Assembly (NCBI GenBank): GCA_017558175.1
Contig: JAFYWH010000087.1
Span: forward strand, 1 to 41,223
Source: Bacteroidaceae bacterium
GTDB lineage: Bacteria > Bacteroidota > Bacteroidia > Bacteroidales > Bacteroidaceae
Length of the DNA stretch: 41,223 nucleotides
Direction: 5' to 3'
Part shown: piece by piece, positions 1 through 41,223 of the stretch
Layout of the letters: each line of letters begins with the position of its first letter
How positions within the stretch are numbered: the first letter of the stretch is position 1
Translations under genes and position numbers: made by a program
Notes under the pieces: generated by a model
Told to the model about the DNA's origin: nothing
Databases searched by the model: none
What the model saw: the letters and a program-made list of their open reading frames with translations, nothing else

Positions 1-305
1 AATACCAAGATGATTAAAAAGAAGATGATGCTTACCAGGCCATAGACACCTAAGTCCTGAACCACAACTGCCCATGGGAAGAGGAAGACGGTTTCCACGT
101 CGAACATCAAGAACAGGATGGCAAAGAGGTAGTAACCTACCTTGAACTGCATCCATGACTTCCCGCGGGTAGGGATACCACATTCATAGGCTTCACCCTT
201 CTGTGGGTTGAAAGAACGTGGCGAGATAGCGTTGGCAATACCTAACGCAACAGCTACAAGTGCAATTGCCGTCAAGATAACGACAACTAGAAGTGTAAAG
301 TACAT
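1..305 (-). CDS. nuoA: NADH-quinone oxidoreductase subunit A (partial)
   Basis: Membrane subunit A of respiratory complex I (NADH to quinone, proton or ion pumping) in the inner membrane. Reading the minus strand from the ATG at 305-303 gives about 101 residues with three hydrophobic segments: the N-terminal TM, one around residues 60-80 and one at the cut end. The family signature is present: FNPQKGEAYECGIP in the first loop, and FDVETVFLFPWA. The C-terminus is cut off by the window edge; the family is usually 115-145 aa, so only a short tail is missing. The rest of the nuo operon should lie beyond position 1. Identification rests on the conserved ECG and FDVE motifs and is secure. Confidence 0.95.
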   Translation of the reverse strand, partial: MYFTLLVVVILTAIALVAVALGIANAISPRSFNPQKGEAYECGIPTRGKSWMQFKVGYYLFAILFLMFDVETVFLFPWAVVVQDLGVYGLVSIIFFLIILV

Positions 306-342
306 ATAATTAAATATTTATGATTATACAAAACAAGTTCTG

Positions 343-366
343 CCAATAAACGAGGTTGTTTATTGG
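343..366. terminator. Short hairpin between the His-rich gene and nuoA
   Basis: Perfect 9-bp stem (CCAATAAAC / GTTTATTGG) with a 6-nt loop, just after the stop of the gene at 392-775. No strong U-run follows on the minus strand, so it could be a weak terminator or part of the nuoA leader. Confidence 0.4.
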
Positions 367-391
367 TCACAAAATCAGCATAATATGAAGG

Positions 392-775
392 CTAAATGAG
401 AATATGCTCCAGCGTATAGATGTAGTAATCTATTGCATGTAGATGAATGGTGGAGCGATGGTGTAAAAGTCCGTTTATAAAGGCTGTATGTGTGTCATGC
501 CACTTGGAACGATCGGCATGGTGCAGGCATTTGGGCTTGGAATGATGCGGATGATATCCCGGAACTTCACCTGTGACGTAAGCCGGAATAATGAGATGTT
601 CGATGTATAAGTGGTCAATAGTCCGCTCGGTGTTTTCTTGTTGTATGAGGGTACAATGTGCTACATACTCATGCGGCATAGCCTCTTGCCATGTCGTATT
701 CTCCTGTTGGTTTGCCGTAGTAGTAGCAAGAAACATCAGGAGCATCGCACTTATATAAATAACCAACCTTAACAC
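392..775 (-). CDS. Small secreted His-rich protein, unknown function
   Basis: About 127 aa. A hydrophobic N-terminal segment (LVIYISAMLLMFLATTTA) looks like a signal peptide ending near residue 21. The mature part is rich in histidine, with clusters such as HPHH, CLHH, WHDTH and LLHH, plus two cysteines, so metal binding is conceivable. The open frame extends to an ATG at 844, but a good -7 box (TACCTTTGC, 802-794) lies inside that extension. The transcript would then begin near 789, so I chose the GTG at 775; an ATG ten codons further in is the alternative. The next gene upstream ends about 245 bp away, so it is probably transcribed alone. I do not recognise the family. Confidence 0.6.
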   Translation of the reverse strand: MLRLVIYISAMLLMFLATTTANQQENTTWQEAMPHEYVAHCTLIQQENTERTIDHLYIEHLIIPAYVTGEVPGYHPHHSKPKCLHHADRSKWHDTHTAFINGLLHHRSTIHLHAIDYYIYTLEHILI

Positions 776-793
776 CTTTTTCCTTTTGAAACT

Positions 794-802
794 GCAAAGG
801 TA
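794..802 (-). promoter_or_regulatory. -7 box TACCTTTGC of the His-rich gene
   Basis: Matches the Bacteroidetes -7 consensus TAnnTTTG on the minus strand, about 19 nt before the GTG at 775. No clear -33 box. It decides the start of the downstream gene. Confidence 0.5.
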
Positions 803-844
803 GCCATTTATTTTTAATATGTAGAGATTGTGCCCGATAAACAA

Positions 845-1019
845 CGGAATAGAAGTGAAAATATCGATATTTCTCTATCTCTTCTCGTTCAGCTGTTCGT
901 TCACATTGCCGCTTATCTGGTAGAGGATACCCATGGTATCGATTCCTTGCAGATACTTTTGGGGACGATTTTAGGACTTCCAGGGTCGCTTTCTGGCTCT
1001 TCTCATTCGCTTGTTACAT
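845..1019. other. Gap with no recognisable gene
   Basis: Between the 752-aa secreted protein (stop at 1020) and the promoter of the His-rich gene. Frames are broken on both strands and I see no convincing terminator or repeat. Confidence 0.4.
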
Positions 1020-3278
1020 TCAAGGTACTACCTCAAAAGCCTTTTCGTAAGATTGTACGCCTGACTCTGTTATTACATCCACCAACAAACGGTAGCGACC
1101 CACTTTTTCTGCTTTCCATGGTTCAGAGGCATATTCTTTGAATGGATAGGATAATGGGGATAATCCCATTGGGCTATACATCGCTCCTTTTGATGGGAGA
1201 GGAGGTCTTTCCTTGTAAGAACGTGTTTTTACAAGGATGGCTCCATCCAAAGCACCATAAGTATATGCTAATGCTTGCCATGCTTTAAGAACCTGTACGG
1301 ACTCTATTTCAAAGGCAGGCATATTAAGTAAATACTCATAATCTGCGCTAGTAAAACGGGTGGTGTCTATAATAATTGGAATGCTACTTTGGGTAGCGCT
1401 AACTCCTCTATTGCTTACGATTTTATATTTAGATTCATTCTTTGCATTGCCATCGGTTTTCGGTGAATCCACTCCGTAGTTTGTAGTTGGGTCGTATGTA
1501 ATATAGAGACCTGGCATGCTCTTTAATATATGGTATAGTGTGAGGTATCCCTTTTCTTCTATTTCTTCCCGGTCGGCATAATTCACACTGTAGAATTCAT
1601 GAGTTGGTTTTGGCTCTTCAGTTTTCAGGCGCGCTTTGACGGTAACATTAGGTAATGTATAGTTTCGCACTTTGTCTTTGCCTGTGGTGTATTGCAGTTC
1701 GAAATCATTGCCTATCGTAACTTCGGTATAGGTATAGCGTGATAACGGAAGGCGGAAGCGTCTGTTGTTTACCAATGCAGGAAAGGTTTCGTCATCTATA
1801 TGGTAGCTGGCGAAATCAGGCTTTTCTTTGGCAGTAATGGCTTGTAGGAAGAATTCCTCTCCTTCCATAAAGTCATCCACGGCCATGCGGAAGCGTGCAG
1901 AGTCGCTAGTTAGTGGGACATCGTAAACAAAATCGTTGACAGTATGATAGGCTACTAGTTGGCCACCTTTTAAGGGGCGTCTGCTCTTTTTCTCAATTTT
2001 TCCGCTGAAACTCATCACTTCTTCTGGCAGATAAGTGTATAATGCCGTGTCCTTGGCAATCGCATCCTTCAAATCGAAACGATGGAAACTTGCGGTAGAT
2101 AGCCATGCCTGCAAGTCGTTGTTGAGTGTAGTTTGATCGGAGGCGTAAAGATGGCTGGGGAAAGGCAATGGCGAGGTATAGTCGGCCATATACTTCAATG
2201 CCATCTCTGCCGAAGTGGAGAGAAGGTCGTTTTCAGCCACGATGCGTGTCATTACTTTAGCTCCTTCGGGCAACGAAGGTATTTCAAAGCGGATGCTTTC
2301 GTTTATCGTTATCTTGTCGGACGCTTGTAGCGTATTCTCTCTTTCCTGTTTTCCGGCAACCGTGTATTGTGAAAGCACCTGATTGTCCTTGTCGGTCAAG
2401 AATAACGTCAGAACTTCTGGCGTTTGTTCCAGCATCAAGATACCGTTTGCTTTAAGTATATTTGTTCGTGTCAGTCCGTTTTGACGGTCGAATGTGTACA
2501 ACATGTACTTACTGATGTCATCGTCACCATTCAGTACTTGATAATTCAGGCGTTTGCCATTCAGGTTCCCTTGTATTTTAGTATCGTTTGTAATCTCTGG
2601 TAATGGGAAACGGTAGTTGTTCCCGTCAATGTTCCCTTCCAAATGGTATCGGACATCCGGTTTTGGAATGAAACGAAGCAGGGCCATACCAGATTCAGAT
2701 GTGTGTACCATGGAGATGGTATCTCCCTTTTCATTCTTTAACAGCAGTTCAGAGCGGATAGGGAAAGTGCAATCATCGGTCAGCCATACGGTTGCCGTTT
2801 GGGGATGGCCGGAAACCAACTTCCCGCCAGAAGGAGCGATAACGCATTTTGCTTCATACACTCGTTCCTCTTTCTTAGGAAATTCTTTCCCAAGCAAGAA
2901 AGGCTGTTGGGCGAAACTTTCGGATGAGAAGTTGCGCATCAGTTTGGTATAGGCACGAAGGTAATATACACCTGCCGGCCATAGATAATCGGTTGGTAGG
3001 TGTGTACTGAAGTAACCTCTTTCTTTGCAGGAAATTTTTTGTCTCAGCAAGACTGAGTCTTTTTCATTGAAACATTCTATGTATAGGTAATTGCTATGAG
3101 GAAGAAAACGTTCACTCGCTATACAGGTTACTTGCCCTTCAAGAGATATGGTATCTCCGGGGAGGTATGCATGTTTCTCTAAGTTCAGGTAAATCTGTTC
3201 TGAACGGAAATCGGTCGGAAGTTGTGCCGAAGCGGTCAATGCACCCAAAAGAGCCCAAAGAAGCAATCTGGTTTTCAT
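1020..3278 (-). CDS. Secreted protein with TonB plug-like C-terminal domain, no beta-barrel
   Basis: 752 aa. Residues 1-18 form a signal peptide (MKTRLLLWALLGALTASAQ). The mature N-terminus (IYLNLEKHAYLPGDTISLEG) resembles the macroglobulin MG2-type domain found in Bacteroidetes envelope proteins. After about residue 540 comes a region resembling a TonB-dependent receptor plug: YHILKSMPGLYITYD, then PIIIDTTRF, IESVQVLKAWQALAYTYG and ALDGAILVKT. The protein ends about 60 residues later, so the roughly 600-aa barrel of a true receptor is absent. A periplasmic or outer-membrane partner role is inferred, not shown. Its promoter is almost a duplicate of the one before the M48-like gene at 15435, which suggests co-regulation. 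It is monocistronic as far as I can see. Confidence 0.75.
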   Translation of the reverse strand: MKTRLLLWALLGALTASAQLPTDFRSEQIYLNLEKHAYLPGDTISLEGQVTCIASERFLPHSNYLYIECFNEKDSVLLRQKISCKERGYFSTHLPTDYLWPAGVYYLRAYTKLMRNFSSESFAQQPFLLGKEFPKKEERVYEAKCVIAPSGGKLVSGHPQTATVWLTDDCTFPIRSELLLKNEKGDTISMVHTSESGMALLRFIPKPDVRYHLEGNIDGNNYRFPLPEITNDTKIQGNLNGKRLNYQVLNGDDDISKYMLYTFDRQNGLTRTNILKANGILMLEQTPEVLTLFLTDKDNQVLSQYTVAGKQERENTLQASDKITINESIRFEIPSLPEGAKVMTRIVAENDLLSTSAEMALKYMADYTSPLPFPSHLYASDQTTLNNDLQAWLSTASFHRFDLKDAIAKDTALYTYLPEEVMSFSGKIEKKSRRPLKGGQLVAYHTVNDFVYDVPLTSDSARFRMAVDDFMEGEEFFLQAITAKEKPDFASYHIDDETFPALVNNRRFRLPLSRYTYTEVTIGNDFELQYTTGKDKVRNYTLPNVTVKARLKTEEPKPTHEFYSVNYADREEIEEKGYLTLYHILKSMPGLYITYDPTTNYGVDSPKTDGNAKNESKYKIVSNRGVSATQSSIPIIIDTTRFTSADYEYLLNMPAFEIESVQVLKAWQALAYTYGALDGAILVKTRSYKERPPLPSKGAMYSPMGLSPLSYPFKEYASEPWKAEKVGRYRLLVDVITESGVQSYEKAFEVVP

Positions 3279-3308
3279 AGTGTTAATATTTACAAGGTTA
3301 TCTTTTCA

Positions 3309-3375
3309 CAAAGATAGATAGAGAAATTTACCCAATCAATAGGGAAATCCCTATTTTTTAGTAGGGATTTCCCTA
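3309..3375 (-). promoter_or_regulatory. Promoter with two tandem TAGGG-N4-CCCTA palindromes (copy 1)
   Basis: On the minus strand, in order: distal palindrome TAGGGAAATCCCTA (3375-3362), 8-nt linker, proximal palindrome TAGGGATTTCCCTA (3353-3340), TGATTGGG (3338-3331) containing or abutting the -33 TTG (3339-3337), a 20-nt spacer, and -7 box TATCTTTG (3316-3309). The ATG is 30 nt further on. Taking the start of transcription as 5 nt after the -7 G, the palindromes centre near -42 and -64, typical activator positions. The NarL/LuxR-family regulator NreC recognises a TAGGG-N4-CCCTA site, so a regulator of that class is inferred. Confidence 0.75.
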
Positions 3376-3488
3376 TTGTTTTAATCGCTGAATAAAATAT
3401 TAGTCCTTCATTTCTTTGATATGAGGCTCAAATGATAAAGATAGGCAAAAATAAGTAATATTCCTACGGATTTCCGCTAAAGTGGTGC

Positions 3489-3750
3489 CACCCGTGCCAT
3501 CGGAGGGTAATGTGTTGTGGTTCAGTGTGAAATGGGTGGCACGACTCCTGCAACCGTCTTTGTTTCGTGCCATTTTGAAAACGCCCTGACATTTGGAACA
3601 AAACGCTTAGGCGTTTTACTCAAAACGTCAGGGCGTTTTTTAAAAAGACCGAAAAGACTTGCGGATGGCAGGGAAAAGGAGGTGTTGCAGGAGTCGTGCA
3701 ACCCGCAAAGTGTTGAACTACATTGGATTGTGTGGCTGGTGGCACGGGTG
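3489..3750. repeat. Four-level nested palindrome, also the trkH terminator region
   Basis: Concentric inverted repeats. Outer arms 3489-3499 / 3740-3750 (CACCCGTGCCA, perfect 11 bp). Middle arms 3534-3554 / 3684-3704 (20 of 21 bp). Inner arms 3578-3590 / 3627-3639 (AAAACGCCCTGAC, perfect 13 bp). Core hairpin 3600-3617 (AAAACGC-TTAG-GCGTTTT). The inner part has T-rich flanks and could end trkH transcription. The core matches repeats at 9013-9080 and, more weakly, 19876-19911. Confidence 0.8.
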
Positions 3751-3769
3751 TAAGGAGTTTGGGGAAATC

Positions 3770-5224
3770 TTATCGTTTCTTCCAGAAAGTAGGGCTAAGG
3801 AGCAACAATACGGTGAAGAGTTCCAATCGGCCGATGAGCATATATATGGTACTCAACCACTTGGCGGCATCCGGAAGGGCATCCCAAGAGAAGGCGGGGC
3901 CACACATACCGATACCCGGACCTACATTGGCCAAACTGGAAATGACTACACTATAAGCGTCGTCGAAGTCCAATCCGATAATCATCATGGTGAACCAACC
4001 GATAAATACTAACAAAACAAAGACCACAAAGAAGGCAAGTACGGTACTCTTGGTGGTGGCAGATACGCTCAATCCGTTAACTCGCACCGGTAGTACGGCA
4101 TTGGGATGGAGAATCTGTCGGAACTCGTTCTTGGCAATACGTGCCATGATAACGGAACGGATACACTTGATGCCACCCGAGGTGGAACCGGCACAAGCAC
4201 CACAATAGGTGATGATGGTTGTCAGCATCCAGAGGGGAGGAGCCCATTGCATATAGTCGGCGGTAATGAAACCGCAGGTAGTCTGTAGGGAAATCACCAA
4301 GAAAGAGGCCTTTCGGAATGCTTCTTCAATGTCCATGGTGGAAGTGAGGAGCAATCCGATGGTGATGATGATTGTAAAAAGCAAGATGGTATTAACATAC
4401 CAACGTATTTCTGTGTCGCTGAAAACCCGTTTGAAACTGCCTTTCAGGAACAACAAATACAATAAGGAGAAGTTGATGCCCGAAAGGAACATGAATGATG
4501 TGATGACATATTCGATGTATGGCGAGTTGAAAGCCGCTATACTTGCTTGTTTGGTAGAGAAACCACCGGTAGCTGTAGTGGTCATGGCATGACATACGCT
4601 ATCGAAAAATGGCATGTCGCCAGCCATAAGCAGAATGGTTTCGGCCATGGTTAGTCCTAAATAAATAGTCCAGATCCACTTGGCGGTAACATCGATGCGA
4701 GGAGTGATTTTGTCGAACTTGGGACCTGTAGCTTCGGCTGCAAAGAGCTGAATACCACCCACTCCGAAAATCGGTAGTACGGCAATGGTGAAGATGACGA
4801 TTCCCATCCCGCCAATCCATTGGGTCATGCTTCGCCAAAAGAGCAATCCGTGGGGGAGTGACTCTATATCGTCCAAAATGCTGGCTCCCGTAGTGGTAAA
4901 GCCCGACATGGTCTCGAAAAAGGCATTGGTTAAATTGGGTATGTAACCACTGATGTAATAAGGCAACATACCGAACAGGGAAAAAAGAATCCAGGCAAAT
5001 GTAACTACTACATAGCCATCTTTTCTGCTGAGCTTGCGTTCGGCTTGCTTCCCTGCATAAGACAAGGGGATACCTACCGCAATGGTTATCAAGGTGGAGA
5101 TGATAAATGCCGGCAAGTCCGCTCCGTCATAAAAGAAAGAGAGGGCCGTACACAAACTAAGGAATCCTGCTTCGATGAAAAGCAGGAACCCCATAATCTT
5201 GTATATCATCTTCCAATTTATCAT
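3770..5224 (-). CDS. trkH: TrkH family potassium uptake protein
   Basis: 484 aa, normal family length. Pore subunit of the Trk K+ transporter in the inner membrane. The four pore-loop (selectivity filter) regions are visible in order: MSGFTTTGAS, TTTATGGFS, LQTTCGFIT and LANVGPGIG, each with the conserved glycine, separated by hydrophobic helices. TrkH needs the cytoplasmic NAD(H)-binding gate subunit TrkA, which is encoded immediately upstream. The TrkA stop and TrkH start share one base (TGATG), indicating translational coupling in operon dxs-trkA-trkH. The nested palindrome just past its stop may terminate the transcript. Identification is secure. Confidence 0.95.
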   Translation of the reverse strand: MINWKMIYKIMGFLLFIEAGFLSLCTALSFFYDGADLPAFIISTLITIAVGIPLSYAGKQAERKLSRKDGYVVVTFAWILFSLFGMLPYYISGYIPNLTNAFFETMSGFTTTGASILDDIESLPHGLLFWRSMTQWIGGMGIVIFTIAVLPIFGVGGIQLFAAEATGPKFDKITPRIDVTAKWIWTIYLGLTMAETILLMAGDMPFFDSVCHAMTTTATGGFSTKQASIAAFNSPYIEYVITSFMFLSGINFSLLYLLFLKGSFKRVFSDTEIRWYVNTILLFTIIITIGLLLTSTMDIEEAFRKASFLVISLQTTCGFITADYMQWAPPLWMLTTIITYCGACAGSTSGGIKCIRSVIMARIAKNEFRQILHPNAVLPVRVNGLSVSATTKSTVLAFFVVFVLLVFIGWFTMMIIGLDFDDAYSVVISSLANVGPGIGMCGPAFSWDALPDAAKWLSTIYMLIGRLELFTVLLLLSPTFWKKR

Positions 5225-6564
5225 CAGTTGAAGAACTTTTCGGCTTTCTTGATCATCATTTCCAAGCAGAATACCACCACGTGGTCTCCCGGTTGAATCA
5301 TGGTGTTACCAGTTACAAGCATACCTTCGCCATTGCGGATGAGGCCACCGATGGTGATGCCTTTCGGTAAACCCATCTCCTTGATAGGCTTCTGTGTGAT
5401 GCGTGAACCTTCCTTCACCTTGAACTCTGCCACATCGGCATTGGCAAAGGTGAGGCATTTCACATTGGCCACATCGGCATCCAGCATCATCTGATAGATG
5501 TGGCTGGCGGCAATCATCTTCTTGTTGATAACGGTACCGATATCCAAACTTTCGGCCATACTGATGTAGTCGATATTCTCGACCTCGGCCACGGTCTTGG
5601 TCACTCCCATGCGCTTGGCTGCCAAGCAAGCCAAGATGTTGGTTTCGGAGTTGCCGGTGAGTGCGATAAAGGCGTCTGTGTCCTTTAGACCTTCTTCGGC
5701 AAGTAAGGCTAAATCGCGTCCGTCTCCATTGATAATCATAACTTTATCGTCTACCAAGTCGGCAAGTCGATGGCAACGGTTTATGTCGCGCTCAATGATT
5801 TTTACCTGCATGGAGTCGGGAATATATTGAGAGGCGCGGACAGCAATACGGCTTCCGCCCATAATCATCACATTGCGGACTTCCGGATAATGCTCCTTTC
5901 CGGAAATCTTTTGGATGTAAGGTATGTATTTCCGAGTGGTGGTGAAATACACGATATCGTTCAGCTTGATCATGTCGTCGCCTCGAGGAATGATGGTTTC
6001 ATTTCCACGCTTGATGGCTACGATATGGAAAGGGATGTTGCGTGAACCCAACTCGAAAAGGGGAACGTTGAGAATCTGAGCCGTTTCCTTCATTTTGGCT
6101 CCGATAAGTATCAGTGCTCCGCTATAGAATTCCCACCATTGGTGAATCCAGCTCATCTTGATGGCATCTACGATGTCTCTGGCGGCCAGCATTTCAGGGT
6201 AGATGAGGGAGTGTACACCAAGCTTGGCGAAGAACTCCTTGTGCTTAGGCAAGAGGTATTCGTAGTTGTCGATTCGTGCTACGGTTTTCTTGGCGCCCAA
6301 GTTGGTTGCAATCATGCAAGCCGTCATGTTCCGGCTTTCTTCGGGTGTAACCGCAATGAACAAGTCGGCATCGCTTACCCCGGCATTCTTCAAGGCCATG
6401 ATGGAAGTAGGCGAGGCGCATACGGTCATCAGGTCGAAGTTGGAATCCATAGCGCTAAGCTTGTCCTTGTCTTCGTCCATGAGGATGATGTCCTGCTTCT
6501 CGCTGGACAATAGTTCCGCCAAATGGGTGCCTACGGCTCCTGCTCCTCCGATAATGATTTTCAT
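5224..6564 (-). CDS. trkA: Trk system potassium transporter, regulatory subunit TrkA
   Basis: 446 aa, usual length. Cytoplasmic ring-forming gate of the Trk channel that binds NAD(H). It has two RCK repeats. The first opens with GGAGAVGTHLAELL, a Rossmann GxGxxG. The second opens near residue 230 with VMIMGGSRIAVRA, where the glycine motif is degenerate, so nucleotide binding by the second half may be weak. Each is followed by a TrkA_C-type domain; the last is at the C-terminus (GMLVTGNTMIQPGDHVVVF). It lies 12 bp after dxs and overlaps trkH by one base. Confidence 0.95.
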   Translation of the reverse strand: MKIIIGGAGAVGTHLAELLSSEKQDIILMDEDKDKLSAMDSNFDLMTVCASPTSIMALKNAGVSDADLFIAVTPEESRNMTACMIATNLGAKKTVARIDNYEYLLPKHKEFFAKLGVHSLIYPEMLAARDIVDAIKMSWIHQWWEFYSGALILIGAKMKETAQILNVPLFELGSRNIPFHIVAIKRGNETIIPRGDDMIKLNDIVYFTTTRKYIPYIQKISGKEHYPEVRNVMIMGGSRIAVRASQYIPDSMQVKIIERDINRCHRLADLVDDKVMIINGDGRDLALLAEEGLKDTDAFIALTGNSETNILACLAAKRMGVTKTVAEVENIDYISMAESLDIGTVINKKMIAASHIYQMMLDADVANVKCLTFANADVAEFKVKEGSRITQKPIKEMGLPKGITIGGLIRNGEGMLVTGNTMIQPGDHVVVFCLEMMIKKAEKFFN

Positions 6565-6576
6565 AACCGTTGTATT

Positions 6577-8475
6577 TTAGAATGACAACAATACGTTCTC
6601 TATACTTGTTGCGTCCATGCCACAGATTTGATATAGCTCTGCCGGCGTTCCGTGTTGAACGAAACGGTCGGGTATACCAATGCGCTTGACGCTTGGTGTA
6701 TATCCATGGTCGGCCATGTATTCCAATACGGCACTTCCCATACCACCTTTCAATACACCATCCTCGATAGTAACGATGGATTTGAAATTTTGCCCGATTT
6801 CATCGAGGATTTCTTCATCCAATGGCTTCAAGAAACGGAGGTCGTAATGGGCAATGCTCTTGCCTGTCTTGGCTTCGGCAGATGCAATGGCTTCGATGGC
6901 TTCGTTGCCGATAGGGCCAATGGTCAATACGGCAATGTCCTTGCCATCCTTCAACTTTCGGCCTTTGCCTACCTGGATTTCTTCGAATGGACATTCCCAA
7001 TCTACCAACACGCCTCGTCCTCTTGGGTAACGGATGGCGAATGGACCTTGGTTTGGCAATTGGGCCGTATACATCAGCTTCCGCAACTCATGCTCGTTCA
7101 TTGGCGAAGCAATCGTGAGGTTAGGGATGGAACGGAGGTATGCCAAGTCGAAGGCTCCGTGATGGGTCGGTCCGTCTTCGCCTACCAATCCGGCACGGTC
7201 GAGACAGAATACCACGTTCTGCTTGTGGAGGGCCACGTCGTGTATGATGTTGTCGTATGCACGTTGCATGAACGAGGAGTAGATGTTGCAGAAGGGTATC
7301 AAGCCATCTTTGGCCATACCGCCTGAGAAGGTTACGGCATGTCCTTCGGCAATACCTACATCGAATCCTCTGTCCGGCATCGCCTTCATTAATATATTCA
7401 TGGAACAACCCGATGGCATGGCGGGTGTAACGCCTACTATCTTGTCGTTCTGCTTGGCCAATTCCAAGAGTGTGTGACCGAAAACTTCTTGATAGAGTGG
7501 AGGCATACCTTCGGTATCGGCTACGATGCGTTCGCCGGTTTCCTTGTCGAACTTGCCGGGAGCATGCCAAATGGTGGCTGACTTTTCGGCCGGTTCGAAG
7601 CCCTTGCCCTTAGTGGTATGGATATGAAGGAGTTTAGGTCCTTGCATGTTCTTGATGTCTTTCAGGACTTTGGTCAATCCCTTAACATCGTTCCCGTCGA
7701 AAGGACCGAAGTAACGGATGTTCATGCCTTCGAACACGTTCTGTTGTTGGGCAAGCATGGATTTCAAGCTGTTGCTGAAGCGGATGAGGCTCTTCCGACG
7801 ACTTTCGTTCAAGATGCCCCACTTGTTCAGTAGGCATGATATCTTGAAACGGAAGCGGTTGTAGCTTTCCGAAGTTTGCAAGTTCAGCAAATATTGCTTC
7901 ATGCCACCTACACTGCGGTCGATGGCCATGTTGTTGTCGTTCAGGATGATAAGAAGATTGTTCGGCGTTGAGGAGGCATTGTTCAAGCCCTCGAATGCCA
8001 AACCTCCGCTCATCGAACCATCGCCGATGACGGCCACTACCTGACGGTCGTCTTCCCCTTTTTGCTTGGCTGCTACGGCCATCCCCAATGCCGCGGAGAT
8101 GGAGTTCGAAGCGTGTCCGCAAGTAAAGGTATCGTATTCGCTTTCCTTAGGAGAAGGGAAGGGACGGATGCCGTTCAACTTTCGGTTAGTATGGAAAGCG
8201 TCTCTACGGCCAGTCAGAATCTTATGGCCATAGGCTTGGTGTCCAACATCCCAAACGATGCGGTCGTACGGGGTGTTGAATATATAATGTAAGGCCACGG
8301 TCAGTTCCACCACGCCAAGGCTTGATGCAAAGTGACCGGGGTTGCACGATAGTTCATCGATGATCTTTTGCCTAAGCTCCTTACATACTTCGGGCAATTG
8401 CTCGGCTTTCAGCTTGCGCAAGTCCTCTGGTGTGTCAATGCTTTGAAGCAATTTATATGAATTATCTGTTTCCAT
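6577..8475 (-). CDS. dxs: 1-deoxy-D-xylulose-5-phosphate synthase
   Basis: 632 aa, typical length. Makes DXP from pyruvate and glyceraldehyde-3-phosphate using thiamine diphosphate, the first step of the MEP isoprenoid pathway, in the cytoplasm. Visible landmarks are [20 protein letters not shown] at the N-terminus, [13 protein letters not shown], and the ThDP/Mg motif [17 protein letters not shown]. The C-terminal transketolase half has the [13 protein letters not shown] region, [15 protein letters not shown] and RYPRGRG. It is the first gene of operon dxs-trkA-trkH, with a -7 box at 8509-8501. The pairing of an isoprenoid enzyme with K+ uptake is presumably co-transcription rather than shared function. 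Confidence 0.96.
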
Positions 8476-8500
8476 TCCTCTTATTGATGATAAATGTTAT

Positions 8501-8539
8501 GCAAAAATAGTGCTTTTATATGTATTATGCTTATTTTTG
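8501..8539. promoter_or_regulatory. Divergent promoters for dxs and the GSCFA operon
   Basis: Minus-strand -7 box TATTTTTGC (8509-8501) for dxs and plus-strand -7 box TATTTTTG (8532-8539), 29 nt before the GSCFA ATG. The two boxes are 22 bp apart, so the promoters face away from each other within the 93-bp gap. Confidence 0.55.
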
Positions 8540-8568
8540 TCGCTAAATTTTAGTGATTAGGAGTAGAA

Positions 8569-9555
8569 ATGAATTTCAGTACGCAAGTGGAATTGCCGGA
8601 AAAGCAGACGGAAATCCATCATTCGGACCGTTTGATGTTCTTTGGGTCTTGTTTTGCCGAAAATATCGGAAATCTGTTGCAAGGGAATAAATTCCGGTGC
8701 GATGTGAATCCCTTTGGGATTTTATATAACCCTTTGTCCATCTGTAAAGCCTTGAATCAGATTCTCGACAGAAGGGTGTATACGGAGGACGATTTGTTTC
8801 CTTCGCATGGCCTTTGGCATAGCTGGATGCATCATAGCGACTTCTCGGCTTCCCGGCCGGAGGAATGTTTGGAAAAGATCAATTCCCGCTTGATGAAGGC
8901 TGCCGACGAGTTGAAGGAGGCCGATTGGCTCGTGATGACTTGGGGAACGGCCTTTGTGTACATTCATCAGGAAAGCGGAGAGGTGGTAGGCAATTGCCAC
9001 AAGCAGCCGGACAAAACGTTTAGACGTTTGAGGCAAAACGTCAAGGCGTTTGTGGAAGAATGCCTAAGCGTTTTAAAAAAGTGCCGGGAAGCCAATCCCA
9101 AGCTGAAGGTGCTCATCACCGTGAGCCCCATCCGTCATGCCAAGGACGGGATGCATGGCAATCAGCTGAGCAAGGCAACTTTGCTCTTGGCAGCCGATGA
9201 ATTGTGCCGAACTTGTCCGGATTGCTACTATTTTCCGTCTTACGAAATCATGATGGACGAACTTCGAGACTATCGGTTTTATGCCGATGATATGCTCCAT
9301 CCGTCGCCCATGGCCATCGAATACATTTGGGAGTGCTTCTCGAAGTGTTATTTCTCCGATGAAACACGTGGCGTGATGAAGGAATGGGAGGAGATACGGA
9401 GGGGCATTGCCCACAAGCCCTTTGCTCCGGAGTCTGAAGGCTATCGGAAGTTTTTGTCCCAAATTGTGTTAAAGATTGTTCGACTTAAAGAAAAATTGCC
9501 GTACTTAGAGGTGCAAAAAGAAATAGAAATATGCGAATCTCGATTGAAAGTGTAA
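8569..9555 (+). CDS. GSCFA domain-containing protein
   Basis: 328 aa. The family name motif is literally present (MFFGSCFAENIG), followed by DVNPFGILYNPLSI, TWGTAFVY, VSPIRHAKDGMHGNQLSK, and PSYEIMMDELRDYRFYADDMLHPSP. These are blocks of the SGNH/GDSL-like hydrolase fold: S in GSC, N in HGNQ, DxxH in DMLH. The substrate is unknown; some relatives act near the cell envelope. Residues about 149-171 are encoded by a copy of an intergenic palindromic repeat (see 9013-9080), yet the protein length there looks normal by recall of homologues. It overlaps murF-alr by 25 bp, so the two are co-translated and a wall-related role is plausible. Confidence 0.9.
   Translation: MNFSTQVELPEKQTEIHHSDRLMFFGSCFAENIGNLLQGNKFRCDVNPFGILYNPLSICKALNQILDRRVYTEDDLFPSHGLWHSWMHHSDFSASRPEECLEKINSRLMKAADELKEADWLVMTWGTAFVYIHQESGEVVGNCHKQPDKTFRRLRQNVKAFVEECLSVLKKCREANPKLKVLITVSPIRHAKDGMHGNQLSKATLLLAADELCRTCPDCYYFPSYEIMMDELRDYRFYADDMLHPSPMAIEYIWECFSKCYFSDETRGVMKEWEEIRRGIAHKPFAPESEGYRKFLSQIVLKIVRLKEKLPYLEVQKEIEICESRLKV
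9013..9080 (+). repeat. Palindromic repeat copy inside the GSCFA coding sequence
   Basis: AAAACGTTTAGACGTTTG (9013-9030), then CAAAACGTCAAGGCGTTTG (9034-9052), then GCCTAAGCGTTTT (9062-9074). The first roughly 42 bp align without gaps to 3600-3641 of the nested palindrome with about 7-8 differences. It is read in frame as K-T-F-R-R-L-R-Q-N-V-K-A-F-V. Confidence 0.7.
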
Positions 9556-11996
9556 CAAATATATTGAATGCCAATCGTGTAGGAACGCGAGAAGCGGAAA
9601 TCGATTGGATTTTGACAGATAGCCGTTCGTTGTGTTTTGCCGAAGAAACTCTCTTCTTCGCTCTTAAGACGAAGCGGAACGACGGGCATAAATACATTCA
9701 TGAACTTTATGAACGGGGTGTCCGAAATTTTGTGGTAAGCGATTTGCCTCAAGATTTGGACAACTATGCCGATGCCAATTTCCTTCAATTGCCCAATCCG
9801 TTGAAGGGATTGCAACGATTGGTGGAGAAATATCGTTTGCAATTCGATGTGCCGGTCATCGGCATTACGGGTAGTAATGGAAAGACCATCGTTAAAGAAT
9901 GGCTTTATCAATTGCTTAGTCCTGAGCATATTATCACCCGTTCGCCTCGTAGCTACAACTCTCAGATTGGGGTTCCTCTTTCGGTATGGCTGATGAACGA
10001 GCGTACGGAATTGGGTATCTTCGAGGCCGGAATTTCCGAAATGGAAGAAATGGAAGCCTTGCAAAGCATTATCCGTCCTACCATCGGGATTCTGACAAAC
10101 ATCGGTGGGGCGCATCAGGAAAATTTCTATTCGCTTCCAGACAAGTGTATGGAGAAGCTGACCTTGTTCAAGGATTGCGATGTGGTGATATACGATGGTG
10201 ATAACGAATTGATTAGCAGTTGTGTAGCGAAATGTTTGTTCGGTGCCCGTGAAATTGCTTGGTCGCGAAAAGATCCCGAACGTCCTCTATATATAGAAGG
10301 TGTGCAGAAAAACGATCATTCTACCACCATCAGCTATCGCTATTTGGGCATGCCGAATGTGTATACCATTCCTTTCATCGACGATGCATCGGTGGAAAAC
10401 TCGCTTCATTGCTTAGCGGTGGCCCTTTATATGATGCTTCCTCCCGAAAAGATTACCGAACGAATGGCGCATTTGGAGTCCATCGCTATGCGTCTGGAGG
10501 TAAAGGAGGGCAAGAACGGATGTGTGCTCATCAACGATAGCTACAATTCGGACTTGGCTTCGCTCGATATCGCCCTTGATTTCATGGCACGTCGTTCGGA
10601 AGACAAGGGTAGAAAGCGAACACTGATCCTTTCGGACATGTTGGAAACAGGTCAAGCCTCGAAGTTGCTTTACCGTCAGGTGGCCGAGTTGGTGCAGAGT
10701 CGTGGTGTCGATAAGATTATTGGTGTAGGGGAGGAGATCCGTTCTTCGGCTTCCCGTTTCGAGATGGAGAAATACTTCTTCCACACCACGGAAGAACTTT
10801 TGGCATCCGATGTGTTGTCGAGCCTTCGAAACGAAGTGGTATTGGTGAAAGGTTCGCGAAGTTTCCATTTCGATGAAATATCCGATGCATTGGAACTGAA
10901 GGTGCATGAAACTATTCTCGAAATCAACTTGAATGCCTTGGTGGATAACTTGAATTACTATCGTGGCAAGCTCAAACCGGAGACCAAGATGGTATGTATG
11001 GTGAAGGCATCGGCATACGGAGCCGGTTCTTACGAAGTGGCCAAGACCTTGCAAGACCATCGGGTGGATTATCTGGCCGTGGCCGTGGCCGATGAAGGCT
11101 CCGATTTGCGAAAAGCCGGCATCACCAGCTCTATCATCATTATGAATCCGGAACTGACCGCTTTCAAGACCATGTTCGAGTATAAGCTTGAACCGGAGGT
11201 ATATAACTTCCATTTGTTGAATGAACTCATCAAAGCAGCTGAAAAAGAAGGGGTAACTAACTTCCCTATCCATATCAAGTTGGATACCGGCATGCATCGA
11301 TTGGGATTCGCTCCGCAAGACATTCCGGAATTGATTTCCCGCTTGAAGCGACAAACATCCGTGATTCCTCGTTCGGTATTCTCTCATCTGGTGGGAAGTG
11401 ATAGTACGCAGTTCGATACCTTCACTCGCAAGCAGATAGAAATCTTCGAACGTGCTTCGGAGGAGTTGCAAGAGGCTTTCCCGCATAAAATCTTGCGTCA
11501 CATCTGCAATACGGCCGGAATTGAACGCTATCCGGGTGCCCAATTCGATATGGTTCGCTTGGGCTTGGGCCTTTATGGAGTAAATCCTTTTACCAACGAG
11601 ATGCTCTCCAATGTCAGTACGTTGAAAACCACCATTCTACAGATCCGGGATGTGCCTAAAGAAGATTCGGTGGGGTACAGCCGGAAAGGCCGATTGGAAC
11701 GCGATTCCCGCATCGCTGCTATCCCAATTGGTTATGCCGATGGCTTGAACCGTCGGTTGGGTAATGGAAATGCCTATTGTTTGGTGAATGGCAAGAAGGC
11801 ACCTTATGTGGGCAACATCTGCATGGATGTCTGCATGATTGATGTGACGGACATTGATTGCAAGGAAGGCGATAAGGTCATTGTTTTTGGCGATGACTTG
11901 CCCGTAACCATTCTTGCGGATGTGCTTGGAACCATTCCTTACGAAATATTGACGAGTGTGTCCAACCGCGTGAAGCGAGTTTATTTTCAAGATTGA
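9531..11996 (+). CDS. murF-alr: Bifunctional MurF (UDP-MurNAc-tripeptide:D-Ala-D-Ala ligase) / alanine racemase
   Basis: 821 aa fusion, characteristic of Bacteroidetes. Residues 1 to about 445 are MurF, which adds D-Ala-D-Ala to the peptidoglycan precursor: P-loop ITGSNGKT with K118, SPRSYNSQIGVPL, and NDSYNSDLASL. Residues from about 455 are alanine racemase, which makes D-Ala. The PLP lysine is K492 in MVKASAYGAGS, and the C-terminal part has VGYSRKG with the catalytic tyrosine candidate Y716, then IPIGYADGLNRRLG. The YS in place of the usual YG after the tyrosine is a minor variation. It overlaps the GSCFA gene by 25 bp; the helicase follows 14 bp later. Fusion puts supply and use of D-Ala on one chain. 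Confidence 0.95.
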   Translation: MRISIESVTNILNANRVGTREAEIDWILTDSRSLCFAEETLFFALKTKRNDGHKYIHELYERGVRNFVVSDLPQDLDNYADANFLQLPNPLKGLQRLVEKYRLQFDVPVIGITGSNGKTIVKEWLYQLLSPEHIITRSPRSYNSQIGVPLSVWLMNERTELGIFEAGISEMEEMEALQSIIRPTIGILTNIGGAHQENFYSLPDKCMEKLTLFKDCDVVIYDGDNELISSCVAKCLFGAREIAWSRKDPERPLYIEGVQKNDHSTTISYRYLGMPNVYTIPFIDDASVENSLHCLAVALYMMLPPEKITERMAHLESIAMRLEVKEGKNGCVLINDSYNSDLASLDIALDFMARRSEDKGRKRTLILSDMLETGQASKLLYRQVAELVQSRGVDKIIGVGEEIRSSASRFEMEKYFFHTTEELLASDVLSSLRNEVVLVKGSRSFHFDEISDALELKVHETILEINLNALVDNLNYYRGKLKPETKMVCMVKASAYGAGSYEVAKTLQDHRVDYLAVAVADEGSDLRKAGITSSIIIMNPELTAFKTMFEYKLEPEVYNFHLLNELIKAAEKEGVTNFPIHIKLDTGMHRLGFAPQDIPELISRLKRQTSVIPRSVFSHLVGSDSTQFDTFTRKQIEIFERASEELQEAFPHKILRHICNTAGIERYPGAQFDMVRLGLGLYGVNPFTNEMLSNVSTLKTTILQIRDVPKEDSVGYSRKGRLERDSRIAAIPIGYADGLNRRLGNGNAYCLVNGKKAPYVGNICMDVCMIDVTDIDCKEGDKVIVFGDDLPVTILADVLGTIPYEILTSVSNRVKRVYFQD

Positions 11997-12010
11997 ACCA
12001 TCAGGCTTGC

Positions 12011-15000
12011 ATGAAGGAAGAAGTAAGGGAAATCTATTTAAATTTATGGGCGCTTTGCAAGGATGTGGAGCGCCCTTTGCGCCATCGTTATCGTTTGTTG
12101 CGCGATTCTTTCGAACGGATTGCTCGTGAACAGATGCAGAATGTGGCCCTGCAAGCGACCGATTTGGCTGCTCGCATCAACTATTTGGGAAATCAGTTCT
12201 CTTTGGATAGGGAGCAGATGAATGCTTTGCATACTTTCCGCTTGACTTCCAACGATGTAATGAATCGTCGCAAGGAACCGATAGCAGAAGAATTCCTTCG
12301 GGATGTCCGTTCGGTAGCTGAGGCTTATTCGGTAATCCTGTATACGGCTATTCCTAAAGAATTGGATGAAATCTTGCCCAAGAAGCAATGGAAGTCTTCG
12401 ATGAAAAGGGAGAAAAATGCTCTTGTTCGTCGAATTCGTGTTTGCTTTGATTATGCCGATGATGAATTCCTTTATGTTCATCCTGTCGATGAAGTATCGG
12501 ATGATTACTGGAAGGTGAGATACAATCTGTTGGGCGTGAATGATGAATTTACCGAAGGAATATCCGATTTTTGGAGACATGCCCAACTGAACTTGCTAGA
12601 TGTGAAGCTCAATGAAGACGGAACTTATACCCCTTCCTTCATTGTATTGGAACCAGATTATTTGATAGATATCAGTTCGTTGGCGGAATGTTATCGGGAT
12701 TATGGTAGTCATCCGGCCAACTATCTGATGAGCCGATTGGTGCCGATAGACAATGCCCGACCTTTATTGTTGGGTAACATAGCCAATCTTTTCTTGGATG
12801 AGTGGATCTTTGCCAAAGAGGAAGAACCTGACTACATGACTTGCATGAAGAAGGCTTTCCGGCAATATCCCATTGAACTGGCTGCTTGCGAGGAACTGGA
12901 TGATGCAAAGAATGGTCCGATGTTCTTTGATGATTGTAGAATGCATTTCGAACATATCCGCCAGACGGTAACAGAAACTTTCAACGATCCAGGTTATAAA
13001 CTCGATAAATCGGATGCCGTATTGGAGCCTTCTTATATTTGTGAGGCGTTAGGGATTCAAGGTCGACTCGACTATATGCAACGCGACATGAGTAGTTTCA
13101 TTGAAATGAAGTCGGGCAAAGCGGACGAGTTTTCCATCAAGGGCAAGAAAGAACCGAAGGAGAATAACCGGGTGCAGATGCTTCTCTATATGGCTGTGCT
13201 TGAGTTTAGTATGGGCGTAGACCGACGCAATCAGCATCCTTATTTATTGTATACCCGCTATCCGTTGCTATATCCGGCAAGGGCATCTTGGGCGCAAGTC
13301 CGCCGAATCATTGCCTTGCGAAATCGGATTGTGGCTTCGGAATATGGCACACAGATGCATAATCATCCCTCGTATGTGGCACAACTGTTGGCACAAATCA
13401 ATCCGGTGACTTTGAATGAGAAGAAAATGCAAGGCCCATTGTGGGAACGGTTCTTGGCTCCAAGCATCAGCCGTTTTCAGAAACAACTGAATTCGTTGGA
13501 TGATTTGGAGAAGACCTATTTGTATATCCTTTATAATTTCATCACGAAGGAGCTCTATACTTCCAAGTCGGGCGATGTGGAAAGCGAAAGCAAGACCGGT
13601 GCTTCTACCTTGTGGCTCAGTACGTTGGATGAGAAAAGAGAGGCCGGGGAAATCCTTTACGATTTGCGTATCATCAACAATCAGGCTTCATTGCCTCACA
13701 AGGCGACCATTACTTTACAGATTCCTGAGTACGATGAACCTTTCTTGCCGAACTTCCGCCCTGGTGATGTGGTGGTGCTCTATGAACGCAATCGAGCAGA
13801 GGATAATGTAACGAATAAGCTGGTCATCAAGGGTAATATAGAATGGCTATCGGCTACGGAAGTCTGTATTCGTTTGCGAGCTTCGCAACGTAACCTTTCT
13901 ATCTTCCCATCCGAAAGTCTTTATGCGATGGAGCATGACTATATGGATGCCACTTTCCGAAGCATGTACTTGGGACTCTCGGCCTTCATGAATGCCAATC
14001 AGGAACGAAGAGACTTGTTGCTTGGAAGAAGAAAAGCGTCTTTCGATGAGGAGCAGTTGGCAAAAAACGCCCATTTCATCGATGATTTTGAACGTGTAGC
14101 CACTAAAGCCGTAGCAGCTAAGGATTATTTCTTGTTGGTAGGCCCTCCGGGAACCGGAAAGACATCAAGAGCGCTCCGACGGATGGTAGAGAAGTTCTAT
14201 GCCCAACCGGAAACTCAGATTCTGTTGTTGGCCTATACCAATCGGGCAGTGGATGAGATTTGCTCTTCCTTGAGTGCCATTGCTCCGCAAGTCGATTATA
14301 TCCGCATCGGGAGCGAGCTTTCTTGCGATGAGCGTTATCGGGATCGCTTGGTGGAAAACGTGTTGGCTCCTTGTCGAAACCGAAGAGAGGTCCGCCAACG
14401 TTTGTCGGATTGCCGGGTTTATGTAGGAACGGTTGCATCCCTTTCTTCAAAGACCGAATTGTTTAAGCTGAAACGCTTCGATGTTGCCATTGTGGATGAG
14501 GCGACCCAGATTCTCGAACCTCAATTGTTGTGGCTCTTGTCGGCCAAGGCTTCCGATGGAAAGGATTCGGTGGGTAAGTTCATCTTGATTGGTGACCATA
14601 AACAGCTTCCGGCCGTGGTGCTCCAAAGCAAGGAAGAGTCTGAAGTGTTCGATGAAAGATTGCGTCAGATAGGTCTGCTCAATCTCAAGGACTCCTTGTT
14701 CGAGCGTCTGTATCGTTTCCATTTGTCGGAAGGCGATTCTTTGGCGTTGGATATGCTATGTCGACAAGGCAGAATGCATCCGGCGGTGGCCTCTTTCCCT
14801 AATCAGGCTTTCTATGCCGGACGGTTGGAGGCCGTTGGCTTGCCTCATCAGTTGGAGGAAATTTCTACTCCGGTCGTCTTCATTCCTTCGCAAAGGGATG
14901 CGGATGGTTTGTCGGGCAAGACCAATCGATATGAAGCCCGAATGGTGGCCGATTGGGCAGAACGGGTATGGAAGGAATCGCCCGATACCTTCGATGCCAA

Positions 15001-15346
15001 TCGTACATTGGGAGTGGTGACGCCTTATCGAAGTCAGATAGCCTTGATTCGTAAGGAGTTGCAAGCCAAGGGTATTCCTGCTTTGCTTGATATCTCTGTC
15101 GATACGGTGGAGCGTTATCAAGGAAGCGAGCGCGATGTCATCATCTATTCGTTCTGTGTAAACCATCGTTATCAGCTGAAGTTCTTGCCTAACTTGACAG
15201 AAGAAAATGGGGTACAGATAGACCGCAAGCTCAATGTGGCCTTGACTCGTGCCCGGAAACGGATGATTGTGATGGGAGTGGCGGAGATTCTCAAGGAAAA
15301 TCCTATCTATCGACGACTGTTGGATGCTTGTATTTGGCAGAAATAG
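12011..15346 (+). CDS. Dna2-like PD-(D/E)XK nuclease fused to a superfamily 1B helicase
   Basis: 1111 aa from the ATG at 12011; a TTG at 11993 is in frame but overlaps murF-alr. The N-terminal half contains a RecB/Dna2-type nuclease core: GRLDY with D354, then IEMKSG with E365 and K367. The C-terminal half is an SF1B (Upf1/Dna2) helicase: Walker A GPPGTGKT with K717, DEAT at 829-832, GDHKQLPAV, SVDTVERYQGSERDVII, and LNVALTRARKRM. I see no CxxC-type iron-sulfur cysteines after the nuclease, unlike many Dna2/AddB nucleases. Probable role: end processing or flap removal in replication and repair, inferred from the domain order. It is last in the GSCFA-murF/alr operon. Its TAG stop is also the first three bases of a regulatory palindrome. 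Confidence 0.85.
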   Translation: MKEEVREIYLNLWALCKDVERPLRHRYRLLRDSFERIAREQMQNVALQATDLAARINYLGNQFSLDREQMNALHTFRLTSNDVMNRRKEPIAEEFLRDVRSVAEAYSVILYTAIPKELDEILPKKQWKSSMKREKNALVRRIRVCFDYADDEFLYVHPVDEVSDDYWKVRYNLLGVNDEFTEGISDFWRHAQLNLLDVKLNEDGTYTPSFIVLEPDYLIDISSLAECYRDYGSHPANYLMSRLVPIDNARPLLLGNIANLFLDEWIFAKEEEPDYMTCMKKAFRQYPIELAACEELDDAKNGPMFFDDCRMHFEHIRQTVTETFNDPGYKLDKSDAVLEPSYICEALGIQGRLDYMQRDMSSFIEMKSGKADEFSIKGKKEPKENNRVQMLLYMAVLEFSMGVDRRNQHPYLLYTRYPLLYPARASWAQVRRIIALRNRIVASEYGTQMHNHPSYVAQLLAQINPVTLNEKKMQGPLWERFLAPSISRFQKQLNSLDDLEKTYLYILYNFITKELYTSKSGDVESESKTGASTLWLSTLDEKREAGEILYDLRIINNQASLPHKATITLQIPEYDEPFLPNFRPGDVVVLYERNRAEDNVTNKLVIKGNIEWLSATEVCIRLRASQRNLSIFPSESLYAMEHDYMDATFRSMYLGLSAFMNANQERRDLLLGRRKASFDEEQLAKNAHFIDDFERVATKAVAAKDYFLLVGPPGTGKTSRALRRMVEKFYAQPETQILLLAYTNRAVDEICSSLSAIAPQVDYIRIGSELSCDERYRDRLVENVLAPCRNRREVRQRLSDCRVYVGTVASLSSKTELFKLKRFDVAIVDEATQILEPQLLWLLSAKASDGKDSVGKFILIGDHKQLPAVVLQSKEESEVFDERLRQIGLLNLKDSLFERLYRFHLSEGDSLALDMLCRQGRMHPAVASFPNQAFYAGRLEAVGLPHQLEEISTPVVFIPSQRDADGLSGKTNRYEARMVADWAERVWKESPDTFDANRTLGVVTPYRSQIALIRKELQAKGIPALLDISVDTVERYQGSERDVIIYSFCVNHRYQLKFLPNLTEENGVQIDRKLNVALTRARKRMIVMGVAEILKENPIYRRLLDACIWQK

Positions 15347-15409
15347 GGAAATCCCTACCGAAGAATAGGGATTTTCCCTTGATTGGGGAATTTCCCTCCC
15401 TTAAATTTG
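15344..15409 (+). promoter_or_regulatory. Promoter with tandem TAGGG-N4-CCCTA palindromes (copy 2)
   Basis: Distal palindrome TAGGGAAATCCCTA (15344-15357), 8-nt linker, proximal TAGGGATTTTCCCTT (15366-15380, centre one base longer), TGATTGGG (15380-15387) overlapping -33 TTG (15379-15381), a 20-nt spacer, and -7 box TAAATTTG (15402-15409). A third palindrome GGGAATTTCCC (15386-15396) sits in the spacer. Order, orientation and spacings repeat those at 3375-3309. Confidence 0.75.
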
Positions 15410-15434
15410 CAACCAAATAATAAAAGAATGGATT

Positions 15435-16961
15435 ATGAAAAGAACATGGGTAGCATTGGGACTTTTATGTATGGCTTGTAGCACGCTGATGGCGCAAAAA
15501 CCGCTTACTGAAAACTTGGGTATTGCGGGTAATATCAAGTCCGATTATGTTTGGAGAGAAAATTCTTTTTTCGAAGAAGGAACACCTTGTACATTGCAGT
15601 TTGTTACGAAACTGAAAAATCCGGCCAAGAATGAGGACAAGTATCAGGTTGTATTGTTTGGAACGCACCAATTTTATATCCCTTTGGATGAATTGGGTAC
15701 ATATTTTACGGCTGAACCCAAGGATAAGAATGCCTTTTGGGCTATGCTTCTCATGAAAAAATATCCGGATGCATTTAAAAAAGATAAGTATGCCTCGTTA
15801 CGCCAAGAACAACGTTTGGAAGCAGAACAATATTTGTCTGAATTGAAGAAGAACAATCTGTTTTACAACGATGCGGCCATTGAGGACTATTTGCAATGTC
15901 TTTTACTAGACATGATGCCAGACAAGCGGATTTTGGAACGTGAAATAGGTGTTCCGGTTGTTCGATTGTTGAAATCGGAAGCGCCAGACATCATGATGCT
16001 TGGCAATGGTGTTCTATTGATATCTACAGGGATGTTGGCAGCTTTGGATACCGAACAGGAAATGAAGGCGTTGATGCTTCGTGAAATGTCTCACTATATG
16101 CTTGACCACGCTTTGGTCACTATCCAGCAGAATATCACTCGTGCCAATAGGGCTGCTTTTTGGGGAAGTGTGATTGATGGAGTTGTGGCTGCAACCGAGC
16201 GTACTTTGTATGAACGATATGATTTTTATCAACCAGGCTTGTTGTTTGCTACAAATGATGTTGTTCAGTCGTTGGTGAATTTGAACATTGCCCGACGAAT
16301 GGGTTTGGACTATGCGCCTAAATTGGAGACTGAAGCAGATAAGGTGGCTATTTCTTATATGGAGTGCATGGGAGAGTCAAAAGATGCTTTGGCATCGGCT
16401 TTACATAAGCTGAACGATTACTATCTACGTGAAAATGATGTCAGTACATTGTCTAAGTATGGAGCCTATGGCACATTGGAGGAGCGCTTGAAAGGTATGC
16501 CGAAACCGGACCTCCAATTGGTAGACCGTGATTTCTTGGTGAAGATGAGAGGTGTAGTCAGCTTCGAAGCATCTATGCAGGATTACCATAAAAAATATCG
16601 GAATGCCCGTCTGTTGGCTATGAAGAATATCGATAACAATTTGGCTTGTGCAGACGATTTCTTGATGGTGGCAAGAGGAATGATGAAGCAAACCAATACC
16701 TCGGAAAGCAATGCAGAGTGCCTGTTGTATTTGGATAAGGCAGATATGGTGTCGGAGGTGGAAGATGTGAACATTACCAAGATGCGTATCTTGCTGATGC
16801 TTCGGGAGAATATGACCATCAATGCCGTGGATATGATAAAGAAATATCAAGCGCAACTGGATGCATTATATCAGCAACCGCATACGGATGAGGATGCAGA
16901 ATGGATTACTGCTGAGCATCTTTGGGCCGATCAACTATTGGAAAGATTATACTTGAATTGA
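15435..16961 (+). CDS. Secreted M48-like protein with altered zinc motif (RExxH)
   Basis: 508 aa. Signal peptide about residues 1-20 (MKRTWVALGLLCMACSTLMA); a cysteine at residue 15 could also suggest a lipoprotein, but the context is weak. The centre resembles an M48 metallopeptidase: IMMLGNGVLLISTGMLAALD, then LREMSHYMLDHAL where HExxH is expected, then ETEADKVAISYM, which supplies the third zinc ligand and the conserved EAD. The first histidine is replaced by R216 (codon CGT at 16080-16082, one base from CAT); E217 and H220 remain. Catalytic activity is therefore doubtful, and a chaperone or scaffold role is possible. Its promoter duplicates that of the gene at 1020-3278. Confidence 0.75.
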   Translation: MKRTWVALGLLCMACSTLMAQKPLTENLGIAGNIKSDYVWRENSFFEEGTPCTLQFVTKLKNPAKNEDKYQVVLFGTHQFYIPLDELGTYFTAEPKDKNAFWAMLLMKKYPDAFKKDKYASLRQEQRLEAEQYLSELKKNNLFYNDAAIEDYLQCLLLDMMPDKRILEREIGVPVVRLLKSEAPDIMMLGNGVLLISTGMLAALDTEQEMKALMLREMSHYMLDHALVTIQQNITRANRAAFWGSVIDGVVAATERTLYERYDFYQPGLLFATNDVVQSLVNLNIARRMGLDYAPKLETEADKVAISYMECMGESKDALASALHKLNDYYLRENDVSTLSKYGAYGTLEERLKGMPKPDLQLVDRDFLVKMRGVVSFEASMQDYHKKYRNARLLAMKNIDNNLACADDFLMVARGMMKQTNTSESNAECLLYLDKADMVSEVEDVNITKMRILLMLRENMTINAVDMIKKYQAQLDALYQQPHTDEDAEWITAEHLWADQLLERLYLN

Positions 16962-16988
16962 CGATAGAGACACAAAAACTAAACGGAG

Positions 16989-17022
16989 AAGTCCGCCTTT
17001 TGCAAGAAGGGTGGGCTTTTTT
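16989..17022 (+). terminator. Rho-independent terminator
   Basis: Stem of about 11 bp with G-U pairs (AAGTCCGCC... / ...GGTGGGCTT) followed by a run of six T, 27 nt after the M48-like stop. Confidence 0.75.
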
Positions 17023-17045
17023 ATTACACATTGCTTCTAAACCTT

Positions 17046-17077
17046 TTGGGTGGATAGCGAAAAAATAGTACATTTGC
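17046..17077 (+). promoter_or_regulatory. Promoter of the S9 peptidase
   Basis: -33 TTG near 17046-17048 and -7 box TACATTTGC at 17069-17077 with a 20-nt spacer, giving a leader of about 27 nt before the ATG at 17108. Confidence 0.65.
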
Positions 17078-17107
17078 CGCCAAAGAAAAACAATAAAAAC
17101 AAAAATC

Positions 17108-19543
17108 ATGAAAAAAACATTAATGATGGCCTTGGCGGTAGTTGGTTTGATGGGGACTGCTACCATGAAGGCACAAGAAAGATTGCCTGAATACTTGCAG
17201 GCAGAGAAATTTACTCAGGACAAGCTGAAGACCATGTTGTTCTCAACAACCGTTGACCCACACTGGTTCCAACAAGGCAACAACTTCTGGTATGAGTACA
17301 AGACCAGCGAAGGTACTTTCTGGTATGTGGTAAACCCTACAACCCGCACCAAGACTCTTCTTTTCGACCGTGAAGAGATGGCTTCTCAGTTGACTGAAAT
17401 CGTGCAAGATCCGTTCGAAGCACATCAGTTGCCTATCAAGAACTTGAAGGCGAAGGAAGATGGCCGCACATTCACTTTCGAAGTGGTTTCTACTCGCGAT
17501 ACCAAGCCTAAGAAGGATGAAAAGAAAGGTAAGGGCAAGGCAAAGAAGGAAGTGTTCTACTTCTCTTACGATTACCCTACTCGCAAGCTCACTCACTTGA
17601 AGGACAAGGAAGAAGATCCGAAGCGCTTGATGTGGGGTTCTATCTCTCCGGACAAGAAGACTGTGGTTTATGCCAAGGATATGAACCTTTACAAGATGAG
17701 CTACGAAGACTACTTGAAGGCGAAGAAGAATGAAAAGGACTCTACTATCGTGGAAATCCAGTTGACTACCGATGGCCAAGAAGACTTCGGTTATGGTATT
17801 CCTCGCAATGTCTTGAACACCGATACTATCTGCAATGGTAAGCGTCGTGGTGTTTATGGCTTGTGGTCGCCAGACTCTCGTCACTTTGTGATGACTGTTT
17901 CGGATAATCGTGCCGTGAAGCCTCTTTGGGTAATCAATGTGATGGCTCAGCCACGTCCTACACTCGAAACTTACAAGTATCAGATGCCGGGCGAAAAGGA
18001 AGCTCCGGTGGTGCATACTTACCTCTTCGACATGCAGAACAATACCCGCAAGGAAATCAAGACTGCTGCTTGGAAGGACCAGACTATCAGCCTCCAAAGC
18101 AAGCCGATGGAACAGAAGCAACGCGATATGGAAGAACGTGTGTCTATCTGGCAAGGTGACAACAACCGCTTCTTCTTGACTCGTAGCAGCCGCGACTTGT
18201 ACCGCATCGATGTATGTTCTTACACCATCGGTCAGGACTCTATCGTACCGGTTATCAAGGAACGTATGAATACTTATCAGGAAACTCGCCCATTGAAGGC
18301 ATTGAACGGTGGTAAGGAACTCATCCAATGGAGCGAACGCGACGGTTGGGCACACCTTTATTTATATGATGACAAGGGTAACTTGAAGAACCGCATCACT
18401 AAGGGTGCATGGCACGTGGAAGATGTCTTGAAGGTAGACGAAAAGGCACGCGTGATCTATTTCGTGGCTAATGGCAAGAACAAGGGTGAAAACCCATACT
18501 ACGAACACCTCTATCGTGTAAACCTCGATGGATCAGGCTTGAAGCAGATTACTAAGGGTGACTTCTTCCACCAGACAGAAGTGGACGATGATGCTCGCTT
18601 CGTGGTAGACAACTATTCACGAGTAAACACTATCCCTACTGCTGTAGTGCTTGATAACCAAGGCAATAAGGTGATGGACTTGGAAGAAAGTGACTTCTCT
18701 CAGCTCTTCGCTAATGGCTATAAGTTCCCTGAACTCTTCACCGTGAAGGCTGCTGATGGCGTGACTGACCTCTATGGTGTAATGTACAAGCCTTACAATT
18801 TCGACTCTACTAAGGTTTACCCGATTGTAGACTATGTATACCCAGGTCCACAGGTAGAAGCTGTTTACTATCCGTTTACTCGCATGAGCCCTCGTACAGA
18901 CCGTTTGGCTCAGGCTGGCTTCATCGTGATCTCTGTAGGTCAGCGTGGTGGTCACCCAAGCCGTTCGAAGTGGTATCACAACTGGGGTTATGGCAACATG
19001 CGCGACTATCCGTTGGCCGACCACAAGTATGCTATCGAACAGTTGGCTAACCGTCACTCGTTCATCGACATCGACAAGGTAGGTATCCATGGCCACTCGG
19101 GTGGTGGTTTCATGAGTACTGCTGCTATGTGCCAGTATCCTGACTTCTTCAAGGCTGCTGTATCTTGCGCTGGTAACCATGACAACAACATCTATAACCG
19201 TTGGTGGAGTGAAACACACCATGGTGTGAAGGAACAGGTAAGCGAAAAGGGTGATACTACATTCGTATACAAGATTGCTACTAATCCGCAGATTGCCAAG
19301 AACTTGAAGGGTCACTTGTTGTTGATCCACGGTGATATCGACAACAATGTACACCCGGGTAACACCATGCGTGTAGTTGATGCTTTGATTCGTGCCGGTA
19401 AGCGCTTCGATATGTTGATGCTTCCTCAGCAGCGTCATGCATTCGGTGACATGAACGAATACTTCTACTGGCGTTTGGTTGACTACTTCTCTGAACACTT
19501 GAAGGGTAAGAGCGAAAAGTTTGTGGATATCCCTAAACGATAA
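17108..19543 (+). CDS. S9 family peptidase (DPP IV-type N-terminal domain), exported
   Basis: 811 aa. Signal peptide about residues 1-21 (ending in TATMKAQ). A DPP IV-type propeller is followed by an alpha/beta hydrolase domain. The likely catalytic triad is S664 in GHSGGG, D745 in HGDIDNNVH and H777 in QQRHAFGD. A serine exopeptidase for periplasmic peptide breakdown is the family role. I do not see the DW-YEEE motif that in DPP IV grips the substrate N-terminus and that is present in the paralogue at 37993-40194, so the specificity probably differs. A lysine-rich insert (KPKKDEKKGKGKAKKE) lies near residue 140. Codon choice is strongly biased, which suggests high expression. It has its own promoter and terminator. 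Confidence 0.85.
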   Translation: MKKTLMMALAVVGLMGTATMKAQERLPEYLQAEKFTQDKLKTMLFSTTVDPHWFQQGNNFWYEYKTSEGTFWYVVNPTTRTKTLLFDREEMASQLTEIVQDPFEAHQLPIKNLKAKEDGRTFTFEVVSTRDTKPKKDEKKGKGKAKKEVFYFSYDYPTRKLTHLKDKEEDPKRLMWGSISPDKKTVVYAKDMNLYKMSYEDYLKAKKNEKDSTIVEIQLTTDGQEDFGYGIPRNVLNTDTICNGKRRGVYGLWSPDSRHFVMTVSDNRAVKPLWVINVMAQPRPTLETYKYQMPGEKEAPVVHTYLFDMQNNTRKEIKTAAWKDQTISLQSKPMEQKQRDMEERVSIWQGDNNRFFLTRSSRDLYRIDVCSYTIGQDSIVPVIKERMNTYQETRPLKALNGGKELIQWSERDGWAHLYLYDDKGNLKNRITKGAWHVEDVLKVDEKARVIYFVANGKNKGENPYYEHLYRVNLDGSGLKQITKGDFFHQTEVDDDARFVVDNYSRVNTIPTAVVLDNQGNKVMDLEESDFSQLFANGYKFPELFTVKAADGVTDLYGVMYKPYNFDSTKVYPIVDYVYPGPQVEAVYYPFTRMSPRTDRLAQAGFIVISVGQRGGHPSRSKWYHNWGYGNMRDYPLADHKYAIEQLANRHSFIDIDKVGIHGHSGGGFMSTAAMCQYPDFFKAAVSCAGNHDNNIYNRWWSETHHGVKEQVSEKGDTTFVYKIATNPQIAKNLKGHLLLIHGDIDNNVHPGNTMRVVDALIRAGKRFDMLMLPQQRHAFGDMNEYFYWRLVDYFSEHLKGKSEKFVDIPKR

Positions 19544-19564
19544 ACATTTGGCTGATTGATAATT

Positions 19565-19597
19565 AGGCTGACTTTGGATTCAAGGTCAGCCTATTTT
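19565..19597 (+). terminator. Terminator after the S9 peptidase
   Basis: 12-bp stem AGGCTGACTTTG / CAAGGTCAGCCT (one G-T pair) with a 4-nt loop, followed by ATTTTA, about 20 nt after the stop. Confidence 0.75.
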
Positions 19598-19608
19598 ATA
19601 TGCTGTTT

Positions 19609-19836
19609 GTTACTCTGTTACCTTGTTACAATGTTACATGGTTACAGATATCCCCTTTGTCTTTCCTTTGAAATGCTGGTAGATGGATTTGTAACAATGT
19701 AACAACGTAACATCCATGCCTCTGTTGTTACATATAGTATAGGGATGAATAAATATACAATAATTATTATATTATATTACTATTTTATGATTGACCCTCT
19801 CGCACACGTGTCGGTGTTACAGTGTTACAATGTTAC
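19609..19836. repeat. GTTAC octamer array (12 copies in four groups)
   Basis: Group 1: five GTTAC-NNN units starting at 19609, 19617, 19625, 19633 and 19641, each exactly 8 bp apart. Group 2: three units in reverse (GTAAC) at 19691, 19699 and 19707, again 8 bp apart. A single unit at 19727. Group 3: three forward units at 19816, 19824 and 19832. Groups 1 and 2 form an inverted repeat; an AT-rich block separates group 2 from group 3. Confidence 0.85.
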
Positions 19837-19875
19837 AACGCCAGCTTTGGAGGGATACGTCTCGAGGTTTGGGAT

Positions 19876-19911
19876 GAAACGTCAAGGGGGATTTAAGAAA
19901 ACGTGAAGGCG
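19876..19911 (+). repeat. Degenerate AAAACG repeat copy
   Basis: GAAACGTCAAGG (19876-19887) and AAAACGTGAAGGCG (19898-19911) resemble the AAAACGTCAAGGCG unit at 9035-9048. The match is short and partly decayed. Confidence 0.4.
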
Positions 19912-19968
19912 ATAAATAAAGGGATATGCCGGGCTTTTTATGGGGAGGTAAGGAAGGTAGGTGTAATG

Positions 19969-20016
19969 AAGAAGTTCGATGAAATGGGCTAAAAACGCCA
20001 TTCCATCGAACTTCTT
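19969..20016 (-). terminator. Hairpin downstream of the kinase-like gene
   Basis: 13-bp perfect arms (AAGAAGTTCGATG / CATCGAACTTCTT) plus a further 5 bp after one mismatch, 12 nt past the stop at 20028. No strong U-run, so terminator function is likely but not certain. Confidence 0.55.
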
Positions 20017-20027
20017 ATGTTTGGTTA

Positions 20028-21110
20028 TTACATCAAGCCTGCGATGTATTCCTTCATGGCTGGTTCGCAGTTGCAAGCCTCTTGGTAGAGCTTATACTGA
20101 GCCTTGGTGCGCACGAGGTTATGGTCTGCATACTTAGTCTGATAGTAAGTGTCACCATTGATGTAGTCGGCCAAGAAACGGACTGCCTGCATGTATGGGA
20201 ACAGCTGAGCTGCGTATGGCAACATCTCGATTTCGAGCGGAGTCAAGAATACGCGAGCCGATTCGATGTAACCCTTGGCAAATGCCTTGAAGATTTCCAT
20301 GTTGAACTGAACGTTGTTCAAGTCTACTTCGTCTTCCTTACCGGTATTAGCAGCCGAGCGGAGGAAGTCACCGAAATCAGAGAAGATAAAGCTTGGCATG
20401 ATAGTATCGAGGTCGATGACACACAAGACCTTACCTCCCATATCGAACATCATGTTGCTCACCTTGGTGTCGCAGTGACAGATACGTTTTGGAAGCTTGC
20501 CTTCGCGGTGAAGCTGTTCGGCGCTACACATCTTTTCAGCATCCTTTTCGATGGCATCTACAATATCTTGAACTTCTGCCAAACGGCCAGCCTTGTTTTC
20601 GGCTACGGCTTCGCGGAGCTGTTGCAAGCGGAACTCCATGTTGTGGAATTTCGGGATGATTTCGCCCAACTGTTCAGGCACATCGGCCAACATTGCCTGG
20701 AATTCACCGAACTTCAAGCCTGCCAAGTAAGAAGATTCCGGAGTAACGGCTTCCAAAGTCTGCGACTCAGGGATGAATACAGAAACACGCCAGTAGCCAG
20801 TTTCGTCCTTATAGTAAGTCTTTCCGTCAGTAGCCGGGATGAAGCGGAGCACCTTGCGTTCGATGTCGTCTTCGTTGGCAGCAACGAGCTTTTGGCGGAT
20901 ATGGCTGGTTACCACTTCGATGTTGTGCTGAAGCATGTCTACATCGCAGAAAATGTTGTTGTTGATGCGTTGAAGAACGTAATTCGGCTCGTTTTCATCG
21001 GCGGTTTTCACCAAATAAGTCTGGTTGATCAGGCCTGATGTGAGGGCCTTGATTTCTTGTACTTCTCCCACTTCCGGGAAATTCTTGATGATAGGGGTTA
21101 AATCTGCCAT
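20028..21110 (-). CDS. Phosphotransferase (APH/N-acetylhexosamine kinase-like)
   Basis: 360 aa. Aminoglycoside-phosphotransferase/choline-kinase fold. ITSGLINQTYLVKT-like residues (ALTSGLINQTYLVKT) form the nucleotide loop, ICHCDTKVSNMMFD is the catalytic HxDxxxxN loop, and CVIDLDTIMPSFIFSDFGDFLRSAAN carries the metal-binding DxD. The HCDTKxxN and DLDTxMP pattern resembles N-acetylhexosamine 1-kinase (NahK), so a sugar such as a hexosamine is a likelier substrate than an antibiotic. The exact substrate is unknown. An open frame extends 20 codons upstream, but a near-consensus promoter (21170-21142) overlaps it, so I start at the ATG at 21110. Single gene, divergent from purH. Confidence 0.8.
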   Translation of the reverse strand: MADLTPIIKNFPEVGEVQEIKALTSGLINQTYLVKTADENEPNYVLQRINNNIFCDVDMLQHNIEVVTSHIRQKLVAANEDDIERKVLRFIPATDGKTYYKDETGYWRVSVFIPESQTLEAVTPESSYLAGLKFGEFQAMLADVPEQLGEIIPKFHNMEFRLQQLREAVAENKAGRLAEVQDIVDAIEKDAEKMCSAEQLHREGKLPKRICHCDTKVSNMMFDMGGKVLCVIDLDTIMPSFIFSDFGDFLRSAANTGKEDEVDLNNVQFNMEIFKAFAKGYIESARVFLTPLEIEMLPYAAQLFPYMQAVRFLADYINGDTYYQTKYADHNLVRTKAQYKLYQEACNCEPAMKEYIAGLM

Positions 21111-21141
21111 TATCTTTATGAATTTAAGGTTGAATTTTTTA

Positions 21142-21170
21142 CAAAGATAACTTCTTTCTTCTGATAACAA
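21142..21170 (-). promoter_or_regulatory. Promoter of the kinase-like gene
   Basis: -33 TTG (21170-21168), an 18-nt spacer, and -7 box TATCTTTG (21149-21142), with the ATG 31 nt further. A very good match to the Bacteroidetes consensus; it excludes the longer open frame. Confidence 0.7.
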
Positions 21171-21245
21171 GTCTCTTTTTAGTGTTAAAAATAACCAAGA
21201 AGTAATATTTTGTTTTTTTGTTATTATTATATGGTGGGAAATTCG

Positions 21246-21254
21246 TAACTTTGC
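21246..21254 (+). promoter_or_regulatory. -7 box TAACTTTGC of purH
   Basis: Lies 26 nt before the ATG at 21281, within an open frame that runs further upstream, so it supports the ATG start. A TTG at 21218-21220 is 25 nt upstream, a little far for -33. Confidence 0.6.
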
Positions 21255-21280
21255 GCTTTAAAATCTTTAAATATAAGAAA

Positions 21281-22804
21281 ATGTCAGAAGTTAGAAGAAT
21301 TAAAACCGCGTTGGTGTCGGTTTATCACAAGGAAGGTTTGGATGAAATCATTACCAAACTTCATGAAGAGGGTGTACAGTTCTTGTCGACAGGTGGTACA
21401 AGACAGTTTATTGAATCATTGGGTTATCCTTGCCAAGCTGTAGAAGACTTGACTTCTTATCCTTCTATCTTAGGTGGACGTGTAAAGACATTGCATCCGA
21501 AGGTTTTCGGCGGTATCCTTTGCCGTAGAGAACTCGAACAAGATATCCAGCAGATTGCTCAGTACGAAATTCCAGAAATCGACTTGGTAATCGTTGACCT
21601 CTATCCGTTTGAAGCAACTGTAGCAAGCGGTGCCGAAGAACAAGCTATCATCGAAAAGATTGACATAGGTGGTATCTCTTTGATCCGTGCAGCTGCCAAG
21701 AATTTCAAGGATGTAGTTATCATCGCTAGCCAAGCTCAGTACAAGCCATTCTACGACATGTTGATGGAACATGGTGCTGAAACTACATTGGCAGAACGTA
21801 AGTGGTTCGCTAAGGAAGCGTTCGGCGTTTCTTCTCACTACGATTCGGCTATCTTCAACTACTTCGATGGTGAAGAAGGTTCTGCATTCCGTTGTGCATT
21901 GGAAAATGGCAAGCAGCTCCGTTATGGTGAAAACCCACATCAGAAGGGTTATTTCTATGGCGACCTCAATGCAATGTTCGACCAGATCCACGGTAAGGAA
22001 ATCTCTTACAACAACTTGCTCGACATCAATGCAGCAGTTGACTTGATTGATGAGTTCGAAGATATTACTTTCGCTATCTTGAAGCACAATAACGCTTGTG
22101 GTCTCGCTTCTCGTCCTACTTTGATTGAAGCATGGAAGGATGCATTGGCAGGTGACCCAGTATCGGCTTTCGGTGGTGTATTGATTACTAATGCAGTGGT
22201 AGACAAGGAAACTGCAGAAGAAATCAACAACTTGTTCTTCGAAGTAATTATCGCTCCAGATTACGATGTAGAAGCATTGCAGATTCTTACAACAAAGAAG
22301 AACCGCATCATCTTGGTTCGCAAGGAGGTGAAGTTGCCAAAGATGCAGTATCGTTCGGCTTTGAACGGTGTATTGGTTCAGGAAAAGGACTTGAGCATCG
22401 AAACAGAAGCTGACTTGAAGCAAGTTACAGAAAAGGCTCCTACAGCTCAGGAAATTGAAGACATGCTCTTTGCCAACAAGATTGTGAAGAACAGCAAGAG
22501 TAACGCTATCGTTTTGGCTCGTGGCAAGCAGCTCATTGCAAGCGGTGTTGGTCAGACAAGCCGTGTAGACGCATTGAAGCAGGCTATCGAAAAAGCTAAG
22601 TCATTCAACTTCGACTTGAATGGTGCAGTAATGGCCAGCGACGCTTTCTTCCCATTCCCAGACTGTGTGGAAATTGCAGACAAGGAAGGTATCAAGGCAG
22701 TTATCCAGCCGGGTGGTTCAGTAAGAGACGATTTGACTTTCCAATACTGTAACGAACATGGTGTAGCCATGGTTACAACTGGTATCCGTCACTTCAAGCA
22801 TTAA
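21281..22804 (+). CDS. purH: Bifunctional AICAR formyltransferase / IMP cyclohydrolase
   Basis: 507 aa, usual length. Catalyses the last two steps of de novo purine synthesis: formylation of AICAR with 10-formyl-THF, then ring closure to IMP. The N-terminal MGS-like cyclohydrolase domain shows ALVSVYHKEGL, LSTGGTRQFIE, GGRVKTLHPKVFGGIL and VDLYPFE. The C-terminal transformylase shows LRYGENPHQKG, ILKHNNACGLA with the conserved KHNNACG, DPVSAFGG and SDAFFPFPD. The upstream in-frame extension to 21218 crosses the -7 box and is excluded. Only 28 bp separate it from mreB, so purH may be transcribed with the rod-shape genes. Confidence 0.96.
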   Translation: MSEVRRIKTALVSVYHKEGLDEIITKLHEEGVQFLSTGGTRQFIESLGYPCQAVEDLTSYPSILGGRVKTLHPKVFGGILCRRELEQDIQQIAQYEIPEIDLVIVDLYPFEATVASGAEEQAIIEKIDIGGISLIRAAAKNFKDVVIIASQAQYKPFYDMLMEHGAETTLAERKWFAKEAFGVSSHYDSAIFNYFDGEEGSAFRCALENGKQLRYGENPHQKGYFYGDLNAMFDQIHGKEISYNNLLDINAAVDLIDEFEDITFAILKHNNACGLASRPTLIEAWKDALAGDPVSAFGGVLITNAVVDKETAEEINNLFFEVIIAPDYDVEALQILTTKKNRIILVRKEVKLPKMQYRSALNGVLVQEKDLSIETEADLKQVTEKAPTAQEIEDMLFANKIVKNSKSNAIVLARGKQLIASGVGQTSRVDALKQAIEKAKSFNFDLNGAVMASDAFFPFPDCVEIADKEGIKAVIQPGGSVRDDLTFQYCNEHGVAMVTTGIRHFKH

Positions 22805-22832
22805 TATATAATATAGGTATAGAATAGGTAGA

Positions 22833-23855
22833 ATGGGATTGTTTTCATTTACACAAGAAATTGCGATGGACCTTGGCACTGCCAATACCATCATTCTGAA
22901 TAACGGAAACATCGTGGTAGACGAACCGTCGGTGGTGGCTCTTGACCGTAGAACGGACAAGATGATTGCCGTGGGTGAACGTGCCAAGATGATGTACGAA
23001 AAGGAAAATCCGAATATTCGCACCGTCCGCCCTTTGCGTGACGGTGTGATTGCCGACTTCAACGCTTGCGAACAGATGATGCGTGGCTTGATCAAGAAGG
23101 TAAACATCGGAAACCGTTTCTTTACTCCGTCATTGCGTATGGTTATCGGTGTTCCTTCGGGCAGTACCGAAGTGGAGCTCCGTGCCGTTCGTGATAGTGC
23201 AGAACATGCCGGTGGACGTGATGTCTACTTGATTTTCGAACCAATGGCAGCTGCTATCGGTATCGGTATCGATGTGGAAGCACCGGAAGGCAACATGATT
23301 GTCGATATAGGTGGTGGTTCTACTGAAATTGCGGTTATTTCGTTGGGCGGTATCGTGTCGAACAACTCGATTCGTATTGCTGGCGATGATTTGACTGCTG
23401 ATATTCAGGAATATATGTATCGTCAGCACAATGTAAGAGTGGGTGAACGTATGGCCGAACGTATCAAGATTGCCGTAGGTGCTGCTTTGACAGACTTGGG
23501 CGATGATGCTCCGGAAGACTATATCGTTTGTGGTCCGAACCGCATCACAGCTCTCCCGATGGAAGTGCCTGTAAACTATCAGGAAATTGCTCATTGTTTG
23601 GAAAAGAGCATTGCCAAGATTGAAACAGCTATCCTCAGCGCGCTCGAAAATACGCCTCCTGAACTTTATGCCGATATCGTGAAGAATGGTATCTACTTGG
23701 CTGGTGGTGGTGCTATGCTCCGTGGCTTGGACAAGCGATTGACCGACAAGATCAACATTCCTTTCCACATTGCCGAAGAACCGCTTCTTAGCGTAGCAAA
23801 GGGTACAGGTATCGCTCTGAAGAACGTAGATCGCTTCTCGTTCTTGATGAGATAA
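22833..23855 (+). CDS. mreB: Rod shape-determining protein MreB
   Basis: 340 aa, standard length. Actin-like ATPase that forms membrane filaments and positions lateral wall synthesis. Phosphate-binding loops are visible: MDLGTANTIILN near the start and MIVDIGGGSTEIAVISLGGIV near residue 155. The adenosine motif YLAGGGAMLRGLDK is near residue 290. Also conserved are VRPLRDGVIADF and EPMAAAIGIG. The N-terminal MGLFSFTQ may act as a membrane-binding amphipathic stretch. It heads the mreB-mreC-mreD-mrdA-rodA cluster. A 20-bp stem hairpin lies between it and mreC, which could set different levels for the filament and its membrane partners. Confidence 0.97.
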   Translation: MGLFSFTQEIAMDLGTANTIILNNGNIVVDEPSVVALDRRTDKMIAVGERAKMMYEKENPNIRTVRPLRDGVIADFNACEQMMRGLIKKVNIGNRFFTPSLRMVIGVPSGSTEVELRAVRDSAEHAGGRDVYLIFEPMAAAIGIGIDVEAPEGNMIVDIGGGSTEIAVISLGGIVSNNSIRIAGDDLTADIQEYMYRQHNVRVGERMAERIKIAVGAALTDLGDDAPEDYIVCGPNRITALPMEVPVNYQEIAHCLEKSIAKIETAILSALENTPPELYADIVKNGIYLAGGGAMLRGLDKRLTDKINIPFHIAEEPLLSVAKGTGIALKNVDRFSFLMR

Positions 23856-23869
23856 AAAATAGCCTTATT

Positions 23870-23923
23870 TGTCATTCAGAGGATTAATGGGAGATTCGTC
23901 TACATTACATCCTCTGAATGACA
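23870..23923 (+). promoter_or_regulatory. Long hairpin between mreB and mreC
   Basis: Perfect 15-bp arms TGTCATTCAGAGGAT (23870-23884) and ATCCTCTGAATGACA (23909-23923), extended inward by 5 bp (TAATG/CATTA) past one bulged C. The right side is followed by TTGCTTTTATAT, not a clean U-run. Possible attenuator, processing site or 3'-end stabiliser. Confidence 0.65.
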
Positions 23924-23962
23924 TTGCTTTTATATCTATAAACAACATAAAAACAGCTCTTG

Positions 23963-24814
23963 ATGAGAAATCTGCTGAATTTCTTTTTGAAGTACAACTA
24001 TTGGTTCCTTTTCATCTTGTTGGAGGTGATAAGCTTTGCCTTGTTGTTCCAATTCAATCATTACCAGGGAAGTGCTTATTTTACTTCTTCCAATCGGTTG
24101 GCCGGATGGGCTTATGAAACAGCCAATCAGGTGACCGGTTATTTCCATTTGAAAGATATCAATAACGATTTGGTGAAGAAGAATGTGGAACTGGAATTGC
24201 AGATGGAACGCCTTCGTGAGAAATTGACTGAACTGACAGCAGATTCTTCCGCCATCGAGCAGATGAAGAAAGATGTACTGAAGGAGTATGATATCTATCA
24301 GGCCAAGGTCATCAATAATAGTCTGACTCATGCAGATAATTATATCACTATCAACAAGGGGGAAAACGATGGCATCCGTAGCGAGATGGGAGTGATAGAC
24401 GGCAATGGAGTGGTAGGGATTGTCTACCTCACTTCGGCCAATTACTCAATTGTTATCCCTATTTTGAATTCAAAGAGCAGCATCAGTTGCAAGATACAGC
24501 GTAGTGATTATTTCGGCTTCCTGAAGTGGGATGGTGGCTCTTCCCAATATGCTACGGTGAAGGATATGCCAAGACACTCATTATTCTCTTTGGGAGACAC
24601 AATTGTAACCAGTGGGCATAGTGCAGTCTTTCCTGGAGGCATTCCTGTAGGAACGGTAGAAGATATTGCCGATAGCCACGATGGCTTGTCTTATTTGATT
24701 AAAGTCAAGCTGTTCACCGATTTTGCTCGATTGAACGATGTTCGTGTCATCGCACGAAAGGAGCAGGAAGAACTGAAGAATTTGGAAAAACAACTAAAAG
24801 GGGGTAAGAAATGA
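23963..24814 (+). CDS. mreC: Rod shape-determining protein MreC
   Basis: 283 aa. One N-terminal membrane helix (YNYWFLFILLEVISFALLF), a coiled coil about residues 65-100 (VKKNVELELQMERLREKLTEL), and the periplasmic beta domain with KVINNSLTHADNYITINKG, GVIDGNGVVGIVYL, SSISCKIQRSDYFGFLKW and GHSAVFPGGIPVGTVE. Bridges MreB inside to the wall synthases outside. I use the ATG at 23963; the preceding TTG would only add one residue. It overlaps mreD by 4 bp (ATGA). Confidence 0.93.
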   Translation: MRNLLNFFLKYNYWFLFILLEVISFALLFQFNHYQGSAYFTSSNRLAGWAYETANQVTGYFHLKDINNDLVKKNVELELQMERLREKLTELTADSSAIEQMKKDVLKEYDIYQAKVINNSLTHADNYITINKGENDGIRSEMGVIDGNGVVGIVYLTSANYSIVIPILNSKSSISCKIQRSDYFGFLKWDGGSSQYATVKDMPRHSLFSLGDTIVTSGHSAVFPGGIPVGTVEDIADSHDGLSYLIKVKLFTDFARLNDVRVIARKEQEELKNLEKQLKGGKK

Positions 24815-25314
24815 TTAAGATAATTCACCGCATGGAGTGGTTTATAGGGTTGGTGCTGTTTCAGGCGCTTGTCCTCAATCAGATGCATATCGGAGGATAT
24901 GCCACTCCTTTTTTCTACATATACTTTATCTTGAAGTTCAATTCGAGGGTCAGCCGAAATAACTTGATGTTGTGGGCCTTTGCCTTAGGTTTGACTGTAG
25001 ATATGTTCAGCAATACACCGGGCATGAATGCAGCTGCAGCCACTTGTTTGGCATTTTTCCGTGCTCCGTTGATTCGTTTGATTACGCTTCGTGATATGGA
25101 CGAAGGATTCCGCCCAAGTGTGAAAGCTTTGGGATTTTCATCCTTTTTCCGTTATTCCTTGTTGACTACTTCTTTGTTCTGTACCATCTTGTTGCTGATT
25201 GATACATTTTCATTCTTCAATCCGTTGGTGTTGATTGGTAAGATTTTAACTAGTGTGTTGTCTACCATGCTTTGTATCCTTTGCATGGAATCTTTAGGGA
25301 GGAAGAAGGGGTGA
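24811..25314 (+). CDS. mreD: Rod shape-determining protein MreD
   Basis: 167 aa, a small integral membrane protein with about five hydrophobic segments. FALGLTVDMFSNTPGMNAAAATCLAFFRAPLI is the characteristic MreD stretch (GLTxDxFs, near residue 55). It works with MreC and PBP2 in the elongasome. It overlaps mreC (ATGA) and mrdA (GTGA), so the three are translationally coupled. Identified by this motif, size and position. Confidence 0.92.
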   Translation: MIKIIHRMEWFIGLVLFQALVLNQMHIGGYATPFFYIYFILKFNSRVSRNNLMLWAFALGLTVDMFSNTPGMNAAAATCLAFFRAPLIRLITLRDMDEGFRPSVKALGFSSFFRYSLLTTSLFCTILLLIDTFSFFNPLVLIGKILTSVLSTMLCILCMESLGRKKG

Positions 25315-27161
25315 AAAGAGATTATAACCTGGAGAAGCGCAAATATGTATTGGGGGGAGCAGTAGTTCTGGTTGTGCTTGTTTATCTCATTCGCTTGTTC
25401 ACGCTACAGATTATGAGCGAGGACTACAAGAAGAATGCGGATAGCAATGCTTTCTTGAACAAAACTCAATACCCAAGCCGTGGTGTGATGTACGACCGCA
25501 ATGGAAAATTGTTGGTGTACAATCAGCCGGCATACGATGTAACCATGGTCATGAGAGAAGTGGTAGACTTGGATACATTGGATTTTTGTCGAACCTTAGG
25601 AATTACTCCGGATTATTTTGTGCGACGCATCCGTGAAATTAAGGATAAGAAAGCCAATCCTGGTTATTCATCGTATACACATCAGGTGTTCATGACTCAG
25701 CTTTCTGCAGAAGAATGTGGTGTGTTTCAGGAAAAGCTCTTCAAGTTTCCGGGCTTCTACATACAGCGAAGAACCATTCGTCAATACAATTATAACTCGG
25801 CAGCTCATGTCTTGGGCGATATAGCGGAAGTGTCCAAAAAGGATATTGAAGCGGATGATTATTATGTTCGAGGCGACTTTATCGGTAAGCAAGGTGTAGA
25901 GCGTGCTTATGAAAAGCAGTTGCGTGGCGAGAAAGGTGTAGAAATCTTGCTTCGTGATGCTCGTGGCCGTATTCAAGGCAGATACATGGATGGTGCTTTG
26001 GATAAAACGCCTATCCCAGGAAAGAACTTGACCTTAGGTATTGATATTGAATTGCAACAGTTGGCAGAGCGATTGTTGGAAGGAAAGATTGGTAGTGTGG
26101 TAGCCATTGAGCCTTCTACTGGAGAAATTCTTTGCATGGCATCGGCTCCAACTTTTGATCCTCGTTTGATGGTAGGTCGCCAGCGTGGTAAGAATCATTT
26201 TGAATTGGCTCGTGATTCGTGGAAACCTTTGTTGAATCGTACTATTATGGGACAATTCCCTCCAGGTTCCACTTTCAAGACAACACAAGGATTGACTTTT
26301 TTGGAAGAGGGAATTATTACGGCAAACACTCCGTATCCATGTTATGGGGGATTTGTACATTCAGGGCTTCGTGTAGGTTGTCACGCTCATCCGGCGCCTA
26401 TTCCATTGGTTCCGGCCATAGCTACCTCGTGTAATAGTTACTTCTGTTGGGGACTTTACCATATGATTGGTGCTAAGAAGAAATATGGCTCTGTACAGAA
26501 AGCGATGTCTACATGGCGTGATTATATGGTGTCTATGGGTTTCGGTTATCCGTTGGGTGTAGACTTGCCGGGCGAAAAGAGAGGTATGATTCCTAACGAC
26601 AAGTATTATGACAAGAACTATAATGGCTCTTGGAATGGATTGACCATTATTTCTATTGCCATCGGACAGGGGGAAGTGACAGCTACTCCTTTGCAGATTG
26701 CTAATCTTGGTGCAACGATAGCTAATAGAGGTTACTTTATAACCCCTCATGTCGTGAAGGAAGTGGAGGATGAGGCTTTAGATTCTCTATATTCAACCAA
26801 ACGATATACAAAAGTTAGTGCCGAGCATTACGAGACGGTGGTGCAAGGGATGAGAGCTGCTGTAACGGGTGGTACTTGTCGTGCTGCAAATCTTCCGGGA
26901 CTTGATGTTTGTGGAAAGACTGGTACGGCTCAGAATAAAGGCAAAGACCACTCGGCATTTATGGGCTTTGCGCCGATGAATGACCCCAAGATTGCTGTGG
27001 CTGTTTATGTGGAAAATGGTGGATGGGGTGCAACTTATGGGGTACCTATCGGGGCATTGATTATGGAGAAATACCTGAATGGTGAACTCTCTCCTCAGAG
27101 TGAAGTGAAAGCGAATGACATTCAAATGAGACGAATAGATTATGGCGTACACGAACGATAG
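25311..27161 (+). CDS. mrdA: Penicillin-binding protein 2
   Basis: 616 aa from a GTG at 25311 that overlaps the mreD stop as GTGA. The only in-frame alternative upstream is a TTG deep inside mreD, and the first internal ATG would remove the membrane anchor. One N-terminal TM (YVLGGAVVLVVLVYLIRLFTL), then the PBP dimerisation domain, then the transpeptidase. The active-site motifs are S320 in PPGSTFKT, SCN in ATSCNSYF and KTG in CGKTGTAQNKG. It crosslinks wall peptides during elongation together with RodA, whose gene overlaps its end by 20 bp. Confidence 0.95.
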   Translation: MKRDYNLEKRKYVLGGAVVLVVLVYLIRLFTLQIMSEDYKKNADSNAFLNKTQYPSRGVMYDRNGKLLVYNQPAYDVTMVMREVVDLDTLDFCRTLGITPDYFVRRIREIKDKKANPGYSSYTHQVFMTQLSAEECGVFQEKLFKFPGFYIQRRTIRQYNYNSAAHVLGDIAEVSKKDIEADDYYVRGDFIGKQGVERAYEKQLRGEKGVEILLRDARGRIQGRYMDGALDKTPIPGKNLTLGIDIELQQLAERLLEGKIGSVVAIEPSTGEILCMASAPTFDPRLMVGRQRGKNHFELARDSWKPLLNRTIMGQFPPGSTFKTTQGLTFLEEGIITANTPYPCYGGFVHSGLRVGCHAHPAPIPLVPAIATSCNSYFCWGLYHMIGAKKKYGSVQKAMSTWRDYMVSMGFGYPLGVDLPGEKRGMIPNDKYYDKNYNGSWNGLTIISIAIGQGEVTATPLQIANLGATIANRGYFITPHVVKEVEDEALDSLYSTKRYTKVSAEHYETVVQGMRAAVTGGTCRAANLPGLDVCGKTGTAQNKGKDHSAFMGFAPMNDPKIAVAVYVENGGWGATYGVPIGALIMEKYLNGELSPQSEVKANDIQMRRIDYGVHER

Positions 27162-28596
27162 TTTGATAAAATCGGTAGACTGGGTAACCATTGTCATTTA
27201 CTTGGCTTTGGTTGCGTTGGGTTGGGTAAGTATTTGTGGAGCTTGCTATGATTATGGTGAAATGAATCTATTCGGCTTCGATACGAACTCGGGTAAGCAG
27301 CTGATTTGGATTGGTGGAGCTTTTTTCTTGGGGTTCATTATTCTGATGTTGGAAGATAAGATCTATGATTGGTTTGCATATATCTTTTATGCGCTGATGA
27401 TGGTGCTTCTTTTTGTCACACCCTTTTTAGCTGAAGATACTAAGGGATCTTATTCTTGGCTAAAATTCGGTTCTGTCAGTATTCAGCCGGCTGAGTTTGC
27501 TAAGTTTGCTACTGCATTGGTATTGGCGAAGTTCCTAAGTACTCATGAGTTTGTTATGGGAAGACTGAAAGTGTCAGCACCTGTTTTTATGTTGATTTTC
27601 CTTCCGATGTTGCTCATTATTCGTCAGCAGGAAACGGGATCGGCTTTGGTTTATCTGGCCTTCTTTTTGATGTTGTATAGAGAAGGAATGCCAGGCTCAA
27701 TCTTGTTTGCAGGTATCAGTGCCGTGATATATTTTGTGGTCGGAATCCGTTTTGGACACGATTTGATGCCTGATGAATTTACGCCTATCGGGGAGTTTGC
27801 GGTACTAACTCTGATAACGATTCTGTCGGCTCTGTTGGTAAATGCCTATTGTGAAAGAAAGAATGCCGTTTGGGAGATTGTGTTATACCATGGGGGAAGT
27901 ATTTTATTGGCTTTACTTTTCTCGATATTTGTTATACCTTTTAATGTGGTGTATTTCTTGTATGCGGAATCATTAGGATTGGTTGTTTACTTGATTTGCC
28001 TTTCTGTGCGTGAACGAGTGATGACTTATTTCTATGTTGCGTTGTTTGCTATAGGTTCTGTGGGTTTCCTTTATTCTGCTGATTATGTATTTGAGGAAGT
28101 CCTTCAACCGCATCAGCGAAGCCGTATTGAGGTCTTGCTTGGCATGAAGGAGGACTTGGCAGGAGCTGGTTATAATGTGAACCAAAGTAAGATTGCAATT
28201 GGATCGGGTGGCTTGTTGGGAAAAGGATTTTTGAATGGAACACAGACTAAATTGAAGTATGTACCGGAACAGGATACAGACTTTATCTTTTGTACGGTGG
28301 GTGAGGAGCAAGGTTTCTTGGGAGCAGCAATCGTATTGTTCCTTTTTATGACATTGATTTTGCGTCTGATTGCTTTGGCGGAACGTCAGTCTTCTCGTTT
28401 TGTACGGGTGTATGGGTATTGTGTATTAAGTATTTTCTTTTTCCATTTATTTATCAATATCGGAATGGTATTAGGGCTTACACCTGTAATTGGGATTCCT
28501 CTTCCTTTTTTCAGTTATGGAGGTTCTTCGTTATGGGGATTCACGATTTTGCTCTTCGTATTCTTGCGTATGGATGCAAGCCGTACCATCCGTTAA
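27142..28596 (+). CDS. rodA: Rod shape-determining protein RodA (SEDS glycosyltransferase)
   Basis: 484 aa, longer than the roughly 370 aa of E. coli RodA; the extra length fits additional membrane segments in the middle (residues about 230-300), as seen in Bacteroidetes. SEDS motifs are visible: SWLKFGSVSIQPAEFAK, LLIIRQQETGSALVYL, NQSKIAIGSGGLLGKG, PEQDTDFIFCTVGEEQG and GLTPVIGIPLPFFSYGGSS. Polymerises lipid II into glycan strands with PBP2 as partner. Last gene of the shape cluster. Its TAA stop shares a TTAA with the stop of the convergent gldH. Confidence 0.95.
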   Translation: MAYTNDSLIKSVDWVTIVIYLALVALGWVSICGACYDYGEMNLFGFDTNSGKQLIWIGGAFFLGFIILMLEDKIYDWFAYIFYALMMVLLFVTPFLAEDTKGSYSWLKFGSVSIQPAEFAKFATALVLAKFLSTHEFVMGRLKVSAPVFMLIFLPMLLIIRQQETGSALVYLAFFLMLYREGMPGSILFAGISAVIYFVVGIRFGHDLMPDEFTPIGEFAVLTLITILSALLVNAYCERKNAVWEIVLYHGGSILLALLFSIFVIPFNVVYFLYAESLGLVVYLICLSVRERVMTYFYVALFAIGSVGFLYSADYVFEEVLQPHQRSRIEVLLGMKEDLAGAGYNVNQSKIAIGSGGLLGKGFLNGTQTKLKYVPEQDTDFIFCTVGEEQGFLGAAIVLFLFMTLILRLIALAERQSSRFVRVYGYCVLSIFFFHLFINIGMVLGLTPVIGIPLPFFSYGGSSLWGFTILLFVFLRMDASRTIR

Positions 28597-29045
28597 GGTA
28601 TTTCTTTTATCCGGATACCTACATGCTCGATGCCTTTTAGTGGATTGTCTTGCATGATGTGCGTAATACGTAGCTCACGGATAGAATCTTGTTTAAGCAT
28701 CTCTAAATTTATGGTTGCTGACCATTGTCGAATATCGCCAATGCCGTTTCCTTTCCAATTGCCGATAGAGTCTGCCAAATAAAGATGTATGGTATCAGTA
28801 TTAATGGTGAGCCAGATATCCCGATACTTATAGGAATCTTTGTGGCGAATGCCTATTTCCAATTGACAAGAAGAAGCATGCCATGCTTGCGGACATATAT
28901 ATAATAATGTATCATCCTGTTCCCAACCTGTAGAATTTACAGGTTGGTAAGAATGATATAATGTTCCGTCATGGCAAGATGCCATTAGAATGAGCATGGT
29001 CAAAAGGGGGATACCCCATCCGATGATGGGGTTATGCTTTTTCAT
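28593..29045 (-). CDS. gldH: Gliding motility-type lipoprotein GldH
   Basis: 150 aa from the ATG at 29045 (MKKHNPIIGW). The lipoprotein signal ends at LILMASC, so lipidation is expected at the cysteine near residue 24. The body has the GldH pattern: YHSYQPVNSTGWEQDDTL, RHKDSYKYRDIWLTI and GIGDIRQWSATI. In gliding relatives GldH is needed for motility; in non-motile gut Bacteroidales its job is not clear. It starts inside the end of ricT (14-bp overlap) and is the last gene of operon metF-holB-ricT-gldH. Confidence 0.88.
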   Translation of the reverse strand: MKKHNPIIGWGIPLLTMLILMASCHDGTLYHSYQPVNSTGWEQDDTLLYICPQAWHASSCQLEIGIRHKDSYKYRDIWLTINTDTIHLYLADSIGNWKGNGIGDIRQWSATINLEMLKQDSIRELRITHIMQDNPLKGIEHVGIRIKEIP

Positions 29046-30315
29046 TTGCATTCGGCTTGTCGTTTGGGTTTGGGGAACGTTTTTCTTTCGGAGCATTATC
29101 TCTGTTCCGATTGTTCTTGTTCCGTGGCTTTACTTCTTTATTTCTTTCCTCTTTATTGCGTTCTTCTTTGTTAGGAGCGTTGTTTGTAGTTTCTTTAGTT
29201 GGTGCAGTAGGGCCAACTGGTTTCTTTTTCTTTCGTTTATTGTTTCCACGACGTTTGTCGAAACGGGTCAAGCTTTCTTGTTCTACCAAGTCGAAAGTCT
29301 TTTGTTCAGATGGATTGGCATCAGTCAAGCTTTCCGGCTTTTCTCCTCGCTTGTTCATGTTGATAACATCGAAAGCGTTGCGTGCAGTGATGGTTATAGC
29401 ATTTGCCAAGAAACTCTTGTCGGTAGAATAGGTAAGGAGGCCTTTCAATATGTCTGCCTTGAAGAAATAGTATGTTCCTTCGGTAGTTTCCAACGTGATT
29501 TCCTTACTTGGCAGGCGCTTCTGGGCTTCTACATATACATCTACTTCGTAGTTCAAGCAACATTTAAGTTTAGCACATTGGCCGGCCAACTTCTGTGGAT
29601 TAAGGGAGATATCCTGATAGCGAGCAGCCCCTGTAGATACAGAAACGAAACTGGTCATCCAAGTGGCACAACATAATTCACGGCCGCATGGGCCAATACC
29701 GCCAATGCGTCCAGCTTCTTGTCTGGCACCGATTTGTTTCATTTCGATACGTACACGAAATGCTTCTGCCAAAACTTTAATGAGTTGGCGGAAGTCCACA
29801 CGTTCGTCGGCAATGTAATAGAAAATGGCCTTGTTTCCGTCTCCTTGATATTCCACATCACCAATTTTCATGTCCAAACCCAAATCCAATGCAATTTGGC
29901 GAGAACGAATCATGGTATCATGTTCTCGTGCCTTTGCTTCCTGGAATTTTTCCATGTCCACATTCTTGGCCTTGCGGTATATTCGCTTAATTTCTGTATC
30001 AGGCTTCAGGTTTGCTTTCTTCATTTGGAGAGGAACCAGTCTGCCGGTTAGGGTAACTGTTCCGATGTCGTGTCCTGGGCTTGCTTCAACAGCTACAATG
30101 TCGCCTTTGCAGAGTTTCAACTTATTGCTGTTTCGGTAGAATCCTTTTCGTGTATTTTTGAATTGCACTTCTACGATATCTTGTCCGTCGTTGTCTACAG
30201 GAATATCAGCTAACCAGTCGAAGGTGTTCAGCTGTTTATCTTGGCGTCCGCAGCCTTTGCAACAAAGCCGGCCGCTTCCGTTCTTCTGTATGAAGTTCTT
30301 TTTTTCCATAATCAT
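29032..30315 (-). CDS. ricT: PSP1-family protein RicT
   Basis: 427 aa. The PSP1 core is recognised by its cysteine motifs: GIGPCGRELCCATW and GQCAKLKCCLNYEVDVY, with VGIGPCG-type context and a further LCCKGCGRQDKQLNTFDWL at the N-terminus. In Bacillus, RicT works with RicA and RicF as an iron-sulfur-linked complex affecting RNA processing; the role here is inferred by family only. The last 90 residues are low complexity, with a repeated EERNK unit and K/N/R/P-rich tail, probably disordered and possibly RNA-binding. The start is ATG at 30315, with another at 30309. Operon metF-holB-ricT-gldH. Confidence 0.88.
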   Translation of the reverse strand: MIMEKKNFIQKNGSGRLCCKGCGRQDKQLNTFDWLADIPVDNDGQDIVEVQFKNTRKGFYRNSNKLKLCKGDIVAVEASPGHDIGTVTLTGRLVPLQMKKANLKPDTEIKRIYRKAKNVDMEKFQEAKAREHDTMIRSRQIALDLGLDMKIGDVEYQGDGNKAIFYYIADERVDFRQLIKVLAEAFRVRIEMKQIGARQEAGRIGGIGPCGRELCCATWMTSFVSVSTGAARYQDISLNPQKLAGQCAKLKCCLNYEVDVYVEAQKRLPSKEITLETTEGTYYFFKADILKGLLTYSTDKSFLANAITITARNAFDVINMNKRGEKPESLTDANPSEQKTFDLVEQESLTRFDKRRGNNKRKKKKPVGPTAPTKETTNNAPNKEERNKEERNKEVKPRNKNNRNRDNAPKEKRSPNPNDKPNANEKA

Positions 30316-30333
30316 ATTAGTCTTTCAAGTCAA

Positions 30334-31458
30334 CTATTTTTGTATCAGTAGCACAATCATTTTGAGAGAGAAGTCGAAGAATACCATTCTTGCGTTTACG
30401 TTCTGCTCTATGTGCTTCTGAGCTTCACTTATTTCATTCATAATGTCTATCACGTTCCCTTCGTTGATGTAAGGGGCAAATCGTGTAGCAAAGTTCTTTT
30501 CTGTTTCATCCATCCGGTTCAGGTTTGGATCCCGGAAATTATAGATGAAGTTTTCGCGTAACATTCGTTGGGCGTAGTGCAGGAATGACTTTTGTCGTTC
30601 ACGTCCCATAGCAGCCAATGCTTCGCTCCATTGTTTCATTTCCCGAATTTTTCGTTGGTATGCCAATCGCATCAGGCTTACAAATAGTTCAAAAAACAAT
30701 TCGCGGTCTTCGTTCAGATGAATGGCTTCCAATGCTTTTAACCAACTACCTTCGCATCGGTGGGCTATTGAAATGGATTCTTTTTTATCTATCCCAAATT
30801 GCTTGCTAAGTTCTTCTCCTATTTTTTCGTCTTCTATCCCAGGTAGAAAGAAACGTTGCGTACGGCTCAGGATGGTAGGCAATAGTTTGTCCGGTTCTTC
30901 TGATACCAATAGGAATACGGTTTGTTCGGCTGGTTCTTCCAATAGTTTGAGTAGCTTGTTACTACAATCCGCATTCATTTTTTCTGGTAACCAGATAATC
31001 ATGATTTTCTTTCCACCTTGGCTTGACTTCAGACTCAGCTTTCGGGTTATTTCATCGCTTTCTTTTACGTAGATTAGGGCTTGTTGGTTTTCTGCACCCA
31101 TTTCCTTTAGCCAAGTGTCCATGTTGAAATAGGGCTGGTTGGAACAGAGTTCTCTCCATTCGGCTATGAAGTCATCGCTTACTGCATCTTTCCCTTTTTT
31201 CTTGATAACGGGGAATACAAAGTGCAAGTCTGGATGTGCCAAACGATTGTACTTCACACAATTGGGGCATGTTCCGCAAGCATCGTCTTTACCAGGATTT
31301 AGACAAGACAAATATCGGGCATAGGCTATTGCCAATGGCAATTTGCCTGTACCTTCCGGGCCACAAAACAAACGTGCATGAGGGATTTTCCCTTCTTGTG
31401 CTTCATTTATCAGCCGTTGTTTGGCCTTATCTTGTCCTATAATATCTCTGAAGAACAT
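30334..31458 (-). CDS. holB: DNA polymerase III subunit delta prime
   Basis: 374 aa. Clamp-loader subunit in the cytoplasm. Opening FFRDIIGQDKAKQRLI, then P-loop GPEGTGKLPLA, the zinc-finger cysteines CLNPGKDDACGTCPNC, IWLPEKMNADCSNKLLKLLEEP and LLPTILSRTQ (SRC-like motif with T in place of C). A C-terminal domain of about 150 residues follows. One base separates it from metF upstream, so it is in the same operon. Confidence 0.9.
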   Translation of the reverse strand: MFFRDIIGQDKAKQRLINEAQEGKIPHARLFCGPEGTGKLPLAIAYARYLSCLNPGKDDACGTCPNCVKYNRLAHPDLHFVFPVIKKKGKDAVSDDFIAEWRELCSNQPYFNMDTWLKEMGAENQQALIYVKESDEITRKLSLKSSQGGKKIMIIWLPEKMNADCSNKLLKLLEEPAEQTVFLLVSEEPDKLLPTILSRTQRFFLPGIEDEKIGEELSKQFGIDKKESISIAHRCEGSWLKALEAIHLNEDRELFFELFVSLMRLAYQRKIREMKQWSEALAAMGRERQKSFLHYAQRMLRENFIYNFRDPNLNRMDETEKNFATRFAPYINEGNVIDIMNEISEAQKHIEQNVNARMVFFDFSLKMIVLLIQK

Positions 31459-31459
31459 A

Positions 31460-32413
31460 TCAGTAGATTGCTTTAGCTACTTGTTTGATACTATCTACTG
31501 CGCCTACACTATAGAAATGTATGCTTGGTACGCCGTGGGCGATGAGTTCCTTGCATTGCTGGATGCACCATTCTGTACCCAATGCTTCGGTTGCTTCATC
31601 TGTTTCACATTTCAGCGCTTCTTGAACCAGTTCATCCGGGATATCTACCTTGAATGTCTTTGGAATGACCGTGAGTTGCGATTTCTTTCTCAACGGTTTT
31701 ATTCCTGGAATAATAGGAATATTGATACCTGCTTCGCGCACTTTCTGAACGAATTCAAAGTATTTGCGATTATCGTAAAACAATTGTGTTACAGCGTATT
31801 CAGCTCCAGCTTCTACTTTCTTCTTCAACCAATAGATATCCTGTTCCATATTGGGTGATTCCTCATGCTTTTCAGGATAGCAAGCCACTCCGTAGCTGAA
31901 AGGTGTATTGGTTACTTTCACCGGAGAACCATCGACAAATACCCCACGATTGAAATCGTTGATTTGCTCAGCCAATTCCAATGCATGCGATGGTCCGTTA
32001 GGTTCGGGAGTAAAGGTAGATTCGTGCTTGGCCTTGTCGCCTCTTAATACCAATAAGTCTGTAATGTTCAGAAACTGAAGGTCCAACAATACATATTCCG
32101 TATCTTCGCGACTGAAACCACTACAAAGAATGTGTGGAACGGTGGTAATGCCGTATTTGTTATGTATAGCTGCCGCTACGGCCACAGTGCCCGGACGGCG
32201 ACGCAAACGTGCTCGTTCGAATAGTCCATTACCCAACTCGTGATATACATATTCACTTCTGTGAGTGGTAATGTTTATGTATTTAGGACAAAACTCTTGC
32301 AGAGTGTCTATGTCCTTGTAAAGCTTTTCAATTCCCGTACCTTTCAATGGAGGAAGAACCTCAAATGAAAAGGCGGTTTTATCTGTATTTTTGATTAAAT
32401 CTACTACTCTCAT
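31460..32413 (-). CDS. metF: Methylenetetrahydrofolate reductase
   Basis: 317 aa. FAD-dependent reduction of 5,10-methylene-THF to 5-methyl-THF for methionine synthesis. Motifs: AFSFEVLPPLKG with the active-site glutamate, NITTHRSEY, TVPHILCSGFSREDTE, LLVLRGDKAKHE, ACYPEKHEESPN, YAVTQLFYDN, and IPIIPGIKPLRKKSQL. First gene of operon metF-holB-ricT-gldH, with a -7 box at 32467-32459. Confidence 0.95.
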   Translation of the reverse strand: MRVVDLIKNTDKTAFSFEVLPPLKGTGIEKLYKDIDTLQEFCPKYINITTHRSEYVYHELGNGLFERARLRRRPGTVAVAAAIHNKYGITTVPHILCSGFSREDTEYVLLDLQFLNITDLLVLRGDKAKHESTFTPEPNGPSHALELAEQINDFNRGVFVDGSPVKVTNTPFSYGVACYPEKHEESPNMEQDIYWLKKKVEAGAEYAVTQLFYDNRKYFEFVQKVREAGINIPIIPGIKPLRKKSQLTVIPKTFKVDIPDELVQEALKCETDEATEALGTEWCIQQCKELIAHGVPSIHFYSVGAVDSIKQVAKAIY

Positions 32414-32458
32414 TCCTTATTTTATTGTAACCCCTAATGTGGCTAAATTACATAGAAG

Positions 32459-32467
32459 GCAAAAATA
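32459..32467 (-). promoter_or_regulatory. -7 box TATTTTTGC of the metF operon
   Basis: Minus strand, 45 nt before the metF ATG. No obvious -33 box. I saw no riboswitch-like structure in the 115-bp gap. Confidence 0.45.
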
Positions 32468-32528
32468 AGAAAAATATCGTAGTAAATCTCTTTTCTTTCC
32501 GTTTTTTATTTTTAATCAACCAAAATCA

Positions 32529-33815
32529 TTATAAAAAAGGTGTGAGAAGATGAGCAAACCAGCCTACAAACTTCTTCCAAGTGGAACGTTGCTTGTATAT
32601 CTCAGCGGTAAGAAGAGTGCTATCTTCCTTGTCTTCGTTGAATATGGAGATAAGTTCACCGGTTGTTTCCGTATCAAACATGAAAGCATTGACTTCGTAG
32701 TCGTATCGGAGGCTTCGGCTATTCAAATTCGTACTTCCTACGGTGCAATACAGACTATCTATCATCATGATTTTGGAGTGATGGAAACCTCCGTTGAAGA
32801 TGTAGATGTTTGCGCCTTTCTTCCTTAATTTGTTGGCTATATAGAAGGCTGCATCGGGTGTAAAGTTGATATCCGATTTGCCTGGAATCATGATTTCTAC
32901 GTCTACACCTTTATTTATAGCGTTTTTAATGGCCTTGGTTATTATTTTAGTCGGTGTAAAATAAGGGTTGATGATTTGGACTTTGTTCTCCGCACTTTCT
33001 ATGGCTTGAGCATATACTCGTCGCATGGTTTTGTTTGTCTTTTTAGGACGACGATCTACGATGGCAATCTCCTTGGTATGTGTTGGCGCTAGAGAAGGAT
33101 TAGCTCTGTATGGATAATATTCATCTCCATTGATGTTCTGTTTGGTGCAATCATTCCACATGGTCAAGAAGATGTCTTGCAAGTGGCTGACAGCCTCTCC
33201 TTCAATCCTTACATGCATATCTCGCCATTCACCAATTTTAGGCAATCCGTGAATGTAGTAATCTGCTATGTTCATACCTCCGGTATAGCCTATGACTCCA
33301 TCTATGACAACAATTTTTCGGTGGTCGCGATGGAATACATGGTTAATCCAAGGAAATCTTATCGGGTCGAACTTCACGATTTCAATTCCTTTTTCTTGTA
33401 TGGCCTTTATGTGTCTTTTTTTAAGAGGTTGGTTGTTTGAACTATTGCCAAATGCATCGTACATGGCTCTGATTTTAACCCCTTCCTTGGCTTTTCTTTC
33501 CAAAATGTCGAATAAAGCATTGGCAATGGAGTCATTGCGGAAGTTAAAGTATTCCAAGTGGATATGGTGCTTGGCCTTTTCTATTTGTTGAAACAAATCG
33601 ATGAATTTCTCATGTCCACTCTTCAGTATCTTTACCTCATTGTGGCTTGTGATATGGATGTTGTTTGCGTTCAGATATGCGATGAGTGTGGAATCGCTAT
33701 TGGATGTATATGGTTTGCACTCTTCCGCTTTTATTGTATTATAATTTGCTAGGAATATAATTGCAATAATTATGCGAAAAGAGATTAGTATGCTGTCTTT
33801 GTTTTGTATAGTCAT
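32529..33815 (-). CDS. Phospholipase D-family protein, cardiolipin synthase type
   Basis: 428 aa from the ATG at 33815. One N-terminal hydrophobic segment (ILISFRIIIAIIFLANY) acts as a signal or anchor. Two HKD motifs: HRDHRKIVVIDGVIGYTGGMN near residue 180 and FHHSKIMMIDSLYCTVGSTNLNSRS near residue 360. This is the cardiolipin synthase layout, joining phosphatidylglycerol units at the membrane. It lacks the usual two tight TM helices, so another PLD activity on the outer side of the membrane is possible. An ATG at 33833 is in frame but only 1 nt from the -7 box, so it would be at or before the transcript start. Single gene. Confidence 0.8.
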   Translation of the reverse strand: MTIQNKDSILISFRIIIAIIFLANYNTIKAEECKPYTSNSDSTLIAYLNANNIHITSHNEVKILKSGHEKFIDLFQQIEKAKHHIHLEYFNFRNDSIANALFDILERKAKEGVKIRAMYDAFGNSSNNQPLKKRHIKAIQEKGIEIVKFDPIRFPWINHVFHRDHRKIVVIDGVIGYTGGMNIADYYIHGLPKIGEWRDMHVRIEGEAVSHLQDIFLTMWNDCTKQNINGDEYYPYRANPSLAPTHTKEIAIVDRRPKKTNKTMRRVYAQAIESAENKVQIINPYFTPTKIITKAIKNAINKGVDVEIMIPGKSDINFTPDAAFYIANKLRKKGANIYIFNGGFHHSKIMMIDSLYCTVGSTNLNSRSLRYDYEVNAFMFDTETTGELISIFNEDKEDSTLLTAEIYKQRSTWKKFVGWFAHLLTPFL

Positions 33816-33834
33816 AGTTAAATTTTTATTCATA

Positions 33835-33842
33835 CAAAGATA
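33835..33842 (-). promoter_or_regulatory. -7 box TATCTTTG of the PLD gene
   Basis: Ends 1 nt before the longest-frame ATG (33833), so translation most likely starts at the next ATG, 33815. Confidence 0.55.
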
Positions 33843-33879
33843 TTGAATCTTGATGAAAAACCAAATATGATGACAATAA

Positions 33880-33910
33880 AAAAACCGTATCTAATTAGAT
33901 ACGGTTTTTA
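33880..33910 (-). terminator. Terminator of the YjbH-DUF3869-OmpA operon
   Basis: Self-complementary AAAACCGTATCTAAT / ATTAGATACGGTTTT with A- and T-tracts on both sides, 20 nt past the OmpA stop. Works in either direction in principle. Confidence 0.85.
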
Positions 33911-33932
33911 GAATATAATATGGTAAAGTTGA

Positions 33933-35039
33933 TTACTTAACTTCCATAATTACTACGCGGTTCAAGTATGCCTTTTCGAACATTGGATCTGTACCACCCA
34001 TAGCAACCTTTTCAAGCTGGCTAGCGTTTACACCTTCAGCAATCAAAGCGTCGTAAACAGCCTGAGCACGCTTTTCAGACAATGTCTGGTTGAAGCTAGC
34101 AGAACCTGTAGCCTTGTCTGCGAAACCAGCGATCTTGTAAGAAGCGTTCGGAGTGTTCTTCATAGCCTTAGCCATCAACTTGATGTTAACCATACCTTCT
34201 GGGCTAATCTTAGCCTTACCGATCTTGAAGAATACAGCAGTTGCACCAGCATATACTTCCTTAGTAACTTCCTTAATTACTTCAACTGGAACTTCCTTGA
34301 TAACTTCCTTTTCAACTACCTTTTCGATTACACGGTCAGAAACCTTAGCAAAGTTCTTGCCACCGAAAGTGTATGTTGCACCAAGTGTCAAACGACCTGT
34401 AGCTTCAGCCTTACGACAATCGCTAGCAGCACCGAAGATTGATGGGGTAACACCGAAACGGCCTTCCAAGTTAATAGCCCACTTGTTGTTCAAGTTGTAA
34501 GCCAAGCCCAAACCAGCAGTTGCACCGAAACGAACCTTCATGTCGTCAGATTCAGCCAATTGTGCTTGACCATCACCTGTCATTTCACCTGTAAATTCAG
34601 TACCTACTGAAGACAAGTTCAAAGTAGGACCAGCGAACAAGTAGAAATCTACAGCACGATTATGGTTGTAACCACCCAACCAGTTAGTTACGTTCAACAT
34701 AGCGTCCAAGTTCAATTCACCGAACATCTTGCAATAGTTTTCGTAGTTCTTTTGACCAGTTACGAACCAGCTATTGTCTTGTGCTTCGAGGCTCTGCCAC
34801 AAACCGCTGATTTCAGCGCGAACACCCCATGTCGGAGTGATGTACTTACCTACCTGAACGTTCAAGTTCAAAGTTGGTGAGTTGAGACCACCGTTGAGTA
34901 CTGACATGCCACCGATACCGAATCCCATGAAGATGTTGTCAGTAGCTTTCTTAGTATAGTAGTTTTCTGTTTCCTGTGCATTAGCAAACATAGATGCACC
35001 AGCCATGATAACAGACAAAGCTAAGAATTTAATTTTCAT
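33933..35039 (-). CDS. OmpA family outer membrane protein
   Basis: 368 aa. Signal peptide about residues 1-21 (ending MFANAQ). Residues about 30-225 form an eight-strand type barrel ending in LGATYTFGG. A short charged linker of V-E-K repeats (VEKVVEKEVIKEVPVEVIKE) follows. The C-terminal peptidoglycan-binding OmpA domain starts near residue 265, with KIAGFADKATGSASFNQTLSEKRAQAVYDAL and NRVVIMEV. Anchors the outer membrane to the wall. Codon choice suggests high expression. It lies 47 bp after the DUF3869 lipoprotein gene in the same operon. Confidence 0.92.
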   Translation of the reverse strand: MKIKFLALSVIMAGASMFANAQETENYYTKKATDNIFMGFGIGGMSVLNGGLNSPTLNLNVQVGKYITPTWGVRAEISGLWQSLEAQDNSWFVTGQKNYENYCKMFGELNLDAMLNVTNWLGGYNHNRAVDFYLFAGPTLNLSSVGTEFTGEMTGDGQAQLAESDDMKVRFGATAGLGLAYNLNNKWAINLEGRFGVTPSIFGAASDCRKAEATGRLTLGATYTFGGKNFAKVSDRVIEKVVEKEVIKEVPVEVIKEVTKEVYAGATAVFFKIGKAKISPEGMVNIKLMAKAMKNTPNASYKIAGFADKATGSASFNQTLSEKRAQAVYDALIAEGVNASQLEKVAMGGTDPMFEKAYLNRVVIMEVK

Positions 35040-35086
35040 ACCTATATGATTTAAAAATTTATAATCTTAATTTGATTTATCTAAAA

Positions 35087-36007
35087 TTATTCAGCGATAG
35101 AGATACCACCACCAGCGTTAGAATTGTTACCATGACCGTGACCATGACCATGACCTGGTTGATAGTGGCCAGCGTGGCTTGGGTGAGCGATTTCTACGCT
35201 TTCAGCTTCTGTGCTGCTGATAGCATCGTAAGTAAATGTTGCAACAACTTCTTCGCTGTTCTTTGTAGCGGCAGTCCACTTGTAATTAGTAGTTGTAACA
35301 GTTACATATACATTGAAATAAGACCATGCTGAAGCCTTGCTTTCGTATGTAGCGGTTTCGCTTGTAGCTTCAGTGTTAAGAATGTTTTCATAAGCTGCTT
35401 GGATAGCTTCAGCATATACAGCGTCCAATTTGCTGTAAATTGCAGTTTCTTCCAATTTGCCGAAGTTTGTGAATTTAGATTCTACTACTTCATACTTAAC
35501 AGTGTATGGTTGGAAGTAGTCAGTTGCATTTGTAAACCAACCTGTGATACCATCATGTGTGTGAGTTGCATCGTGACCCAAACCTTCGAACTTAGCGTAT
35601 GCTGTCTTTTCAGTAGAACCCAATGCTGTTGTAGTGAACTTCAAACCATCGGCAATAACCAACTTAACATTGTAGTTAGCCTTACCACCAACTTTAGTTG
35701 CGTTGATAGCAACATCTGCAGTAGCTGTACCTTCACCAAGTGTTGCAGTTACAGTGATAGTCTGAGCTTTTACGCCAGTAGTGAACTGAGCTGTACCATT
35801 TACAGTAAATTCAGCATTGCTAACTGTAATAGTAGCCTTGTTAGTAACATCTGAACCAGACAATGCATCAAATACATCAACATCGAGAGTTACTTCTGCA
35901 GGGCCAGCCTGGAAAGTAGCGCTAAGGTCTTCCTTTTCACAAGAAGTGAACATGCAGCCAGCCAAAACAACTGCTGCAACGCTTTTCAAGAAATTTGTTT
36001 TCTTCAT
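35087..36007 (-). CDS. DUF3869-type surface lipoprotein with His-Gly tail
   Basis: 306 aa. Lipoprotein signal with two candidate cysteines, C18 (VLAGC) and C23 (MFTSC). After C23 comes EKEDL, which fits the C-x-K-(D/E)2 surface-export signal described in Capnocytophaga, so exposure on the cell surface is plausible. The next part (about 30-110) looks like an Ig-like beta domain (TATADVAINATKVGGKANYNV). The C-terminus has HPSHAGHYQPGHGHGHGHG followed by NNSNAGGG, and another His cluster (HDATHTHDG) lies near residue 150. I recall DUF3869 proteins beginning this way, but function is unknown. It sits between a YjbH-like barrel gene (13 bp upstream) and ompA. Confidence 0.7.
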   Translation of the reverse strand: MKKTNFLKSVAAVVLAGCMFTSCEKEDLSATFQAGPAEVTLDVDVFDALSGSDVTNKATITVSNAEFTVNGTAQFTTGVKAQTITVTATLGEGTATADVAINATKVGGKANYNVKLVIADGLKFTTTALGSTEKTAYAKFEGLGHDATHTHDGITGWFTNATDYFQPYTVKYEVVESKFTNFGKLEETAIYSKLDAVYAEAIQAAYENILNTEATSETATYESKASAWSYFNVYVTVTTTNYKWTAATKNSEEVVATFTYDAISSTEAESVEIAHPSHAGHYQPGHGHGHGHGNNSNAGGGISIAE

Positions 36008-36020
36008 TTTTGTTAAATAA

Positions 36021-37259
36021 TTAGTAATTGTTATTAATTTCTGTCTTTATAAAATATGGGTTAAAACTATTGTTATTCATTATATTCTCATTTGCCTCCG
36101 ATCTGTATTGTCTGTAATAATATTGTTCGTTACCTGCATTGTAAGCGATTCCCATGTTGTATGACGTGCTTACTCTTGGTATGAATTTGTGTCTTTTTTG
36201 TTTGTATGGCGGCAAAAGCACTTGAAATCTGAATCCACCATTTGAGTTTGCCTCTTTGCTTTTCATGGCATAAAACCCGATAGAAGCATAACGATAATGG
36301 CGTGTCATTTCAAATTTGACACCTTTCTCGCCCATTAAATATTGTTCTCCTTTCAAGCAGAAATTTGTATTGTATCTTGGCCAATAAAAATTAGCTCCAA
36401 TTGCCCAAGTCCAAGCCATATCCGTATCATAATGTAGCTTGAAACCATCCCAATATCCAATGCCGACTAAACCGATCCTTCCTTCTAGGGAAAATCTTTC
36501 ATCTGTTTTGAATGGACGAAAGAGCATTAAATCTGCTCCATATCTATCTGCATTGAAGTAGCCTATGGTCGCCTTACCTTTAATGTTGTAGGGTAACCTA
36601 AAACGTTGCGATAAGGTCATAAATCCAGGGTGGATTTTGTTCTGAAAGATGCTATACCCATCATTATATATGGGGACAATCAATTGTCCTGTCAGTTTCA
36701 TCCCTGGCCAAAAAGAGACTTCAATAGCAGGATTTAAAGTAAATAAAGCTTGGTATATCTGCGTAATTATCAAGTTCTTATAAGATAATTGCGGATATAC
36801 CAAAATATCTACTTTATATCGCGAACTATTTTTTGTTTTCTCGTTTTTGATGATTTCCCAACTATCATCTATTGTGTAACTGGCTTCCCAACCATGTGCA
36901 CTCTTAATGTTTGTCGTATCGGACTTGTTAGGCTCATAAGTTAAAGAAAGCTCTGGTATTTCCAAGTGAGTAACGATGATTGTACAACGTTTGCTAATTG
37001 GTAAACCATGTTGCTGAATAATATCTAAAGCTTTTGAGATTCCAACTCCTTGAGCTTTATATACATTATTCTCTATAGTATAAATACATTCTTCTTCAGT
37101 CTCAATACATCTTATATTTTCAAACCCTAGGTTGGTTAGTTCTATAATAGCTTTGTTGGTTTCTGTTTGTCCCCATGTGTTTAATGACATTATTAAGACA
37201 ATTACAAAACCAATGCAGCGGCAATGTATTGGGCAAAAATTAAAGAATTTCTTTCTCAT
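36021..37259 (-). CDS. YjbH-like outer membrane protein
   Basis: 412 aa from the ATG at 37259, with signal peptide CIGFVIVLIMSLNTWGQ; an ATG at 37277 is the alternative. The longer frame (to 37361) crosses a -7 box at 37330-37322. The first 130 residues form a periplasmic domain (NLGFENIRCIETEEECIYTIE). The rest is rich in beta strands with the pattern of the E. coli YjbH exopolysaccharide family: LSQRFRLPYNIKGKATIGYF, NADRYGADLMLFRPF, YWPRYNTNFCLKGEQYLMG, KGVKFEMTRHYRYASIGFYA. YjbH is thought to be an outer membrane barrel for polysaccharide export. First gene of a three-gene operon with the DUF3869 lipoprotein and OmpA. Confidence 0.65.
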   Translation of the reverse strand: MRKKFFNFCPIHCRCIGFVIVLIMSLNTWGQTETNKAIIELTNLGFENIRCIETEEECIYTIENNVYKAQGVGISKALDIIQQHGLPISKRCTIIVTHLEIPELSLTYEPNKSDTTNIKSAHGWEASYTIDDSWEIIKNEKTKNSSRYKVDILVYPQLSYKNLIITQIYQALFTLNPAIEVSFWPGMKLTGQLIVPIYNDGYSIFQNKIHPGFMTLSQRFRLPYNIKGKATIGYFNADRYGADLMLFRPFKTDERFSLEGRIGLVGIGYWDGFKLHYDTDMAWTWAIGANFYWPRYNTNFCLKGEQYLMGEKGVKFEMTRHYRYASIGFYAMKSKEANSNGGFRFQVLLPPYKQKRHKFIPRVSTSYNMGIAYNAGNEQYYYRQYRSEANENIMNNNSFNPYFIKTEINNNY

Positions 37260-37321
37260 TCCTATGACACCTACCATTTTATTCTTGATAACAACTTGTT
37301 GCGTTGTTATGCAAAATCGAT

Positions 37322-37330
37322 GCAAAGATA
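37322..37330 (-). promoter_or_regulatory. -7 box TATCTTTGC of the YjbH operon
   Basis: Minus strand, about 62 nt before the ATG at 37259. It lies inside the longest open frame and so excludes the start at 37361. Confidence 0.55.
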
Positions 37331-37455
37331 AGTTTTTTTTTTGAATTGGTAAAAAATACAATAAAATATTATGTAATAATTATGGTTAAGGATTGAGCTG
37401 CTGATAATGAAGTGGGAAGTTTTTACTTAATTTAATTAAAGATGAGTTAAGTGGA

Positions 37456-37911
37456 TTAAGTATGTTTTAAGAAATCACCCCACAACTCCGCTGCCATGCC
37501 AAGCAATTCTCCTTCTTGTTGCAAGTGGAGACTATACTTTTCTGTTTGTTCGCCAATGTTCTCTGCATCAATGAACTTTCCTTCGTGAAAATGGATGTCG
37601 CTTTCTTCCTGAAGAGGAAGAATATATAGATAGGTGGTGCTTCCTTGGTGGGAAGGCGATTGGTATTTTACGCTGAAACGTGGAGACATTTTAGCCTGAA
37701 TGTGGGCATGATATTTCCCTTTCACCTTACTAGCTATTTTCTCCGGATTTGAGGAGATGTGTTCTACACTTTCTTCGATGGGGAGATCCCAATGGATGTC
37801 TTTATTTTCCGATGAATGACGGGGAACAACATAAATCTTGCCATTGCAAACCGGAGCTATCCGGATGATTGGCATTTTGTCAGTAGGTGGATTAAATAAT
37901 GAATCTTTCAT
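37456..37911 (-). CDS. Small Nudix-like protein, unknown function
   Basis: 151 aa, no signal peptide. The layout IIRIAPVCNGKIYVVPR, then WDLPIEESVEHI, then TTYLYILPLQEE and a C-terminal acidic/aromatic tail is reminiscent of a Nudix fold, but the Nudix box (GX5EX7REUXEEXGU) is not recognisable, so hydrolase activity is doubtful. It lies 81 bp after the DPP IV gene on the same strand and could be transcribed with it. Its start codon is inside a 17-bp inverted repeat (37905-37971). Family assignment is tentative. Confidence 0.65.
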   Translation of the reverse strand: MKDSLFNPPTDKMPIIRIAPVCNGKIYVVPRHSSENKDIHWDLPIEESVEHISSNPEKIASKVKGKYHAHIQAKMSPRFSVKYQSPSHQGSTTYLYILPLQEESDIHFHEGKFIDAENIGEQTEKYSLHLQQEGELLGMAAELWGDFLKHT

Positions 37912-37971
37912 AGTATCTTCTCTATCTTTTTACTATCAATATAAAAAGGTAACAAGAAGATGCTATGAAAG
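37905..37971 (-). promoter_or_regulatory. Hairpin that includes the start codon of the Nudix-like gene
   Basis: Arms 37955-37971 and 37905-37921 match at 16 of 17 bases (AGAAGATgCTATGAAAG against AGAAGATaCTATGAAAG in reverse complement), with a 33-nt loop. On the minus-strand RNA the second arm contains the AUG (37911-37909). Confidence 0.65.
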
Positions 37972-37992
37972 GTTCACAGGAACATCAGAATT

Positions 37993-40194
37993 TTATTTCA
38001 AATGTTCAATAAAGAAGTTTGTAACACGAGTCAGCAAATGCTTAGTGGTGTTTCCGCCACGGATGCTGTGGTTACGGTTTGTATAGATGTGCATATCAAA
38101 CTGCTTGTCGGCTTGTACGAGCGCTTCGCTATATTCCGATGCATTGCGCAAGTGTACGTTGTCGTCGGCAGTTCCGTGCATCAAGAGCAATTCGCCATGA
38201 AGCTTGTCCACACGGTTCATAGCTGATGATGCCTCGTATCCTTCCATGTTTTCCTTTGGAGTGCGCATGAAACGTTCTGTATACACCGTGTCATAGAAAC
38301 GCCAATCAGTAGGAGCAGCTACGGCTACACCGGCCTTGAATACAGGTGTTCCTTCACTCATTGACATTAATGTACAATATCCTCCGAAACTCCATCCCCA
38401 AATGCCGATGTTCTTTGCATCCACGTATGGAAGTGTGCCGAGATAAAGGGCTGTTTCCACTTGGTCACGAGCTTCTTTCACGCCAAGATTCAAATAGGTA
38501 CATTTTTCGAATGCTGCACCACGACCGCCTGTTCCGCGTCCGTCTACACAAACTGAGATGAAACCATGGTCGGCCATATAAGCTTCGAACATACCGCCGT
38601 CGCTACGAGAACCGATGTTCCATTGGTCGAGCACTTTCTGCGAACCCGGGCCACTGTATTGGTGCATGATGACCGGATATTTCTTATTCGGATCGAAGTT
38701 AGCCGGCTTCATCATCCAGCCGTTCAATTCCATACCATCGCTTGTTGTAAAGGTGAAGAATTCCTTGCTTGGCATGTTCAGCTTCGATACTTTTTCCACT
38801 AATCTCTTGTTGTCAACCAAAGTGGTCATGGTTTTACCGGTATTGTCGTTGATGGTGATAACCGGAGGAGTGGTCAAGTTGGTGAATGTATTGATATAAT
38901 ACTTCATGCTCTTGCTGAAGATAGCACGGTTGGTTCCTTCCTTAGCCGAAAGCTTGGTCTTGCGACCCTTGGCATCAATCTTATAGATAGCGGTGCGGAG
39001 TGGACTTTCTTCGTTGCTGGAATAATAATATGTATTGGTTTTCTTGTCCCAACCGAGGAAATCTTTCACTTCGAACTTACCCTTGGTAATCTGCTTGATA
39101 AGGTTACCACCAGCAGAGTAAAGATACAAGTGATTGTAACCATCGCGTTCGCTCATCATCACGAAGTTTTCCGGATAGAAAGTCATGTTTCCGTAAGCTT
39201 CTTCCTTGATGTATTGTTCGGCTTCATCGCGAACCACCAACTTGCAGAGGGTGCTTCGTGGGTTAGCGAAATAAAGGTCGAAACGGTTTTGGTGACGGTT
39301 CAAGGTCATGATAGCCAATACGTCCGGATTGTCTGTAAACTGGATGCGAGGGATGTAGCCATCTTCATCCAATGGCAAATCCATCTTGCGAGTCACCTTG
39401 CTCTTGATATCGAATGTATGTACGGTCACTTTCGAATTGTCCACACCCGGCATCGGATACTTGTATTCATAAGCGCCCGGATATACAGTATATTCATCGA
39501 GCGAAGGCTTCAAACCTTTATACCATGGGAATGAATACATGGGCACTTGACTTTCGTCGAAACGGATGTAAGCAAGCATGGTTCCGTCGGCGCTGAAATC
39601 GAATGCACGGCTGAATGCGAATTCTTCCTCGTATACCCAGTCAGGAATACCATTCAACACTTCGTTGAACTTGCCATCTGTGGTTACTTGCGATTCGCTA
39701 TTGCCGAAGAGAAGCTTCACCAAGAAAAGGTTGTTGTCACGTACGAAGGCAATCTGATTGCCATCTGGTGAGAACAAAGGAACTTGTTGTGGACCGCCAT
39801 CCGACAATGGTTCGATGGTGTTGTTGCGTACATTGAAAAGATAATATACCGCTGTAAACGAATGACGATAAATAGACTTGGTCTCTGTCTGAATCAGAAT
39901 CTTGCTTTCATCTGGCGACATGATATAGTCGTCGAATCTCTTCAACTTGCAGTCGCGGGCAGTTTCTACATCGAATATGGTAGATACTTCCTTGCCGGTC
40001 TTGAACGAGTATTTTACAATCTTCTTTCCGTCACGGCTGATTTGAGTATAATGCTCACCATCGAGCATCGGCTTGATTCCATAGATGCCTTCAGTGCGAT
40101 AAGCGCTGGTGGCCACCTCCTGTAAAGTTACCTTCTGTGCGTTCCCAATCAGGACACAGAGGCATAACATCATAAGTATGCTTAACTTTTTCAT
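37993..40194 (-). CDS. Dipeptidyl-peptidase IV (S9 family)
   Basis: 733 aa. Signal peptide about residues 1-19 (MLCLCVLIGNAQ). DPP IV propeller followed by the hydrolase domain. The double-glutamate substrate-binding motif is present as DWVYEEEFAFSR near residue 195. The catalytic triad is S602 in GWSFGGY, D677 in HGTADDNVH and H709 in NRNHSIRGG. Removes X-Pro or X-Ala dipeptides from peptide N-termini in the periplasm. It is paralogous in fold to the 811-aa S9 peptidase but clearly the canonical DPP IV. Its promoter (-7 box 40236-40229) is back to back with that of the radical SAM gene. Confidence 0.93.
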   Translation of the reverse strand: MKKLSILMMLCLCVLIGNAQKVTLQEVATSAYRTEGIYGIKPMLDGEHYTQISRDGKKIVKYSFKTGKEVSTIFDVETARDCKLKRFDDYIMSPDESKILIQTETKSIYRHSFTAVYYLFNVRNNTIEPLSDGGPQQVPLFSPDGNQIAFVRDNNLFLVKLLFGNSESQVTTDGKFNEVLNGIPDWVYEEEFAFSRAFDFSADGTMLAYIRFDESQVPMYSFPWYKGLKPSLDEYTVYPGAYEYKYPMPGVDNSKVTVHTFDIKSKVTRKMDLPLDEDGYIPRIQFTDNPDVLAIMTLNRHQNRFDLYFANPRSTLCKLVVRDEAEQYIKEEAYGNMTFYPENFVMMSERDGYNHLYLYSAGGNLIKQITKGKFEVKDFLGWDKKTNTYYYSSNEESPLRTAIYKIDAKGRKTKLSAKEGTNRAIFSKSMKYYINTFTNLTTPPVITINDNTGKTMTTLVDNKRLVEKVSKLNMPSKEFFTFTTSDGMELNGWMMKPANFDPNKKYPVIMHQYSGPGSQKVLDQWNIGSRSDGGMFEAYMADHGFISVCVDGRGTGGRGAAFEKCTYLNLGVKEARDQVETALYLGTLPYVDAKNIGIWGWSFGGYCTLMSMSEGTPVFKAGVAVAAPTDWRFYDTVYTERFMRTPKENMEGYEASSAMNRVDKLHGELLLMHGTADDNVHLRNASEYSEALVQADKQFDMHIYTNRNHSIRGGNTTKHLLTRVTNFFIEHLK

Positions 40195-40228
40195 GTGAAT
40201 AGATAGAGTTTAAATATTTAACTGCGGA

Positions 40229-40266
40229 CAAAGATAGAACTTTTGTTCGGATTTGTCTATCTTTGC
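40229..40266. promoter_or_regulatory. Divergent -7 boxes for DPP IV and the radical SAM gene
   Basis: Minus strand TATCTTTG (40236-40229), 34 nt before the DPP IV ATG. Plus strand TATCTTTGC (40258-40266), only 3 nt before the ATG at 40270. Confidence 0.6.
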
Positions 40267-40269
40267 GTT

Positions 40270-41223
40270 ATGAAAAAGAATGAGATGACTAAGGATGTAA
40301 GATATAACGACCTTTCGGCCTATTTGTCGGCACATTTTCCCCATAAGGTGCAGAAGATTTCTTTAAACGCCGGTTTCACTTGTCCCAATCGTGATGGAAC
40401 GGTGGGATATGGCGGATGCACGTATTGTAATAACCAAACATTCAATCCGGCTTATTGCAAGACAGAAAAGACGGTGACCGAACAATTGGAGGAAGGCAAG
40501 CAATTTTTTGCCCGCAAATATCCCGATATGAAGTTCTTGGCATATTTCCAGGCTTATACCAATACGTATGCCGGGTTGGAAGAACTGAAACGGAAATACG
40601 AAGAGGCATTGTCGGTTCCCGATGTTGTTGGATTGGTAATTGGAACTCGTCCCGATTGTATGCCGGATGCTTTGCTCGATTATTTGGAAGAACTGAACAA
40701 ACGCACTTTCCTGATTGTGGAGTATGGAGTGGAAAGTACAGATAATGTTACGTTGCAACGCATCAACCGTGGGCATACTTTCGAAGTGGCCGAAGAAGCT
40801 ATCCGTAAGACAGCTGCCCGTGGCATTCGGGTGGGGGCACATATTATTCTTGGTTTGCCAGGTGAGGAACGTGAGGCATTGGTTAAGCAAGCCGGATTAT
40901 TGTCTTCTCTGCCTCTGACGACCTTGAAACTTCATCAGCTCCAGCTGATAAAAGGCACTCGTATGGCATCGGAGCATGAAAAGCAACCAGAAGATTTTCA
41001 TCTGTATACAGCCGATGAATACATCGATTTGGTATTAGATTATGTAGAACATCTGCGTCCGGACATTGTTTTGGAGCGTTTTATCTCGCAATCTCCCAGA
41101 GAGTTGTTGATTGCACCCGATTGGGGCTTGAAGAACCATGAGTTTACAGATAAGGTAAAGAAACGCATGCGTGAGCGTGATGCTTGGCAAGGAAAGAAAT
41201 ATAAAAGAGAAGAGGAGCAGTAA
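40270..41223 (+). CDS. Radical SAM protein, TIGR01212/YhcC type
   Basis: 317 aa from the ATG at 40270; the stop is the last codon of the window. Cluster motif CPNRDGTVGYGGCTYC with C-x11-C-x2-C spacing, as in YhcC-type enzymes rather than the usual CxxxCxxC. Other family blocks: YFQAYTNTYAGLEELK, VVGLVIGTRPDCMPDALLDYL, VEYGVESTDNVTLQRINRGH, HIILGLPGEEREALV, LKLHQLQLIKGTRMA and ISQSPRELLIAPDWGLKNHEF. The substrate is not known. The ATG at 40270 would be leaderless by the promoter position; the next ATG (40285) gives a 312-aa protein that starts like E. coli YhcC relatives, so it is equally plausible. Confidence 0.88.
   Translation: MKKNEMTKDVRYNDLSAYLSAHFPHKVQKISLNAGFTCPNRDGTVGYGGCTYCNNQTFNPAYCKTEKTVTEQLEEGKQFFARKYPDMKFLAYFQAYTNTYAGLEELKRKYEEALSVPDVVGLVIGTRPDCMPDALLDYLEELNKRTFLIVEYGVESTDNVTLQRINRGHTFEVAEEAIRKTAARGIRVGAHIILGLPGEEREALVKQAGLLSSLPLTTLKLHQLQLIKGTRMASEHEKQPEDFHLYTADEYIDLVLDYVEHLRPDIVLERFISQSPRELLIAPDWGLKNHEFTDKVKKRMRERDAWQGKKYKREEEQ

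Follow-up and report, generated by a model that had tools for sequence, protein, structure and literature searches.

A tandem-palindrome promoter element and a candidate envelope regulon in Bacteroidaceae

We analyzed a window of 41,223 nt (the whole stretch of contig JAFYWH010000087.1 from a Bacteroidaceae bacterium) in which two distant genes are each preceded by a composite promoter element, referred to as copy 1 and copy 2. The features are listed below; predicted centres near -64 and -42 follow from taking +1 about 5 nt past the -7 box.

1020 to 3278, minus strand: target 1, a 752-aa exported protein with a TonB plug domain (PF07715, Pfam E=1.7e-6)
3309 to 3316, minus strand: copy 1 -7 box TATCTTTG; the distal palindrome begins 59 nt upstream
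14 nt, minus strand: copy 1 gap from TGATTGGG to the -7 box
3331 to 3338, minus strand: copy 1 TGATTGGG, in the region of the -33 element and common to both window copies
3340 to 3353, minus strand: copy 1 proximal palindrome TAGGGATTTCCCTA, predicted centre about -42, 22 bp from the distal one
8 nt, minus strand: copy 1 linker between the palindromes
3362 to 3375, minus strand: copy 1 distal palindrome TAGGGAAATCCCTA, perfect, predicted centre about -64
15344 to 15357, plus strand: copy 2 distal palindrome TAGGGAAATCCCTA
8 nt, plus strand: copy 2 linker between the palindromes
15366 to 15379, plus strand: copy 2 proximal palindrome TAGGGATTTTCCCT, imperfect
15380 to 15387, plus strand: copy 2 TGATTGGG, overlapping a further degenerate repeat GGGGAATTTCCCT
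14 nt, plus strand: copy 2 gap from TGATTGGG to the -7 box
15402 to 15409, plus strand: copy 2 -7 box TAAATTTG; the distal palindrome begins 58 nt upstream
15435 to 16961, plus strand: target 2, a 508-aa exported M48-like protein (Pfam E=1.9e-6)

An earlier note on this DNA had reported these two composites as a promoter shared by two envelope genes, and their positions, 8-nt linkers and 14-nt gaps to the -7 box were confirmed, as was the export of both the TonB-plug and the M48-like protein. Its claim that the same parts recur in both copies held for order and spacing, but copy 2 has an imperfect second palindrome, and TGATTGGG, although common to the two copies, was rejected as a general part of the motif, being absent from the family-wide motif in an alignment of 72 promoters. 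The description as shared by two genes was too narrow, since the regulon extends beyond two genes; copy 1 itself is not conserved in the orthologs inspected.

Target 1 has an MG2-type N-terminal region, as read by eye, and a solved-structure search with this protein found nothing. At E<=1e-30 the protein occurred in only 4 of 60 genus genomes, its own included. The paired element was absent upstream of both inspected orthologs (G008 and G005, 52% and 44% identical) and of two paralogs in the own genome; a third relative, in G032, is only a fragment and lay outside the ortholog inspection. Conserved regulation of the TonB-plug gene was thus not supported, and copy 1 looks, from these comparisons, like a lineage-specific, local recruitment into an old regulon. 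Behind copy 1, at 3480-3700 of the window, inspection by eye showed a strong hairpin with a T-run after it (AAAACGCC...GGCGTTTT), enclosed by inverted copies of a sequence resembling CACGACTCCTGCAAC; it is probably a terminator or a small repeat. An Rfam search of the window gave no match.

The helicase gene upstream of copy 2 ends at 15346, and its stop codon is the first TAG of the distal palindrome. Relatives of the M48-like protein were found in L049 (65% identical) and in G002 (L220; 53% identical), and the paired element is present before the relatives in L049, L055 and G002. Judged from these loci, copy 2, unlike copy 1, is conserved upstream of relatives of its target gene. The HEXXH signature is absent from the M48-like protein and from its relatives in L049 and L220; an active protease was therefore rejected, and these proteins are likely to form a conserved, non-catalytic pseudo-protease family.

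The element was far more frequent in the genome than expected. In the window, TAGGGAWWTCCCTA occurs exactly three times, versus 0.45 occurrences expected even allowing up to 2 mismatches. The assembly of the own genome (G000; 2.25 Mb, 86% complete) holds six perfect TAGGGANNTCCCTA palindromes at four places, compared with about 0.04 per genome expected from base composition and 0 for the reversed control, and at each of these places a second perfect or near-perfect copy begins 21-22 bp off. On contig C100, the pair lies between prmA (a ribosomal-protein methyltransferase gene, recognized by eye) and a divergent exported gene of the DDLYFIPKKK family that is truncated by the contig end; the -7 box lies at 59 toward the exported gene and at 52 toward prmA, and prmA was rejected as the target on this basis. 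On contig C150, three palindrome copies in 21-22-bp steps precede the gene of an exported 303-aa protein, and the box lies at 79 nt from the first of them, one 21-bp step beyond 58.

Among the loci collected, the architecture consists of two TAGGGA-WW-TCCCTA palindromes spaced by two helical turns (22 bp), with a third copy in some promoters. We read the exact pair with the exact 8-nt linker in L001-L121, merging copies of one genome only where 75 bases were identical; pairs with other linkers lie outside the resulting 94 distinct readings. In 76 of these, TAnnTTTG was found at 58 nt (61 readings) or 59 nt (15 readings), and the 72-nt stretch searched held only four other such boxes, two of them at 81, that is, 59+22. 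The 18 readings lacking this box come from Ignavibacteria (eight), from a viral contig (two), from L069, which has a near-box, and from symmetric or triple sites read in reverse or from an outer copy (L001, L004, L055 and L067). In the triple sites (C150, L055 and L067), the extra copies lie upstream in 21-22-bp steps, and the nearest pair is still at 58/59. The alignment of 72 promoters shows conservation in both halves of the distal palindrome and only a weak T/G preference at offsets 37-42, where a -33 TTTG was sought. In the available text of a transcriptome study, TAnnTTTG at -7 is the consensus of the Bacteroidetes primary sigma factor, sigma-ABfr (PMC7366714).

We tested this geometry independently with the DDLYFIPKK gene of P. 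vulgatus and 29 genomes, nearly all chosen for showing no exact pair; three of them (G017, G064 and G216) have an exact-pattern match elsewhere in the genome, and the loci compared have none. Orthologs were present in 26 of the 29 genomes, giving 27 loci, and a degenerate pair with 1-5 mismatches was found at 26 of these (25 of the 26 genomes), with 0/27 for the reversed-sequence control; the sole locus without one is that of G071. The box of the degenerate pairs lies at 58 (57 in one locus), and the second site in genomes of genus g27 is mostly TGGGGAAAAT. Since the spacing is kept at 26 of 27 diverged loci, sequence comparison indicates that the element is old in Bacteroidaceae and that its spacing is under selection.

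The exact pair was detected in 26 of 36 genomes of the same genus (Phocaeicola), the own included, in 23 of 301 Bacteroidaceae genomes, from 5 of 30 genera, and in none of 24 genomes of other families; reversed-pattern controls gave 0 in every genome listed. A GTDB-wide scan of about 85,000 species genomes returned 66 stretches, 63 of which are titled Bacteroidales or Bacteroidetes; of the remaining three, two are contigs from a single Ignavibacteria MAG and the third comes from a "Clostridia" MAG. For degenerate sites, we used a sequence-only promoter model (A1/R1) built from 72 of 73 reference promoters (L154 was omitted as misaligned) after removal of near-duplicates with at least 62 of 72 bases equal; some promoters of the ortholog comparison were later included in it. 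Both window copies belong to the R1 training set and matched it at C41:3308-3377 (copy 1, E=1.3e-14) and C41:15341-15411 (copy 2, E=5.9e-14). Model searches scored the best 138-150 candidates per genome, so that hits and absences are lower bounds, and the training promoters include several from the genomes of the seven-genome search and those of G060, G062 and G088 in the genus and family search, which covered 20 of the 24 other-family genomes and a minority of the same-family genomes. Within these best 138-150 candidates per genome, matches at E<=1e-3 were found in at least 11 of 16 other Bacteroidaceae genera, or at least 8 of 13 when the training genera G060, G062 and G088 are left out, and in 0 of 20 genomes of other Bacteroidales families; both matches in G089 lack the distal palindrome (model positions 20-72). 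At E<1e-4, the own genome holds at least four promoter-type matches, plus two opposite-strand readings, and the other six hold at least three (P. vulgatus G011), three (G002), seven (G216), two (G202), three (G064) and three (G067); G216 additionally has a box-less pair, read twice.

Several of the outlying stretches have features of their own. In the Ignavibacteria MAG JAUYAB01 (L037 and L074), four exact palindromes and near-copies are arrayed in tandem, mostly in 22-bp steps, and no TAnnTTTG was found at the offsets searched; the same cis-element may be used there with another promoter type. The "Clostridia" contig L067 (JAFOCB010000002.1) repeats itself with a 5010-base offset, with motif triples at 1879-1936 and 6889-6946, and represents a 5-kb circular mobile element binned with this MAG, encoding Rep_trans-like and SSB-like proteins (both weak matches). 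It carries three perfect palindromes 22 bp apart followed by a TATATTTG box at 59, as in the host regulon, and no near match to it was found in a phage collection. In an IMG/VR viral contig (L121:10905-11583), a perfect pair lies upstream of a gene with an MjaI restriction-endonuclease domain match, with no -7 box at 58/59.

The proteins encoded downstream form 19 families, 16 of which look exported or lipidated by a simple rule; this rule is lenient, and 42% of background ORFs, a set that contains spurious ORFs, also pass it. Three families fail it: that of the mobile element, and two whose first listed ORF is more than 320 nt away. The targets include DUF4476 lipoproteins with a BamE-like part and DKNYY proteins (DUF4476 and DKNYY well above the curated Pfam cut-offs), glycine-zipper-like lipoproteins and MG2-like proteins (the glycine zipper, MG2 and BamE matches being below those cut-offs), SIMPL proteins, and a family with the sequence RFLTD(R/K)MAYEL, for which a solved-structure search found nothing. 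Two of the most widespread target families, the A2 family (L006, L219, L221 and L225) and the DDLYFIPKK family (L099:1634-3037), matched no Pfam or NCBIfam model. Long Ser/Arg/Gly- or Pro/Arg-rich tails were observed in both, several of them ending in basic RTR or RR. The DDLYFIPKK family has an OmpP1/FadL-like gene as neighbour, as judged by eye. Outside the 19 families, an OmpA-domain gene follows a weaker model match (L285); the promoter-type match at 2125368 in G216 has no obvious target within 1.1 kb, and that at 2091603 in G064 has no ORF longer than 55 aa within 390 nt. Because the envelope roles of several target families are well established in other Gram-negatives, we refer to an envelope regulon. 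Its presumed function is assigned through guilt by export.

Taken together, these results supported the earlier interpretation in its main claims, namely promoter alignment, exported targets, regulon scale and conservation. The fixed position of the -7 box argues against placement of the pair at random sites, which the earlier note had named as the finding that would speak against it; in the own genome and its relatives, the pair is promoter-aligned, conserved across Bacteroidaceae and near absent elsewhere, and its downstream genes mostly encode exported proteins. The regulon had been called undescribed, and no account of it was found in the literature searched, where the 14-mer palindrome had 0 matches; likewise, the TAGGG motif does not appear in the available main texts of B. 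thetaiotaomicron transcriptome, iModulon and regulon papers (PMC7366714, PMC10994844, PMC12596196 and PMC3878776).

We propose that the motif very probably marks an activator-type promoter regulon. The explanation that we favor overall is an activator-dependent primary-sigma promoter serving a small envelope regulon, with a candidate reader that is probably of the NarL/LuxR type. Dimers of a homodimeric regulator would occupy the paired sites next to each other on the same DNA face, and the proximal dimer would replace the weak -33 element and contact RNA polymerase, so that an envelope signal would turn on envelope-maintenance genes. These genes would encode undescribed exported proteins whose tails are rich in Ser and Arg (one has a FadL/OmpP1-like neighbour), lipoproteins of the DUF4476/BamE-like and glycine-zipper-like kinds, the M48-like pseudo-protease and SIMPL. 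Centres near -64 and -42 would favor activation over repression.

The assignment of the reader to the NarL/LuxR (GerE) type is probable on the basis of site arrangement and sequence: tandem dimers near -42 are typical of NarL-family activators, and the half-sites match the NreC box. For BvgA, UhpA and DosR, tandem dimers sit upstream of -35 at a spacing of about 22 bp, with the proximal dimer near -42; sites in this arrangement were found here, with the +1 position inferred from the box. The own genome encodes two clear GerE proteins (L122 and L123) in addition to several weaker TPR or sigma-like matches. L122 and its P. vulgatus counterpart L161, members of the orphan group that we designate A, both match Pfam GerE, but at E values up to 0.1 a Response_reg domain was detected neither in L161 (read from the second start) nor in L122 (about 20 N-terminal residues missing); among solved chains, the group A HTH is closest to VraR and a response-regulator DNA-binding domain. 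Full-length group A proteins were found in the own genome, G011, G216, G064, G002, G067 and G202, and in 13 of 16 other Bacteroidaceae genera.

The link of group A to the motif is less regular. In G258 (L089/L294), a group A gene follows prmA and has a motif promoter about 1 kb away, and in G060 one lies on the same contig as two motif sites, 9-12 kb away. No motif was seen near 21 other group A loci (about 1.5 kb on each side), and the group A gene of G258 and a LytTR-like pair in G216 were the only cases of autoregulation or linkage seen among the candidate regulators. Group A is present in G070, G071 and G074, which have no model match among the best 138-150 candidates per genome. Within the family, full-length group A occurs in 10 of 11 motif-positive versus 3 of 5 motif-negative genera (hand-computed one-sided Fisher p ~0.2, not significant). 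Outside the family, group A had no match at E<1e-25; a full-length relative occurs in G056 (L309, 41% over 193 aa), weaker full-length matches in G040 and G050 (38% and 33%), and HTH-only relatives in G042 and G054. The model search found no motif match in G056, G040 or G050 among the best 138-150 candidates per genome, and because a group A-like protein exists in G056, we slightly lowered the candidacy of group A. Group A itself is thus the leading candidate, put forward tentatively and on circumstantial grounds.

It is possible that the same architecture is read by another dimeric factor, such as a GerE protein of group B or C, a TPR-anchored LuxR protein, or an unrelated activator or repressor, since the palindrome alone names no regulator family. 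Groups B and C, which are likewise widespread and whose genes adjoin those of hemerythrin-like proteins and mnmA-like genes, respectively (both by eye), occur in P. vulgatus (G011), G216 and G064, but are absent among the GerE matches of the own genome (86% complete). G083 has promoter-type sites without full-length group A and retains a short ORF whose HTH resembles that of group B. Against this reading, group B fits five of the nine compared loci of other families best, although the model search found no motif in those families. A repressor would suit the predicted centres less well than an activator.

A LytTR-type response regulator is an unlikely reader. Such regulators bind repeats about two helical turns apart, genes for a sensor kinase and a LytTR-type response regulator (a LytS/LytTR-like pair, by eye) adjoin the target at 2135353 in G216, and related response regulators were found in all seven genomes searched, the own one at C53. 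However, both halves of the distal palindrome are conserved, from which we expect a symmetric dimer rather than direct repeats alone; the G216 neighbour shares no more than 36-40% identity with its best matches in the six other genomes; and the C53-type pair has no motif in the scanned loci. Only in G216 does a LytTR gene stand beside a target; when the regulator queries were compared with the 980 ORFs in the retrieved loci, no further LytTR match appeared. A chance or passive origin (a terminator stem, a family of repeats, or a mobile insertion near genes) has the symmetry of the palindromes and the box-less four-copy Ignavibacteria arrays on its side, but is practically negligible and was rejected, on sequence grounds, given the counts relative to expectation, the zero reversed controls, the fixed box position and the spacing kept in diverged orthologs.

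Bacteroidaceae are major gut bacteria. How they sense envelope damage is poorly known, and the recent work, in its available text, concerns ECF sigma factors. From a short, sharply defined cis-element with fixed geometry, the targets in any Bacteroidaceae genome can be listed and a reporter designed, and the regulator can be approached directly; the element also links exported families that lack a Pfam or NCBIfam model. Beyond the activator-dependent promoter that we favor, a more far-reaching and rather doubtful reading is a dedicated Bacteroidaceae envelope-homeostasis regulon separate from the ECF sigma routes and driven by a LuxR-type orphan activator that lacks a functional receiver domain; the 5-kb element would have adopted the promoter of this regulon. 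If so, the regulon would be the Gram-negative equivalent of Lia/Vra and Rcs responses and would control exported proteins, most of them undescribed, whose basic tails are rich in Ser and Arg, and the circular element with its three perfect sites would sense the envelope state of its host.

Compared with known systems, the proposed promoter resembles those of BvgA, UhpA and DosR in its side-by-side dimers on one DNA face, its proximal site overlapping the -35/-33 region and its optional upstream extras, but it differs in sequence, in its Bacteroidetes -7 promoter and in a candidate regulator with no detected receiver domain. VraR/LiaR and Rcs are LuxR-type regulators that serve the envelope, and VraR is the nearest solved chain to the candidate HTH; the similarity is confined to the HTH, and neither a kinase nor a LiaF partner was identified for the candidate. 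The half-sites of the staphylococcal NreC box, which belongs to a NarL/LuxR-type regulator, are TAGGG-N4-CCCTA, and the palindrome found here matches them; unlike in the NreC box, two sites lie 22 bp apart. NreC is described, in the available text, as binding a GC-rich palindromic sequence (PMC5694512, PMC8139620), and it differs in phylum, promoter type and targets (nitrate respiration versus exported proteins). Among gut Bacteroidales, a P. vulgatus fitness study reports, in its available text, the ECF-based envelope regulons EcfO-Reo and CirYZ (PMC13114119), which are likewise envelope-directed stress regulons of the same bacteria; these are ECF sigma factors, whereas the promoters described here combine a primary-sigma -7 box with activator sites, and an ECF sigma regulon (EcfO, CirY) does not fit the standard TAnnTTTG box. 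Cur (BT4338) of B. thetaiotaomicron, too, is a Bacteroides activator with a palindrome-defined regulon, namely the 22-bp wwwTATGTTnTAnAACATAwww with sugar-use targets in the available text (PMC3878776), but motif and regulon are different; the Cur/Crp palindrome TATGTTnTAnAACATA differs from the consensus found here, which therefore does not fit a Cur/Crp regulon.
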